Assembly (NCBI RefSeq): GCF_000429325.1
Contig: NZ_AUBQ01000005.1
Span: forward strand, 124,001 to 188,000
Source: Fundidesulfovibrio putealis DSM 16056
GTDB lineage: Bacteria; Desulfobacterota; Desulfovibrionia; Desulfovibrionales; Desulfovibrionaceae
Length of the DNA stretch: 64,000 nucleotides
Reading direction: 5' to 3'
The translations under genes were made by a program, and so were the position numbers. The notes under the pieces were generated by a model, which was not told where the DNA came from, did not search any database, and saw nothing but the letters and a program-made list of their open reading frames with translations. Positions within the stretch are counted from its first letter, which is position 1. Each line of letters opens with the position of its first letter. Shown piece after piece: positions 1-64,000 of this stretch.

Positions 1-342
1 GTGGAAGTGCCCGAGGCCACCGCCCAGGCCGTGATCACCGCCAAGGCCCAGGGGCGGCCAGTGTTCGCCGTGGGCACCACCTCGGCCCGCGCCCTGGAGG
101 GCAGCGTGCGCGAGGCCGGGAAAATCGCCCCGTTCGCGGGCTGGACGGACATCTTCATCCGCCCCGGCCATCCGTTCGCCGTGGTGGACGGCATGCTCAC
201 CAATTTTCATTTGCCCGGCTCGTCCCTAGTGATTATGGTTGCCGCCCTGGCCGGGAAGAGCATCATTCTGGACGCATACACCCATGCGGTACGCGAACGT
301 TTCCGGTTTTTTTCGTACGGCGACGCCATGCTCATCCGCTGA
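1..342 (+). CDS. queA: S-adenosylmethionine:tRNA ribosyltransferase-isomerase, C-terminal part
   Basis: This is the last 113 residues of QueA, which moves the ribosyl part of SAM onto 7-aminomethyl-7-deazaguanine in tRNA to make epoxyqueuosine in the cytoplasm. The stretches GTTSARALEG and TNFHLPGSSL are typical of the C-terminal half of the family. The frame is open from base 1 and the full protein is about 340-360 residues, so the start lies left of the window. The protein ends with the family-typical FFSYGDAMLI. It is followed 34 bases later by the ferredoxin of the oxidoreductase operon on the same strand. Identity is secure; only the 5' truncation by the window edge limits it. Confidence 0.93.
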   Translation: MEVPEATAQAVITAKAQGRPVFAVGTTSARALEGSVREAGKIAPFAGWTDIFIRPGHPFAVVDGMLTNFHLPGSSLVIMVAALAGKSIILDAYTHAVRERFRFFSYGDAMLIR

Positions 343-376
343 CCAGGCCGGATCTGCATCCAAGGAGACCATCCCT

Positions 377-610
377 ATGTCGCGAATTGTCATCGACGAG
401 GGGCGCTGCAAAGGCTGCCTGCTCTGCACCACGGTCTGCCCCGTGACCATCATCCGCCAGTCGCGGAACATGAACGCGCAGGGGTACAAGATCGTCGAAG
501 TCGAGCCCGAGCGCTCGGGCGAGTGCACCGGCTGCACCGCCTGCGCGCAGATGTGCCCGGATCTGGCCATCGTGGTCTACCGCACCCGCAAGGGCAAGGA
601 GGCCGCATAA
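377..610 (+). CDS. 2-oxoacid:ferredoxin oxidoreductase delta subunit, 2x[4Fe-4S] ferredoxin
   Basis: A 77-residue ferredoxin with two complete CxxCxxCxxxC clusters: Cys11, 14, 17 and 21, then Cys50, 53, 56 and 60. It should carry electrons inside the 2-oxoacid:acceptor oxidoreductase encoded by the next three genes, between the TPP/FeS catalytic subunits and soluble ferredoxin. The ATG at 377 follows an AAGGAG about 10 bases upstream. The stop TAA overlaps the next ATG by one base (TAATG), which points to translational coupling. Gene order delta-alpha-beta-gamma resembles KorDABC/VorDABC systems. The substrate (2-oxoglutarate or branched-chain 2-oxoacids) cannot be decided from this small subunit. 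Confidence 0.9.
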   Translation: MSRIVIDEGRCKGCLLCTTVCPVTIIRQSRNMNAQGYKIVEVEPERSGECTGCTACAQMCPDLAIVVYRTRKGKEAA

Positions 611-1665
611 TGGCCGACCAACGCATCTTCGTGAAGGGCAACGAGGCAGTGGCCATGGGCGCGCTGGACGCCGGGCTCAAGGGCTACTTCGGCTACCCCA
701 TCACCCCCCAGAACGAAATCCCCGAATTCATGAGCAAGTACCTGCCCGAGGCCGGGGGCGCGTTCGTCCAGGCCGAGAGCGAGCTCGCGGCCATCAACAT
801 GGTGCTGGGCGCGGCCTCCACCGGCAAGCGAGCCATGACCTCCTCCTCGGGGCCTGGCATCTCGCTCATGCAGGAGACCATCTCCAACATGGCCGGCGGC
901 GAGACCCCCTGCGTCATCGTGAACATGATGCGCGGCGGGCCGGGCGTGGGCGACATCAACACCGCCCAGGGCGACTACTTCCAGGCCACGCGCGGCGGCG
1001 GCCACGGCGACTACCGCACCCCCTGCCTGGCCCCGGCCACCTGCCAGGAAGCCTACGACCTGACCATCGCGGCCTTCGACCTGGCCTTCGCCTACCGCAC
1101 CCCGGTGCTCCTGGTGGGCGACGCCATCCTGGGCCAGATGAAGGAGCCGCTGCTGCGCCGCCCGCCCATCGCCATCGACCCCGCCGAAGGAGCCGACTGG
1201 CGCCTTGGCGGCACCAGCGGGCCGAACCGCCGCTTCGTGCGCTCCCTGCATCTGGCCGAGGGGAAGCTTGCCGAAGTGAACCTGCGCCTTCAGGAAAAAT
1301 ACCGCGCCATCCAGGCCCACGCCCGCTTCGAGAGCTTCCAGACCGAGGATGCGGAGCTTGTGGTGGTGGCCTTCGGGTCCACCGGGCGCATCGTCAAGTC
1401 GGGCGTGCGCAAGCTGCGCGCCAGGGGCCTCAAGGTGGGGCTGTTCCGGCCCATCAGCCTGTATCCCTTCCCGGAGCAGGCGCTTCGCGACCTGGCCTAT
1501 TCGGGCAAACGCTTCCTGACCATCGAGCACAACATGGGCCAGATGGTGGACGACGTGCGCCTGGCCGTGCGCGGCCTGGCCGACTCCGACTTCTACGGGG
1601 CGCTGCCCGGCAACATCCCCAATCCCGACGAGTTCGAGGCCGCCATCGAACGCGCCTGCGCGTGA
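610..1665 (+). CDS. korA: 2-oxoacid:acceptor oxidoreductase alpha subunit
   Basis: A 351-residue protein of the pyruvate:ferredoxin oxidoreductase alpha family. GYPITPQNEIPEF near residue 30 is the classic domain I signature, QAESELAAINMVLGAA follows, and GGPGVGDIN lies near residue 112. The C-terminal domain (AFGSTGRIVKSGVRKLRARG) matches domain II. With the beta, gamma and delta subunits it should oxidatively decarboxylate a 2-oxoacid to an acyl-CoA and reduced ferredoxin. It overlaps the ferredoxin stop by one base, and beta follows after 8 bases. The symbol korA is chosen from the gene order; a VorB-type activity on branched-chain 2-oxoacids is equally possible. Confidence 0.88.
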   Translation: MADQRIFVKGNEAVAMGALDAGLKGYFGYPITPQNEIPEFMSKYLPEAGGAFVQAESELAAINMVLGAASTGKRAMTSSSGPGISLMQETISNMAGGETPCVIVNMMRGGPGVGDINTAQGDYFQATRGGGHGDYRTPCLAPATCQEAYDLTIAAFDLAFAYRTPVLLVGDAILGQMKEPLLRRPPIAIDPAEGADWRLGGTSGPNRRFVRSLHLAEGKLAEVNLRLQEKYRAIQAHARFESFQTEDAELVVVAFGSTGRIVKSGVRKLRARGLKVGLFRPISLYPFPEQALRDLAYSGKRFLTIEHNMGQMVDDVRLAVRGLADSDFYGALPGNIPNPDEFEAAIERACA

Positions 1666-1673
1666 GGACCTCC

Positions 1674-2432
1674 ATGAGCGAAACCATAGCATTCACCCGC
1701 ACTCCCTCCGTGGCGGACGTGGCCAGCCACTACTGCCCCGGCTGCCAGCACGGCGTGGCCCACAGGCTGGTGGCCGAATACCTGGATGGCATGGGCCTTG
1801 CCGAGAAGACCATCATGGTCACCTCCATCGGCTGCTCGGTGCTCCTGTACAACTACCTGCTGTTCGACGCGGTTGAGGCCCCCCACGGGCGCGCCCCGGC
1901 TGCGGCCACGGGCATCAAGCGCACCAACCCGGACAAGGTGGTGTTCACCTATCAGGGCGACGGCGACCTGGCCTCCATCGGCATGGGCGAGATCATGCAC
2001 GCCGCCAATCGGGGCGAGCGCATCACCGTGGTGTTCGTCAACAACACCGTCTACGGCATGACCGGCGGCCAGATGGCCCCCACCACCCTGATCGGCCAGA
2101 AGACCACCACCAGCCCCGCCGGGCGCTGCTCCTCGAACGAGGGCATGCCCATGCGCATGGCCGAGATCATGGCCGCGCTTCCCGGCGTGGCCTTTTCGGC
2201 CAGGGTGGCGCTCAACTCGGTGAAGCACATCGCCCAGGCCAAGAAGGCCATGCGCCACGCCTTCGAGGCGCAGTTGGAAGACCGGGGCCTGGGGTTCGTG
2301 GAGCTTCTGGCCACCTGCCCCACCAATTGGAAGATGGACGCGGTCCAGGCCAACGAGCGCATCGAAAAAGAGCTGATCCCTTATTATCCCCTGGGCGTGT
2401 TCAAGGACGCCAAGAAAAGCGGGGTGTGCTGA
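1674..2432 (+). CDS. korB: 2-oxoacid:acceptor oxidoreductase beta subunit, TPP-binding
   Basis: A 252-residue TPP-binding subunit. [10 protein letters not shown] near residue 20 supplies two cysteines of the family's [4Fe-4S] ligand set, and the TPP/Mg site is visible as GDGDLASIG followed by VNN about 25 residues later. It carries out the decarboxylation step together with the alpha subunit. The ATG at 1674 follows GAGGACCTCC closely after the alpha stop. An in-frame upstream GTG would add only four residues and is disfavoured. The stop codon overlaps the gamma start (TGATG). Subunit identity is clear; substrate is not. Confidence 0.9.
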
Positions 2433-2968
2433 TGTACGCGGACGTCATCATCGCCGGATTCGGCGGCCAGGGCGTGGTCCTGGCCGGAACGCTACTGGCC
2501 CAGGCGGCCATGGAGCACGGCCTGCACGTCACCTTCATGCCTGTGTACGGCCCGGAGATGCGCGGCGGCACTGCCAACTGCACCGTGGTCATCTCCGACG
2601 AGGAGATCGGCTCGCCCATCATCCAGAGTCCGGTGGGGCTCATCGCCCTGAACCGGCCCTCGCTCGAGAAGTTCCAGCCCAGGCTGGCCGACGGCGGGGT
2701 GCTGGTGCTGAACTCCTCGCTCATGGACGCGGAGCTGGCCGACGTTTCGCGCGTGAAAGCCAGCGCCGTGCCCTGCAACGAGATCGCCGAGCAGGTGGGC
2801 AACGCCCGCATGGTGAACATGGTGGCCCTGGGGGCGTACGCCAAGGCCTCGGGCGCGCTGCCGCTCTCGCGGCTCCAGCAGGCGCTCAGCCACGTGATCC
2901 CCGGCCATTACAGCCACATGATTCCCAAGAACGCCGAAGCCTTGCAGGCAGGCTACGACGCGGCATGA
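2432..2968 (+). CDS. korC: 2-oxoacid:acceptor oxidoreductase gamma subunit
   Basis: A 178-residue gamma-domain protein. The N-terminal [20 protein letters not shown] and the later [14 protein letters not shown] are hallmarks of the gamma subunit of pyruvate/2-oxoacid ferredoxin oxidoreductases, which helps bind CoA and form the complex interface. The ATG at 2432 overlaps the beta stop (TGATG). A strong terminator follows at once, so the operon delta-alpha-beta-gamma ends here. An extended upstream frame exists but would overlap the beta gene by about 100 bases and lacks family residues. Confidence 0.9.
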
Positions 2969-2979
2969 TCTGACCAACA

Positions 2980-3001
2980 GGGGGGCACGGCCCCCCTTTT
3001 T
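2980..3001 (+). terminator. Rho-independent terminator of the oxidoreductase operon
   Basis: A 7-bp GC stem (GGGGGGC / GCCCCCC, arms 2980-2986 and 2990-2996) with a three-base loop is followed by five T residues. It starts 12 bases after the gamma-subunit stop. Confidence 0.9.
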
Positions 3002-3040
3002 CATGCCCGCGTCCGCGCCCGCCCGCCCAAGAGACCCCAC

Positions 3041-3892
3041 ATGTCGCAGATACGCATCCCCGAGAAGATTTTCGGCATCATCGGCCATCCGCTGGCCCAG
3101 ACCATGTCGCCGCTTTTGCACAACTGGGGGTTTGAGCTCATGGGCGTGCGCGCCTGCTACATGGCCTTCCCCACGCCCCCGGAGAGGCTGGCTGCCTTTG
3201 TCCAGGCCGTGCGGACCCTGCCGGTTTCGGGCCTCTCGGTCACCATTCCCCATAAGGAGGCCGTGATCCCGCTGCTGGACTGCGTCTCGCCGCTGGCCGA
3301 GCGCACGGGTGCGGTGAACACCCTGGTCTGGGAGAATGGTCAGCTGGTAGGCCACAATACCGACGTGGCCGGGTTCGTGTCGCCGCTTCTGGAGCGCGAG
3401 GCCTGGCACGGCGCCATGCCCGCCTCGGCCCTGGTGCTGGGAGCCGGAGGCGCGGCCAAGGCCGTTCTGGCCGGGCTTCATGAGATCGGTGTGGAGCAGG
3501 TGACGGTCAGCAACCGCGACTTCGCGCGCGCCGCCGCCCTGGCTGCGCAGTTTTCGGCCAACGCCGTGGCCTGGGAGCGCCGCCACAACGTGGAGGCGCA
3601 TCTGGTGGTGAACACCACCCCCATGGGCATGACCGGCAAGGCCCCGGATGTGTCGCCGCTGCCCAGGGAGTACTGGACGCGCGACCAACTGGCCTACGAC
3701 CTGGTCTACAATCCGCGCCGCACGCTCTTTCTGCGTGAGGCCCAGGAGGCCGGGGCCGACACCATCGACGGCCTTTCCATGTTCGCGGCCCAGGGCGCGG
3801 CCCAGTTCAAGCTCTGGACCGGGCTTGCGCTTCCCATGGCCGAGGCCATGGACCTTCTGGCCGGGGCGCTGGCCGGGGAACAGGCGAAATAG
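3041..3892 (+). CDS. aroE: Shikimate dehydrogenase
   Basis: A 283-residue AroE that reduces 3-dehydroshikimate to shikimate with NADPH in the cytoplasm (aromatic amino acid pathway). Visible motifs are GHPLAQTMSPLLHN at the N-terminus (substrate site), SVTIPHKEAV with the catalytic Lys, GHNTDVAGF with the catalytic Asp, the dinucleotide-binding GAGGAAKAVL, and NTTPMGMTG. The N-terminal MSQIRIPEKIFGIIGHP fits the usual family start. It stands alone after the terminator at 2980-3001. Another gene of the pathway, aroC, lies about 4 kb downstream on the other strand. Confidence 0.95.
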   Translation: MSQIRIPEKIFGIIGHPLAQTMSPLLHNWGFELMGVRACYMAFPTPPERLAAFVQAVRTLPVSGLSVTIPHKEAVIPLLDCVSPLAERTGAVNTLVWENGQLVGHNTDVAGFVSPLLEREAWHGAMPASALVLGAGGAAKAVLAGLHEIGVEQVTVSNRDFARAAALAAQFSANAVAWERRHNVEAHLVVNTTPMGMTGKAPDVSPLPREYWTRDQLAYDLVYNPRRTLFLREAQEAGADTIDGLSMFAAQGAAQFKLWTGLALPMAEAMDLLAGALAGEQAK

Positions 3893-3990
3893 ACCGGATT
3901 CCATCGCCTCCCGAAAGGCTTTTCCGCCGGAAAAGTCTGTGTTACGCAAAATCAAGGCGTACACATCCGGGATTGCATGGGGTCCGAAGC

Positions 3991-5115
3991 ATGAAGTCCA
4001 GATTCGCCAATATTCTGCTCCTGATCGGGTCTACAATGGCGTGCCTCGTCCTCTTGGACGGGGCATTTCGCTTTTATGAGGGCCGGGTCATGACGGCGTC
4101 CTACCACCCGGATGGGCCGTCCGTTGACCTGCAAAGCCTCAATTACAACGACTCCAGCGTGCCCAAGGCCAGGCAGGACAGCGAGTTCAGGATACTGAGC
4201 TTCGGCGACTCCTTCTGCCACGCCATCGTGCAATTCCCGGCTTCTTACAATGGAGTGGCCCAGGCCCTTCTTTCCCGCCCGGCACGTCCCGTGCGGATCG
4301 TCAACTTCGGGGAGCCCAGTTCCTCCTTCCCGCAGTATATCGCAGCCATGGCCAACTGGTGCGGGCAGATCGCGCACGACGCACTCCTGGTGAACATCTT
4401 CCTGGGCAACGACCTCTCCGAGGCGGCGCGGGGTGAAGTGCCGGACGACGGGGTCATAAACCGCGTGCTGGGCGACAACTTCGTGGACGTGCAGACCGGG
4501 CGCAAGCGCATGAGCCATGTGCCGCGCCTGTTCCCGCTGCGCATGGCAGACTACGCCTATGCCCACTACCTCTGCGCCACCGAAGGGCAGTTCGTGCTGA
4601 AGGACGTCCCCCCGCCGTACACCCATGCCCTGGGCCCCCTGGACGACGCCGCGTTCCAGCGCGTGGCGGCGCGCCATCTGGAAGCCTGCGACCCGCAGGC
4701 CCTGGGACTTCTCAGGCGCGGGTACGAGGGCGTGGCTGCGCTGGGGCGCTATCTGGCTGGCGAGATGGCCAGGGGAGTGAAAGTGCTGGTGATGCTCTCC
4801 CCCGCCGAGGTGCAGGTGAACGACGCCCTGTTCGAGCGGGTGACGGCGCGCATGAACGCCGCCGCGCGCTTCGACCGCGACCTGCCAAACCGGCTGGTGG
4901 CTCAGGCGCTGGAAGCCGCCGCGCCGGGCATCCCCGTGCTGGACCTGCTCCCGGTGCTGCGCCGGGCTCTGGATGCGGGCGTCAATCCCTACTACCCCAT
5001 GGAGACCCACTGGAACGTGGAGGGCAACCGTGTGGCCGCCCAGGCCCTGGCGGAGTGGATCGAGGCCCACTGGCTCGCAGCCTCGCCCGCCCCGCAACTT
5101 GCGGGCGGACAGTGA
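3991..5115 (+). CDS. Membrane-anchored SGNH-hydrolase-like protein
   Basis: A 374-residue protein with one N-terminal hydrophobic segment (residues about 7-25) and then a mostly soluble domain, so probably anchored in the inner membrane and facing the periplasm. FGDSFCHAI gives a GDS block with the nucleophile Ser, and THWNVEGNRVAAQAL near the C-terminus gives the His block seen in SGNH/AlgX-like hydrolases and acetyltransferases. No partner acyltransferase (MBOAT) is next to it, so the substrate is unknown. The ATG at 3991 is preferred over an in-frame TTG six codons upstream. A role in esterification or deesterification of a surface glycan is only inference. Confidence 0.6.
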   Translation: MKSRFANILLLIGSTMACLVLLDGAFRFYEGRVMTASYHPDGPSVDLQSLNYNDSSVPKARQDSEFRILSFGDSFCHAIVQFPASYNGVAQALLSRPARPVRIVNFGEPSSSFPQYIAAMANWCGQIAHDALLVNIFLGNDLSEAARGEVPDDGVINRVLGDNFVDVQTGRKRMSHVPRLFPLRMADYAYAHYLCATEGQFVLKDVPPPYTHALGPLDDAAFQRVAARHLEACDPQALGLLRRGYEGVAALGRYLAGEMARGVKVLVMLSPAEVQVNDALFERVTARMNAAARFDRDLPNRLVAQALEAAAPGIPVLDLLPVLRRALDAGVNPYYPMETHWNVEGNRVAAQALAEWIEAHWLAASPAPQLAGGQ

Positions 5116-5232
5116 GTTCCGCAGGGCTCGGGACTGCGCGCACGTTATGCCGGGCGGTGAGTCCGGCATAGTTTCTGCTTTACCCGCGCTGACACGCTGT
5201 CGTATGCTTCCGCCGATCTTCGGAGTCGCTCC

Positions 5233-7071
5233 ATGCACGTAATTATCCGCGTTTTGGCCCTGTTGCTGCTCGTGGCCGTCCCTTCCTGGGCGCAGCCGAC
5301 CCCCGTTACCGTAAGCTGGGAGCTGGCCGTGCTGCCCGTGGGCACTGGCGGCGCGCAGCAGATGGCCGTCCTCTGGCTCACGCCAGCGCCTGGGTACAAG
5401 GCCTACGCCAACGACCCCGGCCAGTCCGGCATGCCCACCCGCGCCCAGGTGCGCCTGACCCCTACCGGGCAGAACCTGCCGGTGCTCTATCCGCCCGGCA
5501 AGTCCGGGCAGGACCTCTACGAGAAGGACAAGACGGTCAACGTCTACGACGTGCCCACGCCGCTCTTCGTGCTGATCCCCGACAACGCGCCGCCGGGCTT
5601 CGGCCTGGAGGCCACGGTGAGCCTTTTGGCCTGCACCGACGCCAGCTGCTGGCCCATGCAGCTGGAATCGAGCTTTTCCTCGCGGGAGGTTTCCGCGCCC
5701 GCGCCAGCGGACAAAAAGCCCTGGTGGCCCGTTTTCGCCGGGCTTGCCGCCAAGGCGCCGAGCACGCCCGCGCCCGTGCAGGAGACCATAGCCAAGGTGG
5801 ACAAGGCCGCCAAAGAGTCGGCTTCGTCCTGGAACTTTACGCCGCGTTCCGTGCAGCCCCATCTGGAGGTGGACGGCCTCCTGAAGGCGCTGCCCCTGGC
5901 CATCCTGGCCGGGTTCCTCCTGAACCTGATGCCCTGCGTGCTGCCCGTGGCCTGCCTGAAGCTCTCGAGCCTGCTGGCCGCCTGCAACCAGGGCGATATC
6001 AGCGACCGCTTCACGCGCATCCGCGAGCACAACGTCTGGTTCGCCCTGGGCATCCTGGGCTATTTCTGCCTGCTGGCCGTGGTGCTTGGGCTGGCCGGAC
6101 TGGCCTGGGGACAGTTCTTCCAGCAGCCGGGGCTGGTGTTCGGGGCGGCTGCGGTGCTCTTTTCCATGGGCCTGTCGCTGTTCGGGGTGTTTCATCTGCC
6201 GGTGATCGACCTCAAAATCGCGGCGCATCCCGGCCACAGCCCCAGGACCCAGGCCCTGGCCACGGGATTTCTGGCCACGCTCCTGGCCACGCCCTGTTCG
6301 GGGCCGTTTCTTGGCGGGGTGCTGGCCTGGACGCTCATGCAGCCCGTGCCTGTGGTCATGGCCGTGTTCGTGGGCATCGGCCTGGGCATGGCGCTGCCGT
6401 ATCTGGTGCTGGCCGCACGGCCCGAGCTGACACGCTTCGTGCCGCGCCCCGGCGCGTGGATGGCCCAGTTGGAAAAACTGGCGGGTTTCCTCATCATGGC
6501 CACCTGCCTGTATTTCCTGGCCATACTGCCCCAGCCCCTGCTGGTCCCGGCCCTGGGCGCGCTCCTGGTGGTGGCCCTCGGCTGCCACGCCTGGGGCAGC
6601 TGGACCAATCTGTCACAGGGCGCGTTCACCCGATGGTCCATCCGGCTTGCGGCCCTGGCTGTGTCGGTTGCCGCCTGCGCGTGGGCCGTCACGCCGCCCG
6701 CGCCCGTGGGCGAGGTGTGGAAGAATTACGACAAGGCCGCGTTCAACCAGTCGCTCGGGCAGGAGAACCTGCTGCTGGATTTCACGGCCGACTGGTGCCC
6801 CACCTGCAAGGCCCTGGAGAAAACCGTGTTGGCTCCGGATAAGGTGGCCGCACTCCAAAAGCGCTACGGCTTCACGGCCATCCGCGTGGACCTGACCCGC
6901 GAGGACCCTGAGACCATGGCGCTCCTGCGCGCGCTGGGCTCTGCCTCCATCCCGGTGGCGGCCATGTTCCCCAAGGGGGACGGGTCCTCCAGGCCCGTGG
7001 TGCTGCGCGACCTGTTCACGGCTTCCCAACTGGAAGACGCCCTGAAAGAGGCTTTCTCCGATGCGAAATAA
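5233..7071 (+). CDS. dsbD: Thiol:disulfide interchange protein DsbD
   Basis: A 612-residue three-domain DsbD that passes reducing equivalents from cytoplasmic thioredoxin to periplasmic thiol proteins. A signal peptide (residues 1-20, ending SWA) leads into a periplasmic domain with the cysteine pair Cys134/Cys139. The multi-spanning domain holds conserved prolyl-cysteines in LMPCVLPV (Cys235) and ATPCSGPF (Cys355). The C-terminal thioredoxin domain has the WCPTC site (Cys522/Cys525). Its last 11 bases overlap dgkA, so the two are probably co-translated. It likely serves cytochrome c maturation, important in sulfate reducers with many periplasmic cytochromes. Confidence 0.93.
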   Translation: MHVIIRVLALLLLVAVPSWAQPTPVTVSWELAVLPVGTGGAQQMAVLWLTPAPGYKAYANDPGQSGMPTRAQVRLTPTGQNLPVLYPPGKSGQDLYEKDKTVNVYDVPTPLFVLIPDNAPPGFGLEATVSLLACTDASCWPMQLESSFSSREVSAPAPADKKPWWPVFAGLAAKAPSTPAPVQETIAKVDKAAKESASSWNFTPRSVQPHLEVDGLLKALPLAILAGFLLNLMPCVLPVACLKLSSLLAACNQGDISDRFTRIREHNVWFALGILGYFCLLAVVLGLAGLAWGQFFQQPGLVFGAAAVLFSMGLSLFGVFHLPVIDLKIAAHPGHSPRTQALATGFLATLLATPCSGPFLGGVLAWTLMQPVPVVMAVFVGIGLGMALPYLVLAARPELTRFVPRPGAWMAQLEKLAGFLIMATCLYFLAILPQPLLVPALGALLVVALGCHAWGSWTNLSQGAFTRWSIRLAALAVSVAACAWAVTPPAPVGEVWKNYDKAAFNQSLGQENLLLDFTADWCPTCKALEKTVLAPDKVAALQKRYGFTAIRVDLTREDPETMALLRALGSASIPVAAMFPKGDGSSRPVVLRDLFTASQLEDALKEAFSDAK

Positions 7072-7450
7072 GTTCCTGGGCACGGGCCAGCCGGGGTTCA
7101 ACCCCTGGCGCAAGCTGAGGGTCATCGCTTCGGGCCTGCGCTACGCGGTGCTCTACGACCTGTCCGTGGCCTACAAAGTGGTGCTGTCCCTGGCGGTGCT
7201 GGTGTTCGCCTTCGCCTACCGGGACTGGGTGGATTTCCTGCTGGTGATGCTGGCCACGGCGGTGATGCTGGCCGCCGAGATCTTCAACAGCGCCGTGGAG
7301 GCCATCTGCGACTACCTCCAGACCGCCAAGGACGAGAAGATAAAGGCAATCAAGGACATGGCGGCAGCGGCCACGGGTGTGGCCATCCTGGCCTGGGTGC
7401 TGGTGATAGCCTTCGAGATGTTGGAAATATTCGGATGGAGGATCGTGTGA
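7061..7450 (+). CDS. dgkA: Diacylglycerol kinase, prokaryotic type
   Basis: A 129-residue small integral-membrane kinase that phosphorylates diacylglycerol to phosphatidic acid and so recycles lipid released by periplasmic glycan synthesis. The diagnostic AAEIFNSAVEAICDYL and KAIKDMAAAA are present, along with three hydrophobic spans. The N-terminal NPWRKLRVIASGLRYA is also family-typical. It begins inside the 3' end of dsbD with an 11-base overlap. The next gene begins before its stop, so three genes are chained by overlaps. Confidence 0.93.
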   Translation: MRNKFLGTGQPGFNPWRKLRVIASGLRYAVLYDLSVAYKVVLSLAVLVFAFAYRDWVDFLLVMLATAVMLAAEIFNSAVEAICDYLQTAKDEKIKAIKDMAAAATGVAILAWVLVIAFEMLEIFGWRIV

Positions 7451-7923
7451 CCCAGATGAAGCCTGACCAGAAGGAAGAAGAAACAAAGCCCGAGAAAAAG
7501 CGCCCGCTCGATCCCCGGACAGGGGCCATCATCCTGTTCGGATCGCTGGCCGTGGCCGCAGTGGTCACCTGGGCCTTGTCCGTTGCGTTCCCCATCGCCC
7601 AGGACACGCTGGGGCGGTTCAACCCTCCGCCGACCAGTGACGGCGCGTGGATGATGATCGGCTCCTGGACCGTGTTCCCGCTGGTGCTGGGCGCGGCCTT
7701 CCTGCGCATGGCCAGGGGCGTGGATGTGATGCTCCAGGTGTACGCCTTTGCGGGCGTGACCTATTTCCTGCAAAGCTGGGCCGAGTTCAAGGCCCGCGAG
7801 GACATTTCCCTGTGGGCGGAGCTGGCTTTCACCGCCGTGGCGACCCTTGTCTTCCACGCCTTGGCCAAGCGCCACGCTCCGCCCGCAAAGCCGGACGGGG
7901 ACGAATCAGAGTCCGCGTCCTGA
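7435..7923 (+). CDS. Hypothetical four-span membrane protein
   Basis: I do not recognise this 162-residue protein. A charged, Lys/Glu-rich N-terminus (about 28 residues) precedes four likely membrane spans, and the tail is short and acidic. The start is uncertain: ATG 7435 overlaps dgkA by 16 bases, while a GGAGG at 7437-7441 fits a GTG at 7447 or an ATG at 7453 better. It is chained to dsbD-dgkA by overlap, which suggests a membrane-related role, but nothing in its residues gives a function. Its 3' end overlaps the convergent aroC by 18 bases. Confidence 0.65.
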   Translation: MEDRVTQMKPDQKEEETKPEKKRPLDPRTGAIILFGSLAVAAVVTWALSVAFPIAQDTLGRFNPPPTSDGAWMMIGSWTVFPLVLGAAFLRMARGVDVMLQVYAFAGVTYFLQSWAEFKAREDISLWAELAFTAVATLVFHALAKRHAPPAKPDGDESESAS

Positions 7924-8961
7924 GAGCAGCCAGAAATCGGCCAGGGTCAGGCAGACCATGGCCTCCAGAACAGGGTTGATGCGCGGCACGGCGCAGATGT
8001 CGTGCCGTCCGCCCACGGTGATGGTGGTGGCCTCGCCCGAGGTGGTCACCGTGCGCTGCTCCATGGCCACCGAGGGGATGGGCTTCACCGCGCAGCGGAC
8101 CACCACGTCCTGGCCGGAGCTTATGCCGCCAAGCACTCCGCCCGCCCGGTTTGAGGCAAAGCCCTCCGGGGTGATGGCGTCGTTGTTTTTCGATCCGTAA
8201 TTCCTCGCGGCCTGCAAGCCTTCCCCGATCTCCACGGCCTTCACCGCCCCAACGCCCATGAGGGCGTAGGCCAGGCGCGCGTCCAGCTTGTCGAACACCG
8301 GTTCGCCAAGCCCGGCGGGCAGGCCGCTGGCCGTGACGCAGACCACCGCGCCCAGGGTGTCGCCTTCTTCCTTGGTCTGGCGCACGCGGTCCTCCCAGAT
8401 CTCCACGACGTGGTCGTCGGGGGCGTAGAAGGGGCGGGTGTGGGCGTTCAGGATGTCGAAGCAGTGGGCGGGAACGTCGCCCAGCTCCTTGGTGTAGGAA
8501 TAGACCTTGACGCCGTGGCGCTGCAGCAGCAGGCGGGCGATCTCGCCGCCGACAACGCGGGCTGCGGTTTCGCGGCCCGAGGCGCGCCCGCCGCCGCGAT
8601 AGTCGCGCACGCCGTACTTGGCCTGGTAGGTGAAGTCGGCGTGGCCGGGGCGGAACACGTCCTTGATGTTGGAATAGTCGCGGGAGCGCTGGTCGGTGTT
8701 CTCGATGACGAACCCGATGGACGTGCCCGTGGCCACGCCCTCGAACACGCCCGAGAGCAGGCGCACCGCATCGGGTTCCTTGCGGGCGGTGGAGCCGGGG
8801 CCGCCCTGTCCTGGCCGTCGCCTGTCCAGGGCTTCCTGGATGAGCTCGGGCGTGATGGGGAGTCCGGCGGGGCAGCCGTCGATGATGCCGCCGAGTGCCG
8901 GGCCGTGGGATTCGCCGAATGTGGTGAGCCTGAAAAGGCGTCCGATGGTGTTTCCGCTCAT
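7906..8961 (-). CDS. aroC: Chorismate synthase
   Basis: A 351-residue AroC that converts 5-enolpyruvylshikimate-3-phosphate to chorismate using reduced FMN. Typical segments are RLTTFGESHGPALGGIIDGCPAGL at the N-terminus (family signature 1, shown here in part by its GESHG core), RPGHADFTY, RGGGRASGRETAARV (signature with the FMN-site residues) and GISSGQD (late signature). The length is normal. The ATG at 8961 begins MSGNTIGRLF as in other family members. It is convergent with the preceding membrane protein gene and overlaps it by 18 bases. Confidence 0.96.
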   Translation of the reverse strand: MSGNTIGRLFRLTTFGESHGPALGGIIDGCPAGLPITPELIQEALDRRRPGQGGPGSTARKEPDAVRLLSGVFEGVATGTSIGFVIENTDQRSRDYSNIKDVFRPGHADFTYQAKYGVRDYRGGGRASGRETAARVVGGEIARLLLQRHGVKVYSYTKELGDVPAHCFDILNAHTRPFYAPDDHVVEIWEDRVRQTKEEGDTLGAVVCVTASGLPAGLGEPVFDKLDARLAYALMGVGAVKAVEIGEGLQAARNYGSKNNDAITPEGFASNRAGGVLGGISSGQDVVVRCAVKPIPSVAMEQRTVTTSGEATTITVGGRHDICAVPRINPVLEAMVCLTLADFWLLSGRGL

Positions 8962-9092
8962 GGGCCGGCACGCTAGCCTGGATGGGGGGGCCGGGGCAAG
9001 GGGCTATCTGATGTGATGTGTCTTGAACCGTTCGATTTCATGGCGCATGCGATGTCAGGCACACGGCTGCGGGAGCGTCAAAGCCGGTGGTT

Positions 9093-9419
9093 CTATCTGA
9101 CGAGGCGCGCCAGCAGCAGATCGCCAAGGTCGCGGCGCGAATCCAGCACGGCATGGACGTAAACTGCCTCGCCTCGGACTTCGTAGATGATGCGGTAGGG
9201 GCCGGAGTGGATTTCCCGGTAGGTCTGCACGCCCGTGAGGAGCATTTCGGGCGTGTAGCGCCCACGATGTGGCATTTCCGCCAGGGAGGCGCATGCTGCG
9301 CTGATTTTGTCCAAGACGGCGTCTGCCGCTTCCAGGGAATCATTGTCCGTCAGGAACGCGTCGATTTCATCGAGGTCCTGCTCGGCGTCGATGATGAACC
9401 GAAGGTTGAAGGTCGCCAC
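9093..9419 (-). CDS. ParE/RelE-family toxin
   Basis: A 108-residue toxin-like protein. The fold signature is present: an N-terminal helix pair (AEQDLDEIDAFL, AADAVLDKI), then MPHRGRY, and the beta-strand segment YREIHSGPYRIIYEVRGEAVYVHAVLDSRRDL, which is close to ParE/RelE proteins. In the family such toxins poison gyrase (ParE) or cut mRNA on ribosomes (RelE); the sequence resembles ParE more. It starts with GTG at 9419, overlapping the antitoxin stop by one base. The antitoxin is upstream, which is the usual order. Confidence 0.85.
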   Translation of the reverse strand: MATFNLRFIIDAEQDLDEIDAFLTDNDSLEAADAVLDKISAACASLAEMPHRGRYTPEMLLTGVQTYREIHSGPYRIIYEVRGEAVYVHAVLDSRRDLGDLLLARLVR

Positions 9420-9694
9420 TAGCGGCCCGACCTTTTCCTTCTGATGTCAGCGAACACCTCATCCGCCGCCCGGTGCTTCCCTTCTTCCAGGTTCTTTGAG
9501 CTGCGCGCGAGAATCTTCGCCATGGCGAGGCTCTGCTGGATCTTATCGTACTCGCGCACGTCCATGAGCACGGCCTTGGCCTCGCCGTTCTGGGTGATGA
9601 CGATGGGCTGGCCGTCCTCGGACATCTTACGGATGATCTCGGCGGCGTTGGCCTTGACGTAGCTTATGGGCTTCACGGCCTGGGCGAGTTTCAT
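9419..9694 (-). CDS. Phd/YefM-family antitoxin
   Basis: A 91-residue antitoxin. The DNA-binding N-terminal Phd/YefM domain is clear ([41 protein letters not shown]), and the C-terminal tail is charged and probably wraps the toxin. A GAGGAGG lies just upstream of ATG 9694. An imperfect palindrome at 9729-9741 (CGAATTAAGTTCG) could be the operator, because such antitoxins repress their own operon. The pair lies just downstream of lon on the same strand, but a terminator separates them. Confidence 0.87.
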
Positions 9695-9728
9695 GGCGGG
9701 CCTCCTCGGGGTGAAATCAAATTACGAC

Positions 9729-9741
9729 CGAATTAAGTTCG
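9729..9741. promoter_or_regulatory. Possible autoregulatory operator of the toxin-antitoxin pair
   Basis: CGAATTAAGTTCG is a small palindrome (CGAA / TTCG arms around TTAAG) about 35 bases upstream of the antitoxin start, in an AT-rich patch. It is only a candidate for Phd/YefM binding. Confidence 0.3.
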
Positions 9742-9744
9742 CGT

Positions 9745-9783
9745 CAAAAGAAAACGGCCCGGAAGCTATTCGCTTCCGGGCCG
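9745..9783 (-). terminator. Rho-independent terminator of lon
   Basis: A perfect 12-bp stem (arms 9755-9766 and 9772-9783) with a five-base loop is followed, on the minus strand, by TTTTCTTTTG. It lies 46 bases past the lon stop. Confidence 0.9.
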
Positions 9784-9829
9784 TCCGTATTTCTTCTGTC
9801 ATGCGGGCAATTCCCGCCTCGCGTCAGCC

Positions 9830-12355
<2,526 letters not shown>

Positions 12356-12375
12356 GGATCGCTCCTTGGTGGCGA

Positions 12376-12652
12376 CTAATGCTTTATCTGGAAATCGGGA
12401 TGGTCCGGCTCGCCCTCGACGAGGGTGGTCACGACTTCGTCCACCCGGCTCAAAAGCGGCCCCTTGCGCAGGCGGCGGGCGAAGTCCTCCATGGCCTGGT
12501 CCAGGCCCTGGACCAGGGCCTCCACGCGTCCGTCGGGCAGGTTGCGCGTCCAGCCGCACAGACCAAGCTCCAGGGCCTGTCGGAACACGAAGGCCCGGAA
12601 GCCGACTCCCTGCACACGCCCGCTGGCCAGACTAGTGAAGACTCTTCCCCAT
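12376..12652 (-). CDS. acyP: Acylphosphatase with an apparent one-base frameshift near the start
   Basis: Acylphosphatase hydrolyses acyl phosphates. The conserved core SGRVQGVGFRAF (catalytic Arg) and GWTRNLPDG (catalytic Asn) are intact in the frame ending at 12376. That frame has no ATG upstream of the core. A good start exists at ATG 12652 with AAGGGAGG just before it, reading MGKSLH and then TAG at 12634-12632. Removing the single A of that TAG (plus-strand T at 12633) gives MGKSLHCLASGRVQGVGFR, which looks like an ordinary family N-terminus. The gene is therefore frameshifted, misassembled by one base, or reads through by +1 shifting. A GTG at 12615 would start inside the active-site loop and is unlikely. 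Confidence 0.75.
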
Positions 12653-12736
12653 ACGCCTCCCTTGAACGAAGCCGCGCGCTCCCGGACTCACACAGGCGCT
12701 CCGGAAGGTGCCGCAGGATGAGGGCCTGCAACTTCC

Positions 12737-13429
12737 TTACATCAACCGGGCCTTCTTGAAACTGAAAAAATTCTTTCCCGCCACGATTACGTGGTCCAGC
12801 ACCTTCACGCCAAGCCCGTGGGCGGCCAGGGTCACCTGCCGGGTGATGTCCTGGTCGGCCTTGGAGGGCTTGGGGTCCCCGCCAGGATGGTTGTGCACCA
12901 TGACCACTCCGGCTGCTTTCCGCGTGAGCGCAAGCGCCAGGATTTCGCGGGGATAGACCGGCGTCTGGTCCACCGTGCCCTGGCTTACGCGCTCCCAGCC
13001 GAGCACCTTGTTGGCTCCGTCCAGCAGCAGCACCCAGAACTCCTCGGAGGGCAGATGCCCCAGGCGTTCGCGCGCCAGATCGGCCACAACCTTTGGGTCG
13101 TCCACCAGCACCCGGTCGTGCACGTCCTGTTCGCCGAGGCGGGCCAGAAACTCCCGCCAGAGCGTCCAGAACCCCAAAAGCCCCTCGCCCATGCCCTCCA
13201 GGCCGATAAGTTCGGTGTCGCGGGCCTGATACACGCCGCGCAAGGTGCCGAAACGGTCCAGCAGGGCCTTAGCCAGGGGTTTGTTGTCCTTGCGGGGGTT
13301 GGCGTAGCCCAGGAGCAGTTCAAGGATCTCATAGTCCGCAAGCGAGCGAGAATCCTGGCGCAAACGGTCTTTCAGGCGGCTTCTGTGCCCCAGGTAATGC
13401 GGGCGATCCTTTTTTGTAAGCATGCTCAT
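12737..13429 (-). CDS. radC: RadC-family JAB/MPN-domain protein
   Basis: A RadC/YsaA-type protein of 230 residues. An N-terminal helix-hairpin-helix region (SLADYEILELLLGYANPRKD... DRFGTLRGVY) precedes the JAMM metalloprotease-like motif HNHPGGDPKPSKADQD, which has the expected His, His, Ser and Asp ligands. Its cellular role is not settled; it was once linked to DNA repair. The ATG at 13429 is taken, with another ATG two codons on. A TTG at 13465 would extend it by 12 residues but lacks a ribosome site. It lies between holA and acyP on the same strand. Confidence 0.88.
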   Translation of the reverse strand: MSMLTKKDRPHYLGHRSRLKDRLRQDSRSLADYEILELLLGYANPRKDNKPLAKALLDRFGTLRGVYQARDTELIGLEGMGEGLLGFWTLWREFLARLGEQDVHDRVLVDDPKVVADLARERLGHLPSEEFWVLLLDGANKVLGWERVSQGTVDQTPVYPREILALALTRKAAGVVMVHNHPGGDPKPSKADQDITRQVTLAAHGLGVKVLDHVIVAGKNFFSFKKARLM

Positions 13430-13534
13430 GCCTTTGCGCAAGTCCTGGAGGCGGATTTGAGGCAAAAAGATGGAAAAACCAACCCTGAGGGAAAGGAGTA
13501 CTGGAATCCGGCCCGCTTTTCAAAGCATAATAGG

Positions 13535-14518
13535 TCAGGAGCGCGATCTTACCCGGGCGAAAAGCAGGTGCAAATCGGCCACCAGCATCTCCATGGCCTG
13601 GTCGGGCGACTTGACGCCGGACTTCACAGAGGATTCGGCGTCCATGGCCAGGTCGAACAGCCGGGCCAGGCCAGCCGGGCCGAGGCGCGAGGCCATGGGC
13701 GTCTTCAGCTTCTTCACGTAGGGGTGCACCCTGCACTCCGGGTCCTCGTGCAGGAGTTGCCACATGGTCCGGGCCTCGCGCGTGAGGATGGCCAGGAACT
13801 GGAACAGGAAGCCATCGTCGCTGGAGAGCTGGTGGCCGAACACCGTGCGCCACACGCCCGCCGCGTCGCGCCCTTCCTCCAGGGCCTTCAGAAATCCGAA
13901 AATGTCGAGTTCCGCCTCTTCGCTCAATAGCTCCAGGGTGTCCTGGGTGATCACCCCGTCCGTGGCGGCCAGCTCCAGCTTTTCCAGCTCGCGGGCGCAG
14001 GCGGTCATGTCGCGCGGCAGCAGGCGCACCAGCTCCTGGAGCACGCCCTTGCCGAAGTTCAGGCGGTGGGCGTTGGCCCAGTCGCGCAGGGTGGGCATCA
14101 TGTTCTCCTCGGTCAGCCCCGGAGAAATCCACACCCAGCCCTTTTTCTGGCCCACTTTCCAGTACGGCCGCTCGGACAGCCCGCGAGGCAGGGACGGCCC
14201 CTTCTTGGGGTCGTGCTGGCCCTCCAGGCAGATGACCGGCCAGACGTGCTGGTTGAAACCCGCCAGCGGGCGCGCGAGCTTCTCCCAGAAGTCCGAAAGG
14301 AGGCCCTCGGCGCGCCTGAGCACCACGGCCTTGGGCTGGGCGAACAGGCTGACGGTGGCCAGGGCCTGCCAGTAGGCCACGTCGAAGTCGTCGGCGTCGC
14401 CCCAGAACACCTGCCGGGCGAAGCCGCCGCCGGAGGAGGCCATGAGCCGCTCCAGGTGGCGCTTGAGCATTTCGGGGTCCGGGCAGACCAGAAAGGAGAA
14501 TCCGGGGCGGTCGGTCAT
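13535..14518 (-). CDS. holA: DNA polymerase III subunit delta
   Basis: A 327-residue delta subunit of the clamp loader, which opens the beta clamp during replication. N-terminal FLVCPDPEMLKRHLERLM and the mid-protein LLPRDMTACARELEKLELA...VITQDTLELL match the delta family's conserved middle, and the C-terminal helical domain contains LSSDDGFLFQFLAILTREARTMWQL. The family is divergent, so some other AAA+ fold protein cannot be fully excluded. Its ATG overlaps the upstream oxidoreductase gene by four bases, which indicates coupling. Confidence 0.85.
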   Translation of the reverse strand: MTDRPGFSFLVCPDPEMLKRHLERLMASSGGGFARQVFWGDADDFDVAYWQALATVSLFAQPKAVVLRRAEGLLSDFWEKLARPLAGFNQHVWPVICLEGQHDPKKGPSLPRGLSERPYWKVGQKKGWVWISPGLTEENMMPTLRDWANAHRLNFGKGVLQELVRLLPRDMTACARELEKLELAATDGVITQDTLELLSEEAELDIFGFLKALEEGRDAAGVWRTVFGHQLSSDDGFLFQFLAILTREARTMWQLLHEDPECRVHPYVKKLKTPMASRLGPAGLARLFDLAMDAESSVKSGVKSPDQAMEMLVADLHLLFARVRSRS

Positions 14519-15222
14519 GGGATTTTGGGAGTCCTGTGTTTTGTGTCGTTGGTCCTGGGTACGCTGGCAAAAGGCCGGGCGTCCAGCCTGAACAGGGTGC
14601 GGCGCTTCAGGGCCTGGGTAAGCCAGCCGGTCTGCGCCATCAGCAGATACAGCCAGCGCGGGAGCAGGGGCCTCGCGGCAAGATCGATAGCCTCCTGCGG
14701 GATGGGCAGGCCGCTTGCCAGAGCCTCGGCGGCCAGCGTCAGGGCGCGGCGCAGGGGACAGGTGACTCGCCCGCGCGTTTCCAGGGCCTTGCCGTTCACT
14801 GCGCCGCCAGCGCTAACGCCCAGGCCCCCGGCCCACTGGAGCCCGGCCCGTTTGGCAAAGAGGCGGCAGACGTCCAGACTCAGGGCCGTGTGTTCGACCT
14901 CCGGAAAGCCGCAGTTGAACACGGCGCACAACCGCCGGGCTCCTGGCAGCGGTGTTTGCTCACCGGCCAGGAATTCCAGGGCGCGCATCACGGCGGCGGG
15001 GGGCGCGTCCACATACACGGGCGAGGCCAGCACCACCAGATCCGCCCCCAGGTACGCGCCCAGGAGCCGGGCGCGGCCCTCCTGGGTCTCCAGGAGTCCG
15101 GTCAGGCGAAGGGTCTCGCACTCGAAGCCCTTGGCTGCAAGCGCGTCCAGCATGGCCTGCCCCAGCACCTGGGAGGTGCTCCTGTCGCGGGGGCTGCCCA
15201 CCAGGAGCAGGGCCTTGCTCAC
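14515..15222 (-). CDS. Flavodoxin-fold NAD(P)H-dependent oxidoreductase
   Basis: A 235-residue protein of the NAD(P)H-dependent FMN reductase superfamily. It starts KALLLVGSPRDRSTSQVLGQAM, the phosphate-binding loop for FMN, and continues with DLVVLASPVYVDAPPAAVMRALEFL, the usual second flavin contact. The C-terminal 60 residues are extra, basic and of unknown role. It is the middle gene of a tightly overlapping set: its start overlaps the end of a second flavodoxin-fold gene and its end overlaps holA, four bases each. Substrate unknown. Confidence 0.8.
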   Translation of the reverse strand: MSKALLLVGSPRDRSTSQVLGQAMLDALAAKGFECETLRLTGLLETQEGRARLLGAYLGADLVVLASPVYVDAPPAAVMRALEFLAGEQTPLPGARRLCAVFNCGFPEVEHTALSLDVCRLFAKRAGLQWAGGLGVSAGGAVNGKALETRGRVTCPLRRALTLAAEALASGLPIPQEAIDLAARPLLPRWLYLLMAQTGWLTQALKRRTLFRLDARPFASVPRTNDTKHRTPKIP

Positions 15223-15815
15223 GACGCAGCCTCCCCAGGCTGGCTTGTGAGGGAATCCAGCACGGCCAGACAGGCCTCGCGCTGGGCGGACCAGGGCCGG
15301 TCGTGGCTGAGGGTCAGCTGCGCCCAGGCCGGTGCGCGCAGATTGAAGGCGTTGCGCGCAACCAGTCGGGAGAAGACGTCCTGAGCCTCGCGGTCCGGTG
15401 CGGGCAGCCAGCCCACGCCCAGGAACGCCGGATAGCGGGCGTAGCGGGGCTTGTGGCGCGTGAGGCCATTGGGCTCCGGCGTCTCGAAAAAGGGCGACAC
15501 CAGACAGATCATCCGGTCCAGGAGCTTCTTGGCCGTGGAGTTCCAGGCTCCGAAGGACAACGGCGAGAAGAACACGGCCAGCTCCGAGGCAAGGTAGGCC
15601 CTGGCCGCGATCTCCGAGGCGTCGGAAACCGGGCAGCGGCCCGGCGTAGCCGTCCAGCAGGCGAAGCAGCCCCGGCAGGGGGCCATGGGAAGATCCGCCA
15701 GCCCAAACACGTCCACGGCGTGGCCCGCGTCGGACAGTGCGCGGCGCAGGGCGTCCGACCCCTGGCGGCAGGCGTCGCTGACAGGCGGGGTCGCATCGAA
15801 GAGGACGGCTCGCAT
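15219..15815 (-). CDS. Flavodoxin-fold oxidoreductase with CxxCF motif
   Basis: A 198-residue flavodoxin-like FMN oxidoreductase. DATPPVSDACRQGSDALRRAL aligns with the FMN loop and CRGCFACWTATPGRCPVSD is the cysteine-rich segment typical of a large iron-sulfur/flavoprotein-like group of anaerobes. LSFGAWNSTAKKLLDRM carries the second flavin contact. ATG 15815 is chosen because the family start lies just after it; the open frame upstream (to 16049) encodes a non-family basic stretch and overlaps the divergent chromate transporter. It overlaps the next gene by four bases and is paralogous in fold to it. Confidence 0.8.
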   Translation of the reverse strand: MRAVLFDATPPVSDACRQGSDALRRALSDAGHAVDVFGLADLPMAPCRGCFACWTATPGRCPVSDASEIAARAYLASELAVFFSPLSFGAWNSTAKKLLDRMICLVSPFFETPEPNGLTRHKPRYARYPAFLGVGWLPAPDREAQDVFSRLVARNAFNLRAPAWAQLTLSHDRPWSAQREACLAVLDSLTSQPGEAAS

Positions 15816-16014
15816 GACGGGGTTTTCCCCGGCTTCGCCGCCTGCGTCAATCGTTTCCGTGCGGGTGGGATTGCGGGTACGGCAATGCCGTTCCCGGCGC
15901 TTTACCCGCGTGGGCGGGCAATAGCTTGGAACCCTTCCAGACTTCGCCTTGGCGTTTTCTTTTTTCGCGCTTGGCCGTATCGTCACCGGGCATTCGAATC
16001 CGCATGGAGTCCGC

Positions 16015-17172
16015 ATGGCCGCGCCCGTATCCCTCTGGTCCATCTTCAAGGCATTTTTCGTTGTCGGTTCAACTGCCTACGGAGGCCCGGCCATGATGCC
16101 CGCCCTTCGCCGCGAGGTGGTGGACAAGCGCGCCTTCCTAAGCCGCGAGGAGTTCCGTCTGGGCCTGGGGCTGTGCCAGACCATCCCCGGCGGCACGCTC
16201 ATGCAGCTGTCGGCCTACATCGGGCTCGGGATGCGCGGCCTGTGGGGCGCGCTGGTGGCCTATGCGGGCTTTTCGCTCCCGGCCTTTCTTCTCATGACGC
16301 TCATCTCCGGCTTCTACGTGGAGCTTCGCGCCGCGCCCCTGGCCCACGCGGTGGCCTCGGGCCTCAAGGTTGTCGTACTTGCCATCTGTCTGATGTCCTG
16401 CCTGGATTTCGTGAAGCGCTTCGCGCCCACACGCCGCCATCAGGCCTTCACGGCAGGCGCGGCGGCCCTGTTCCTGGCAGGGGTGGGCGTGATCCCCATC
16501 GTGTTGGGCGCTGCCGTGGCCGGGATGCTCTTCCTGGACCCCGGCCCGGCACCGGATACGGGGCCGGATGCCGTGATGGACACGCGCGGGGCCTTGCGCC
16601 TGGCGATCATCATGGGCGCGGTGCAGCTTGCCTGCCTGGGGGCGCTGTTCGTCTTCGACCGGCTGCTTTTCGATCTGGCCGTGTCCATGATAAAGGTGGA
16701 TATGCTGGCGTTCGGCGGCTTCGGCATCTTCCCGGTGATGTTCGCCGAAGTGGTTGAGCACCGGGGCTGGCTGGACGAGTCCACCTTCATCGAGGGCATG
16801 GCCCTGGCCCAGGTGACTCCCGGCCCGAGCCTTTTGGCCTCGGCCTTCATCGGCTACATGGTGCGCGGCGTGGCCGGGGCTGCGGTGGCCTCGGTGGGCA
16901 TCTTCGCCGTGTCCTTCGTGGTGGTGCTGGCCGCGGCCCATTACCGCGACCGCATCGTGGGCTCGCGCCGGGCAAGGCAAGTCTTGTCCGGGGTGCTGGC
17001 CACGCTCGGCGGCATGATCGTGGCCGTGAGCTTCGCCTTGTCCAAGGCCGTGGACTGGGGTTGGCCCGCCGCCGTGCTCCTCGTTCTGACACTGGCCGCG
17101 CTGGCCAAAAAGATACCCGTGTACTGGATCGTGCTGGGGGCGTCCTGCCTGTCCATGCTCATCCTCCGGTAA
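16015..17172 (+). CDS. chrA: Chromate transporter, long type (first copy)
   Basis: A 385-residue ChrA-family transporter with two homologous CHR halves. The first half has AYGGPAMMPALRREVVDK and CQTIPGGTLMQLSAYIG, and the second has AFGGFGIFPVMFAEVVEHRGWLDESTF and QVTPGPSLLASAFIGY. Such proteins export chromate in known cases, but many in anaerobes are of untested substrate. ATG 16015 has GGAG five bases upstream; an ATG at 15949 would add 22 residues without a ribosome site. A second copy follows 11 bases later, so both are one transcription unit. Confidence 0.9.
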   Translation: MAAPVSLWSIFKAFFVVGSTAYGGPAMMPALRREVVDKRAFLSREEFRLGLGLCQTIPGGTLMQLSAYIGLGMRGLWGALVAYAGFSLPAFLLMTLISGFYVELRAAPLAHAVASGLKVVVLAICLMSCLDFVKRFAPTRRHQAFTAGAAALFLAGVGVIPIVLGAAVAGMLFLDPGPAPDTGPDAVMDTRGALRLAIIMGAVQLACLGALFVFDRLLFDLAVSMIKVDMLAFGGFGIFPVMFAEVVEHRGWLDESTFIEGMALAQVTPGPSLLASAFIGYMVRGVAGAAVASVGIFAVSFVVVLAAAHYRDRIVGSRRARQVLSGVLATLGGMIVAVSFALSKAVDWGWPAAVLLVLTLAALAKKIPVYWIVLGASCLSMLILR

Positions 17173-17183
17173 AAGGACCCGCA

Positions 17184-18329
17184 ATGACCCCATCCCCCAG
17201 CGTCTGGCGCATCTTTTTGACGTATCTGCGAATCGGCGCGTCCGCTTTCGGCGGCCCCGGTATGTTGCCTTTTATCCGGAATCGGCTGGTGGACCGCCTG
17301 GGCTGGTTCACCAACGACGAATTCAAGACCGGGCTGGCCCTGGTGCAGTCCATCCCCGGCGGACCGCTGGTGCAACTGGCCGCCTACCTGGGCCACGCCA
17401 AGGCCGGGCTCCCCGGCGCGCTGGCGGCCTTCGCCGGGTTCGCCCTGCCAGCCTGGGCCATGATTACCGCTTTTGCAATTATCTACCAGAAAACCGCCGA
17501 CCTGCCCGCCATGCTGGGGGCGCTGGTGGGCCTGAAAGTCGTCGTTGTCGCGGTGTGCTTCATGGCCAGCCTGGACTTCCTGGGCCGTTACGCCAGGACA
17601 GCCATGCAGCGCGGCCTGGCTGGCGGCGCGTGCGTGCTGTTCCTCATAGGCCTCAAGCCGTTCATGCTGATTCTGGGCGGCGCGATAATCGGTGTTCTGA
17701 CCTTCAAGGGTGAGCCCCGCAAGCCCCACATCGCAAACGGCGAGCCCCAGAGCTGGAAGACCCCGCTGGCCCTTCTGGGGCTTTACGTCCTGTTCCTGGT
17801 AGGCTGCGCGCTGCTGGAGTCCCCCATGCTGCGCTTCGCCCTGTCCATGGGCAAGGTGGATCTTCTGTCCTTCGGCGGGTTCGGGGCCTTCCCCATGATG
17901 TACGCCGAGGTGGTGCGGGCCAGGGGCTGGCTGGACGAGCGCACCTTCATGGACGCCATGGCCATGTCCCAGGTGACGCCCGGTCCGTTTCTGCTGGTGT
18001 CGGCCTTTGTGGGCTACCAGCTCAAGGGGATGCTTGGCGCGGTGATCGGCGGCATCGCCGTGTTCGCGCCGTCGTTTCTCATGGTGATGGCGGCCATCCG
18101 CATGAAGGACAGCGTTTTGTCCTCGGACTGGGCGCACAAGGCTCTGGCAGGCGTGTTGGCCATACTGTCCGGGCTTATCCTGGCCGTGGCCGTGAGCTTC
18201 GCCAAAGCCGTGGACTGGCAATGGCCCCAGGGCGTCCTGCTGGTGCTGGCGCTTGCCGCCCTGGCCAGGAAGGTGGACATCCTCTGGGTGGTGCTGGGAG
18301 GAGCCCTGGCCAGCGCGCTGCTGTTCTGA
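17184..18329 (+). CDS. chrA: Chromate transporter, long type (second copy)
   Basis: A 381-residue paralogue of the gene just upstream with the same two-half layout: AFGGPGMLPFIRNRLVDRLGW and VQSIPGGPLVQLAAYLG in the N-half, SFGGFGAFPMMYAEVVRARGWLDERTF and QVTPGPFLLVSAFVGY in the C-half. ATG 17184 follows AAAGGA. The two copies are clearly homologous but diverged, so the duplication is old. They may form a heterodimer or handle different anions; this is inference. Confidence 0.9.
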   Translation: MTPSPSVWRIFLTYLRIGASAFGGPGMLPFIRNRLVDRLGWFTNDEFKTGLALVQSIPGGPLVQLAAYLGHAKAGLPGALAAFAGFALPAWAMITAFAIIYQKTADLPAMLGALVGLKVVVVAVCFMASLDFLGRYARTAMQRGLAGGACVLFLIGLKPFMLILGGAIIGVLTFKGEPRKPHIANGEPQSWKTPLALLGLYVLFLVGCALLESPMLRFALSMGKVDLLSFGGFGAFPMMYAEVVRARGWLDERTFMDAMAMSQVTPGPFLLVSAFVGYQLKGMLGAVIGGIAVFAPSFLMVMAAIRMKDSVLSSDWAHKALAGVLAILSGLILAVAVSFAKAVDWQWPQGVLLVLALAALARKVDILWVVLGGALASALLF

Positions 18330-18341
18330 TTCTTCCGGGGG

Positions 18342-18404
18342 GGGCGGCGAAGTTTCCACGACAAAAATGTGGGGAAATCTTCAATTTTGAAAACTTCGCC
18401 GCCC
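18342..18404. repeat. Long inverted repeat downstream of the chromate transporters
   Basis: GGGCGGCGAAGTTT at 18342-18355 is repeated exactly inverted at 18391-18404, a 14-bp perfect stem around 35 bases that can form a second inner stem (TTTCCAC with GTGGGGAAA). No T run follows, so it is not a plain intrinsic terminator. The whole interval 18330-18645 has no gene. Confidence 0.7.
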
Positions 18405-18565
18405 TTCCTGTCTTGCCTACGCAATACAATATTGTTAAGAACGCCCTGCCTTGGCGCGGAGCCGACACTTTTGTGTGGGTTCTCGTGCGGAAAAAAGTCA
18501 GGCGTGTCCGCTCTTTGGCGAGTTCCTGCGCGGTTGTGATGCACCAAGGGAAATCGTCCTGCGCA

Positions 18566-18593
18566 AAAACGAGCACCGGGTGCCCGTTTTTTT
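18566..18593 (+). terminator. Terminator-like hairpin in the amtB leader
   Basis: A hairpin with outer arms AAAACG and CGTTTT and inner GCAC/GTGC (18566-18576 with 18580-18590) runs into seven T residues (18587-18593), about 50 bases before the amtB ATG. It could end a short upstream transcript or act as an attenuator. Confidence 0.6.
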
Positions 18594-18645
18594 ACGCCTG
18601 CGCATCCCCATTCCGACGATCAGCCCTTTCCCAGGAGGCCCACCC

Positions 18646-19869
18646 ATGATCCAGGCCGGTGACACCGCGTTCATCCTTATCTGCGCCGCCCTCGTCCTGC
18701 TTATGACGCCCGGTCTGGCCCTGTTCTACGGGGGCATGGTCCGGCGCAAGAACGTGCTCGGCACCCTGATGCAGAGCTTCATCATGATCTCGCTCGTCAC
18801 CATCGAGTGGGTCTATCTGGGCTACTCCATGAGCTTCGGCCCCGACGTGTCCGGCATCATCGGCGACCTCTCCTGGGCCGGGCTCGCAGGCGTCGGAGCC
18901 GCCCCCAACCCCGACTACGCGCCCACCATTCCCCACGCCGTGTTCATGATCTACCAGTGCATGTTCGCGGTGATCACCCCGGCGCTCATCACCGGAGCCT
19001 TCGCCGAGCGCGTTCGCTTCAGCTCCTTCGTGGTGTTCAGCGTGGCCTGGGCGGTGCTTGTGTACAACCCGGTGTGCCACTGGGTGTGGGGCAACGGCGG
19101 GTTCCTGAAGGCCATGGGCGTGCTGGATTTCGCGGGCGGCATCGTGGTGCACCTGACCTGCGGCGCGGCGGCGCTGGCCTCGGTCATGGTCATCGGGCCC
19201 CGCAAGGACCACGGCAGGCGTCAGTTCTTCCCCCACAGCCTGCCCATGACGCTTCTGGGCACCGGGCTCCTGTGGTTCGGCTGGTTCGGCTTCAACGCGG
19301 GCAGCGCCCTGGCCGCCGACGGCGTTGCCGGGTCGGCCTTCGTGGCCACGCACCTGGGCGGCATGGCGGGCATGGCCATGTGGACCGTGGTGGAGTGGTT
19401 CTACCAGGGCAAGCCCACGACGCTTGGCGCGGCCTCAGGCGCGGTGGCGGGCCTTGCCACCATCACACCGGCTGCCGGGTTCGTCACGGCCAACTCCGCC
19501 GTGCTCATCGGCCTGACCGCCGGGTTCTGCTGCTACTGGGCCGTGGTGCTCAAATCCAAGCTGCACTTCGACGACAGCCTGGACGTGGTGGGCATCCACG
19601 GCCTTGGCGGCGTGATCGGCACGCTCATGGCCGGTCTTCTGGCCACCAAGGGGGTCAACCCCAACGGCGCGGACGGCCTGTTCTACGGCAACGCGGCCCA
19701 GCTTGGCGTCCAGGCCCTTGGCATCGCCATCGTGGGAGTGTATGCTTTTGCGGTGAGTTACGTGGTGCTCAAGCTGGTCAACGCCTTCATGGGCCTGCGC
19801 GTCTCGCCGGACAACGAAGGCATCGGCCTGGATGTGGCCGAACACAACGAAGCCGCCTACAGCGAATAA
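18646..19869 (+). CDS. amtB: Ammonium transporter
   Basis: A 407-residue Amt/Rh channel that takes up ammonium, with 11 expected membrane spans and no cleaved signal. Markers are TPGLALFYGGMVRRKNVLGT at the N-terminus, AFAERVRF, DFAGGIVVHLTCGAAAL with the first pore His, and DVVGIHGLGGVIGTLMAG with the second. ATG 18646 follows AGGAGG by seven bases. A PII gene lies 15 bases downstream, the conserved amtB-glnK/glnB pairing, so the channel is probably blocked by the PII protein when nitrogen is plentiful. Confidence 0.96.
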   Translation: MIQAGDTAFILICAALVLLMTPGLALFYGGMVRRKNVLGTLMQSFIMISLVTIEWVYLGYSMSFGPDVSGIIGDLSWAGLAGVGAAPNPDYAPTIPHAVFMIYQCMFAVITPALITGAFAERVRFSSFVVFSVAWAVLVYNPVCHWVWGNGGFLKAMGVLDFAGGIVVHLTCGAAALASVMVIGPRKDHGRRQFFPHSLPMTLLGTGLLWFGWFGFNAGSALAADGVAGSAFVATHLGGMAGMAMWTVVEWFYQGKPTTLGAASGAVAGLATITPAAGFVTANSAVLIGLTAGFCCYWAVVLKSKLHFDDSLDVVGIHGLGGVIGTLMAGLLATKGVNPNGADGLFYGNAAQLGVQALGIAIVGVYAFAVSYVVLKLVNAFMGLRVSPDNEGIGLDVAEHNEAAYSE

Positions 19870-20223
<354 letters not shown>

Positions 20224-20230
20224 TGTCGCG

Positions 20231-20261
20231 TTTTTGAAAAACATGAAATGTTTTTCAAAAA
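20231..20261. repeat. Perfect AT-rich inverted repeat after glnB
   Basis: TTTTTGAAAAACAT (20231-20244) and its exact reverse complement (20248-20261) flank a three-base loop GAA. It begins seven bases after the glnB stop. The low GC makes it a modest hairpin. Confidence 0.75.
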
Positions 20262-20365
20262 TAAATTAAATGGTTCTCTTGGTTTAGGTTTGAAAATCGT
20301 GTGAAGTTGCTTTGGTAGCCACGCACTAAGCCTTCCCTTCATTATAAGAAGAAAGCAAACGCCGG

Positions 20366-20396
20366 GGGCGTCGCACATGCGACGCCCTCTTTCTTT
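20366..20396 (+). terminator. Terminator between glnB and marC
   Basis: A 10-bp perfect stem GGGCGTCGCA / TGCGACGCCC (20366-20375 and 20378-20387) is followed by TCTTTCTTT. It likely ends the amtB-glnB transcript. Confidence 0.75.
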
Positions 20397-20443
20397 GCGC
20401 GCCGTGTGTTTGCTTGCGATGCCGATTGCGCTAGACTGCCCCC

Positions 20444-21043
20444 ATGACGCTTGCATCCGCCATCATCCTGCTGATTCTGGTCATGGACCCCCTGGGGAAC
20501 ATCCCGTTCTTCGTCTCGGTGCTGAAAAAAGTGCCGCGGGAGCGAAAGCGCCGGGTGATCGCGCGCGAGCTGGTCATCGCGCTGTGCGTGCTGGTATTCT
20601 TCCTGTTTCTCGGGCCGCAGCTCCTGAAACTGTTGGGCATCTCCGGGCCGTCGCTCAGCATCGCCGGGGGCATCGTGCTGTTGCTCATCGCCATCAAGAT
20701 GGTCTTCCCCAGCCACGACGACCTAGTGGAGGAGGAGCACGCCGAGCCTCTGGTGGTGCCGCTCGCGATCCCCTACGTGGCCGGGCCGTCGTCCCTGGCC
20801 ACGGTGATGCTCATGGCCAGCGGCGAGCCCTCGCGCTGGGCGGACTGGCTTCTGGCGCTGGTCTGCGCCTGGCTGGCCACCGGGCTGGTGCTGCTCTTGT
20901 CAGTGGAGCTTGAGAAGCTCTTGGGCAAGCGCGGCATGGTCGCCCTGGAGCGGCTCATGGGCATGATATTGACCGCCATCGCCGTGGAGATGGCCCTGAC
21001 CGGCGTGGCCGACTTTCTGGCCGCCCACGCGGCGGGGAAGTAG
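20444..21043 (+). CDS. MarC-family integral membrane protein
   Basis: A 199-residue MarC/UPF0056 protein with about six membrane spans. MDPLGNIPFFVSVLKKVP near the N-terminus and PLAIPYVAGPSSLATVMLMA in the middle are family signatures, and GMVALERLMGMILTAIAVEM marks the last span. The family's transport role is unproven; a link to multiple antibiotic resistance was withdrawn in E. coli. It stands alone behind a terminator and before a repeat-rich gap. Confidence 0.88.
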   Translation: MTLASAIILLILVMDPLGNIPFFVSVLKKVPRERKRRVIARELVIALCVLVFFLFLGPQLLKLLGISGPSLSIAGGIVLLLIAIKMVFPSHDDLVEEEHAEPLVVPLAIPYVAGPSSLATVMLMASGEPSRWADWLLALVCAWLATGLVLLLSVELEKLLGKRGMVALERLMGMILTAIAVEMALTGVADFLAAHAAGK

Positions 21044-21104
21044 GGGGAGGCGGGAATGGCTGAGACCGAAAGCTGCATTGCGGGCAGGGAAAGGGCAGAG
21101 AGGC

Positions 21105-21184
21105 GATAGGGCGAGGGGAAGCGGCAGGAAGAAGGAAGGGTGTCGATAGGGCAAGGGGAGACGGCAGGGAGAGGGAAAGGTGTC
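21105..21184. repeat. Two tandem copies of a 40-bp purine-rich repeat
   Basis: GATAGGGCGAGGGGAAGCGG... (21105-21144) is followed head to tail by a second 40-base unit (21145-21184) that matches at most positions, both ending GTGTC. The G+A-rich strand is the plus strand. A shorter related purine run lies just before it. This lies in the 337-base gap 21044-21380, which has no gene. Confidence 0.7.
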
Positions 21185-21191
21185 GGAAGAA

Positions 21192-21230
21192 GGCCTCCGG
21201 CGGCCAAAGGGGCGAGCCCCTTTGGAAACC
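21192..21230. repeat. REP-like hairpin repeat
   Basis: Two adjacent hairpins, GGCC-TCCGGC-GGCC (21192-21205) and CCAAAGGGG-CGAG-CCCCTTTGG (21204-21225), then AAACCC. This layout matches intergenic hairpin repeats I recall from Desulfovibrio genomes. It may also end transcription between marC and ribF. Confidence 0.6.
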
Positions 21231-21380
21231 CGTATAGGTCTGCGTTTCCAGGCTGTGTTGGTGCTGGAGCGGTCTCTTTTGGGCCTGGAACGCTGGAACG
21301 CTGGAATGCTGGGACGATGTTCAGGATGCGGGTGATTGCGGGGGCGGGCTCGTGAACGTGCGCGTCCCGAAGTCGCAGCG

Positions 21381-22322
21381 CTACAGCCCGGCTTCCGGCT
21401 CTTCCAGGATGCGCCGGGCCAGGGCCGCATCCTCGGTGATGCGCGCCTTGAGCTCCTCGATGCCCGAAAACTTCTTCTCGCTGCGCAGTCGCTGCACGAA
21501 GTGCAGGTCCACGGATTTGCCGTAAAGGTCCCCGCAGTAGTCGAAGATGTGGGCCTCCAGGCTCAGGTGGTCGCCGCCGAAGGTGGGGTTGGTGCCGATG
21601 TTGGCCACCCCCGCCCAGGTCTGCTCGCCCTTGGAGAGCCATACTGCGTATACGCCGGATTTGGGCAGCAGCTGATCGCGCGCGTCCACGTTGGCCGTGG
21701 GGAAGCCCAGAAGTTTGCCGCCCCGGTCCGCGCCGTGAATAACCTCGCCGCGCACCTTGTGGAAGCGGCCCAAAAGCGGCTTAACGTCCCATACGTCGCC
21801 AGAAAGCAGCATGTCCCGGATGCGCGTGGAGCTCACCACCGCGTCTTCCACCATCACCGGGCCCAGGCGTTCCAGCAGAAATCCCATGCTGCGGCCAAGC
21901 TTGCCCAGGGTGGCGTAGTCGCCGCTGCGCCCTTTCCCGAAGGCCCAGTCGTGGCCGATGATAAGCTCCTTCATGCCCAGGTCGCGCACCAGGCAGTCGC
22001 GCACGAACTCCTCCGGCTCCAGCGCCGCGAAGGCGCGGGTGAAGGGCAACACCAGACAGGCCTCGATGCCGCACTCGGCGATCAGCTCAAGCTTCACGTC
22101 AGGGGTGGTCAGGCGCGGGGGGGCCTCCTTGCCGAGCAGCACCCGGCGCGGATGCGGCTCGAAGGTGACGGCCAGGCTGACCGCGTTCAGGACCTTGGCG
22201 CGTTCGCGCACGCGGTGCAGGAGCTTCTGGTGGGCCAGGTGCACGCCGTCGAAGTTGCCGATGGTCAGGCAGGAGCTGGTCAGGACGCCTTCGAGGTCGT
22301 CGAATGTACGGGCTACGATCAT
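21381..22322 (-). CDS. ribF: Bifunctional riboflavin kinase/FAD synthetase
   Basis: A 313-residue RibF that phosphorylates riboflavin to FMN and adenylates it to FAD. The N-terminal nucleotidyltransferase domain has LTIGNFDGVHLAHQKLL and IIGHDWAFGKGRSGD, and VVSSTRIRDML is the ISSTxIR-type motif. The C-terminal kinase domain has LGFPTANVD and GVYAVWLS, then EAHIFDYCGDLYG. Length and order of domains are standard. It reads away from the tRNA-Leu gene on the other strand. Confidence 0.96.
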   Translation of the reverse strand: MIVARTFDDLEGVLTSSCLTIGNFDGVHLAHQKLLHRVRERAKVLNAVSLAVTFEPHPRRVLLGKEAPPRLTTPDVKLELIAECGIEACLVLPFTRAFAALEPEEFVRDCLVRDLGMKELIIGHDWAFGKGRSGDYATLGKLGRSMGFLLERLGPVMVEDAVVSSTRIRDMLLSGDVWDVKPLLGRFHKVRGEVIHGADRGGKLLGFPTANVDARDQLLPKSGVYAVWLSKGEQTWAGVANIGTNPTFGGDHLSLEAHIFDYCGDLYGKSVDLHFVQRLRSEKKFSGIEELKARITEDAALARRILEEPEAGL

Positions 22323-22417
22323 GGTTTTTCCGGTGGGCCGAAGGGGCGGGGGACACGCTACAGCAAAGAGCCGGAGGGTTCAACTCCGGAAAATTTTCAG
22401 GAAACTGAAAAAAGTGC

Positions 22418-22446
22418 TTGCCAAGCGACGAGGTTGAGTCTAGATA
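22418..22446 (+). promoter_or_regulatory. Sigma-70-type promoter of tRNA-Leu
   Basis: TTGCCA (22418-22423) and TAGATA (22441-22446) are spaced 17 bases apart, about 20 bases before the tRNA 5' end, and a short pyrimidine/GC stretch follows. Confidence 0.65.
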
Positions 22447-22464
22447 CGACTCTCCCGACGACGT

Positions 22465-22551
22465 GCCGAAGTGGTGGAATTGGTAGACACGCTAGGTTCA
22501 GGGTCTAGTGGGGGCAACTCCGTGGAGGTTCGAGTCCTCTCTTCGGCACCA
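22465..22551 (+). tRNA. tRNA-Leu(CAG)
   Basis: An 87-base class II tRNA. The acceptor arms GCCGAAG and CTTCGGC pair perfectly, followed by A and an encoded CCA. The anticodon loop TTCAGGG, closed by CTAGG/TCTAG, gives anticodon CAG, and a long variable arm (GGGGGCAACTCC region) is as expected for tRNA-Leu. The T loop reads TTCGAGT. Confidence 0.95.
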
Positions 22552-22955
22552 TCGACAGCAACAGGCTGGGCAGAAATGCCCGGCCTTTCTGCTTTTATAA
22601 AGACTGGATTTCTCACAACTCCTGCCAGTACAGTCCGTTTAGGTCCGGGGAGACGGATCACTGTCCCGCAATTCCACACAGGGCCTCCTTTTCAGGGTAA
22701 CTGCACCGGCTTTGTTCCTCCGGCGTTCACCCGAGAGCCCTCATGGGCGGGAGGTTCCGTGCCGACAGGAATCTCCCTTCCGTGCCGCAGCCGGCCGCGG
22801 CGCGAATCTTCCGGACAAGTCAACTGACCTGCCCGGTCGGCCCGATGCAGTAATGGGCCTCGAAAACAATCTGGACCAAAACGTCTTGCTGTCGTATTCC
22901 TTATAGAACGATTCGGCGGATGAATGCGGTCTTTTAGCACCCCCGACAGGCTGTT
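22552..22955. other. 404-base interval without a gene after tRNA-Leu
   Basis: It opens with the tRNA terminator (22564-22588). The rest shows no ORF with a ribosome site, no tRNA and no repeat that I can support. A short AT-rich stretch just before 22956 may hold the promoter of the substrate-binding protein gene. Confidence 0.6.
22564..22588 (+). terminator. Terminator of tRNA-Leu
   Basis: GGCTGGGCA / TGCCCGGCC (22564-22572 and 22577-22585, one G-T pair, GAAA loop) then TTTCTGCTTTT. Confidence 0.8.
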
Positions 22956-23945
22956 ATGATCAAGAAAGTTGTCAGTCTTTTCGTTGTTTGCTCCGCACTG
23001 GCAGTTGCCTGGTTTCTTGTGCGGGATGACAGCCCGCGCGTGCGCGTGGTCGGAATCGTGCTGTTCACCACCAACAACGTGGAAACCGTGGACGGTTTCA
23101 AGGAAGGCATGGCCGCTCTGGGTTGGGTGGAAGGGGTTTCCGTGCGCTACGTATACCCCGAAGCCGCCTCTGACGCCCGGACGCTCGCCGAGAACGTGCG
23201 CGAGGTGCTGGCAGCCAAGCCGGACCTGCTGTTCGCGTCGCCTACCCCCGCTGCCATGGCCTCCCGGAAGGCAGCCGCCCCGCTTGGGATTCCCGTCATC
23301 TTCGCTCCAGTGAACAATCCCGTCGCGGCGGGACTTGTGGAGAATCTTGCACGGCCCGAGGCCAACGTCACCGGAGTCGGCCTGGCCCCGAGCGAGGGGC
23401 GCAGGCTCCAGTCGCTCGTCTCGCTGCGCCCCGGCATGCGCGTCGTCTCCGTGCCCTACAATCCCGCCGACGTGAGCGCCCAGGCCTCCCTGGAACAGCT
23501 CGGGCGGTGTTCGAAGGAACTGGGGGTGAGCATCAAGCCGGTCCCCATGCGGGAGCACGACACGCCCGAGGACCTGGATACGATCATCCCCGCGGATGCG
23601 GACGCCGTGTTCCTTCCCCGCGACGCCATGGTCATGTCGCACTACAAGACCTTCAACGACCTGGCCGTGCGCCGCCGCATCCCCATGTCCACGCCCCGGC
23701 TGGACCAGGTGGAGGACGGCGTGCTGACCGGCTACGGCTTCATCGGCAGGGAGATAGGCAGGCAGTCCGCGTCCATGGCGCATCAGGTGCTCATGGGCAC
23801 GAATGTGTCCAACGTGCCCGTGGAGACCGCGCGGGATTTCCTGTTTTTGAACCTGGGCACGGCGCAGGCAATAGGCCTTGACGTTCCGGACTCGATACTG
23901 CGGCAGACGCACTACGTGTTCAGGCCGGAGGAGCCGCAGCAATGA
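22956..23945 (+). CDS. ABC-type substrate-binding protein (PF04392-like)
   Basis: A 329-residue periplasmic binding protein, anchored or secreted by an N-terminal hydrophobic segment (residues 5-21). VVGIVLFTTNNVETVDGFKEGMAALGW followed by PDLLFASPTPAAMASRKAA and GIPVIFAPVNNPVAAGLVENLARPEANVTGV is the pattern of the TrpX/YnjB-like ABC substrate-binding family. No permease or ATPase gene follows. Instead its stop overlaps the ATG of a sensor kinase by four bases, so it probably delivers ligand information to that kinase rather than to a transporter. Ligand unknown. Confidence 0.82.
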   Translation: MIKKVVSLFVVCSALAVAWFLVRDDSPRVRVVGIVLFTTNNVETVDGFKEGMAALGWVEGVSVRYVYPEAASDARTLAENVREVLAAKPDLLFASPTPAAMASRKAAAPLGIPVIFAPVNNPVAAGLVENLARPEANVTGVGLAPSEGRRLQSLVSLRPGMRVVSVPYNPADVSAQASLEQLGRCSKELGVSIKPVPMREHDTPEDLDTIIPADADAVFLPRDAMVMSHYKTFNDLAVRRRIPMSTPRLDQVEDGVLTGYGFIGREIGRQSASMAHQVLMGTNVSNVPVETARDFLFLNLGTAQAIGLDVPDSILRQTHYVFRPEEPQQ

Positions 23946-26197
23946 ACCGGCTGGGATCGCTCCTGTTCATCATGCTCCTTGGGGTCGCGGTGGCCCCCAT
24001 GCTGGCCCTGGGCCTGCTTCTGGGCTGGAAGGGGTATGCGAACCAGCTGGAGAACGAGCATCGGTACGCATCCAGTCTGGCGGCGGACGCCGGATCGCGC
24101 CTCACCCGCGAGATGGGCCGGGTAGCCCAGGACGCCCTCTCCCTGGGGCGCTTCCGTGACCTCTTCGCCTTGACGCCCGCCGAGATGGCCGACAACCTCA
24201 TGGAATTCCTGGCCTTCGAGTCGGCAATTCGGGAGGTTGCCCTGCTCGACGCGCAGGGAATGCAGCTCGCCAGGGCCGGGGCTTTCAAGGCCCACTCGCT
24301 CCAGGAGCGCCGCGATTATTCCGCAAACAAGAGCTTCCAGGACGCCGTATCCAGCGCCGTCCCCATGTTCTCGCTGGCGCGGGTGGACCCGGACGTCAAC
24401 GAGCCGCTCATGGACTTGTTCGTGCCGTTCGTTGATCCCCGCTCGGGAAAGGTCCAGGGCGTGGCGGCATGCACGCTCAAGCTCTCCCTGCTGCACGATC
24501 TGACCCGGGAGCTCTCCGTGCTCCCGCACCAGCAGGTGCTGATCACGTCGGGCGGCCGCGTGGTGGCGGCGCCCAACATGGGCACCGTGCTGGCCGGGAT
24601 CACCTACGCCCCGGTCAACGCTCCAGGCATTCAGTTCGGTCCTCAGGGGGGCAAGGTTGTGACGGGCTCCTATTCCACCGAGATCGGCGGGCAAGACTTC
24701 ACCGCCGTGGCGGTGCTGGATGCAGAGCACGCCATGAAGCCGTATTTTCATTCCGTGGGGATTTATCTCCTGGTGTTTTCAGGCGGCCTGCTGCTGGCGG
24801 CGGCGACGGCTTATGCGGCCAGGCAGCGTCTGATGGCACCCCTGGCCATGCTCACCGACACGGCCCGCGCCATCCGCAACGGCGACCTGTCTGCCAGGGC
24901 GCGGGGCGAAGGGCTCTACGAGACGCAGCAGCTGGCGGATAGCTTCAACGACATGACCTCGCGGCTGGTGGGGTCGCTCCAGAAGCTGAGCGATGAAGCG
25001 GCCAGCCGCGAGGCCGCCCAGGCCGCCCTGAGGGAAAGCCAGGAGCGCCTCGACCTTGCCCTGGCGGCGGTGAGCGACGGTCTCTGGGACTGGCAGGTGG
25101 AGTCCGGGCTCACCTACTTCAGCGCCCGCTGGTTCAGCATGCTTGGCTACGAGCCAGGAGAACTCCCCTCCCACTACGAGACCTGGCGCTCCCTGCTGCA
25201 CCCTCAGGATGTGGTCCGCGCGCAGGACACTGTGCGCAGCCACATGCAAAGCGGCGTCGGGTTCGAAATGGAAGTGCGCATGCACTGCAAGGACGGCAGC
25301 TGGAAATGGGTTCTGAGCCGGGGGCGGGTGGTGGCGTGGGGGCCTGACGGCGAACCCTTGCGCGTGGTGGGCACGCACACGGACATCACCGAGCGCAGGC
25401 ACATGCTGGACATGATGGTCCAGTCCGAGAAGATGCTCTCGGTCGGGGGCCTCGCGGCGGGGATGGCCCACGAGATCAACAACCCGCTGAGCGGCATCAT
25501 CCAGAGCGCCCAGGTGGTCCTGTCGCGCCTCGCGTCCGACTCCCGGGCCAACCGGGAGGCCGCCCTGGCGTCCGGCTGCACGCTCGAGGCCCTGCGCGAG
25601 TTCGCCAAGAGGCGCGACATCAAGGGGATGGTCGAGTCCATGCGCGATTCCGCGGTCCGGGCCGCTCGCATCGTGGGGGACATGCTGGAATTCAGCCGCA
25701 AAAGCACCTCGGAAGAGGTCCTGGTGGACGTAAACACCCTGCTGGACAAAAGCGTGGAGCTCTCCTCCGCCGACTATGACCTGAAGAAGAAATACGATTT
25801 CCGCCACATCGCCATTGTGCGCGACTACGCCAGGGACCTGCCCCAGGTGCGCTGCTCCGCGCCGCAGATAGAGCAGGTGCTGGTCAATCTTCTTCGCAAT
25901 GCGGCCCAGGCCCTCTCCGTGGGAACGTGCGACGGCGCGCCTCCCAGGATCATGCTGCGCACGAGCTTTTGCGACGGCCACGTCTGCATCGGCGTCCAGG
26001 ACAACGGCCCCGGCATTCCGGAGGAACAGCGTGGACGAATCTTCGAGCCGTTCTTCACCACAAAGCCCGTGGGCGAGGGGACGGGGCTCGGGCTGTCGGT
26101 GTCCTACTTCATCGTGGCCAACAACCATCAGGGAGCCTTCGAGCTGGAGACGCCCCCGGAAGGCGGCACGCGCTTCGTGGTGAAGCTCCCGGCCTGA
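23942..26197 (+). CDS. Sensor histidine kinase, dCache-HAMP-PAS-HisKA-HATPase
   Basis: A 751-residue inner-membrane sensor kinase. One span at residues 7-29 and a second near 265-285 flank a periplasmic dCache-like domain. A HAMP linker follows, then a PAS domain (about 370-490: LDLALAAVSDGLWDW ... TDITERR). The HisKA site is GMAHEINNPLSG with His510, and the ATPase domain ends with DNGPGIPEEQ, FFTTKPVGEGTGLGLS. There is no receiver domain, and no response-regulator gene is adjacent. The coupled substrate-binding protein upstream may bind the signal in the periplasm. Confidence 0.88.
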   Translation: MNRLGSLLFIMLLGVAVAPMLALGLLLGWKGYANQLENEHRYASSLAADAGSRLTREMGRVAQDALSLGRFRDLFALTPAEMADNLMEFLAFESAIREVALLDAQGMQLARAGAFKAHSLQERRDYSANKSFQDAVSSAVPMFSLARVDPDVNEPLMDLFVPFVDPRSGKVQGVAACTLKLSLLHDLTRELSVLPHQQVLITSGGRVVAAPNMGTVLAGITYAPVNAPGIQFGPQGGKVVTGSYSTEIGGQDFTAVAVLDAEHAMKPYFHSVGIYLLVFSGGLLLAAATAYAARQRLMAPLAMLTDTARAIRNGDLSARARGEGLYETQQLADSFNDMTSRLVGSLQKLSDEAASREAAQAALRESQERLDLALAAVSDGLWDWQVESGLTYFSARWFSMLGYEPGELPSHYETWRSLLHPQDVVRAQDTVRSHMQSGVGFEMEVRMHCKDGSWKWVLSRGRVVAWGPDGEPLRVVGTHTDITERRHMLDMMVQSEKMLSVGGLAAGMAHEINNPLSGIIQSAQVVLSRLASDSRANREAALASGCTLEALREFAKRRDIKGMVESMRDSAVRAARIVGDMLEFSRKSTSEEVLVDVNTLLDKSVELSSADYDLKKKYDFRHIAIVRDYARDLPQVRCSAPQIEQVLVNLLRNAAQALSVGTCDGAPPRIMLRTSFCDGHVCIGVQDNGPGIPEEQRGRIFEPFFTTKPVGEGTGLGLSVSYFIVANNHQGAFELETPPEGGTRFVVKLPA

Positions 26198-26658
26198 CGC
26201 GCAGAGCATCCGGACCAGCGTTTCTTCCGGTGTCCCGCCCGATGATGTCGGCGGGCTCTTTCATCGTGAATCAGCCGCAGCGCAAACGGCGCTTCTTCCC
26301 ATCGCGCTCCCGCAGCCAAGTCCATCCCAGGCTGATCAGCCCACATCCGTGGCTCGTCCATGCAAAAGCATGCGCTTGCGCGCGTACTCCAAAGCGCCAG
26401 GTGTTTGTGTTGTGTCTAGAATGGCATAAATGACTGAATCATTTCTTTACATTGGGAAGTTCTTACTGTCGATTTACTTGACATAAATCTGTTTGCTGCC
26501 CCAAGGCCGGATCTTAAGTATCAGATATTCAGGTTATTTCCCGTTTCTACATTTGGTATGCCTATTGCTTGGGAGGGTGATCGGCTATGGCGGGGCTTGG
26601 CGTGTACGCCCCTCTCAAGGGAAGCGACGGGCGAGATGCCCAACTCCGGAGGCAGAGA
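26198..26658. other. 461-base intergenic region upstream of the PEP-CTERM gene
   Basis: It holds no gene. The left half shows the small hairpin GCAAAAGCATGCGCTTGC-like element near 26360. The right half is AT-rich up to the sigma-54-type promoter at 26554-26568, and from about 26580 a GC-rich leader that can fold (GGGGC/GCCCC and GGGC/GCCC stems) runs to the ribosome site. I recognise no known riboswitch. Confidence 0.55.
26553..26569 (+). promoter_or_regulatory. Sigma-54-type promoter of the PEP-CTERM gene
   Basis: TTGGTATG-CCTA-TTGCT matches YTGGCAYG-N4-TTGCW with one change. The invariant GG (26555-26556) and GC (26567-26568) are exactly 10 bases apart. The expected transcript start near 26580 leaves a leader of about 80 bases. 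Confidence 0.65.
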
Positions 26659-27564
26659 ATGAAAAGAGCGAAATTGATACTGGTGGCGTGCGCGTTGGTC
26701 TGTTCCTTGAACATCGCGACTTATGCCCGGGCGGTCGTCCTTCCTAATCCGGAAGTCTACGCGATAAGCAACGACATGCTCTATACGTATTCGGCCCAGA
26801 TCCTGACCGCCCTCGGCTACCAGGGCTTCGACTACTCAACAGGCAGCGGTACACAGGATATCGCCATCTTCACTTTCAACAACGCCCTCAACAATCACAA
26901 CCTGAACGCCGGATTCCCCGTTCCGTTCCAGATCCCCAACGGCAACCCCTCCGCGTGGTCCGGAACCTGGGGTGACGGAAGCGGCACAAACGCTCCGATC
27001 CTTGTGGACACCCTGCGGGATTATCTGCACAGCACGTTCGGGTCCAATATTAACATTCCGGTCTTCGTGTTCGACTTCAACAACAATACCGACCTGTTCA
27101 TCACCGGCCAGGCCAGGATCTGGGACGGAGCCCCCGGCGGACAGAGCAGCACGATGATCGCGCAGTTCTCCATGGACAACACCAATCTGGTGGTGCCCGG
27201 CGCTTCGCCGCTTCCCGGAAACAACGCCTACGACCCGACTTCCTTCGTGACGGTTTCAACGGAAGTGCAGTTCCCCTATAGCGGCACTCCCATCATTGGG
27301 CCTATTCCTTCCAGCAACGGCAGCGGAAAGGCCGACTTCTTCGCCTACTCCCCGGCCATGGACCTGACCCTGTACGATAACCAGGGCTACTACATCGACT
27401 TCTTCTTCAACGTGGCTGGCAACACCGGCGGCGGCGAGGAGCTCTTCATCTCCGGCCGGGTCTCGACCGTTTCGGCTGTCCCCGAACCCGCGACCATGCT
27501 GCTCATGGGCCTGGGCCTGGCCGGAGTGGCCGTGGCCAGGCGGCGGATGCGCAAGCCGCAATAG
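26659..27564 (+). CDS. PEP-CTERM sorting-domain protein
   Basis: A 301-residue secreted protein. A signal peptide (residues 1-26, ending YARA) leads to an Asn/Gly/Thr-rich beta-type domain, and the C-terminus reads VPEPATMLLMGLGLAGVAVARRR, a textbook PEP-CTERM signal: Pro-Glu-Pro, one membrane span, then a basic cluster. In species with exosortase (EpsH/XrtA) such proteins are cleaved at the tripartite signal and join the extracellular polysaccharide matrix. ATG 26659 follows GGAGG by six bases; longer in-frame starts lack a signal peptide at the end. The exosortase itself is not in this window. Confidence 0.9.
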   Translation: MKRAKLILVACALVCSLNIATYARAVVLPNPEVYAISNDMLYTYSAQILTALGYQGFDYSTGSGTQDIAIFTFNNALNNHNLNAGFPVPFQIPNGNPSAWSGTWGDGSGTNAPILVDTLRDYLHSTFGSNINIPVFVFDFNNNTDLFITGQARIWDGAPGGQSSTMIAQFSMDNTNLVVPGASPLPGNNAYDPTSFVTVSTEVQFPYSGTPIIGPIPSSNGSGKADFFAYSPAMDLTLYDNQGYYIDFFFNVAGNTGGGEELFISGRVSTVSAVPEPATMLLMGLGLAGVAVARRRMRKPQ

Positions 27565-27786
27565 CTTTCTGAAAGGACCTCTCCAACAGCCGGGGACACC
27601 CACAGGTGCTCCCCGGCTTTGCGTTTGCATGGCCGACGGCTTGTGTCGCGCCTGAACCCGCCCCGCATACAGTCCCTCTGGACGGACGCGCCTCTCTTCA
27701 GTACGTTGGACGGCACACCAGCATGCCTTCCCCGGACGGTCGCAGCCCGGCGACGGCAGCCCCTTTCCCCAGGAGCAGCATACCCC

Positions 27787-31239
<3,453 letters not shown>

Positions 31240-31274
31240 CGCGGCGCGGGCGATGCACTAAGAACCCTCTCGCC

Positions 31275-33116
31275 ATGAGCACCATCGTATCCCTGCGCGA
31301 CGTCGCCAAATCCTACGGAGCCCGGAACCTCTTCAACAATATCTCGCTCACCATCCACCAGGGCGAGCGCATCGGCCTCATCGGGGCCAACGGGTCCGGC
31401 AAGTCCACCCTGATGCGCATCCTGGCGGGCGTCGAGACGCCGGACTCCGGCGAGCGCACCCTGCGCCGACAGGCCCGCCTGGCCTATCTGGCCCAGGAGG
31501 ACACCTTCGCGCCGGGGCTCACCGTGGAGGACGTGGTGGCCGAGCCGCTGCTTGGCGCGGGCATCCCGGACGCCGAGTTGCACGCGCGCGCCGGAACTGC
31601 CCTCAGCAAGACCGGCTTCACCGATCCCTCCGTGCTGGCCGGGAGCCTGTCCGGCGGCTGGTGCAAGCGCCTGGCCCTGGCCAGAGCCCTGGTGCAGGAG
31701 CCGGACGTTTTGCTGCTGGACGAGCCCACCAACCACCTGGACCTGGATTCGGTGCTGTGGCTTGAGAAGCTCCTGCGCGGCGCGCGCTTCGCCTACGTGG
31801 TGATCAGCCACGACAGATATTTCCTGGAGAACGCCACCAACCGCACCGTGGACCTGGACCACGCCTACCCCGAGGGCTTCCTGAGCGTGGACGGCCCCTA
31901 CAGCGTCTTTCTTGAGAAGCGCGCGGACTTCCTGTCCGCCCAGGCGGGGCTCGAGCAGGCGCTGGCCTCCAAGGTGCGCCGCGAGGTGGAGTGGCTGCGG
32001 CGCGGCCCCAAGGCCCGCACCACCAAGGCCAAGGCCCGCATCGACGAGGCCGGGCGGCTCATCAAGGAGCTGGCCGGAACCCGCGAGCGCAACGCCCTGA
32101 CCGAGCGCGCCGGGATCGACTTCGCCGGGACCGCCCGCCAGACCAAGCGCCTCATGGTGGCCGAGGGCGTGGGCAAGGCCCTGGGCGGACGCACCCTGTT
32201 CGACAACCTGGACATCGTCCTGTCTCCGGGCACGCGCCTGGGGCTGGTGGGGGCCAACGGCAGCGGCAAGTCCACGCTGTTGCGCCTGCTGGCGGGCGAG
32301 GAAAAGCCGGACTCGGGCAAGGTGAGCCGAGCGCCCGCCCTGCAGGTGGCCTTCTTCGACCAGAACCGCGAACAGCTGGACAAGGAGCAGAGCCTGAGGC
32401 GGGCCTTCGCGCCCCACGGCGACGCCGTTGTCTACCGGGACCGCTCCATCCACGTGGCCTCCTGGGCCAAGCGCTTTCTCTTCCGGCCCGACCAGCTGGA
32501 CCTGCCGGTGGGCCTCCTCTCCGGCGGCGAGCAGGCCAGGGTGCTCATCGCGCGGCTCATGCTGCGCCCGGCGGACGTGTTGCTGCTGGACGAGCCCACC
32601 AACGACCTGGACATCCCCACCCTGGAGGTCCTGGAGGACAGCCTGTCGGATTTCCCCGGCGCGGTGGTGCTCATCACTCACGACCGCTACCTGCTGGACA
32701 CCGTGTCCACGGTGATCCTGGGCCTGGACGGGCAGGGCGGCACCGTGGCCCTGGCCGATTACGCCCAGTGGGAGGAGGTGCGGCGCGAGATGGACAAGGC
32801 GGCAGCCCAGGCCCAGGCCAAGTCTCAGGCGGACGGGGAGGCCGCCCCGGCGGCCAAGGCCCGTCCGGCCAAGCCCGCGCAGAAGAAGCTTACCTACAAG
32901 GAGCAGCGCGAGTGGGACTCCATGGAGGAGACCATCGCCCAGGCCGAGGCCGCGCTTGCCGCCTGCGACGAAGCCCTGAACGACCCCGCCGTGGCCGCCC
33001 GGCACGACGAGTTGCAGGCGCGGCTGATCCGCCAGCAGGAGGCCCAGGCCGAGGTGGACCGCCTCTACGCCCGCTGGGCCGAGTTGGAGGAGAAGCTGGC
33101 TCCGTCAGACTCGTGA
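31275..33116 (+). CDS. uup: ABC-F family ATPase, Uup-like
   Basis: A 613-residue soluble protein with two ABC ATPase domains and no membrane segment. Walker A is GANGSGKSTL in both halves, the signatures are SLSGGWCKR and LLSGGEQARV, and both Walker B motifs read LLLDEPTN. A Lys/Ala-rich linker and a C-terminal coiled coil (EWDSMEETIAQAEAALAACDEAL) match Uup, which binds branched DNA and may act on ribosomes. The first signature has Trp-Cys (SGGWCKR) where SGGEQ-like residues are common. ATG 31275 gives the usual start STIVSLRDVAKSYG. Confidence 0.9.
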   Translation: MSTIVSLRDVAKSYGARNLFNNISLTIHQGERIGLIGANGSGKSTLMRILAGVETPDSGERTLRRQARLAYLAQEDTFAPGLTVEDVVAEPLLGAGIPDAELHARAGTALSKTGFTDPSVLAGSLSGGWCKRLALARALVQEPDVLLLDEPTNHLDLDSVLWLEKLLRGARFAYVVISHDRYFLENATNRTVDLDHAYPEGFLSVDGPYSVFLEKRADFLSAQAGLEQALASKVRREVEWLRRGPKARTTKAKARIDEAGRLIKELAGTRERNALTERAGIDFAGTARQTKRLMVAEGVGKALGGRTLFDNLDIVLSPGTRLGLVGANGSGKSTLLRLLAGEEKPDSGKVSRAPALQVAFFDQNREQLDKEQSLRRAFAPHGDAVVYRDRSIHVASWAKRFLFRPDQLDLPVGLLSGGEQARVLIARLMLRPADVLLLDEPTNDLDIPTLEVLEDSLSDFPGAVVLITHDRYLLDTVSTVILGLDGQGGTVALADYAQWEEVRREMDKAAAQAQAKSQADGEAAPAAKARPAKPAQKKLTYKEQREWDSMEETIAQAEAALAACDEALNDPAVAARHDELQARLIRQQEAQAEVDRLYARWAELEEKLAPSDS

Positions 33117-33273
33117 CGTCCATCCGCTGAAGCCCATCGCGTCCTGAACCTTCGGCTGGCCCGACCCTCCTGAGGCGTTCCGCTTTCCGGTACAGCGTGC
33201 ACCGCGTGCAGACTCGTTCGCGTGGTCCTGTAAAGTGCTGCTTCCAGGGGATCTTTCCTGTATGGTGGCGGCC

Positions 33274-34557
33274 ATGCGCTTTCATCATGCCGCAAGCGGC
33301 TCATCCCGGAACTCATCGGGTAGCCCCCTGGACGAGTCTGCCTCAGGGCCTCCTTCCCGGAGTCCGGGTGAGCAGCCGTCCGGCGGACCAACCATCACCC
33401 GCCGCCTCACCAGCCTGGACGTCGTCCGGGGGCTGGCCATCGTCCTCATGGCCCTGGACCATGGGCGGGATTTCTTGGCCTCCGGCCCGGACCTGCTGGC
33501 CACGCTGCATCCTGAATCCACCAACCTGCTACGCTTTTTCACCCGCTGGGTGACGCACATCTGCGCGCCGCTGTTCGTGCTGCTGACAGGGGTATCCATC
33601 AGGCTCTCCCTGGAGCATGGCCGTGGACGCGGCGAAAAGGCCCTCATGCTGCTTGCCCGGGGGGCGGTCCTGGTGCTCCTTGAGCTGACCCTGGTCCGGG
33701 AGGGCTGGTATTTCGGCGGTGCCGGAGACGTCTTCCTGCTCCAGGTGATCTGGGCGCTCGGGGTGTGCATGGCCGCGTGCGCCCTGTTCGTATACGTCCC
33801 TGACTGGGCACGGATAGTCTTCGGGCTGGCCGTCTGCCTCGGGCACAACCTGCTGAACCCCATCGTCCCGGCCGATCTCGGCGATTGGTACCGGATGTGG
33901 ATACTCTTGCATGAGGGAGGCGGCTTCTCCCTTGGCAGGGGCATCACCGTCGAAGTTGCCTATCCGGTGCTGCCCTGGTTCGGGCTCATGGTCCTGGGAA
34001 TGGCGGCTGGGAGTCTGTGGGCCGCCCCTGCGGCGGGCAGGGCGCGGGTGTTGGCCTGGGGCGGCGCGGCGTGCCTGGCCCTGTTCGCAGCGCTGCGGCT
34101 TCTGGGCGGCTTCGGCGAGACGAACCCCTGGTTCGTGCACGGGGAGGCGCAACGCACCCTGTTCGATTTCCTTCATGTGACGAAATATCCACCCTCGACG
34201 GTGTTTCTCCTGATGACCCTCGGGTTGTCGGGCTTGCTGCTGGCCCTTGCCGAGCTCCCCTGGGGATGGCTGGGGAGGCGGCTTGCGGTGTTCGGGCGCG
34301 TCCCGCTGTTTTTCTACGTGACGCATCTGTTCGCGCTCCATGCGCTTGGCATCGGCGTCGCGTATGTGCGGCACGGGCATGCCGACTGGCTGTGGACCTC
34401 GCCCTATGTCTCGCGCCCGGCAGAGGGCTTGGGCGTGGGGCTAGGGTGGGTGTATCTGGGCTGGCTGGCCTGTGTGGCGGCGTTGTATCCGGCGTGTCGG
34501 GCTTATGGAGCCTGGCGGGCGTCCGGCAGGTCCGGCAGGTGGGCTTCTCTTCTGTAG
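33274..34557 (+). CDS. DUF1624/HGSNAT-like membrane acyltransferase
   Basis: A membrane protein of about 427 residues with some ten spans. RLTSLDVVRGLAIVLMALDHGRDF near residue 45 is the start signature of the DUF1624 family (heparan-alpha-glucosaminide N-acetyltransferase-like), with the conserved Asp-His pair. WVTHICAPLFVLLTGVSIRLSL and LFFYVTHLFALHALGI are also typical. The first 40 residues are Ser/Pro-rich and non-conserved. The start is uncertain: ATG 33274, ATG 33262 and GTG 33235 are all possible and none has a clear ribosome site. Probably acetylates a cell-surface sugar; substrate unknown. Confidence 0.75.
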   Translation: MRFHHAASGSSRNSSGSPLDESASGPPSRSPGEQPSGGPTITRRLTSLDVVRGLAIVLMALDHGRDFLASGPDLLATLHPESTNLLRFFTRWVTHICAPLFVLLTGVSIRLSLEHGRGRGEKALMLLARGAVLVLLELTLVREGWYFGGAGDVFLLQVIWALGVCMAACALFVYVPDWARIVFGLAVCLGHNLLNPIVPADLGDWYRMWILLHEGGGFSLGRGITVEVAYPVLPWFGLMVLGMAAGSLWAAPAAGRARVLAWGGAACLALFAALRLLGGFGETNPWFVHGEAQRTLFDFLHVTKYPPSTVFLLMTLGLSGLLLALAELPWGWLGRRLAVFGRVPLFFYVTHLFALHALGIGVAYVRHGHADWLWTSPYVSRPAEGLGVGLGWVYLGWLACVAALYPACRAYGAWRASGRSGRWASLL

Positions 34558-34645
34558 GACAGGATTTGCTCCGCCATCCAATCGTAACCGCGCCACCGTA
34601 ATTGAGACCCGACCCCCGTGGGGAAACCGGGCCTGGAGGTGTGGC

Positions 34646-35146
34646 GTGCGTGAATTCACCGAGACGGAACATGCCGTGCTGCGAATCGTCGAACAGTTCG
34701 GCAACATATCGAAATATCAAGGCATAACGCCGGAAGAGTATCTGGTGGGCTTCCGGGAAGACGTCCTGAAGGGCCTCATCCGGGACGATATCCTGGAGAA
34801 GGTCAAGCTGAAGTCCTTCAGCCAGCGGATCAAGGGGCTTCGCCTCACTCCCCAGGGCGGGCAGCTTTGGCGTCTGGCCAGCCACGAGGAACTCCTGTGT
34901 CCTCCGGTGGCGGAAATGGACCTGCTCCTGCGCGATATTTATCTGCGCACGCGCCTGTCCTACACCGAGGAGGCCGTGCCCAAGGCCCACCTGCTGAAAT
35001 ACCACTCCAAGCAGAGCCTCATGGAGGCCTACGAACTGGGGCTGGCGGCCAAGGTCAAGATCAAGCAGAAGCAGCACGACATGGTGAAGGGCTACGTCGT
35101 CACCAGCGCCGGATACGCCTGGCTCAGGGGAAACAAGCTGATCTAG
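34646..35146 (+). CDS. Hypothetical protein, 166 residues
   Basis: I do not recognise this soluble protein. It starts at a GTG with GGAGG six bases upstream, and the longer open frame before it has no ribosome site. It contains TETEHAVLRIVEQFGN at the N-terminus, RIKGLRLTPQGGQLWRLA in the middle (a winged-helix-like LT-x-GxxxL pattern) and VKGYVVTSAGYAWLRG near the end, which echoes the same pattern. A DNA- or RNA-binding winged-helix protein is a guess. It converges on the small lipoprotein gene, with two hairpins between. Confidence 0.6.
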   Translation: MREFTETEHAVLRIVEQFGNISKYQGITPEEYLVGFREDVLKGLIRDDILEKVKLKSFSQRIKGLRLTPQGGQLWRLASHEELLCPPVAEMDLLLRDIYLRTRLSYTEEAVPKAHLLKYHSKQSLMEAYELGLAAKVKIKQKQHDMVKGYVVTSAGYAWLRGNKLI

Positions 35147-35162
35147 CGCGGCGTTCTTGCAA

Positions 35163-35244
35163 TGCGTTCATAAAGAACCATTGAACAGAACGCAGGAGAA
35201 GCAGACAGTTTGTTCATGAAAACATGGTCATGTTTATCATGAAC
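35163..35244. repeat. Two hairpins between convergent genes
   Basis: TGCGTTC (35163-35169) pairs with GAACGCA (35188-35194). Further on, GTTCATGA-AAACATG (35212-35226) pairs with CATGTTT-A-TCATGAAC (35229-35244) with one bulged A. Neither has a run of T, so they may be weak bidirectional terminators or a binding site. Confidence 0.5.
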
Positions 35245-35260
35245 GCCACTCCGGGCGCGG

Positions 35261-35500
35261 CTAGCGTTTCCGGTATCCCTTGGCCCTCATGCACTTGTCC
35301 ACCAGCTCCTCGATGCGCTCAATGCGGTCGCCGTCCTTGACGGTCGATCCCACGGAGCGCGAGGCTTCCCAGTCGCACTCGTCATAGTCCCGCTCTTCCT
35401 GGGTCAGTTCCGCGTCGGCCTTGGTGTATTTCTCCCTGCCTCCGCAGCCGCACAGCAGAAACGCGGCTGCGGCAAGGACGATGAGAGGCTTTGTTCGCAT
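35261..35500 (-). CDS. Small lipoprotein
   Basis: A 79-residue protein with a lipoprotein signal: basic MRTK, hydrophobic PLIVLAAAAFLL, then a CGCGG lipobox region with the acylated Cys expected in LCGC. The mature part is short and strongly charged (KADAELTQEERDYDECDWEAS, IEELVDKCMRAKGYRKR) and has two more cysteines, Cys-Asp-Trp and Lys-Cys-Met, that could form a disulfide. It would sit in the outer or inner membrane facing the periplasm. No family is recognised. ATG 35500 follows GGAGCGACCC. Confidence 0.7.
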   Translation of the reverse strand: MRTKPLIVLAAAAFLLCGCGGREKYTKADAELTQEERDYDECDWEASRSVGSTVKDGDRIERIEELVDKCMRAKGYRKR

Positions 35501-35513
35501 GGGTCGCTCCGGT

Positions 35514-35603
35514 TCACAGCCAGGTGAGGGCCAGCACGTAAAAGGCCATGCCCGAAAGGGCAAAGACGGCATCGGCGCGCGAGAGGAGGGTGTCGGTGTT
35601 CAT
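35514..35603 (-). CDS. Possible 29-residue single-span membrane peptide
   Basis: ATG at 35603 opens a frame of 29 residues, beginning MNTDTLLSRADAVFALSG and ending in a hydrophobic AFYVLALTWL. It stops 13 bases before the lipoprotein start on the same strand. The upstream AAGGCGG is a weak ribosome site. It may be a leader peptide or a short membrane protein; coding status is uncertain. Confidence 0.35.
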   Translation of the reverse strand: MNTDTLLSRADAVFALSGMAFYVLALTWL

Positions 35604-35788
35604 GGCCGCCTTCTACGCCTGACGCCCGGCTCGATCAAGTTCGTCCGGCGCATCCGACGCGACACAAGGAATAACTCCCACCCGTTGCCCCTTGCGCGCA
35701 TCTGGGATAGTCTTCCAGCGAAGACCCGCCGGGAGTCCGCGCGAGGGCGGACTGTCCGCCCCTCCGGCAAGCCTCTCCAGGGAGCCGC

Positions 35789-37606
35789 ATGACCCGCAAG
35801 TTCGTCATCATCGCCACCACCGCACTGCTGCTCATGGGCGTGGTGATGTGGCAGCTGGGGCTGCGCGCCCAGAGCGAGCTCCAGGCGGTGGCCACGGACC
35901 AGTTCAACCGCCAGCAGCTCATCCTCGCCCAAAAGGTGTCCCAGGACATCGGGCAGCACTTCGCCTTCCTGCGGGCAAGCCTGCTGGAACTCACCAGCAT
36001 CTGGCGCAAGCATCCCGATTTCATGGGCTCGCCTGAGCGGGCGCTGCCGCCGTTCCAGGAGATTCTGCGCTTCAGCGACGTGCTGGCCATCGGGTATGTG
36101 TCCCCTGGCAGCCAGGCGGTGGCGCTTTATAATGAAGAGGGCCTCCTCAGGGGGTCGCCCGTGCTGGACTACGGTCCGTTCCTGAGCTGGGCGCGCGGGG
36201 CCGACCTGGCCCGCGAGGTGCTGGTGGGGCCAGTGGAGGCCCCGGAGAGCGGCCCCTTCGCGGGCAGGACCATCCTGCGCATGGCGGCACGGCACTGGCC
36301 CGCCGAGGCGGGAACCGACCAGCCCGGCGTGGTCTTCCTGGTGGTGGACGTGCAGGCCGTGGCCTGGCGTTACGCCCACGACGTCCGCTCCGGGCGCACC
36401 GGCTACGCCTGGGTGCTGGACCAGCGCGGCTATTTCCTGGACCACCACGTGGAGCAGTTCATCGCGCGCGACGCTTTCAGCGTCCGCAAACAGCGCGACC
36501 CCAGCGTGGATTTCGACCGCATCGACTGGATCATGCGCGACCTCATGATGACCGGGACAGAGGGCGTGGACTGGTACATCTCCGGCTGGCACCGGGGAGA
36601 GGTGGGCGTGGTCAAGAAACTCATCGCCTTCACCCCGGTGGACATCGCCCCGGACCAGAGCCCGCCTGTGCGCTGGGGCGTGGCGGTGGTGGCTCCCGTG
36701 GACGAGGTGGAGGACATTATCGGGAAGGCGGCTCTTCGCGAGATGCTCATGGTTGCCGCCTTCCAGGTTGTGGTGTTCCTGGGGCTCGGCGTGACCATGT
36801 TCTTCGCCTTCCGCTGGTCCGCCAGCCTCAAGGCCGAGGTGGAGGCGCGCACCACGGAACTCCGCGAAGCCCGCGACAAGCTCCGCCAGAATCTCCAGGA
36901 GCTGCTGCGGACCCAGGAGCGCCTCATCCGCTCCGAGCGCTTCGCCGCCGTGGGCGAGGCAGCCGCGCACATCTCCCACGAGATCAAGAACCCGCTCATG
37001 CTCATCGGCGGGTTTGCCCGGCAGGTGCGCCGCACGCTGCCCGAGAAGGGGAAGGAGGCGGAGAAGCTCGGGCTCATCGAAGAGGAGGCCAAGCGCCTGG
37101 AGACCATGCTGGAGGAAGTGCGCGACTTCACCCGTCCCGCCCCCCCCAAACTGACGTCCGGGGACGTGAACGCCACGGTGTGGGAGACGGCCATGCTCAT
37201 GGAGGCGGACCTGGCCTCGCGCGGGGTGACGCTGACCTCCAACCTGGACAAGACCATCCCGCCCACGCCGCATGATCCGTCCCAGATGCGCCAGGTGCTC
37301 CTGAACCTCATCAAGAACGCCGCCGAGGCCATGCCCCAGGGCGGGCAGGTCACGCTGTCCACCCGTCTGCGCGAGGGCATGGTGGAGGTGGAAGTGCGCG
37401 ACGACGGGCCGGGGCTTACGCCCGAGCAGGCCCGGCAGGTTTTCAATCCGTTCTACACCACCAAGGACCGCGGCACCGGCCTGGGGCTGGCCGTGTGCTA
37501 CCGCATCATGCACGACCACGGCGGAGACATCCGCCTGGACTCGCAGATCGGCGCGGGGTGCGTGTTCACCGTCAGCCTGCCTGTGAAACACGACGAGGCG
37601 GCCTGA
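35789..37606 (+). CDS. Sensor histidine kinase with periplasmic Cache-like domain
   Basis: A 605-residue membrane kinase. Spans at residues 5-23 and about 310-335 flank a periplasmic domain with a Cache-like pattern (VFLVVDVQAVAWRYAHDVRSGRTGYAWVLDQRGYFLDHH). A coiled coil (SLKAEVEARTTELREARDKLRQNLQELLRTQERL) joins it to HisKA with ISHEIKNPLMLI, His397. The ATPase domain has NLIKNAAEAMPQGG, DDGPGLTPEQ and TGLGLAVCYRI. No PAS or receiver domain and no neighbouring response regulator are seen. Confidence 0.87.
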   Translation: MTRKFVIIATTALLLMGVVMWQLGLRAQSELQAVATDQFNRQQLILAQKVSQDIGQHFAFLRASLLELTSIWRKHPDFMGSPERALPPFQEILRFSDVLAIGYVSPGSQAVALYNEEGLLRGSPVLDYGPFLSWARGADLAREVLVGPVEAPESGPFAGRTILRMAARHWPAEAGTDQPGVVFLVVDVQAVAWRYAHDVRSGRTGYAWVLDQRGYFLDHHVEQFIARDAFSVRKQRDPSVDFDRIDWIMRDLMMTGTEGVDWYISGWHRGEVGVVKKLIAFTPVDIAPDQSPPVRWGVAVVAPVDEVEDIIGKAALREMLMVAAFQVVVFLGLGVTMFFAFRWSASLKAEVEARTTELREARDKLRQNLQELLRTQERLIRSERFAAVGEAAAHISHEIKNPLMLIGGFARQVRRTLPEKGKEAEKLGLIEEEAKRLETMLEEVRDFTRPAPPKLTSGDVNATVWETAMLMEADLASRGVTLTSNLDKTIPPTPHDPSQMRQVLLNLIKNAAEAMPQGGQVTLSTRLREGMVEVEVRDDGPGLTPEQARQVFNPFYTTKDRGTGLGLAVCYRIMHDHGGDIRLDSQIGAGCVFTVSLPVKHDEAA

Positions 37607-37736
37607 GACTCCCGCGCGGTCGCTGCTGAGTGCTGCCGTCTGCATCCCCGAGACACTCCTGCGGTTCATGAACCGCTCCGGGCGGTACGGATTGCCTGCC
37701 GCCGGACATCAGATCGCCGTCGTCCGGCGCGCTGCA

Positions 37737-39029
37737 TCAGGGGCGTTTGCCGCCATGCCAGCGCTTCATGTGGTTGGCGTGGGTGTCGAGGTACGCGCCC
37801 GGCTTGAAGAACCTGTCATAAAACTCCGTGTCTAGGTGGAAGGCCTGCAGGTAGGGCAGGCAGAAGATACTGGGGGCGGTGCCCGGGAACTTGCCGAAGG
37901 TGTCGAAGACGTACTGGGCCTGCATGGCCACGCAGGCCCTGAAGCGCTCGTCGTGCGCCGCCGCCGCGCGGCGAACGGCCGGGGAATCCTTCCAAGGGCC
38001 GGGGGTGTCTGGGTGGAAGGGGCCACCGGGGCCGAACTTGCGCTCGCACACCGCCTCCACAGCCGCGCGCATGTCGGGGTGGTGGGGCGGGCAGAAACCC
38101 TCCATGACCCCGGCAAGCCCCGTGGGATTGGGCAGCGGCCAGCGCTCGTCGGTGTCGAAACGGAACCCCAGTCCGGGCGCGCGGGGATCGCCGCTGGCCC
38201 CCAGCACCGCGAAGGGGTCCATGCCGTTGAAGACCCAGCCTCCAAGACCCATGGCCTGCAGGAGCAGCGCCCCGGCGTAGCAGGAGCATGCCAGCTCCGA
38301 GGTCAGCTCGCCCAGGCACCACTGCTCCAGGAAGCTCAGGGGCATGGGATGGTCCACGTCAGCCAGGTCCCGGTAAGCTTCCAACCCCGGGATGGGCCGG
38401 CGGTTGACGTCGTCCTGGAAGACCACCCCGTTCTGCAGGTAGTAGCACAGCGCCAGGAGCACGTGCTGGGACAGATCGCCCACCGGGATCACCAGCAGGG
38501 TGCCGGGCCGGTTCACCACCCATGTGTTGTGGGGCTCTATGAAAGGGGGCTCGCAGGGAACGCCCAGTCGGGCGTCCTGGAGCTTGCGCACGCGGCCCCG
38601 GTGTGCTTCGAGCATGGCCTCAAGGTCCAGGCTTCCGTCGCCTCCGCGCTCGGCCCAGGCCGGGGCGTCGCGGGTGTCCAGGACGTAGACCCCGGTGTCG
38701 TCGGTGAAGAAGGTCTGGCTGGTCTCGAACCCGGCTGCCGAGGGGAAGGTCCGCCCCCCCGCCGCTGCGCTGTAATTGGACAGCCGGGGAGCGTAGGGTG
38801 CGGCGCGGAAGAGCATGTGGTGCCAGCTGGTGTTTCCGCCGCAGGCCGTGGTCACCAGCATGGTCTCCAATTCCGAGAGGGGGCTTGGAGGCTGGCTGCT
38901 CTTGTGGGCAAAGATCCCGTCGGGGATTTCCATGCCCAGGCCGAAACGGCGGGAGCGGCGTCCGAGCAGGGCCGAGATCAGGGGATAGTCGAGGAGATCG
39001 CGTAATCCCGGGGGATGAGCCTGGTCCAT
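37737..39029 (-). CDS. Hypothetical protein, possibly nitroreductase-like
   Basis: A 430-residue soluble protein that I cannot assign firmly. The N-terminal YPLISALLGRRSRRFGLGMEIPDG and the following SELETMLVTTACGGNTSWHHMLFRAAPYAPRLSNYSAAAGGRTFPSAAGFET recall the Arg-rich flavin loop and the PSAGA-like segment of SagB-type nitroreductases. The C-terminal half has no such resemblance, but it is rich in aromatic and Pro residues and carries CYYLQNGVVFQDDVNR. No signal peptide. It is a single minus-strand gene between a kinase and the thrS block. A 16-base palindrome lies at 37661-37676 just beyond its end. Confidence 0.6.
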   Translation of the reverse strand: MDQAHPPGLRDLLDYPLISALLGRRSRRFGLGMEIPDGIFAHKSSQPPSPLSELETMLVTTACGGNTSWHHMLFRAAPYAPRLSNYSAAAGGRTFPSAAGFETSQTFFTDDTGVYVLDTRDAPAWAERGGDGSLDLEAMLEAHRGRVRKLQDARLGVPCEPPFIEPHNTWVVNRPGTLLVIPVGDLSQHVLLALCYYLQNGVVFQDDVNRRPIPGLEAYRDLADVDHPMPLSFLEQWCLGELTSELACSCYAGALLLQAMGLGGWVFNGMDPFAVLGASGDPRAPGLGFRFDTDERWPLPNPTGLAGVMEGFCPPHHPDMRAAVEAVCERKFGPGGPFHPDTPGPWKDSPAVRRAAAAHDERFRACVAMQAQYVFDTFGKFPGTAPSIFCLPYLQAFHLDTEFYDRFFKPGAYLDTHANHMKRWHGGKRP

Positions 39030-39256
39030 GGGGTGCCTCCGTAAAATGGTTCGGATCAGCCGTGGCTTGGCGCCGATGGAGAGACGGGGCCTACTTTACC
39101 GTAAGTTGAGGGAAAGGTCATCCGGGGGGCTAGCTTTTGTCGCGTCTTCCGGGCATAAGCGCATCCGCGTCATGGGGTGGCCGACAAGCCTTGTCGTCTG
39201 GCGGGGCAGGCCGCGAAGAAAAGTTGAAATAAGCGCTGGGAAAAGAATGTTGGCGC

Positions 39257-39285
39257 TTGACAAGTTTTGAGCCCAAGCATAAACA
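39257..39285 (+). promoter_or_regulatory. Sigma-70-type promoter upstream of tRNA-Val and thrS
   Basis: TTGACA (39257-39262) and TAAACA (39280-39285) are 17 bases apart and end about 20 bases before tRNA-Val. No other good promoter is visible between the tRNA and thrS. Confidence 0.65.
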
Positions 39286-39306
39286 GACCCTTCGTTTTGC
39301 CCGTGT

Positions 39307-39381
39307 AGGACCGTAGCTCAGGGGGAGAGCACTTGCTTGACACGCAAGGGGTCGGGAGTTCAAATCTCCCCGGTCCTACCA
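39307..39381 (+). tRNA. tRNA-Val(GAC)
   Basis: A 75-base tRNA including an encoded CCA. Acceptor arms AGGACCG/CGGTCCT pair fully, the D arm reads GCTC...GAGC, the anticodon stem CTTGC/GCAAG encloses TTGACAC (anticodon GAC), and the T arm is GGGAG-TTCAAAT-CTCCC. Confidence 0.96.
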
Positions 39382-39393
39382 CACGACCCCACA

Positions 39394-39417
39394 GGGAGGC
39401 GCAGCCTCCCTTTTTTT
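39394..39417 (+). terminator. Terminator between tRNA-Val and thrS
   Basis: GGGAGGC-GCA-GCCTCCC (39394-39410) then seven T. It ends only 20 bases before the thrS start codon, so thrS transcription from the tRNA promoter must pass it. Confidence 0.9.
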
Positions 39418-39437
39418 GACGCGCAGGGAGCGACAGC

Positions 39438-41375
39438 GTGAATATTCGCGTCGGTGATCAAATCGTCGAGGCCCAGGCCGGTCAGTCGGTCGGGGAGGTG
39501 CTTGCCAAAGCCCTTTCCGGAAAGGCCTACAAGAACACGGTAGTGGCTCGCTGCGGCGAGGCGCTTCTGGATTTGTCCGCCCCTCTTCCCGATACCTGCA
39601 CCGAACTTACTCCCATCGCAGCCAACAGCCCCGAAGGCGTGGACGTCATCCGGCACTCCACCGCCCACGTGCTGGCCGAGGCCGTGAAAAAGCTGTTCCC
39701 CACCGCCCAGGTCACCATCGGCCCGGCCATCGAGAACGGCTTCTACTATGATTTCGCTTACGAGCGCCCCTTCACCATCGACGACCTGGAGTCCATCCAG
39801 GCCGAGATGGAGAAGATCGTTGCCGCAAACCATCCCTTCACCTGCCGCGCCGCCACCAAGCCCGAGGCTGCGGAAGTGTTCAAGGGCATGGGCGAGGAGT
39901 ACAAGCTTGAGGTGCTGGAGGCCATCCCCTCCGACGGCGTCTCGCTGTACACTCAGGGAAATTTCGTGGATCTGTGCCGCGGACCCCACGTGCCCTCCAC
40001 CGGGTTCCTCAAGGCCTTCAAGCTCACCCACGTTGCCGGGGCCTACTGGCGCGGCGACGAGAAGCGCCCGATGCTGTCGCGCATCTACGGCGCGGCTTTC
40101 GCCGACCCCAAGGAGCTCAAGGCCTACCTGCACCGCCTGGAAGAGGCCAAGAAGCGCGACCATCGCCGCCTGGGCACCCAGCTGGACCTGTTCAGCTTCT
40201 CCGACGAGGCCGGAGCGGGCATGGTGATCTGGCATCCCAAGGGCGCGTTGGTGCGCACCATCCTGGAAGACTTCGAGCGCAAGGAGCACCTGCGCCGGGG
40301 CTACGGCATCGTCCAGGGCCCGCAGCTTCTCAAGCGCGACCTCTGGGAGCGCTCCGGGCACTACGAGAACTACCGCGAGAACATGTATTTCACCGAGATC
40401 GACGAGCAGGCCTACGGCGTCAAGCCCATGAACTGCCTGTCGCACATGCTGATCTACAAGTCGCGCCTGCGCTCCTACCGCGACCTGCCCCTGCGCTACT
40501 TCGAGCTTGGCGTGGTGCACCGCCACGAGAAGTCCGGCGTGCTGCACGGCCTCTTGCGCGTGCGCCAGTTCACCCAGGACGACGCGCACATCATCTGCCG
40601 CCCGGACCAGCTGCAGGACGAGATCATCGCCATCATCAATTTCGTCAAGGACGTGCTGGACCTGTTCGGCTTCGAGTTCGAAGCCCAGCTATCCACCCGT
40701 CCCGAGAAGTCCATCGGGTCCGACGAGGCGTGGGAACTGGCCACCAGCGCGCTGTCCCAGGCCATGCAGGCCATCGACATGCCCTTCACCATCAATGAGG
40801 GCGACGGCGCGTTCTACGGACCCAAGATTGACATCAAACTCAAGGATGCTTTAGATCGCCGGTGGCAGTGCGCGACCATACAGTGCGATTTCACCTTGCC
40901 GGAACGCTTCGACCTGACATACACCGGTCAGGATGGCGAAAAGCACCGGCCCGTGATGCTGCACCGCGTCGTGCTGGGTGCCGTGGAACGGTTCATGGGT
41001 GTGCTGATCGAGCACACGGCCGGAGCTTTCCCCACGTGGCTCGCACCGGTGCAGGCGCGTATTTTGACTGTCACCGAAGCCCATGACGCCCACGCGGCCC
41101 TCGTATACGAGCGGCTGCGCGACGCGGGCATCCGCGTCGAGGCCGACACGCGCAACGAGAAGCTGGGCTACAAGGTGCGCGAGGCTCAACTGGAGAAGGT
41201 CCCCTACATGCTCGTCATCGGGGATCAGGAGCTTGAGCAGGGCGGCGTCAACGTGCGCCTGCGTTCGGGCGAGAATTTGGGACTGAAGGGAGTGGACGAG
41301 GTCATTCAGGCCATCCTGGACGACTGCCAGGCCCCATTCAAACGAGGAGGAATGCGCTATATCTTCTGCCAGTGA
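39438..41375 (+). CDS. thrS: Threonyl-tRNA synthetase
   Basis: A 645-residue class II synthetase that charges tRNA-Thr. The N-terminal TGS domain ([24 protein letters not shown]) leads to the editing domain with [16 protein letters not shown]. The catalytic core holds [12 protein letters not shown] with a zinc-ligand Cys, [33 protein letters not shown] (motif 2) and [18 protein letters not shown] (motif 3). The C-terminal anticodon domain is complete. It uses a GTG start with GGGAG upstream. Its last 17 bases overlap the start region of infC. Confidence 0.97.
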
Positions 41376-41889
41376 CACCGCCCGCTGCAATCATCAGATC
41401 CGCGCCCGCGAGGTGCGGGTGATCGCTGACGACGGCTCGCAATTGGGTATCATCCCCACCAGCGAAGCCCTTCGACTGGCCCAGGAAAAGGGTCTGGACC
41501 TTGTCGAAGTCGCCGCCGCAGCCGATCCCCCTGTCTGCCGAATCATGGACTACGGCAAGTTCAAGTATCAGCAGCAGAAAAAGCAGCAGGAAGCCAAGAA
41601 GAAGTCCACCGTCATCCTTGTGAAGGAAATCAAAGTCCGGCCCAAGACCGACGAACACGACTACCTGACCAAGCTCAAGCACATTCGCCGCTTCCTGGAA
41701 GAGGGCGACCGCTGCAAGGTCTCCGTGTTCTTCCGTGGCCGCGAAGTTGTCCACAAGGACCGTGGCGCCGCCATCCTGGCGCGCATTGTGGTGGATCTCG
41801 GCGACCTGGCCAAGGTGGAACAGGAGCCCCGGTTCGAGGGACGCATCATGAACATGATGCTGGCCCCCACCGTGAAAAAGAAGCCATAG
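41359..41889 (+). CDS. infC: Translation initiation factor IF-3 with a probable ATA start codon
   Basis: A 176-residue IF-3, which binds the 30S subunit and proofreads start-codon pairing. [23 protein letters not shown] is the conserved N-domain start, [19 protein letters not shown] is the linker, and [18 protein letters not shown] starts the C-domain. These conserved residues lie upstream of the first GTG (41413), and no ATG, GTG or TTG in frame precedes them before thrS. ATA at 41359 lies eight bases after a perfect GAGGAGG (41344-41350) inside the thrS end, and gives a normal length. Non-AUG starts (AUU and kin) are known for infC and allow autoregulation. Confidence 0.88.
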
Positions 41890-41925
41890 GCGCATATATA
41901 CTATTTCCGCGGGCTAAGGCTCGCA

Positions 41926-41956
41926 GCCCGTCCCGGAAATCCGGGGCGGGCCGTAT
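41926..41956 (+). promoter_or_regulatory. Hairpin in the rpmI leader, terminator-like
   Basis: GCCCG-T-CCCGGA (41926-41937) pairs with TCCGGG-G-CGGGC (41940-41951), a 12-bp stem with one G-T pair, followed by CGTATTTT. It ends about 15 bases before rpmI. It could attenuate rpmI-rplT, where the product L20 is known in other bacteria to feed back on this operon. Confidence 0.55.
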
Positions 41957-41971
41957 TTTCAGGAGGATCAC

Positions 41972-42169
41972 ATGCCCAAGATCAAGACCAATAAATGCGC
42001 GGCGAAACGCTTCACCACCACCGGCACCGGCAAGTTCCGCCGTCGCAAGCAGAACAAGCGCCACATCCTGACCAAGAAGACCGCCAAGCGTAAGCGCTCG
42101 CTGTCTACCTCGGCCATCGTGGACTCGGCCAACGAGGGCGCGGTCAGGCGTCTGCTGCCTTACGCGTAA
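41972..42169 (+). CDS. rpmI: 50S ribosomal protein L35
   Basis: A 65-residue L35. MPKIKTNKCAAKRFTTTGTGKFRRRKQNKRHILTKKTAKRKRSL is standard for the family (basic, small), and it ends LLPYA. AGGAGG lies eight bases before ATG 41972. It is in the conserved order infC-rpmI-rplT. A repeat cluster separates it from rplT. Confidence 0.97.
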   Translation: MPKIKTNKCAAKRFTTTGTGKFRRRKQNKRHILTKKTAKRKRSLSTSAIVDSANEGAVRRLLPYA

Positions 42170-42180
42170 GGCGCGGGCGT

Positions 42181-42260
42181 GTTGGGGCTTCGCCCCAACC
42201 CCCACCAGGGCTCTGCCCTGGACCCGCCAGGGGGATGATCCCCCTGGACCCTGCAATAGG
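42181..42260. repeat. REP-like hairpin cluster between rpmI and rplT
   Basis: Three hairpins in a row: GTTGGGGC/GCCCCAAC (42181-42199), CCAGGGC/GCCCTGG (42205-42221), CCAGGGGG/CCCCCTGG (42227-42247), then CCCTGCAATAGGGG. This pattern recurs between genes in Desulfovibrio genomes as I remember them. Confidence 0.75.
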
Positions 42261-42386
42261 GGGTTGTGAAGCGAAAGCTCCACGACGCGAAGCCTATTAA
42301 AAGTTTTTGAAGGAGAGCTCGAGAGGATAACTTTTTTCAAAAAGTTTCCTCTCGATTCCTCTCTTCTCACTCAGGAGGACCATCCC

Positions 42387-42743
42387 ATGCGTGTCAAACG
42401 CGGACAGGCCGCCCATAAGCGGCACAAGAAGTATCTGAAGTTGGCCAAGGGCTTCGTCGGCGCCCGTTCGGTGCTGTACGAAACCGCCCGCGAGAACGTC
42501 GAGCGCGCCATGGCCTACGCCTACCGCGACCGCAAGGTTAAGAAGCGCGAGTTCCGCAAGCTGTGGATCATGCGCATCAACGCCGCCGCCCGCGAGAACG
42601 GCATAAGCTACGGCAAGTTCATCCACGGCCTGTCGCTGGCCGGCATCGAGCTGGACCGCAAGGTCCTGGCTGACATGGCCGTTCGCGAGAAGGCCGACTT
42701 CGCCAAGCTGGCCGAAGTCGCCAAAGCCAAGGTGAGCGTGTGA
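42387..42743 (+). CDS. rplT: 50S ribosomal protein L20
   Basis: A 118-residue L20, an early assembly protein of the large subunit. [27 protein letters not shown] and [24 protein letters not shown] are clear family signatures, and the length is usual. ATG 42387 follows AGGAGG by eight bases. Its last four bases overlap the pheS start (GTGA), so the two genes are translationally coupled. Confidence 0.97.
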
Positions 42744-43789
42744 GTTCAGGCCAGGCCCTGATTGAGGAATTGACCGCCCTGGCCGGGGAAGCCAAGAACA
42801 CCCTCGGCCAGGCGTCCTCTTTCGAGGCCCTTGAGGAACTGCGCGTGGCCTATCTGGGCCGCAAGGGCCGCTTGGCCCAGATCATGGCCAAGCTCCCCGG
42901 CCTCACCGCCGAGGAGAAGCGCCAGGCGGGCCAGACGGCCAACACCGTGAAAGAGGAACTCACGGCGCACTACACCGTGCGTCTGGAGGGACTCAAGCGC
43001 GCCCAGGACGAGGCCATGCTCGCCGGGTTCGACCCCGCCCTGCCGGGCAGGTCGCACCCCACGGGGGGCCTGCATCCTTTGAGCATCGTTTCCGACGAAA
43101 TCTGCCGGGCCTTTTCCGGCATGGGTTTCGAGGTGGTCACCGGCCCGGAGATAGAGACCGATTTCTACAACTTCGAGGCCCTGAACTTCCCGCCGGAACA
43201 TCCCGCCCGCGACATGCAGGACACCCTGTACATCGGGGACAACATCCTCCTGCGCACGCACACCTCGCCCCTGCAGGTGCGCACGCTGCTTTCCCGCAAG
43301 CCTCCCGTGGCGGCCATCGCTCCGGGCAAGGTCTACCGCCGCGACTCGGACATCACCCATTCGCCCATGTTCCACCAGATCGAGGGCTTCCTCGTGGACA
43401 AGGGCGTCACCATGGCCGATCTGCGCGGCACGCTCACCTTTTTCGTGCACCGCATCTTCGGACCCGACACCCTGGTGCGGTTCCGTCCCAGCTTCTTCCC
43501 CTTCACCGAGCCGAGCGCAGAGGTCGATATCTCCTGCGTCATGTGCGAGGGCAAGGGACACGTGGGCGGGCAGACCTGCCGCGTGTGCAAGTCCACCGGC
43601 TGGGTGGAGATCCTGGGTTGCGGCATGATCGACCCCAACGTGCTGAAAGCCGTGGACATCGATCCGGAAGTGTATTCCGGGTTCGCCTTCGGCATGGGCG
43701 TGGAGCGGGTGACCATGCTCAAGTACGGCGTGGGCGACCTGCGGCTCTTCTTCGAGAACGACGTCCGCTTCCTGGGCCAGTTCGCGTAG
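42740..43789 (+). CDS. pheS: Phenylalanyl-tRNA synthetase alpha subunit
   Basis: A 349-residue alpha subunit. An N-terminal coiled coil (about residues 1-90, with the conserved [13 protein letters not shown]) precedes the class II core: [53 protein letters not shown] (motif 2) and [18 protein letters not shown] (motif 3). A CxxC-CxxC pair ([18 protein letters not shown]) forms the zinc-like knuckle seen in some bacteria. It starts with GTG, overlapping rplT. In most bacteria pheT follows directly; here a toxin-antitoxin pair comes first. Confidence 0.96.
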
Positions 43790-43805
43790 GCTGCGGGGCC
43801 AGGCC

Positions 43806-44093
43806 ATGCGCCTCACTCCCGAAGAAAAGCACATCATAAAGGCTGCCGTGGCCGCGCAGGACCCGCAGGCCGAAGTGTGGCTTTTCGGGTCGCGCGCGGA
43901 CGATTCCAAGCGCGGCGGCGACATCGACCTGCTCATTTTCTCGCAGTCCATGGGCTGGAAGGAGAAGAGTGCAGTCTGGTGGGAACTCCAGGAAAAGCTC
44001 GGTGAACAGAAGATCGACATAGTCGTGGCCAAGGACAAGGACGCGAGCGAGCCGTTCGTGCAGATGGCCATGGAGAAGGCGGTACAGCTATGA
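43806..44093 (+). CDS. mntA: MNT-domain nucleotidyltransferase, MntA-type antitoxin
   Basis: A 95-residue minimal nucleotidyltransferase. VWLFGSRADDSKRGGDIDLLI contains the GSx9DxD active site (Gly28, Ser29, Asp39, Asp41) of MNT antitoxins, which in the characterised MntA-HepT systems transfer AMP to a tyrosine of the HEPN toxin. It begins 16 bases after the pheS stop and overlaps the HEPN gene by four bases (ATGA). The C-terminal DIVVAKDKDASEPFVQMAMEKA fits a third carboxylate region. Symbol assigned by system type; activity untested here. Confidence 0.87.
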   Translation: MRLTPEEKHIIKAAVAAQDPQAEVWLFGSRADDSKRGGDIDLLIFSQSMGWKEKSAVWWELQEKLGEQKIDIVVAKDKDASEPFVQMAMEKAVQL

Positions 44094-44542
44094 AAACGTC
44101 TTCAGCGCAGCAAAACCTGCGTGATTCGTTGGCACAGCTGAGGCCATCTCTGGTTCATCTGCAGGATTCCTACGAGTTCTGCCGGGATTTGTGCGGCAGG
44201 GTTTCGTTGACCCGGTCAGAACTCGTCGAGGCCGACGCTCTCACGAGTCGTTTCGCCAGAACTTCGGACATCTTGGTCAAACAGGTCTTCCGAGCCTTGG
44301 ACGAGGTTGAGCTTGAAGACAGCGGGTCCATCATCGACCGGCTCAATCGCGCGCACAAACGCGGTCTTTTCGATGATGAGGCCATGGGGCGCACCATTCG
44401 TCAACTGCGCAACGAGATCGCCCACGAATACCGAATTGTGGACTACCCCAAATTTCTCGACGAGATAATCGCTTTTACTCCGCCGCTCCTGGATATGTGC
44501 CGCAGGACAGTGGAATACTCGGAACGAATCAAATTTTCATGA
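44090..44542 (+). CDS. hepT: HEPN-domain toxin, HepT-type
   Basis: A 150-residue all-helical HEPN protein. RNEIAHEY (Arg107 to Tyr114) gives the RxxxxH catalytic motif of HEPN RNases and also the extended RX4HXY form whose Tyr (here Tyr114) is the AMPylation target in known HepT toxins. The rest is helical with IIDRLNRAHKRGLFDDEAMGRTIRQL before the motif. It overlaps the MNT gene by four bases, and pheT begins 50 bases later. In characterised systems the toxin cuts tRNA or mRNA; its target here is unknown. Confidence 0.86.
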   Translation: MKTSSAQQNLRDSLAQLRPSLVHLQDSYEFCRDLCGRVSLTRSELVEADALTSRFARTSDILVKQVFRALDEVELEDSGSIIDRLNRAHKRGLFDDEAMGRTIRQLRNEIAHEYRIVDYPKFLDEIIAFTPPLLDMCRRTVEYSERIKFS

Positions 44543-44592
44543 TGTCGCCTGCCTTGAACGAAGGCCGGACCTTGACCGCCGGAGGCTTTTGA

Positions 44593-46989
44593 ATGCTGCT
44601 TTCTCTCAATTGGCTGCGCGAGTTCGTCCCCTACGAGGGATCCGTGGACACCCTGGCCGACCGCCTGACCATGCTGGGCCTGGAAGTGGAGGGCGTAAGC
44701 CGTCCCTTCGCGGCCACCGCCGACGTGGTGGTGGGCCACGTGCTCACCCGCGAGAAGCACCCTGACGCCGACAAGCTCTCGGTGTGCACCGTGGACGTGG
44801 GGCAGGGCGAACCCCTGCAGATCGTGTGCGGCGCCGCCAACGTGGCTGCCGGTCTGAGCGTGCCCGTGGCCAGGATCGGCACGGTGCTGCCCGGCGGGCT
44901 GACCATCAAGAAGAGCAAGATTCGCGGCGTGGAGTCCTTCGGCATGATCTGCTCCGAGTCGGAGCTGGGCCTGGCCGAGAAGAGCGAGGGCATCCTGGAG
45001 CTTCCCGCAGGACTTAAGCCCGGCAAGACTTTGGCAGAGGCCATGAACCTGGACGACGTGGTGCTGGAGATCGGCATCACCCCCAACCGGGCGGACTGCC
45101 TCTCCGTGCTGGGGCTGGCCCGCGAGGCCGCCATGGCCTTTGGCCTGCCACTGACCATGCCTTCGGTGCACCTGAAGGAGGACGGCCCGGACGCGTCCAC
45201 CCTGGTGTCCATCCGCATCCCCGAGCCCGAACTGTGCCCGGTGTACCGCGCCCGCATCATCCGTGGCGTGGAGATCAAGGCCTCTCCCGCCTGGATGCGT
45301 TACCGCCTGACCGCCATGGGCCAGCGTCCGGTGAACAACATCGTGGACGTGACCAACTACGTCATGCTGGAACTTGGCCAGCCCCTGCACGCCTTCGACA
45401 GGAACCTGCTGGCCGGGGACTACATCGAGATAAGCCGCGCCGCCGAGGGCACGCGCTTCAATACCCTGGACGGCCAGGAGCGCGTGCTGACCACCCGCGA
45501 CCTCCTGATCCGCGACGGGGCCAAGGCCGTTGCGCTGGCAGGCGTCATGGGCGGCGAGAACTCCGAAATTTCCGACCGCTCCACCGAGGTGCTGCTGGAG
45601 TGCGCCGTGTTCAACCCGGCCACCATCCGCAAGACCGCCCGCCGCCTGGGCCTCTCCAGCGAGTCCTCCTACCGCTACGAGCGCGGCGTGGACCAGCCCG
45701 GCTCGCTCTTCGCCATGAACCGCGCCGCCGCCCTCATGGCCGAGGTGGCCGACGGTCGCGTGCTGCCCGGAATCGCCGAGGCCGAGCCCAAGCCCTGGAA
45801 GCCCTCGCCCATCGGGTTCAGGCCCGCCAAGGCGGTGAGCCTGCTGGGCATCGAGCTCTCCAACGATTTTTGCCGCAAGACCTTCCAGGGCCTGGGCTGC
45901 GAGGTGGAGCTCAAGTCCGCCGACGCCTGGACCATCACGCCCCCGCCCGCCCGCCAGGACCTGGAGCGCGAGGTGGACCTGATCGAAGAGGTTGCGCGCG
46001 TGTACGGCATGGACCGCATCCCGGCCGCCATGCCCAAGATGCTGAAATCCCTCGAAGTGCCTGACCGCCTGGGCGCGGAAGTGCCCTTCATGGGCCGCCT
46101 GAAGACCTGGGCCTGCGGCGCTGGCCTTCGCGAGACCGTGAACTACTCCTTCGTGGGCCAGCAGGAACTCGACCTGCTGGGCCTGCCGGGAGAGGGCCGC
46201 GTCCCTGTGGCCAACCCCCTCTCGGAAGACCAGAACGTCATGCGCACCGAGCTGGCCCCCGGGCTCATGAAGGCCGTTCGCCACAACCTGTCGCAGGGCA
46301 ACGCCACGCTTCGCCTGTTCGAGCTGGCCAAGGCCTTCACCGCGGACAGCGCCAGCGAGACCACCGTGCGCGAGGCCCATCGCCTGGGCATCGCCCTGTG
46401 CGGTGCGCGCTTCGGCTCCTTCCCCTGGCCCGAGGAGAAGGTCGACTACTCCGACCTCAAGGGGCTGGTGGAGCAGCTGCTGTCCTCGCTTGGCCTGTCG
46501 GGCGCACAGTACGCCGTGCAGAAGGACCACCCCTGGCTTTCGCCCTGCGTGCAGGTGAGCCTGGACGGGCGCGTGCTCGGCGTCATGGGCCGCGTGCTCC
46601 AGGACGTGGCCGACAGCTACGAGGCCAAGGCCGGACTGTGGATGGCGGAGCTCGACGCCGAGGCCCTCATGGCCCTGCACCAGCACCGCTCCATCCGTTT
46701 CCGGGGCCTGCCCAAGTTCCCGCCGTCGCGCCGCGACGTGACCCTGGTGATGCCTTCCACGCTCTCCGTGGCCGAGGTGCTGGGAGCAGCGCGCGCCCAC
46801 AAGGCCGCCATCCTGGAGGACGTGGCCGTGCACGACCTCTTCGAGCCCGAAGGCGCGACCGAGAAGAACGTGACCTTCCGCATCACCTATCGCCACGCCG
46901 AGCGCACCCTCACCGACAAGGACGTGGACAAGGCCCATGCCGGCCTGTGCGACGCGCTGTCCAAGGCTTTGCCGGTGCGCTTCCAGTAG
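44593..46989 (+). CDS. pheT: Phenylalanyl-tRNA synthetase beta subunit
   Basis: A 798-residue beta subunit that pairs with PheS and edits Tyr-tRNA-Phe. The N-terminal tRNA-binding domain (HVLTREKHPDADKLSVCTVDVG ... LQIVCGAANV) is followed by the B3/B4 editing region, the B5 domain with SESSYRYERGVD, and the C-terminal anticodon-binding fold LPKFPPSRRDVTLVMP. Length and domain order are standard. ATG 44593 follows CCGGAGGC, so it has its own ribosome site after the toxin gene. A terminator follows. Confidence 0.96.
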   Translation: MLLSLNWLREFVPYEGSVDTLADRLTMLGLEVEGVSRPFAATADVVVGHVLTREKHPDADKLSVCTVDVGQGEPLQIVCGAANVAAGLSVPVARIGTVLPGGLTIKKSKIRGVESFGMICSESELGLAEKSEGILELPAGLKPGKTLAEAMNLDDVVLEIGITPNRADCLSVLGLAREAAMAFGLPLTMPSVHLKEDGPDASTLVSIRIPEPELCPVYRARIIRGVEIKASPAWMRYRLTAMGQRPVNNIVDVTNYVMLELGQPLHAFDRNLLAGDYIEISRAAEGTRFNTLDGQERVLTTRDLLIRDGAKAVALAGVMGGENSEISDRSTEVLLECAVFNPATIRKTARRLGLSSESSYRYERGVDQPGSLFAMNRAAALMAEVADGRVLPGIAEAEPKPWKPSPIGFRPAKAVSLLGIELSNDFCRKTFQGLGCEVELKSADAWTITPPPARQDLEREVDLIEEVARVYGMDRIPAAMPKMLKSLEVPDRLGAEVPFMGRLKTWACGAGLRETVNYSFVGQQELDLLGLPGEGRVPVANPLSEDQNVMRTELAPGLMKAVRHNLSQGNATLRLFELAKAFTADSASETTVREAHRLGIALCGARFGSFPWPEEKVDYSDLKGLVEQLLSSLGLSGAQYAVQKDHPWLSPCVQVSLDGRVLGVMGRVLQDVADSYEAKAGLWMAELDAEALMALHQHRSIRFRGLPKFPPSRRDVTLVMPSTLSVAEVLGAARAHKAAILEDVAVHDLFEPEGATEKNVTFRITYRHAERTLTDKDVDKAHAGLCDALSKALPVRFQ

Positions 46990-47020
46990 GCCGCGCCGCC
47001 GCATGGACGACAACCATCCA

Positions 47021-47054
47021 GGGCCGGGAACGCGCATGCGTCCCCGGTCCTTTT
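47021..47054 (+). terminator. Terminator after pheT
   Basis: GGGCCGGGAACGC (47021-47033) pairs with GCGTCCCCGGTCC (47038-47050) through a GCAT loop, with G-T pairs, then TTTT. Confidence 0.8.
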
Positions 47055-47112
47055 ATTTGGCCGGGAAGCCACGGCGCGGGGGGCCAAGCGGGCGGCAAAC
47101 CGGGGCTTTTCG

Positions 47113-47142
47113 TTGACAAAAAAGATGGCTCAAGCCTATATC
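47113..47142 (+). promoter_or_regulatory. Sigma-70-type promoter of fba
   Basis: A consensus TTGACA (47113-47118) and TATATC (47137-47142) with an 18-base spacer precede fba by about 80 bases. Confidence 0.7.
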
Positions 47143-47221
47143 CCCGGCGTATCGGGGCGCTTTCCGCGCCCTGTCATCACCAGCCCATAATCCGCCCACA
47201 CCCCTCAAGGAGGAGAGCGTC

Positions 47222-48145
47222 ATGCCTTTGGTTTCGCCCAAGGAAATGTTCGATAAAGCCTACGCAGGCGGCTACGCCGTCGGCGCCTTCAACGTCAACA
47301 ACATGGAGATCATCCAGGGCATCATCGCCGCTGGCAACCAGGAGCGTTCGCCGCTCATCCTCCAGGTCTCGGCGGGGGCGCGCAAGTACGCGGGCGAGAA
47401 CTACATCATGAAGCTCATGGAAGCCGCCATGGACGACACCGACCTTCCGGTGGTGCTGCACCTGGACCATGGCCAGAACTTCGAGATCTGCGAGATGGTC
47501 ATCAAGGCCGGGTTTACCTCGGTGATGGTGGACGGCTCGCACCTTCCCTTTGAGGAGAACATCGCCCTGACCAAGAAGGTCGTGGAATGCGCCCACGCGC
47601 AGGGCGTGTTCGTGGAGGCGGAGCTTGGCCGCCTGGCTGGCGTGGAGGACGAGGTCAGCTCCGAGCACAGCATCTACACCGATCCCGACCAGGCTGTGGA
47701 ATTCGTGGAGCGCTCCGGCTGCGACTCCCTGGCCATCGCCATCGGCACCAGCCACGGGGCCTACAAGTTCAAGGGCGAGGCCAAGCTGGACTTCGACCGC
47801 CTGGAGAAGATCGGCAAGCTCATGCCCGGCTATCCCCTGGTGCTGCACGGTTCCTCGTCCGTGCCCCAGGAGTTCGTGAAGATGGCCAACACCTACGGCG
47901 GCGCCGTGGGCGACGCCAAGGGCGTGCCCGAGGAGATGCTGCGCCGCGCCGCCACCATGGCCGTGTGCAAGATCAACATCGACACGGACATCCGTCTGGC
48001 CATGACCGCTGTCATCCGTAAACATTTCGCAGAGCACCCCAGCGATTTCGATCCCCGCCAGTACCTCGTGCCCGCCCGCGACGCCGTGCGGGACATGGTG
48101 GCTCACAAGATCAGGAACGTGCTGGGCTGTTCCGGCAAGGCATAA
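47222..48145 (+). CDS. fba: Class II fructose-1,6-bisphosphate aldolase
   Basis: A 307-residue zinc-dependent aldolase that splits or forms fructose-1,6-bisphosphate. It begins SPKEMFDKAYAGGYAVGAFNVNNME. HLDHGQNFEICEMVIKAGFTSVMVDGSHLPFEEN has the catalytic Asp and zinc-ligand His, LHGSSSVPQEF carries the later zinc-ligand His, and CKINIDTDIRLAMT is the phosphate-binding end. AAGGAGGAG precedes ATG 47222. It is followed by a terminator and then gap, so glycolysis/gluconeogenesis genes are paired but may be transcribed separately. Confidence 0.96.
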   Translation: MPLVSPKEMFDKAYAGGYAVGAFNVNNMEIIQGIIAAGNQERSPLILQVSAGARKYAGENYIMKLMEAAMDDTDLPVVLHLDHGQNFEICEMVIKAGFTSVMVDGSHLPFEENIALTKKVVECAHAQGVFVEAELGRLAGVEDEVSSEHSIYTDPDQAVEFVERSGCDSLAIAIGTSHGAYKFKGEAKLDFDRLEKIGKLMPGYPLVLHGSSSVPQEFVKMANTYGGAVGDAKGVPEEMLRRAATMAVCKINIDTDIRLAMTAVIRKHFAEHPSDFDPRQYLVPARDAVRDMVAHKIRNVLGCSGKA

Positions 48146-48161
48146 AGCGATCAACGGGCAG

Positions 48162-48189
48162 GGGGCCGGGTCGGCCCCTTGTGTTTTTT
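48162..48189 (+). terminator. Terminator between fba and gap
   Basis: GGGGCC (48162-48167) and GGCCCC (48173-48178) with loop GGGTC, then TTGTGTTTTTT. Confidence 0.8.
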
Positions 48190-48236
48190 CATACTCATCA
48201 CCACGCGGGCTTCGCAGAAAGACCCAGGAGGCATCC

Positions 48237-49226
48237 ATGGCGATCAAGATTGGCGTGAACGGATTCGGCCGCATCGGCCGCTACCTGACCCGGATACTGG
48301 CTGGCGACAAGAACATCGAGATCGGGGTCATCAACGCCCGCGCCGACAATGCCGAGCTGGCCCGGCTGTTGAAGTACGACTCCGTGCACCGCATCTTCCA
48401 GGGCGAAGTGGGCACCTGGGAGAACGGCATCACCGTGGCCGGCAACAAGATCGTGGTGACCCGCTGCCCCGGCGGCGAGTGGAAGTGGGCCGAACACGGC
48501 ATCGACATCGTGGTGGACACCACCGGGAAGTTCACCGACCGCGAGAAGGCGTCCCAGCATCTGGCCTGCGGGGCGAAAAAGGTCATCATCTCCGCCCCCG
48601 CCAAGAACCCGGACTGCACCGTGGTCATGGGCGTGAACGAGGCCGACTACGACCCCGCCGCGCACCACATCGTCTCTTCGGCCTCCTGCACCACCAACTG
48701 CCTGGCTCCCGTAGCCAAAGCCCTGAACGACGCCTTCGGCATCAAGCACGGCCTCATGACCACCATCCACTCCTACACCATGAGCCAGCGCATCCTGGAC
48801 GGCTCCCACAAGGACCCCCGCCGCGCCCGCGCCGCCTGCATCTCGCTCATCCCCACCACCACCGGGGCCGCCCGCGCGGTCACCGTGGTCATGCCGGAGA
48901 TGAAGGGCAAGCTGGACGGCTACTCCATCCGCGTCCCCACCGCCGACGGCTCCCTGGTGGACCTGACCTGCGAGATGGAGAAGTCCGTCACCAAGGAAGA
49001 GGTCAACGCCCTGCTGAAGTCCAAGTCCAACGAGAACATGGGCTACACCGACGAGCCCCTGGTCTCCGTGGACTACCTGGGCGACACCCACGGCGGCGTG
49101 GTGGACGGCCCCCTCACCACCGTGCTGGACAACAACATGCTCAAGGTGGTCATCTGGTACGACAACGAGGCCGGATTCACCCACCAGCTGGTGCGCCTGA
49201 TCAACATGGTGGTCACCAAGAAGTAG
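48237..49226 (+). CDS. gap: Glyceraldehyde-3-phosphate dehydrogenase, type I
   Basis: A 329-residue phosphorylating GAPDH of glycolysis. The NAD loop GVNGFGRIGRYLTR starts the protein, and the catalytic SASCTTNC places the nucleophile at Cys151. TGAARAVTVVMPEMKGKLDGYSIRVP and WYDNEAGFTHQLVRLI are standard. ATG 48237 has AGGAGG six bases upstream. A strong terminator follows the stop. The sequence after the Rossmann beta strand is INARADN, so coenzyme choice cannot be read safely. Confidence 0.96.
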   Translation: MAIKIGVNGFGRIGRYLTRILAGDKNIEIGVINARADNAELARLLKYDSVHRIFQGEVGTWENGITVAGNKIVVTRCPGGEWKWAEHGIDIVVDTTGKFTDREKASQHLACGAKKVIISAPAKNPDCTVVMGVNEADYDPAAHHIVSSASCTTNCLAPVAKALNDAFGIKHGLMTTIHSYTMSQRILDGSHKDPRRARAACISLIPTTTGAARAVTVVMPEMKGKLDGYSIRVPTADGSLVDLTCEMEKSVTKEEVNALLKSKSNENMGYTDEPLVSVDYLGDTHGGVVDGPLTTVLDNNMLKVVIWYDNEAGFTHQLVRLINMVVTKK

Positions 49227-49540
49227 CCGCGACCGCCTGATTCGATTCCCGACTATCCGAGCGACCGGGGGCTTCTGGCCCCCGGTCTTTTTCCTGGGCT
49301 GCAAGACCCCAGGCCGGCACGGTGGCGCGGCCAATGCCCGCCCGCATCCGCACGGGAACCACGCGCGGGAGATTGCGCGCAGGCTGGCGCATGAGAAAAC
49401 CTCCGGTAAAATGCGCGTTTCACGTAGTCCGTGGACCCGCCTCTGCGCTGGTCAATTAATGACTGAACTGGTAGGAATGGCGCTCGCATCCGCCCGGTGG
49501 AGGCGTAACGCCCAGAAACGCAGGAAAACGGAGCGGCAGC
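49227..49540. other. 314-base interval between gap and the response regulator
   Basis: It opens with the gap terminator (49263-49292). The rest shows no supported gene or repeat. A short AT-rich patch near 49455 (CAATTAATGACTG) could hold a promoter for the response regulator but has no clear -35/-10 pair. Confidence 0.55.
49263..49292 (+). terminator. Terminator of gap
   Basis: GACCGGGGGC (49263-49272) and GCCCCCGGTC (49278-49287), perfect 10-bp stem with a five-base loop, then TTTTT. Confidence 0.92.
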
Positions 49541-49963
49541 ATGGATCAGCAGTCCATTCAACGCCTGAGACGGATACTTGGGGAAACGAACCTTCTGGTT
49601 GTGGACGACACACCCATCATTCGCGGCATTGTGGAAGCAATCCTGGAGCCGCTCGGCATGCACGCCATCTACCAGGCCAGCAACGGCGCGGAGGCCTGGA
49701 ACATCATGGAGTCCACCCCCATCGGGCTGGTGGTGGCTGACTGGCTTATGCCTGGCGTGGACGGACTGGAACTCCTGCGCAAGATGCGCGGGGACGAGCG
49801 CTTCGCGGCCACGCCCTTCATCATGATAACCGGCATGCCCAACAAAAAGGTGGTCGTTGAGGCCATGAAGCTCGGGATTGCCGATTTCATGACCAAGCCC
49901 ATCGACGGGTCCGTGCTCAAGCAGAAGATCCTGAAGGCCCTGAGCCAGAGCAGGGAGGTGTAA
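49541..49963 (+). CDS. CheY-like single-domain response regulator
   Basis: A 140-residue receiver domain with no output domain. NLLVVDDTPIIRGIVEAIL has the acidic pair, GLVVADWLMPGVDGLELL holds the phosphorylation site Asp67, MITGM the conserved Thr, and DFMTKPIDGSVL the Lys. Partner kinase unknown. Its stop overlaps the next gene's ATG by one base (TAATG), which links it to a membrane gate protein. It could act as a stand-alone signal carrier to the flagellar motor or to another phosphorelay. Confidence 0.9.
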   Translation: MDQQSIQRLRRILGETNLLVVDDTPIIRGIVEAILEPLGMHAIYQASNGAEAWNIMESTPIGLVVADWLMPGVDGLELLRKMRGDERFAATPFIMITGMPNKKVVVEAMKLGIADFMTKPIDGSVLKQKILKALSQSREV

Positions 49964-50916
49964 TGGGCGGAGCTTTCCCGTCCGCCATGGCCAGCGCGAC
50001 GGTTTCCCTGCTGCGCGACTCGCTTAGGGTGAGCCTGGCGCTGTTCAAGGTGATGATCCCCATCATCGTGGTGGTGAAGGTGCTCAAGGAGCTCGGCATC
50101 ATCGAGTATCTGGCCGCGCCGCTCGGACCGGTGATGGAGCTGGTGGGCCTGCCTGCGGGGATGGGGCTGGCCTGGGCCACGGCCATGCTCTCCAACATCT
50201 ACGGCGGGCTTCTGGTCTTCCAGGCCTTGTCCGCCGAGACCGGCCCGGTGACCATCGCCCAGGCCACGGTGCTCGGCGTGCTCATGCTCATCGCGCACAA
50301 CCTGCTGGTGGAAGGCCAGGTCACCAAACGCTGCGGGGTGAGCTTCCTGGGGCAGAACGCGCTGCGCGTCGGCGGAGCGCTCATGTGCGCCTGGCTTTTG
50401 CACCTGATACTCAAAAGCGGGGATTTCCTGTCCGGGCCTGCGGTGATGCTCTGGCTGCCACCCAGGCAGGACGCCGGGCTCCTGAACTGGGCCTGGGGTG
50501 AAACCAAGAACCTCGGCTACATCTTCCTGATCATCCTGGCGCTCATGGGCCTTATGCGTTTCCTGAACGCCGTTGGGCTGACCCGCCTCCTGGAGGCGTT
50601 GCTGGCGCCGTTTTTGAAGCTCATGGGCATCGGTCCCACGGCAGCCACGGTCACCGTGATCGGCATGACCATGGGGCTGACCTACGGCGGCGGGCTCATC
50701 ATCCACGAGACCCAGGCCGGGCACATCCCCAAGAAGGACGTGTTCGCTGCGGTATCGCTCATGAGCCTGTCGCACGCGCTCATCGAGGACACGCTGCTCC
50801 TGGCGCTGATCGGTGCCAGCCCCTGGGGGACGCTCGTGGCGCGGCTGCTGTTCTCGCTGGTGGTCACGGCGATATTGTCGCGCTGGGCCGCCTCGCGCGA
50901 GGCTGTCCCGGCTTAG
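49963..50916 (+). CDS. Nucleoside-recognition (Gate) domain membrane protein
   Basis: A 317-residue membrane protein with about eight spans. The Gate-domain pattern shows in both halves: KELGIIEYLAAPLGPVMELVGLPAGMGLAWATAMLSNIYGG and VGLTRLLEALLAPFLKLMGIGPTAATVTVIGMTMGLTYGGGLI. Such domains occur in FeoB, nucleoside transporters and SpmA/SpmB. LSHALIEDTLLLALIGA near the end is also common in these proteins. It is translationally coupled to the CheY-like gene. Substrate unknown. Confidence 0.8.
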   Translation: MGGAFPSAMASATVSLLRDSLRVSLALFKVMIPIIVVVKVLKELGIIEYLAAPLGPVMELVGLPAGMGLAWATAMLSNIYGGLLVFQALSAETGPVTIAQATVLGVLMLIAHNLLVEGQVTKRCGVSFLGQNALRVGGALMCAWLLHLILKSGDFLSGPAVMLWLPPRQDAGLLNWAWGETKNLGYIFLIILALMGLMRFLNAVGLTRLLEALLAPFLKLMGIGPTAATVTVIGMTMGLTYGGGLIIHETQAGHIPKKDVFAAVSLMSLSHALIEDTLLLALIGASPWGTLVARLLFSLVVTAILSRWAASREAVPA

Positions 50917-50935
50917 GTCACAGTGGCGCGCCCGC

Positions 50936-51511
50936 TCACTTCCCGACTCCCGCATTCTCCAGGGCCTTTTTCACGAAGGCGTCCATCCCCTTTCCCGTTT
51001 TCAGCACGATGAACCGGTTGGCCACAGCGGCCACGTAGCGCTGGGTTTCCGGGAAGGGCGGGATGCCTGCGTACTTGCGCACGGCTTCCGGCCCGGCGTT
51101 GTAGGCGGCCAGGGCCAGGCGCAGGTCCCCGAAGGCCTTGAGCTGCTGGCTCAGGTAGCGGCTGCCCGCCTCGATGTTGGCCGAGGGGTCGAACGGGTCG
51201 CCCAGGTTCAGGCCCTTGCCGGTCTGGGGCATGATCTGCATGAGCCCCTGCGCCCCCTTGGGCGATACGGCGCTGGCGTCGCCGCCGGATTCCACCTCCA
51301 TGAGGGCCTGCACCAGGAACGGGTCCAGCCCGTGGCGCGCCGAAGACTCCTTGATCCAGGCCTTCATCTGGGCGGTGGTGGAACCTTTGGGCACGCGGAA
51401 GTCGAACTCGCCGGGAGTATGGTCGGCGGCGACGGCGGGACATGCGGCTGCCAGGCAGAGCAGGGCGTACGCCGCGAGCAGCAGGATTGTTCTCATTGGG
51501 TCTGCGGGCAT
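50936..51511 (-). CDS. Lytic transglycosylase
   Basis: A 191-residue secreted muramidase-like enzyme that cuts peptidoglycan strands. A signal peptide (about residues 6-30, ending AVAA) leads to an SLT domain with QALMEVESGGDASAVSPKGAQGLMQIMP (catalytic Glu) and LALAAYNAGPEAVRKYAGIPPFPETQRYV. ATG 51511 has GAGGAG about nine bases upstream; an ATG at 51496 is less likely and the long open frame beyond has no family sequence. It converges on the gate protein gene, 19 bases between stops. Confidence 0.9.
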   Translation of the reverse strand: MPADPMRTILLLAAYALLCLAAACPAVAADHTPGEFDFRVPKGSTTAQMKAWIKESSARHGLDPFLVQALMEVESGGDASAVSPKGAQGLMQIMPQTGKGLNLGDPFDPSANIEAGSRYLSQQLKAFGDLRLALAAYNAGPEAVRKYAGIPPFPETQRYVAAVANRFIVLKTGKGMDAFVKKALENAGVGK

Positions 51512-51620
51512 TGATGGCAACTCCTCGTGTCGTCCGGCAGGCAGCCCGGCTCGACGGTCCAGGCTCGCGGGGATGGGGTTGCGTCGGGGAACTCCGCGCG
51601 CGTGGCTTGGAGCGGCTGGC

Positions 51621-52490
51621 TTACAGCCTTCTGGCGCGTTCCGGCCTGATGGGGCGCTCCCCGGCCAGGGCGGCGTCCAGAAGTTCAAGGCCGCGCGCCT
51701 TGTCGCGGGGCATGCGCAGCCTGAGCGGCACATGGTTGGAGGCGTGATCCGCCAGGAAAAGCCCGCGCTCCATGTTGGTGTGCTCGAGCGTCATCCGCAG
51801 TTCGCGCACCATGTCCAGCCCCTGGGGCAGGCTGAAGCTGCCGTCAGCGATCCAATCCCAGAGCGGGGTGCCCGGAACGGGGATCAGGCTCAAAGACGCG
51901 GCCTGATCCGGTTGCATGGCGGTGAGCGCTTCCCCGGTCAGCCGGGCGTGGCGCTGCCATCCCCCGCTGCCGCCCAGGCCCGCGATCACCGTGACCGACA
52001 GCTTCATCCCGGCCTCGCGCACCAGTCGGGACTTGTCCAGGATGTCCGCCACGCAGGATTTTTTCCCCATGCGCGCGAGCAACGCATCATCGCCCGATTC
52101 CAGCCCCATGTACACCATGGACAAGCCCAGGGAGCGAAGTTCCGTCAGTTCCGCCAGACTTTTCCCGCGAAGGCTGCGGGCGCTGGCGTAGGTCCCCACC
52201 CGCGCCACCTGGGGCAGCCGCTCCCGGATACGCGCAAGCATGGCCCGCAGGCGCGCCATGGGCAGGACCATGGCGTCGCCGTCGCACAGGAAGAGGCGGC
52301 GCAGCATGGGCATGTGCCGGGTCGCGTAGTCGATGTCCGCGAAGACGCGGGCCTCGTCCTTTATGCGGAACCGCTCGCCCGTGTATGCTCCGCAGAAGGC
52401 GCACCGGTTGTGGGAGCAGCCCACCGTGACCTGGAGCAGGATGCTGTCCGCTTCGCTTGGCGGGCGGATGATGTTGCCTTCGTAGTGCAT
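51621..52490 (-). CDS. Radical SAM protein
   Basis: A 289-residue radical SAM enzyme. The cluster motif reads CSHNRCAFC (Cys25, Cys30, Cys33), which is Cx4Cx2C rather than the common Cx3Cx2C, and a following GAY. VYMGLESGDDALLARMGKKS and VTVIAGLGGSGGWQRHA match the TIM-barrel beta strands. The start IIRPPSEADSILLQVTVGC is a known pattern of an uncharacterised radical SAM group. Reaction unknown. It follows the diguanylate cyclase gene on the same strand after 9 bases. Confidence 0.85.
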   Translation of the reverse strand: MHYEGNIIRPPSEADSILLQVTVGCSHNRCAFCGAYTGERFRIKDEARVFADIDYATRHMPMLRRLFLCDGDAMVLPMARLRAMLARIRERLPQVARVGTYASARSLRGKSLAELTELRSLGLSMVYMGLESGDDALLARMGKKSCVADILDKSRLVREAGMKLSVTVIAGLGGSGGWQRHARLTGEALTAMQPDQAASLSLIPVPGTPLWDWIADGSFSLPQGLDMVRELRMTLEHTNMERGLFLADHASNHVPLRLRMPRDKARGLELLDAALAGERPIRPERARRL

Positions 52491-52499
52491 GGGGGCGGC

Positions 52500-54116
52500 T
52501 CAGATGATGAAGTCGTTGCAGGTGGACTGCCTGGGATCGCAGTTGGCCAGCACCACCTTGTCGCGTCCGGAGGTCTTGGCCTGGTACATGGCCATGTCCG
52601 CCGTGAGGATCAGGCGGTCGAAGAGGGCGGGGGCGTCTTCCACCGGCGCAGTCAAAGTGGCCACGCCGATACTGACGGTGATGTTCAGGTCGGCCAACGG
52701 CCCGGAAGTGATGCCGCGCAGGTTCTGGCGCAGCCTGTCCGCCAGGTGGAGAGCGTCCGCCGCGTCGGTGTTGGTGCAGATCACCAGGAATTCCTCGCCG
52801 CCGAGTCGTCCCAGCAGGTCGGCCCCGCGAAGCGATTCGCGGAATACCGTGGCCAGCGCGGCCAGCACCTGATCGCCCATGGCGTGGCCCAGGCGGTCGT
52901 TCACGTCCTTGAAGTGGTCCACGTCGATGATCATGCAGGAACAGGGGTTGCCTGCACGTGCGCTGATCTCAAGGAGGCGCAACCCTTCCTCCATGAGGCA
53001 GCGCCGGTTGGGCAACCGGGTCAGGTCGTCGGTGAGGGCCAGGGTCTCCAGGAGGTTCATGTCGCTCAGAATCTTTGCGCGCATTGTCTCGTAGGCTTCG
53101 GCCAGCACGCGCAGTTCCAGCGGGCTTTTGTCGAGGCGGACCTCCGGCGGCGGCTGGGAATAGTTTCCCCCGGCCACGCCGCGTGCGTGCCGAGCCAAAG
53201 GCATGACCACGGACTCCACCTGCCGGGCCATCCTGAACAGGAGCGGCAGGGCCAGCAGGAAGGACACCCCGCCCGCCGCCAGCACCCAGCCCAGCACGGG
53301 CCGCACGGCCTTGCGCATGGCCTCGGCCTTCACCTCTCCCACCAGCACCCATCCCAGGGTGTCCAGGGGCAGCGCCACAGCCACGATCTCTTCTCCGTCC
53401 AGCCCTTTGTAGGTGAAGCTCTCGCCGTCGGTGCGTATGGAGTGGGATGCGGGGTGGGGCATGCCGTTCGCCGCGCCCGGCCCCATCCTCTGCGCGCCGG
53501 AGATCAGTTTGCGGGACTTGTCCAGCAGCAGCGTGCGCCCCTCGAACTGAATCCGTGGCCTGATGATTTCTTCGATCATGTCCAGGGATACAGGCGCGAA
53601 GATGACTCCACGGAACGCTCCGTCGCCGGACATCACCGGAGAGGCGAAAATGATGAGGCTGGTCCCGGTGGCGCGCCCCACCAGCACGTCGGAAATGTAA
53701 CTTTTCCCCTGCTCGGCAGCCCTGAAATAGGCCCGGTCACCCAGGTAGAGGCCCGGCGTGGTCACGGTGTCCACCACCGTGCGCCCGTTGGCGTCGATGA
53801 GCCCAAGGCCGCGAAACTCCGGCATGACAGCCAGGAACTGCCGGAAGGAGCGGTCCGTCGCGTCCAGGTCCATGCCTACGACCTCCTTGACCTCGGCCAG
53901 GCGCTGGATGTCGCGCTGCCGGTAGGAGATCCAGGTGTCCAGGAACTGCCCCTGTATAGTCAGCGTCTGGCGGATCTCGTTCAGGTACAGCGAGTGCAAC
54001 CTGTCCGACAGGAAATACCAGAGGAACACTGCCGTGAGCGCGCAGGGCAACAGCGAGAAGGTCAGGCCGTAAATCCTGAAAAAGGCGTGCAGATTCCAGA
54101 CCGGGGCAAAGCGCAT
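52500..54116 (-). CDS. Diguanylate cyclase with periplasmic dCache domain
   Basis: A 538-residue membrane GGDEF protein that makes cyclic di-GMP. Spans at about 16-37 and 280-300 flank a dCache sensor (VGMDLDATDRSFRQFLAVMPEFRGLGLIDANGR, LGDRAYFRAAEQGKSYISDVLVGRATG). HAMP-like sequence then leads to the GGDEF domain with GGEEF at residues 439-443. An inhibitory site RGAD lies five residues upstream (430-433), so product feedback is expected. There is no EAL domain. It shares its strand with the radical SAM gene. Confidence 0.92.
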   Translation of the reverse strand: MRFAPVWNLHAFFRIYGLTFSLLPCALTAVFLWYFLSDRLHSLYLNEIRQTLTIQGQFLDTWISYRQRDIQRLAEVKEVVGMDLDATDRSFRQFLAVMPEFRGLGLIDANGRTVVDTVTTPGLYLGDRAYFRAAEQGKSYISDVLVGRATGTSLIIFASPVMSGDGAFRGVIFAPVSLDMIEEIIRPRIQFEGRTLLLDKSRKLISGAQRMGPGAANGMPHPASHSIRTDGESFTYKGLDGEEIVAVALPLDTLGWVLVGEVKAEAMRKAVRPVLGWVLAAGGVSFLLALPLLFRMARQVESVVMPLARHARGVAGGNYSQPPPEVRLDKSPLELRVLAEAYETMRAKILSDMNLLETLALTDDLTRLPNRRCLMEEGLRLLEISARAGNPCSCMIIDVDHFKDVNDRLGHAMGDQVLAALATVFRESLRGADLLGRLGGEEFLVICTNTDAADALHLADRLRQNLRGITSGPLADLNITVSIGVATLTAPVEDAPALFDRLILTADMAMYQAKTSGRDKVVLANCDPRQSTCNDFII

Positions 54117-54490
54117 GGAGTTTCATAACGACGCCCTGGAGAGTGTCAAGCCGGAAGCTGGAACTGTCGTAAAAAATGCAGTAATGCTGGTTTTCCAGTT
54201 CTTTTGCGGGAAATATCCGCTCGACATGCGGATGGAGTGGCCCCGAGTACGGTGTTGCGCCCTATTTTGAGCGTCAATCTGGAGGCTGAACCGCAGCAAG
54301 GCGATATGTCGGCTGATTCGCAAGACAACGAGGGCGTTTGCCTGTTCAATTCGCGCGGCAATCAGGCTACGGTGCCCAGAACAGGACTGCACTCAACGCG
54401 CAGGCCGGGGCAGCCGTTTCATCCGGGGCTCCCGGCCACAGCCTGGGCGTTGCGGAAACTCTCCAGCCAGGGAGACAAGTGAGGAAAACG
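54117..54490. other. 374-base interval between divergent genes
   Basis: It lies between the cyclase start (minus) and the nitroreductase start (plus), so it must hold both promoters. The left part is AT-rich. I see no clear promoter, riboswitch or repeat. Open frames here lack ribosome sites and family residues. Confidence 0.55.
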
Positions 54491-55315
54491 ATGCTCCAGT
54501 TCCATGTTGATGAGACGTTGTGCGTCCGGTGCGGCGAGTGCGAGGCTGATTGCCCGGCAGGCATCATCGCCATGAACGATCTCCCTGAAATCATCGACGA
54601 GGAGCGGTGCTACCGCTGCCTGCACTGCTACGCGGTCTGCCCCACGGGGGCGTTGTCGATCCTGGGGAACGATCCGGCCATGGCTCAGGCTGGACCGGAC
54701 GCGCCGGAGCTTCCCTCTTCAGCGCAGATGGGCAACCTGATCCGGTGGCGCAGGTCCGTGCGTCGCTACCAGGACGAAAACCTGCCCCCCGAGCTGATCG
54801 ATGAACTCCTGGACACGGCCTGCCACGCGCCCACCGGGGTGAACGCCAGGGACGTGCTGTTCACGGTGGTCAGGAACAAGGAGTTCATGGCCTTCCTGAG
54901 CCGCGAGATCATGGCCCGCCTCTCGGAGCTGGAGGAGTCCGGAAGGCTGCCGGGCGGTCTGGCCGGGCAGTATCTCGCGTTTGTGGTGAGCGCCTGGAAG
55001 ACCCAGGGGCGCGACGTCATCCTCCGGGGAGCGCCGCACCTGCTCGTGACCAGCGCCCCCAAAAGTGCGCCATGCCCCGTCCAGGACACCCACATCGCCC
55101 TGGTCACTTTCGAGCTCCTGGCGAGCTCGCACGGGCTGGGCACGCTGTGGGACGGCCTGTTCATGATGGCGCTGTCGGTCTGCCCGGATCTGGTGGAGCG
55201 CCTGGGCATCCCGGCGGACCACACCCTCGGGTACGCCATGCTCTTCGGGAAACCGGCGGTGGAATACCACCGTCCGGCCAGACGCGGCCCCGTCAGGGTG
55301 AACATGCTGGGCTGA
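54491..55315 (+). CDS. Ferredoxin-nitroreductase fusion protein
   Basis: A 274-residue fusion. The N-terminus carries two [4Fe-4S] motifs: Cys11, 14, 17, 21 and Cys40, 43, 46, 50. The C-terminal nitroreductase domain has RWRRSVRRYQDENLPPELIDELLDTACHAPTGVNARDV for FMN binding and GLGTLWDGLFMMA. Such fusions are frequent in anaerobes and reduce nitro- or other flavin-accessible compounds with ferredoxin electrons. ATG 54491 follows GAGGAAA; the longer upstream frame has no ferredoxin residues. A terminator follows. Confidence 0.9.
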   Translation: MLQFHVDETLCVRCGECEADCPAGIIAMNDLPEIIDEERCYRCLHCYAVCPTGALSILGNDPAMAQAGPDAPELPSSAQMGNLIRWRRSVRRYQDENLPPELIDELLDTACHAPTGVNARDVLFTVVRNKEFMAFLSREIMARLSELEESGRLPGGLAGQYLAFVVSAWKTQGRDVILRGAPHLLVTSAPKSAPCPVQDTHIALVTFELLASSHGLGTLWDGLFMMALSVCPDLVERLGIPADHTLGYAMLFGKPAVEYHRPARRGPVRVNMLG

Positions 55316-55356
55316 GGGCGTCCCCGCCGGGGTGGCGCAATGCGATACGCATCAGG

Positions 55357-55390
55357 GGATCAGGCCGGAAGTCCGGCCTGGTCCCTTTTT
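55357..55390 (+). terminator. Terminator after the nitroreductase gene
   Basis: GGATCAGGCCGGA (55357-55369) and TCCGGCCTGGTCC (55372-55384) pair with one G-T, then CTTTTT. Confidence 0.8.
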
Positions 55391-55415
55391 CGTGCGCGAA
55401 CATTGCCCGCGCCCC

Positions 55416-55442
55416 TAAAGTTGTCCTTTTGCCTTCCGATAA
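55416..55442 (+). promoter_or_regulatory. Sigma-28 (FliA) type promoter of flagellin
   Basis: TAAAGTTG (55416-55423), an 11-base spacer, and TCCGATAA (55435-55442) match TAAAGTTT-N11-GCCGATAA at 7/8 and 7/8. The transcript should start near 55450, about 70 bases before flagellin. Confidence 0.85.
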
Positions 55443-55522
55443 GTTGTCTGAACAGGTGAAATTTTCGGATGTCCCTGGTCCGACATCTTGCCCCGGCGGT
55501 TCCTGCCGGCGGAGGAACTACG

Positions 55523-56410
55523 ATGGCACTCTCAATCAATAGCAACGGCCTGGCCTCGATAAGCGCGTACTACCTCGGCCAGGCTTACGACAGCCTCGAG
55601 GTCTCCACGCGCAGGCTGTCCTCCGGACTTCGGATCAACAGCGCGAGCGACGATCCGGCCGGATTGGCGGTCCGGGAGATGATGCGGGCGGAGATCGCCT
55701 CGCTCAATCAGGGAGTGCGCAACGCCAACGACGCCATCTCGTTGCTTCAGACCGCAGACGGAGCCTTGAGCGTCATAGATGAAAAACTCATCCGCATGAA
55801 GGAGCTCTCCACCCAGGCCTCGACGGGAACCTACACGCAGGCTCAGCGACAGATGCTTGATTCGGAATACCAGGCGATGGCAAAGGAAATCACCAGAATC
55901 GCCAACGCTACGGACTTCAACGGGATATATCTGTTGAATGGAAATCTTTCGAGCTCGACACACAACGGAACAACCCTGACTCCCACCGGCAAGATGAAGG
56001 TCCATTTCGGATCGAAGAACAATTCGGACGCTGATTATTACTACATCCAGATAAGCCGTTCCACTGCCTCGGCGTTCGGAGTGGGCAGCACGGCGACCAC
56101 CACCAACGGCAAGTCGATCTCCACGCAGTCCCTGGCGCAGAACGCCCTGGCCCAGATCGACAAGGCCATCGTGTCGAAGGACAAAATCCGGGCCAACCTC
56201 GGCGCGCTCCAGAACCGCCTGCAGAACACGGTGCAGGCCCTGCAACTCCAGTCCGAAAACCTCCAGCTGGCCGAGGCTCAAATCTCAGATGTGGACCTCG
56301 CCACGGAAATGGCCAACTACGTCCGGGGTCAGATACTGAGCCAGTCCGCGACGGCCATGCTCTCCCAGGCGAACACCCTGCCCCAGCTGGCCCTGGCGCT
56401 TCTGCGCTGA
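55523..56410 (+). CDS. fliC: Flagellin
   Basis: A 295-residue flagellin, short because the variable centre is small. The N-terminal D0/D1 (SINSNGLASISAYYLGQAYDSLEVSTRRLSSGLRINSASDDPAGLAV) and C-terminal D1/D0 (RANLGALQNRLQNTVQALQLQSENLQLAEAQISDVDLATEMANYVRGQILSQSATAMLSQAN...LLR) are complete, and the centre has Ser/Thr-rich stretches (NGNLSSSTHNGTTLTPTG, SRSTASAFGVGSTATTTNG) that could carry glycans. ATG 55523 follows GGAGGA. No other flagellar gene is close by; the nearest neighbours are the transferase genes on the minus strand. Confidence 0.95.
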   Translation: MALSINSNGLASISAYYLGQAYDSLEVSTRRLSSGLRINSASDDPAGLAVREMMRAEIASLNQGVRNANDAISLLQTADGALSVIDEKLIRMKELSTQASTGTYTQAQRQMLDSEYQAMAKEITRIANATDFNGIYLLNGNLSSSTHNGTTLTPTGKMKVHFGSKNNSDADYYYIQISRSTASAFGVGSTATTTNGKSISTQSLAQNALAQIDKAIVSKDKIRANLGALQNRLQNTVQALQLQSENLQLAEAQISDVDLATEMANYVRGQILSQSATAMLSQANTLPQLALALLR

Positions 56411-56495
56411 ACAAGACTCTCCCGAACTGCCCGGTTTGTTGAAGCACCGCACCATGGGGGCGTGCTTCATGGCGTCCGGCGTCTGCCAGGTTCTC

Positions 56496-59258
56496 CTACT
56501 GCACGCAGAACACGCGCTCGGCCGGGATATCGGATATGTACCAGCTGACCAGGGCGAAGGTGCTGGGTTGATAGCGCACGATGGCGTCGCAGCGCGCCAG
56601 GAGATACATCTCCACGGCTGCGTCCAGGGCCTTCTCGTAGTTGGTCATGCCCGCCACCCGATGGCTGTGCAGGTGCTTTCCGTTGTCGGGGTAGCGTTTG
56701 GGCATGGTGACAAGATCTTCCCCGAACTGCCTGGCCAGCGTCCGTTCAACAGTCTGATTGTCGGTGGCCAGGAAGATGCGCGCGCCCATATTCTGTTTGA
56801 GCGCGTGAACGCTCCGCAACGTCTCCTCCAGGGGCATGCGCATATCCGTGTGCCGGATGTGGACGCCGATCATGGGGCCGGTAAAGTGCTTGGCGGCGAA
56901 TTCGTCCACCTGGTCGGACACCGCAGGCCTGGGGAGGATGTGCTGCTTCATCACGTGCCCGCAGACGCCGTCCGCCGTGAGGTTCGAAAACTGCGGCAGA
57001 TGCTCGCGGATGTGGTCAAGAGCGGCCTGCATGGGGTCCAGGTTGAAGGACCAGAAGGCCGCAACGGTCTGCGGATACCGTCCGCAGAGCTCGATGCGCG
57101 TGGCGTCCATCACCTTGGGGTCCATGTGATCGATGCCCAGCTGCTCCACGAGTGAGTTCGTCGTAAGCTCCCTGCTCCAAAAGTCGGGGTACACGTCCGG
57201 CGCGTGCGGCAGTTGGTAGGAGAAGGGCACGCCACGAATCTTGAAAAGTCTGGGGAAGACGTTCTCGCCCCGGTCGGAATACATGAAGTCCGACCAATCC
57301 ACGTAGAGCTGCCTGCCGGTCATCAGGCAGTAAGGCACTGCGCACATGAGGCCCAGAAGCCGGTTGCCCATGCCGCCGGTGGGTTTCACCACCAGGAAGC
57401 GCTGGCCGTGCGGATCAGGGGCTGGAGCAGGTGGCTTGGGAGCACGGGGCTGGCACTTGGGCGAGGACAGCCTTGCAGCGCCCCGGACAGGCCTGAGCCT
57501 GCGCTTGCGGTTGGCCAGTGCGGCAGGCGGCTCGGGCTCTCCGGGCTTTCGCAGCACGATGAGCGCCTGATCGGCGTCCACCGCCACGGCAAGCCCCTTG
57601 TCCCTGGCAAACGCCACGGCCAGGGCGCAGCAGGCCCGCTTGTCCGGGGGGATGATCGCCAGAACCCCGCCGGGGGCGATCTTTCCAAGCCAGTTCGGCA
57701 GGGCCTGCATGAGCATGTCCGAGGGTTTCCCGGCCAGCACGGCCAGATGGACGCACCCGTCGCAAAAGGCCTCCGCCCCGCCCTCCACGGTCCTGACAAG
57801 ATCCTGAACGCGGGCCTGGCGGATGTTGGACTTGTAGCCCGCAAGAGACGCGCCAGCCGTGGCTGCGTCTTCCTCCCATTCCTCCGCGCCGTACACGATG
57901 GAGGAGAAGTTCCAGGAAGTGACGAGCCCGTTGGCCAGGGCGATGGACAGCACCCCCGAGGGAGCGCCGGAGCAGGCGACAGTCCCGTTTTCCGGCACGT
58001 CCCTGGCCAGTTCGCACAGGCGCGTAAGCTCTTGCAGGGTGACTGGCGAAGGCACGCCGCCCACGAGACGGTCTGCCGGGCTGCGAAGGCCGTCGGAGCC
58101 GGGCGGGGGGATGGTCTCTTGCGGCACGGCGTTCAGCCAGAGTCTGCGCTCGTCGGCGATCATGTTTGCGTAGTGTCCGGGCGCTGTGATGATGCGCAAG
58201 GAGGCGTCTGCGGCCAGCGGACCCGGCCCGGCCTGATAGCGCGGCTGGCCCTGCGTCTTCGTCTCAGGCAGATGCCTGCGCATGTATTCAAGGCAGACGT
58301 CCGAATGATTCTCGGGGCGGAAATGCCGCTCCCACACCTGACGCGCCCTGCGGCACATGGCCATGAGCTCATCCTTGCCGCGTCTGGCCAGCCACGCGCG
58401 CAGCATCCTTCCGGCCTGTTTCACATCGGACTCGGGGATGAACAGGCAGAACTGCGAATAGTCGATGTCCTCCCCGAAGGGGGGGACGTAGGCGTCCGAG
58501 ATGTGCACCGGTATGCGCCCCATGCACAGGGTTTCATAGAAGCGGATACTGGAGGACCCGTTGCCCCTGGGGCACAGGATGGTCCAGGAGCGGCGCAGCG
58601 CGCTTACGAACCTGTCCTCCAGCGCCTTCTTTTTGACGCTGTCCTGCATGTGCAGGTAGGAGGCAGACCTGGAGGCCCAGTCGCCGGTGCCAGGATGCTG
58701 GATCAATGCGCGCAGTCCCGGCTCGGCACAGATGCTTTGGGCCAGATCGTAGCGTAGCGGTCCGGACAGGGCGCCCACGAAGCTGGTATCCAGGTCGATG
58801 GCGTCGAAATCGAAATCCGGGGCGTTTCGCAAAACGTGCCCGCCCGGAGCGTAGGGCAGGGTGGACTGGAACGGGTCGTCCACATTGAACCGGTCCGGAG
58901 TACTGGTGAGTATCAGGCCGTCCGTGAACAGGGGATCGCCCAGGTCCTGGCAGTGGAAGAAGACGTGCTTTCGTTCATGGCGCAGGAAATACGGCAGCTG
59001 CCGGATGAAATAATGGACCGACATGGCCCGCATCACATTGATGAACACGTCCAGTACATATGGGAAGACGATGTAGTCCGCGTCCTCGGGCGAGGCTGCG
59101 CGCACGAAACGCCCCCGAACGCAGTCGCCGTGCCCGTTCAGGTCCTGGAGCAGCGGGATGGGGACGGGATTGGCGCCTGCTTCGCCAAGCCTCACCGGAA
59201 CCTGGAAGTGTTCGCCTTCGCGGTAGAGAAAGAGTTTCAGCGGCACGGTATCTGGCAT
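56496..59258 (-). CDS. Three-module protein: exostosin-like, methyltransferase-like and NodZ-like domains
   Basis: A 920-residue soluble protein. Residues 1-335 resemble exostosin-type glycosyltransferases (GT47), with CPRGNGSSSIRFYETLCMGRIPVHISD at 229-255. Residues about 375-575 look like a SAM-methyltransferase fold: ENGTVACSGAPSGVLSIALANG as a glycine loop and GKIAPGGVLAIIPPDK as the post-loop strand, though the loop is unusual. After a Pro/Arg linker, residues 620-920 resemble NodZ/GT23-type fucosyltransferases (GGMGNRLLGLMCAVPYCL, GVHIRHTDM at 798-806). It overlaps nothing and follows the DUF268 gene by 69 bases. It may build and modify one glycan, possibly on the nearby flagellin; this is inference. 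Confidence 0.75.
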   Translation of the reverse strand: MPDTVPLKLFLYREGEHFQVPVRLGEAGANPVPIPLLQDLNGHGDCVRGRFVRAASPEDADYIVFPYVLDVFINVMRAMSVHYFIRQLPYFLRHERKHVFFHCQDLGDPLFTDGLILTSTPDRFNVDDPFQSTLPYAPGGHVLRNAPDFDFDAIDLDTSFVGALSGPLRYDLAQSICAEPGLRALIQHPGTGDWASRSASYLHMQDSVKKKALEDRFVSALRRSWTILCPRGNGSSSIRFYETLCMGRIPVHISDAYVPPFGEDIDYSQFCLFIPESDVKQAGRMLRAWLARRGKDELMAMCRRARQVWERHFRPENHSDVCLEYMRRHLPETKTQGQPRYQAGPGPLAADASLRIITAPGHYANMIADERRLWLNAVPQETIPPPGSDGLRSPADRLVGGVPSPVTLQELTRLCELARDVPENGTVACSGAPSGVLSIALANGLVTSWNFSSIVYGAEEWEEDAATAGASLAGYKSNIRQARVQDLVRTVEGGAEAFCDGCVHLAVLAGKPSDMLMQALPNWLGKIAPGGVLAIIPPDKRACCALAVAFARDKGLAVAVDADQALIVLRKPGEPEPPAALANRKRRLRPVRGAARLSSPKCQPRAPKPPAPAPDPHGQRFLVVKPTGGMGNRLLGLMCAVPYCLMTGRQLYVDWSDFMYSDRGENVFPRLFKIRGVPFSYQLPHAPDVYPDFWSRELTTNSLVEQLGIDHMDPKVMDATRIELCGRYPQTVAAFWSFNLDPMQAALDHIREHLPQFSNLTADGVCGHVMKQHILPRPAVSDQVDEFAAKHFTGPMIGVHIRHTDMRMPLEETLRSVHALKQNMGARIFLATDNQTVERTLARQFGEDLVTMPKRYPDNGKHLHSHRVAGMTNYEKALDAAVEMYLLARCDAIVRYQPSTFALVSWYISDIPAERVFCVQ

Positions 59259-59327
59259 GCTTGGAGGTCTCCGGCATTATGCGCCCCGAGTGGGCTCGCC
59301 GCGTCATCAGGCGCATGGCCTGATGGT

Positions 59328-60050
59328 CTAGTCGTTCTTCAGCACAAACACCGGCTGCACGCCGCTTCTGCCGGGCGTGAGCAGCTGCCTGGGGTCGAAG
59401 CCGAAGCTGGCCAGGGTTGTGTACCCGTTCAGCAGCATGGACAGCCGGGCCAGGCCGTAAACCCGGTGGGCGTTCCAGGTGATGGCGTCCTTGCCCAGGG
59501 GCACGGCCAGAAAGAGCAGGCCGCCCGGACGGAGGATGGACTTGGCCGTGCGCATGGCCTTCAGGTCGCCGTCGGGATCGAGGGGGTCGCCGTAGCGGCC
59601 GAGCCCGTCATGCTCGAAGGAGGATATGGAGAGCCCGATGTCGAAGGGTTCAGGGTTGCTGGCGTATTCGTCGTAGGTGACCATGCGCACGCGCGGATGT
59701 TCCGAGACGATGGGGCCGTATTCGAAGATCACCACTTCCCTGGCCCCGTGCATCAGGCAGACGGATTCGTACCAGGGCTGCGCCGATCCGAAGACCGCCA
59801 CGCGCTTGCCCGTCAGGGGAAACAGGGCCAGGGCCTGATAGAGCCAAAAATCCGTCACGCCGTAGTAGTGGGTTTCCCCCCGGCGGGCCTTTTCCATGAG
59901 CTCGGAGAAGGTTCGCAGGGCGTAGACCCTGGGTTCCCCGGAGGCGTAGCTGTCGTTGAAATACCAGTCGTACACGTCGGCCAGGCCGTTCATGGTGTAG
60001 CGCGCCGCCAGTTCCGGGGGCATGGTTGTCGGTGGGGCCGGATCATTCAT
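59328..60050 (-). CDS. DUF268-like methyltransferase-fold protein
   Basis: A 240-residue protein of the DUF268 type. DWYFNDSYASGEPRVYALRTFSELMEKARRGETHYYGVTDFWLYQALALFPLTGKRVAVFGSAQPWYESVCLMHGA (only partly quoted here as motif context: the VAVFGSAQPWYE loop) matches a SAM-binding fold, and DIGLSISSFEHDGLGRYGDPLDPDGDLKAM is the region after it. ATG 60050 has AAGGAG six bases upstream. It heads a minus-strand pair with the three-module transferase gene, so a role in glycan modification fits. Substrate unknown. Confidence 0.75.
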   Translation of the reverse strand: MNDPAPPTTMPPELAARYTMNGLADVYDWYFNDSYASGEPRVYALRTFSELMEKARRGETHYYGVTDFWLYQALALFPLTGKRVAVFGSAQPWYESVCLMHGAREVVIFEYGPIVSEHPRVRMVTYDEYASNPEPFDIGLSISSFEHDGLGRYGDPLDPDGDLKAMRTAKSILRPGGLLFLAVPLGKDAITWNAHRVYGLARLSMLLNGYTTLASFGFDPRQLLTPGRSGVQPVFVLKND

Positions 60051-60222
60051 GCCGGGCTCCTTGCGCAAGAGATGCAATTTCCAAGCAAAGTTGATGCCGA
60101 AAGCGCAGGCAAGCGCTCTGTTTTGATGGAACTTCCTGGCGATGGCGCTGGGTGGCGTGCTGAGGCGGGGGGATAAGGCCCGGCGTTGAGACAGGAGGAA
60201 TGCCGTGACGGTTATCCAACAG

Positions 60223-60256
60223 AAAAAGGGGTTAGCTCGAATTGAGCCAACCCCTT
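60223..60256 (-). terminator. Old terminator of the displaced tRNA
   Basis: On the minus strand AAGGGGTTGGCTC (60256-60244) pairs with GAGCTAACCCCTT (60238-60226), one G-T, then TTTTT. It sits just past the CCA end of the tRNA relic, as expected for the original tRNA terminator. Confidence 0.8.
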
Positions 60257-60273
60257 GATCTTTGGACAAATTT

Positions 60274-60320
60274 TGGTCGGGGTGCGAGATTTGAACTCAC
60301 GGCCCCCTGCGCCCAAGGCA
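60274..60320 (-). other. Attachment site: 3' half of tRNA-Pro(TGG), non-functional
   Basis: Read on the minus strand this is CTTGGGC (anticodon loop, TGG), GCAGG, GGGCC, GTGAG-TTCAAAT-CTCGC, ACCCCG, A, CCA. The 5' half is missing, and the T-arm/acceptor part is one base short of a normal tRNA. This fits the original tRNA 3' end, displaced when an element integrated and rebuilt an intact tRNA at its other end, which lies outside the window. Confidence 0.75.
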
Positions 60321-60448
60321 ATTTGATAACATTTTCAGGGCTTTTCAACCCTCGTCAAGAATCATCACAACCCATTGACAGAACAGGCAGAAAGACCGAA
60401 ATTGCTGGTCATGGCTGTTCACCTGAAGTCACCTCTATTCATGTCAAA

Positions 60449-60472
60449 ATGGCCCACAGAATGGCCCACAGA
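60449..60472. repeat. Tandem 12-bp direct repeat before the integrase
   Basis: ATGGCCCACAGA occurs twice head to tail (60449-60460, 60461-60472), 25 bases before the integrase ATG. The shorter TGGCCCAC recurs at about 60531 inside the gene. It may be an arm-type integrase site. Confidence 0.6.
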
Positions 60473-60497
60473 AAATGACCTGTAAGGGGCTGAAACA

Positions 60498-61697
60498 ATG
60501 GCATTAACGCACCTCAAAGTGGAGCGGTCTGGCCCACGGAGAAAGCTCTATGAAGAAGGGGATGGGGGCGGACTCTATCTGCGCGTCCATCCAACGGGGA
60601 ACAAAAGTTGGCTTTTCCGGTACGTTTTCGGGGGAGAAAGAAGGCGGATGACGCTGGGTTCTTACCCTTCCATGTCTCTGGCGGAGGCCCGCGAGGCACA
60701 CGGCAAGGCGCTTGCGGACGTGAAGCGCGGCATTGATCCAGGGGCGCAAGCACTGGACGCCAAGCGGGCGCGGAAGGCTGCCCCAACGTTTCATGATCTG
60801 CTGGAAGAGTTCTGGGAGCGAGAGTTGAAGGCCACCAAGTCAGGCCCGGAGCGCAAGAGGTTGGTGGAAAAGGACGCCTTGCCCGCATGGCGGACCCGAA
60901 AGGCGAAGGACATCACCCGCCGGGATATTGTGATCCTCATGGATGAAGTACGGGACCGCGCCCCCGTCACCGCCAACCGGCTTCTTGGCGTCCTGGCCCG
61001 AATGTTCAACTTTGCGGCGGAGCGGGGCATAATCGAGGATTCCCCGGCAACGCGAATTCGCCGCCCCTCCGAAGCGCCCCGTGTGCGTGTGCTCAATGAC
61101 GATGAACTCCGCCTATTTTGGCACGGCCTCGAAGAGGTGGACGTGTACCCGGCAACCCGCCTCGTGCTTCGCATGATCCTCTTGACCGGCCAGCGACCCG
61201 GCGAGGTCACGGGTATGACCTGGGAGGAGATCGACGGGGATTGGTGGACGATCCCGGCCAACAGGATGAAGGGCGGGCAGGAGCACCGCGTCCCGCTGAC
61301 TCCCTTGGCGCTGGAGGCAATCGAGGAGGCCAAGCGGTACGCGGGGAATCGGCCTTTCGTCTTCGCCAGTTCCCAGCAGGCGGCGCGGAGCGCGTCCATC
61401 ACCGTGCATAGCCTCTCGCGGGGCGTCCTGCGACACCGGGCGGAAATGGGCATCCATGAGCACTACACGCCTCATGACCTCCGCAGAACTTGCCGCACGC
61501 GCCTTGCCGAGATCGGCATTGACGACGTGGTAGCCGAGAAGGTGCTGGGCCATCAACTCCAGGGCATCTTGAAGGTCTACAACCGGCATTCCTACGACAC
61601 GGAGAAGCGGGCCGCGCTCATGGCCTGGGAGAACAGGTTACGGCGGGTTCTCGGGCTTGAGGTTGAAGGCGCGGGCAAGGTCATTAACTTGAGGTGA
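60498..61697 (+). CDS. int: Tyrosine recombinase (P4-type integrase)
   Basis: A 399-residue site-specific integrase. The N-terminal DUF4102-type domain (YEEGDGGGLYLRVHPTGNKSWLFRYVFGGERRRMTLGSYPSMSLAEAR) is followed by a SAM-like core-binding domain and the catalytic domain with Arg233 (TGQRPGEV), His326 and Arg329 (PHDLRRTC), His352 (VLGHQ) and Tyr366 (RHSYDT). All catalytic residues are present, so it should be active. It reads away from the tRNA relic into the element. The family mostly integrates at tRNA 3' ends, in agreement with the site found. Confidence 0.95.
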   Translation: MALTHLKVERSGPRRKLYEEGDGGGLYLRVHPTGNKSWLFRYVFGGERRRMTLGSYPSMSLAEAREAHGKALADVKRGIDPGAQALDAKRARKAAPTFHDLLEEFWERELKATKSGPERKRLVEKDALPAWRTRKAKDITRRDIVILMDEVRDRAPVTANRLLGVLARMFNFAAERGIIEDSPATRIRRPSEAPRVRVLNDDELRLFWHGLEEVDVYPATRLVLRMILLTGQRPGEVTGMTWEEIDGDWWTIPANRMKGGQEHRVPLTPLALEAIEEAKRYAGNRPFVFASSQQAARSASITVHSLSRGVLRHRAEMGIHEHYTPHDLRRTCRTRLAEIGIDDVVAEKVLGHQLQGILKVYNRHSYDTEKRAALMAWENRLRRVLGLEVEGAGKVINLR

Positions 61698-61768
61698 CGC
61701 CATTTCCCCCCTAGGGTAGCTCCCGAAAAGCCGCTTCCCTGACGGCCTGGGCGGGGATTCATTCAGGC

Positions 61769-62497
61769 ATGAAGCTGAGGGAACTTTCGATGAAAGATGG
61801 AGATGCGACAGCATATTCTTACTGGCTTTTTCAATACATGAGGAGGATGGATGGTTTTCCTCCTGCTTCATTCTTATTGATGCCTCTTGATAGGGTTTTC
61901 GACCCCGAAGACGCCAGGGCTTGGCAAGACTCAAATACAACTTTGCGTGAAATTGAAGGGGAGTGCTTCCAATATCCTAAGGTGTGGATATGTCAGCGGG
62001 CAGCAAAGTCTGTATTCCCTGTAGGTGTTCATAGCAAATACGAGCACACTTCTTTATGGGTGTCGATAGTGGATGAAGAGAAGCCAGACGGACAAGAGGC
62101 ATGTATTATTGATTTTACTAAGGATCTACGCTTGATTGTTAAAGAGGTTTCGGCTTTATGGAAAAGACAACAATCGTTCTTAAGTAGCCTAAAGAACGAA
62201 GGGGGAAACTGGGGCGAGACTGATTACAACGCAATTGAGCGTTTTATGGCTAGCGGTTTGCGGTCTCTGTCTGATGCCCCGACTTCAAGGGCGATTGGTC
62301 TTTGGCTTTGGGATCGGGTTCAAGAACTTGGTAATGTGCGCGGTTCGATTATGCTGGCCATCAAAGAAATGGCGTCTAAATTCGATTTAAGGAGTTTAAA
62401 TGTAGACAGCCTGGAAGACTCGGATTTTCGATTTTTGCTTAGGCGGACAAATAAATGCATTGATGCTGGAGAAGTATTGTCATTCACTAAGAAGTGA
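61769..62497 (+). CDS. Orphan protein beside the integrase, AT-richer than its neighbours
   Basis: I do not recognise this 242-residue soluble protein. It is aromatic-rich (AYSYWLFQYMRRMDGFPPASFLLMPLDRVF) with CFQYPKVWICQRAAKSVFPVGVHSKYEHTSLWVSIV in the middle and no signal peptide or membrane span. Codon use is clearly AT-richer than the flanking genes, a sign of recent transfer. The start may be ATG 61769 or ATG 61790, the latter with GAGGGA nine bases upstream. It occupies the cargo position between integrase and excision regulator, where anti-phage or toxin genes often sit. Function unknown. Confidence 0.65.
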   Translation: MKLRELSMKDGDATAYSYWLFQYMRRMDGFPPASFLLMPLDRVFDPEDARAWQDSNTTLREIEGECFQYPKVWICQRAAKSVFPVGVHSKYEHTSLWVSIVDEEKPDGQEACIIDFTKDLRLIVKEVSALWKRQQSFLSSLKNEGGNWGETDYNAIERFMASGLRSLSDAPTSRAIGLWLWDRVQELGNVRGSIMLAIKEMASKFDLRSLNVDSLEDSDFRFLLRRTNKCIDAGEVLSFTKK

Positions 62498-62606
62498 CGT
62501 GTGGGGCTTTTTGCCGACTCCCGCTTTTGCTTCGTCGCATTGCTGAATGTATCAAGAGGCCGAACGTGCTGTCTTTCTCCGAAAAGGGAACCGGTTGTCT
62601 TCCTCG

Positions 62607-62647
62607 GGTTCCCGGAACACACAAGCGCAAATAGGTTCCCGGAACCC
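62607..62647. promoter_or_regulatory. Repeated palindromic operator-like sites before the AlpA gene
   Basis: GGTTCCCGGAAC occurs at 62607-62618 and again at 62634-62645 (second copy extends to a full GGTTCC-C-GGAACC palindrome), with a related GGGAACCGGTT at 62586-62596. Centres of the two copies are 27 bases apart. A dimeric repressor could bind here. Confidence 0.5.
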
Positions 62648-62733
62648 AAGACGCCCAACGGGTTCTTTTACTTCTTCATCCCTGTGCAACAAATGGCAGG
62701 GCATCACACTGCGCCCCTCGAGGGCCGAAGGAG

Positions 62734-62940
62734 ATGCCTATGTCACCCGCGATTCTTCGCAAACCGGAAGTCACCCGCCGCACCGGCCTGAGCGCCGCCA
62801 CCATCCGTCGCCTTGAACTGGCTGGGAAGTTCCCCAAACGCCTTTTGCTGTCCGCCCAGGCTGTGGGCTGGGATGAAAGGGAAGTTGCAGCCTGGATCGA
62901 TTCCCGCGCCGCCGCACGAGAAAGCGGGTGGGGGGCGTAG
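62734..62940 (+). CDS. AlpA-family regulator/excisionase
   Basis: A 68-residue DNA-binding protein of the AlpA/MerR-like excisionase type: ILRKPEVTRRTGLSAATIRRLELAGKFPKRLLLSAQAVGWDEREVAAWIDSRAA has the winged helix pattern TGLSxxTIRRLExxGxFPKRxxLS and WxxxEVxAWI. Such proteins switch on or excise P4-like elements. The start is at ATG 62734 with GGAG six bases upstream; ATG 62740 is possible. Operator-like palindromes lie about 90-130 bases upstream. The next gene starts one base after its stop. Confidence 0.85.
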   Translation: MPMSPAILRKPEVTRRTGLSAATIRRLELAGKFPKRLLLSAQAVGWDEREVAAWIDSRAAARESGWGA

Positions 62941-62941
62941 C

Positions 62942-63124
62942 GTGAAAAAGCGAAGCGCCCCCAACCGAAGCCAGGGGCGCGAAGAAAAGATGCAGGCCGC
63001 TTCTTTCTTCGCCCGCTGCGCCGCCGCCGTCAAGCGTCTATTCGTCTCCCTGGCCGTCCATGAATTGGCTCCCGCTGCCCTGGTGGCCTTCCTGCTGCGC
63101 GTCCTGCGTCTGGGAGGTGCATAA
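62942..63124 (+). CDS. Hypothetical 60-residue basic protein
   Basis: It starts at GTG 62942, one base after the AlpA stop, and overlaps the next ATG by one base (TAATG). The first 20 residues are basic (KKRSAPNRSQGREEK) and the rest is hydrophobic-helical (FFARCAAAVKRLF, LAPAALVAFLLRVLRLGG), so it may be a small membrane-associated or DNA-binding protein. No family recognised. Its tight packing with the neighbours supports real coding. Confidence 0.6.
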   Translation: MKKRSAPNRSQGREEKMQAASFFARCAAAVKRLFVSLAVHELAPAALVAFLLRVLRLGGA

Positions 63125-63360
63125 TGCGCGACCCCAACACCGCGACAGCGCAACGCGCTCGGATTCTGGACGCCTTGAGCCGGGACAGCCTGACCACGTT
63201 GGAAGCCCGCCGCCTCCTGGACGTGCTCCATCCCGCCGCCCGCGTCATGGAACTCCGCCGCCAGGGAATCAACATCGTCACCGTTTGGACCACGGACACC
63301 ACGCCCGGGGGCAACTCGCATCGGGTGGCGCGGTACATTCTGCGGGGAGGTGGCGAATGA
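63124..63360 (+). CDS. Small winged-helix domain protein
   Basis: A 78-residue protein with a helix-turn-helix of the winged type used by small phage proteins: ARILDALSRDSLTTLEARRLLDVLHPAARVMELRRQGINIVTVW. This pattern is common in genes just before phage primases. Its ATG overlaps the preceding stop by one base, and its stop overlaps the primase ATG by four bases (ATGA). It may regulate replication genes of the element. Confidence 0.7.
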   Translation: MRDPNTATAQRARILDALSRDSLTTLEARRLLDVLHPAARVMELRRQGINIVTVWTTDTTPGGNSHRVARYILRGGGE

Positions 63361-64000
63361 CCGCCCCCCGTATCGACTTCGCCAGGGTCAACGCCGCCGC
63401 CCTGTCCAGCCTGGAAAGCCTTTTGCCACGCTGGTTGCCCGGTGGCCGCGTCAACGGTTCAGAATACGTGTGCGGGAGCCTGGACGGCGAAGCGGGCCGC
63501 TCCCTGTCCGTCAACCTGACCACTTGCGTCTGGAAGGACTTCGCCGGGGAGGCGGGAGGGGCTGACCCCGTGAGCTTGTACGCCGCAATCCACAACCTCA
63601 AGCAGGGCGAAGCGGCCCGGAAGCTGGCCGGGGAGCTTGGCGTTGATCCTGGAGGCAACGGGAGCGCCCCCAGGCCGCAAGGGCAGGCCAAGGCCAAGCC
63701 CGCCGATGAATGGCGGCCCGTCCTGCCTGTTCCTGACGGAGCGCCCGCCCCGGACTTCAAGCACATGCGCCACGGCCAAGCGGTGGCGCATTGGGAATAT
63801 CGGGACGCGACGGGCATGTTGCTGGGCTACGTGTGCCGCTTCGAGCCTGAAGGGGGCCGGAAGGAAATCCTTCCGCTCACCGTTTGCCAGAACGTCAACG
63901 GGCAACGGGCGTGGCGGTTCAAGGGCTTCCCCGAACCGCGCCCGCTCTATGGCCTTGATCGGCTGGCCGCTGCCAAGCCTGACGCGCCTGTGTTGCTGGT
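63357..64000 (+). CDS. Phage/satellite-type DNA primase, N-terminal part
   Basis: The frame opens at ATG 63357 and runs to the window edge, 214 codons without a stop. It starts TAPRIDFARVNAAALSSLESLLPRWLPGGRVNG and contains CVWKDFAGEAGGADPVSLYAA, WEYRDATGMLLGYVCRFEPEGG and WRFKGFPEPRPLYGLDRLAA, which match the primase/Toprim-like proteins of P4-type satellites and integrative elements. The catalytic helicase part would lie past the edge. It replicates the element after excision. Overlaps the previous gene by four bases. Confidence 0.82.
   Translation, partial: MTAPRIDFARVNAAALSSLESLLPRWLPGGRVNGSEYVCGSLDGEAGRSLSVNLTTCVWKDFAGEAGGADPVSLYAAIHNLKQGEAARKLAGELGVDPGGNGSAPRPQGQAKAKPADEWRPVLPVPDGAPAPDFKHMRHGQAVAHWEYRDATGMLLGYVCRFEPEGGRKEILPLTVCQNVNGQRAWRFKGFPEPRPLYGLDRLAAAKPDAPVLL

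Follow-up and report, generated by a model that had tools for sequence, protein, structure and literature searches.

Locus organization

The window, a stretch of 64,000 nucleotides from the genome of Fundidesulfovibrio putealis DSM 16056, carries a two-gene cassette in the order pheS, MNT, HEPN, pheT, with all four ORFs called on the + strand. The MNT gene (43806-44093, +) encodes a minimal nucleotidyltransferase of 95 amino acids, a putative antitoxin of a subfamily marked by the motif GSx9DxD, and matches PF18765 and PF01909. The HEPN gene (44090-44542, +) encodes a putative RNase toxin of 150 amino acids, which is HepT-like with a score below cut-off. The HEPN start lies inside the MNT stop, giving a 4-base overlap (ATGA). 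The host flanks are pheS (42740-43789, +; TIGR00468, 314 bits versus a cut-off of 237) and pheT (44593-46989, +; TIGR00472, 816 bits versus a cut-off of 403). Upstream lie thrS (39438-41375, +), infC for IF-3 (41413-41889, +), rpmI for L35 (41972-42169, +) and rplT for L20 (42387-42743, +), each named by an NCBIfam equivalog above its cut-off. The cluster thrS-infC-rpmI-rplT-pheST is a classical one and is also found in E. coli.

MNT starts 16 bases after the pheS stop (43790-43805, +), a spacing into which a separate promoter would not fit, and the gap between HEPN and pheT is 50 bases (44543-44592, +), with GGAGG ahead of pheT. An earlier note on this DNA had placed the pair between pheS and pheT, and its ORFs, spacing, overlap and strand were confirmed. 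The same note had considered a promoter and terminator isolating the pair from its neighbors. A promoter scan gave no sigma-70-like match on the + strand between pheS and pheT, and terminator-like sites between 38500 and 48500 numbered 8, against a shuffle mean of 7.3, i.e., no excess over chance. With spacings this short and no promoter match in the slot, co-transcription of the pair with the pheS-pheT cluster is a likely prediction.

Features of the MNT and HEPN proteins

The MNT protein scores above the Pfam cut-offs for Polbeta (PF18765, 32.3 versus 26.9 bits) and NTP_transf_2 (PF01909, 29.3 versus 21 bits). Its GSx9DxD motif (G28, S29, D39, I40 and D41) is encoded at 43887-43928 (+), and a third acidic residue, Asp71 (44016-44018, +), is invariant in 21/21 aligned MNTs. 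Against NCBIfam NF047752 (MntA) the window MNT reaches 26.8 bits, under the curated cut-off of 60 bits; 12 of 21 family MNTs match this model when counted at E<=0.001 rather than by the curated cut-off. The MNT family profile matches MntA-type loci with E 1.1e-6 (profile-profile), and among solved structures PDB 8xeh with E 1.8e-5 and HI0073 (1no5) with E 3.6e-5.

The HEPN protein carries an RX4HXY motif (44408-44431, +), in which R107 and H112 belong to a predicted RNase site and Tyr114 is a putative AMP acceptor. The catalytic motifs that the earlier note had described in both proteins are intact and supported by homology. The window HEPN scores 18.2 bits (E 0.0021) against HepT-like (PF01934), under the cut-off of 23.5 bits, and lies under both Pfam HEPN cut-offs (PF01934 and PF08780); the copy of another Desulfovibrionaceae genome, G257, scores above that of PF01934. 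PF01934 is matched at E<=0.01 by 27/34 family members. The window HEPN gave no match to NCBIfam NF047751 (HepT) at E<=0.001, a threshold at which, rather than by the curated cut-off, 2/34 family HEPNs match. The HEPN family profile matches HepT-type proteins with E 7.5e-7 over 46 columns (profile-profile). Its best PDB match is HI0074 (1jog) with E 0.017, and the match to 8xdj is weak (E 0.64).

The GSx9DxD subfamily

The extent of the subfamily was assessed with the HEPN alignment in 84,980 species genomes, from which the best 80 of 182 relatives were used together with 4 loci from the order. In this set of 84 loci the subfamily carries 15 phylum labels, one of them archaeal. Both genes are in view at 82/84 loci, whereas L051 and L071 reach a contig end or gave no MNT match. 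In the same best-80-of-182 set, RX4HXY is present in 84/84 HEPNs, GSx9DxD in 81/82 MNTs (the exception being a contig-end truncation), and GSX10DXD in 0/82 MNTs. MNT comes first wherever both genes were found, and the overlap is exactly 4 bases in 64/82, with starts chosen by script. Among the MNTs listed next to ordinary PF01934 HepTs from this order, 11/11 carry GSX10DXD. This longer spacing was demanded of the MNT in the published class I census (PMC7641770), and no publication joining GSX9DXD with HEPN was found in a literature search. By its sequence, the pair is a member of a distinct HEPN/MNT subfamily, set apart by a motif with one residue fewer than in the published GSX10DXD. The earlier note had read the GSx9DxD motif correctly and had left its one-residue shortfall unweighed. 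Ordinary GSX10DXD/HepT-type loci do occur at other places in this genus (L200 in G005 and L207 in G002); the window's own genome has no ordinary HepT-type locus at E<=1e-5.

Relation to characterised HEPN/MNT systems

Adjacent genes with MNT first place the window pair in the HEPN/MNT superfamily. As type VII class I is defined in PMC7641770, RX4HXY is present here and GSX10DXD is absent from the MNT; for the accompanying Pfam definition (PF01934 or PF08780 with PF01909), the MNT scores above the PF01909 cut-off and the window HEPN below its own. Both window proteins lie under the NCBIfam equivalog cut-offs (NF047752 MntA and NF047751 HepT), which together with four HEPN queries without a plasmid match (see below) distinguishes them from type VII HepT/MntA.

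In the characterised systems, as described in PMC7641770 and PMC11586414, MNT AMPylates the tyrosine of RX4HXY and the RNase site of HEPN is then blocked. The window pair resembles HepT/MntA of Shewanella oneidensis (SO_3166/SO_3165) in its gene order (MNT before HEPN), in an RX4HXY motif that includes the acceptor tyrosine, in a profile-level relationship, and in three acidic residues, D39, D41 and D71, with numbers identical to those named for S. oneidensis MntA in PMC7641770. However, the spacing is GSx9DxD here and GSX10DXD there, a spacing absent from the 82 MNTs of the best-80-of-182 set. The HEPN-MNT pair of Legionella pneumophila (8xeh/8xdj; PMC11586414) includes the best solved relative of the MNT profile, 8xeh, but has GSX10DXD, and the similarity of the HEPNs is weak and spans the N-terminal half. 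HI0073 and HI0074 resemble the pair by the profile matches given above, whereas HI0073 has the spacing GSX10DXD and the HI0074 family matches only 5/34 HEPN members at E<=0.001.

These matches to the HI0074 substrate-binding family, together with HI0074 as the best PDB relative, would fit a nucleotidyltransferase that has been domesticated and is non-toxic, with HEPN as its substrate-binding subunit, the two modifying a cellular target. Such a function appears unlikely, given that the RX4H RNase residues are kept in 84/84 members of the best-80-of-182 set; these residues are typically lost in fused or domesticated HEPNs, according to PMC3710099. The patchy presence and loss of the pair, described below, also speak against it.

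The pheS-pheT slot in Desulfovibrionaceae

A HEPN protein search matched 5/288 genomes of the family at E<=0.001, and all 5 copies lie between pheS and pheT, with the MNT kept in the same slot in the 5 genomes. These are the window's genome (G000) and G002 of the same genus, G039 and G040 of genus g17, and G257 of genus g39. The location of MNT/HEPN in one slot is beyond chance, as four other Desulfovibrionaceae genomes have the same pair there. A profile of the 5 HEPN sequences matched 16/348 genomes of the order, of which only G336, from another family, gave a strong match besides the slot copies (E 2e-42); its copy adjoins polA, not pheT.

The C-terminal part of PheS was detected in 273/288 genomes, and the slot was fetched in 85, of which 82 have pheT adjoining pheS within the stretch; G006, the seventh genome of the window's genus, lies outside this count. 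The slot is filled in 5/82 genomes, and the other 77 have 9-617 bases without such a pair. In G034, G035 and G278 (L168, L169 and L192), pheT is absent beside pheS within the fetched stretch. The nearest relative, G004, has a PheS 99.7% identical to that of the window and an empty slot with a gap of 73 bases. The DNA on either side of the cassette is about 93-95% identical between G004 and the window, and similarity to the empty site resumes only in the last ~20 bases ahead of pheT. Since the cassette flanks align with empty sites only at these last bases, insertion, deletion and replacement are indistinguishable there.

In a host tree built from parts of PheS and PheT (85 genomes), the 5 filled genomes fall within a single 23-member clade, and Fitch parsimony counts 4 changes. 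By this tree, the pair in the pheS-pheT slot is confined to one clade and was several times lost (or regained), the history being either a single gain followed by about ten losses or four separate gains at this position. The g17 and g39 cassettes are mutual nearest relatives in HEPN, consistent with the host tree. In the MNT tree, support for a single origin in the slot is weak (23/62), and a test of HEPN monophyly neither established nor rejected it (p-AU 0.374). The dS of pheT between G000 and G004 is 0.265, versus 0.05-0.18 for six neighboring genes. This raised value is suggestive, not decisive, of an import of the cassette by recombination together with pheT.

Empty gaps show other features. 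In the Solidesulfovibrio-type genus g39 (L143-L153), a perfect or near-perfect palindrome of ~40 bases lies ahead of pheT in 7/8 aligned empty gaps. Three g39 genomes have it scattered over 7-11 sites apiece, and a search for it gave nothing in G004, G039 or the genome of the window. The pheS-pheT gap of the cassette-bearing G257 is without the palindrome. In Desulfovibrio-type genomes (L193, L194, L195, L180 and L181), the gap holds another small, secreted-looking ORF, with a common GGMGYTDAYGNT-like stretch in L193-L195.

The earlier note had proposed that co-expression could tie the toxin level to that of the synthetase, which would make the pair a regulator linked to PheRS or tRNA-Phe levels, or that the synthetase pair could protect the cassette from loss, and had itself counted absence in close relatives against the idea. 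The comparison of pheS-pheT slots that it called for did recover the same pair in 5 genomes of three genera, a conservation that fits its proposal, as does the implication of type VII HEPN toxins in tRNA digestion (PMC11586414). However, no such pair is present in 77/82 slots, G004 among them, and the same subfamily stands elsewhere beside ribBA, acnB, hemF, lpdA, serS, priA, uvrB, nadD and rmlD. Because the slot is empty in close relatives and the subfamily occurs elsewhere beside unrelated genes, the functional link to PheST is unsupported and highly improbable; protection by the synthetase genes is likewise unsupported. A PheST-specific role was thus rejected on the empty slots and the other housekeeping contexts of the relatives.

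Discordant history of the two genes

When the window is compared with G002, identity is 81% for MNT, 89% for pheS and 82% for pheT, versus 43% for HEPN. The corresponding dS values are 0.57, 0.51 and 0.46, versus about 2.0 for HEPN, a value that indicates synonymous saturation; no other gene in the comparison exceeds the dS of infC (0.81). Fourfold sites differ at 22/30 positions in HEPN and at 144/453 in MNT, pheS and pheT together (p 1e-5). Where the residue agrees, the same codon is used in 27/63 cases in HEPN, versus 49/67, 217/301 and 282/377 in the other three. This excess divergence of HEPN is independent of fast amino-acid change. GC3 in this comparison is 0.65 and 0.71 for the two HEPNs, versus 0.80 and 0.94 for the MNTs. 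Among 63 cassette pairs with an MNT identity of at least 0.70, which are not independent of each other, the HEPN identity of 0.43 is the lowest, followed by 0.59. The HEPN of a Geobacter MAG is no less similar to the window HEPN (0.44) than is that of G002 (0.43). None of the other same-slot pairs, in which some rows represent one genome twice, has the HEPN discord of the window's genus.

As MNT diverged like pheS and pheT while HEPN is saturated at synonymous sites, the HEPN of one or both species was probably replaced by a divergent allele behind a retained MNT. The best HEPN tree nonetheless joins the window and G002 HEPNs as neighbors with a support of 19/74, which leaves some probability for very fast change of HEPN inside the slot.

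Genomic contexts of relatives

NCBIfam named 18/20 flanking proteins scanned at the relatives' loci. Relatives are flanked on both sides by acnB and proA, ribBA and ribH, hemF and hemN, lpdA and lipB, or rmlD and rmlB, and others have one named flank (serS, priA at two loci, nadD, uvrB or polA). The methanotroph family has the pair in 13/151 genomes with 15 copies, several of these genomes overlapping with the species-wide scan. Three copies lie between ribBA and ribH, 5 follow acnB on its downstream side, 2 show a single flank (proA or nadD), and 5 lie elsewhere. Two of the 15 (L226 and L227) have an in-frame stop in HEPN with a full-length MNT, as would be expected if HEPN is the costly partner. 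In a Campylobacterota family, the pair is present in 6/44 genomes.

Tight embedding was defined as co-directional neighbors within 100 bases on both sides, with genes taken from the analysis's own codon-usage gene caller, and seven near-duplicate loci (L026, L036, L045, L046, L052, L058 and L094) were dropped. The controls were HEPN/MNT or HepT loci, a small set from one order, from which L210 (the G257 cassette itself) was excluded. Both-sided embedding was found at 22/58 family loci (24/65 before de-duplication) versus 3/24 controls (p 0.034), and tight downstream linkage at 33/67 versus 5/27 (p 0.0098). Compared with ordinary gene triples of the same loci, the family shows no excess of embedding (22/58 versus 79/185, p 0.55). 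The pair is embedded like neighboring genes and unlike the controls, and therefore sits as an ordinary operon gene. Since related pairs lie among other housekeeping genes in unrelated bacteria, the cassette seems to be carried along by essential operons rather than to work with PheST.

No match was obtained with four HEPN queries (window, L004, L072 and L083) in 72,556 plasmid records, among which the carrier taxa of the subfamily are few. The window MNT gave 2 weak matches in plasmid records, and a HepT of the same genus (L200 in G005) matched 1,493, mostly enterobacterial. Phage records gave no match to the L004 HEPN or the window MNT, and viral contigs none to the HEPN alignment. As far as searched, the subfamily is off plasmids and phages and is chromosome-borne.

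The cassette might also be an ordinary, patchily distributed toxin-antitoxin pair, its place in the operon incidental and the slot merely tolerant of insertion. The equality of embedding with neighboring genes agrees with this, as do the many family loci that lie within variable regions, such as those for polysaccharides, or next to genes of opposite orientation. Thermus thermophilus HB8 provides a precedent: its lysine operon holds an MNT-HEPN module that HB27 lacks (PMC2701414), because of which operon insertion as such is not new. That module shares with the cassette its presence or absence inside a host operon between close relatives, but is a single anecdote, and the likeness noted is that of operon setting. 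A literature search found nothing on a toxin-antitoxin pair in the pheS-pheT slot among the papers covered. The excess of both-sided embedding and downstream linkage over the controls, and the absence of plasmid matches for four HEPN queries against 1,493 for the same-genus HepT, speak against an incidental placement, which is considered doubtful, albeit a serious contender.

Proposed function and significance

The preferred reading, held at a probability of about 0.55, is that the cassette is a type-VII-like HEPN/MNT toxin/antitoxin pair of the chromosomal GSx9DxD subfamily, which is read from a host operon, is often lost, and probably had its HEPN swapped in the window's genus. This reading starts from the observed anatomy, motifs, conservation, presence and absence, and discordant history of the two genes; co-transcription, toxicity, AMPylation, RNase activity with its target, and the trigger are predicted. 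Because the residues needed are present, the pair may share the chemistry of the characterised systems. With no evident promoter of its own, it would be expressed from the thrS-infC-rpmI-rplT-pheS-pheT cluster. MNT would be made first, with HEPN coupled to it through the 4-base overlap. MNT would AMPylate Tyr114 of HEPN, and the R107/H112 RNase site of the HEPN dimer would thereby be blocked. If synthesis or the ATP-dependent modification failed, because of stress or a shut-off of the host, HEPN would be released to cleave RNA, and growth would stop. tRNA is one possible target of HEPN; nothing singles out tRNA-Phe.

A broader and more tentative proposal, judged rather less probable than not, is that a chromosome-only GSx9DxD subfamily has given up its own promoter and plasmid life. 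It would lodge between co-directional genes of essential operons, inherit its slot within clades, relocate between clades and swap the HEPN behind a fixed MNT. By its embedding in a translation or biosynthesis operon, the pair would then report continued host expression, and a shut-off, for example by phage, would free the toxin.

The cassette is best filed as a variant of HEPN/MNT pairs, new in its motif, its chromosomal operon residence and the probable swap of its HEPN in the window's genus. The replacement of HEPN behind a retained MNT predicts that one MNT neutralises quite different HEPNs. The pairs of genomes with and without the cassette (G000 versus G004, G039/G040 versus G041, and G257 versus its genus) offer natural test material. 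If this is a true toxin/antitoxin that persists in essential operons and stays away from plasmids, it would separate host-benefit from plasmid-addiction explanations of such systems.
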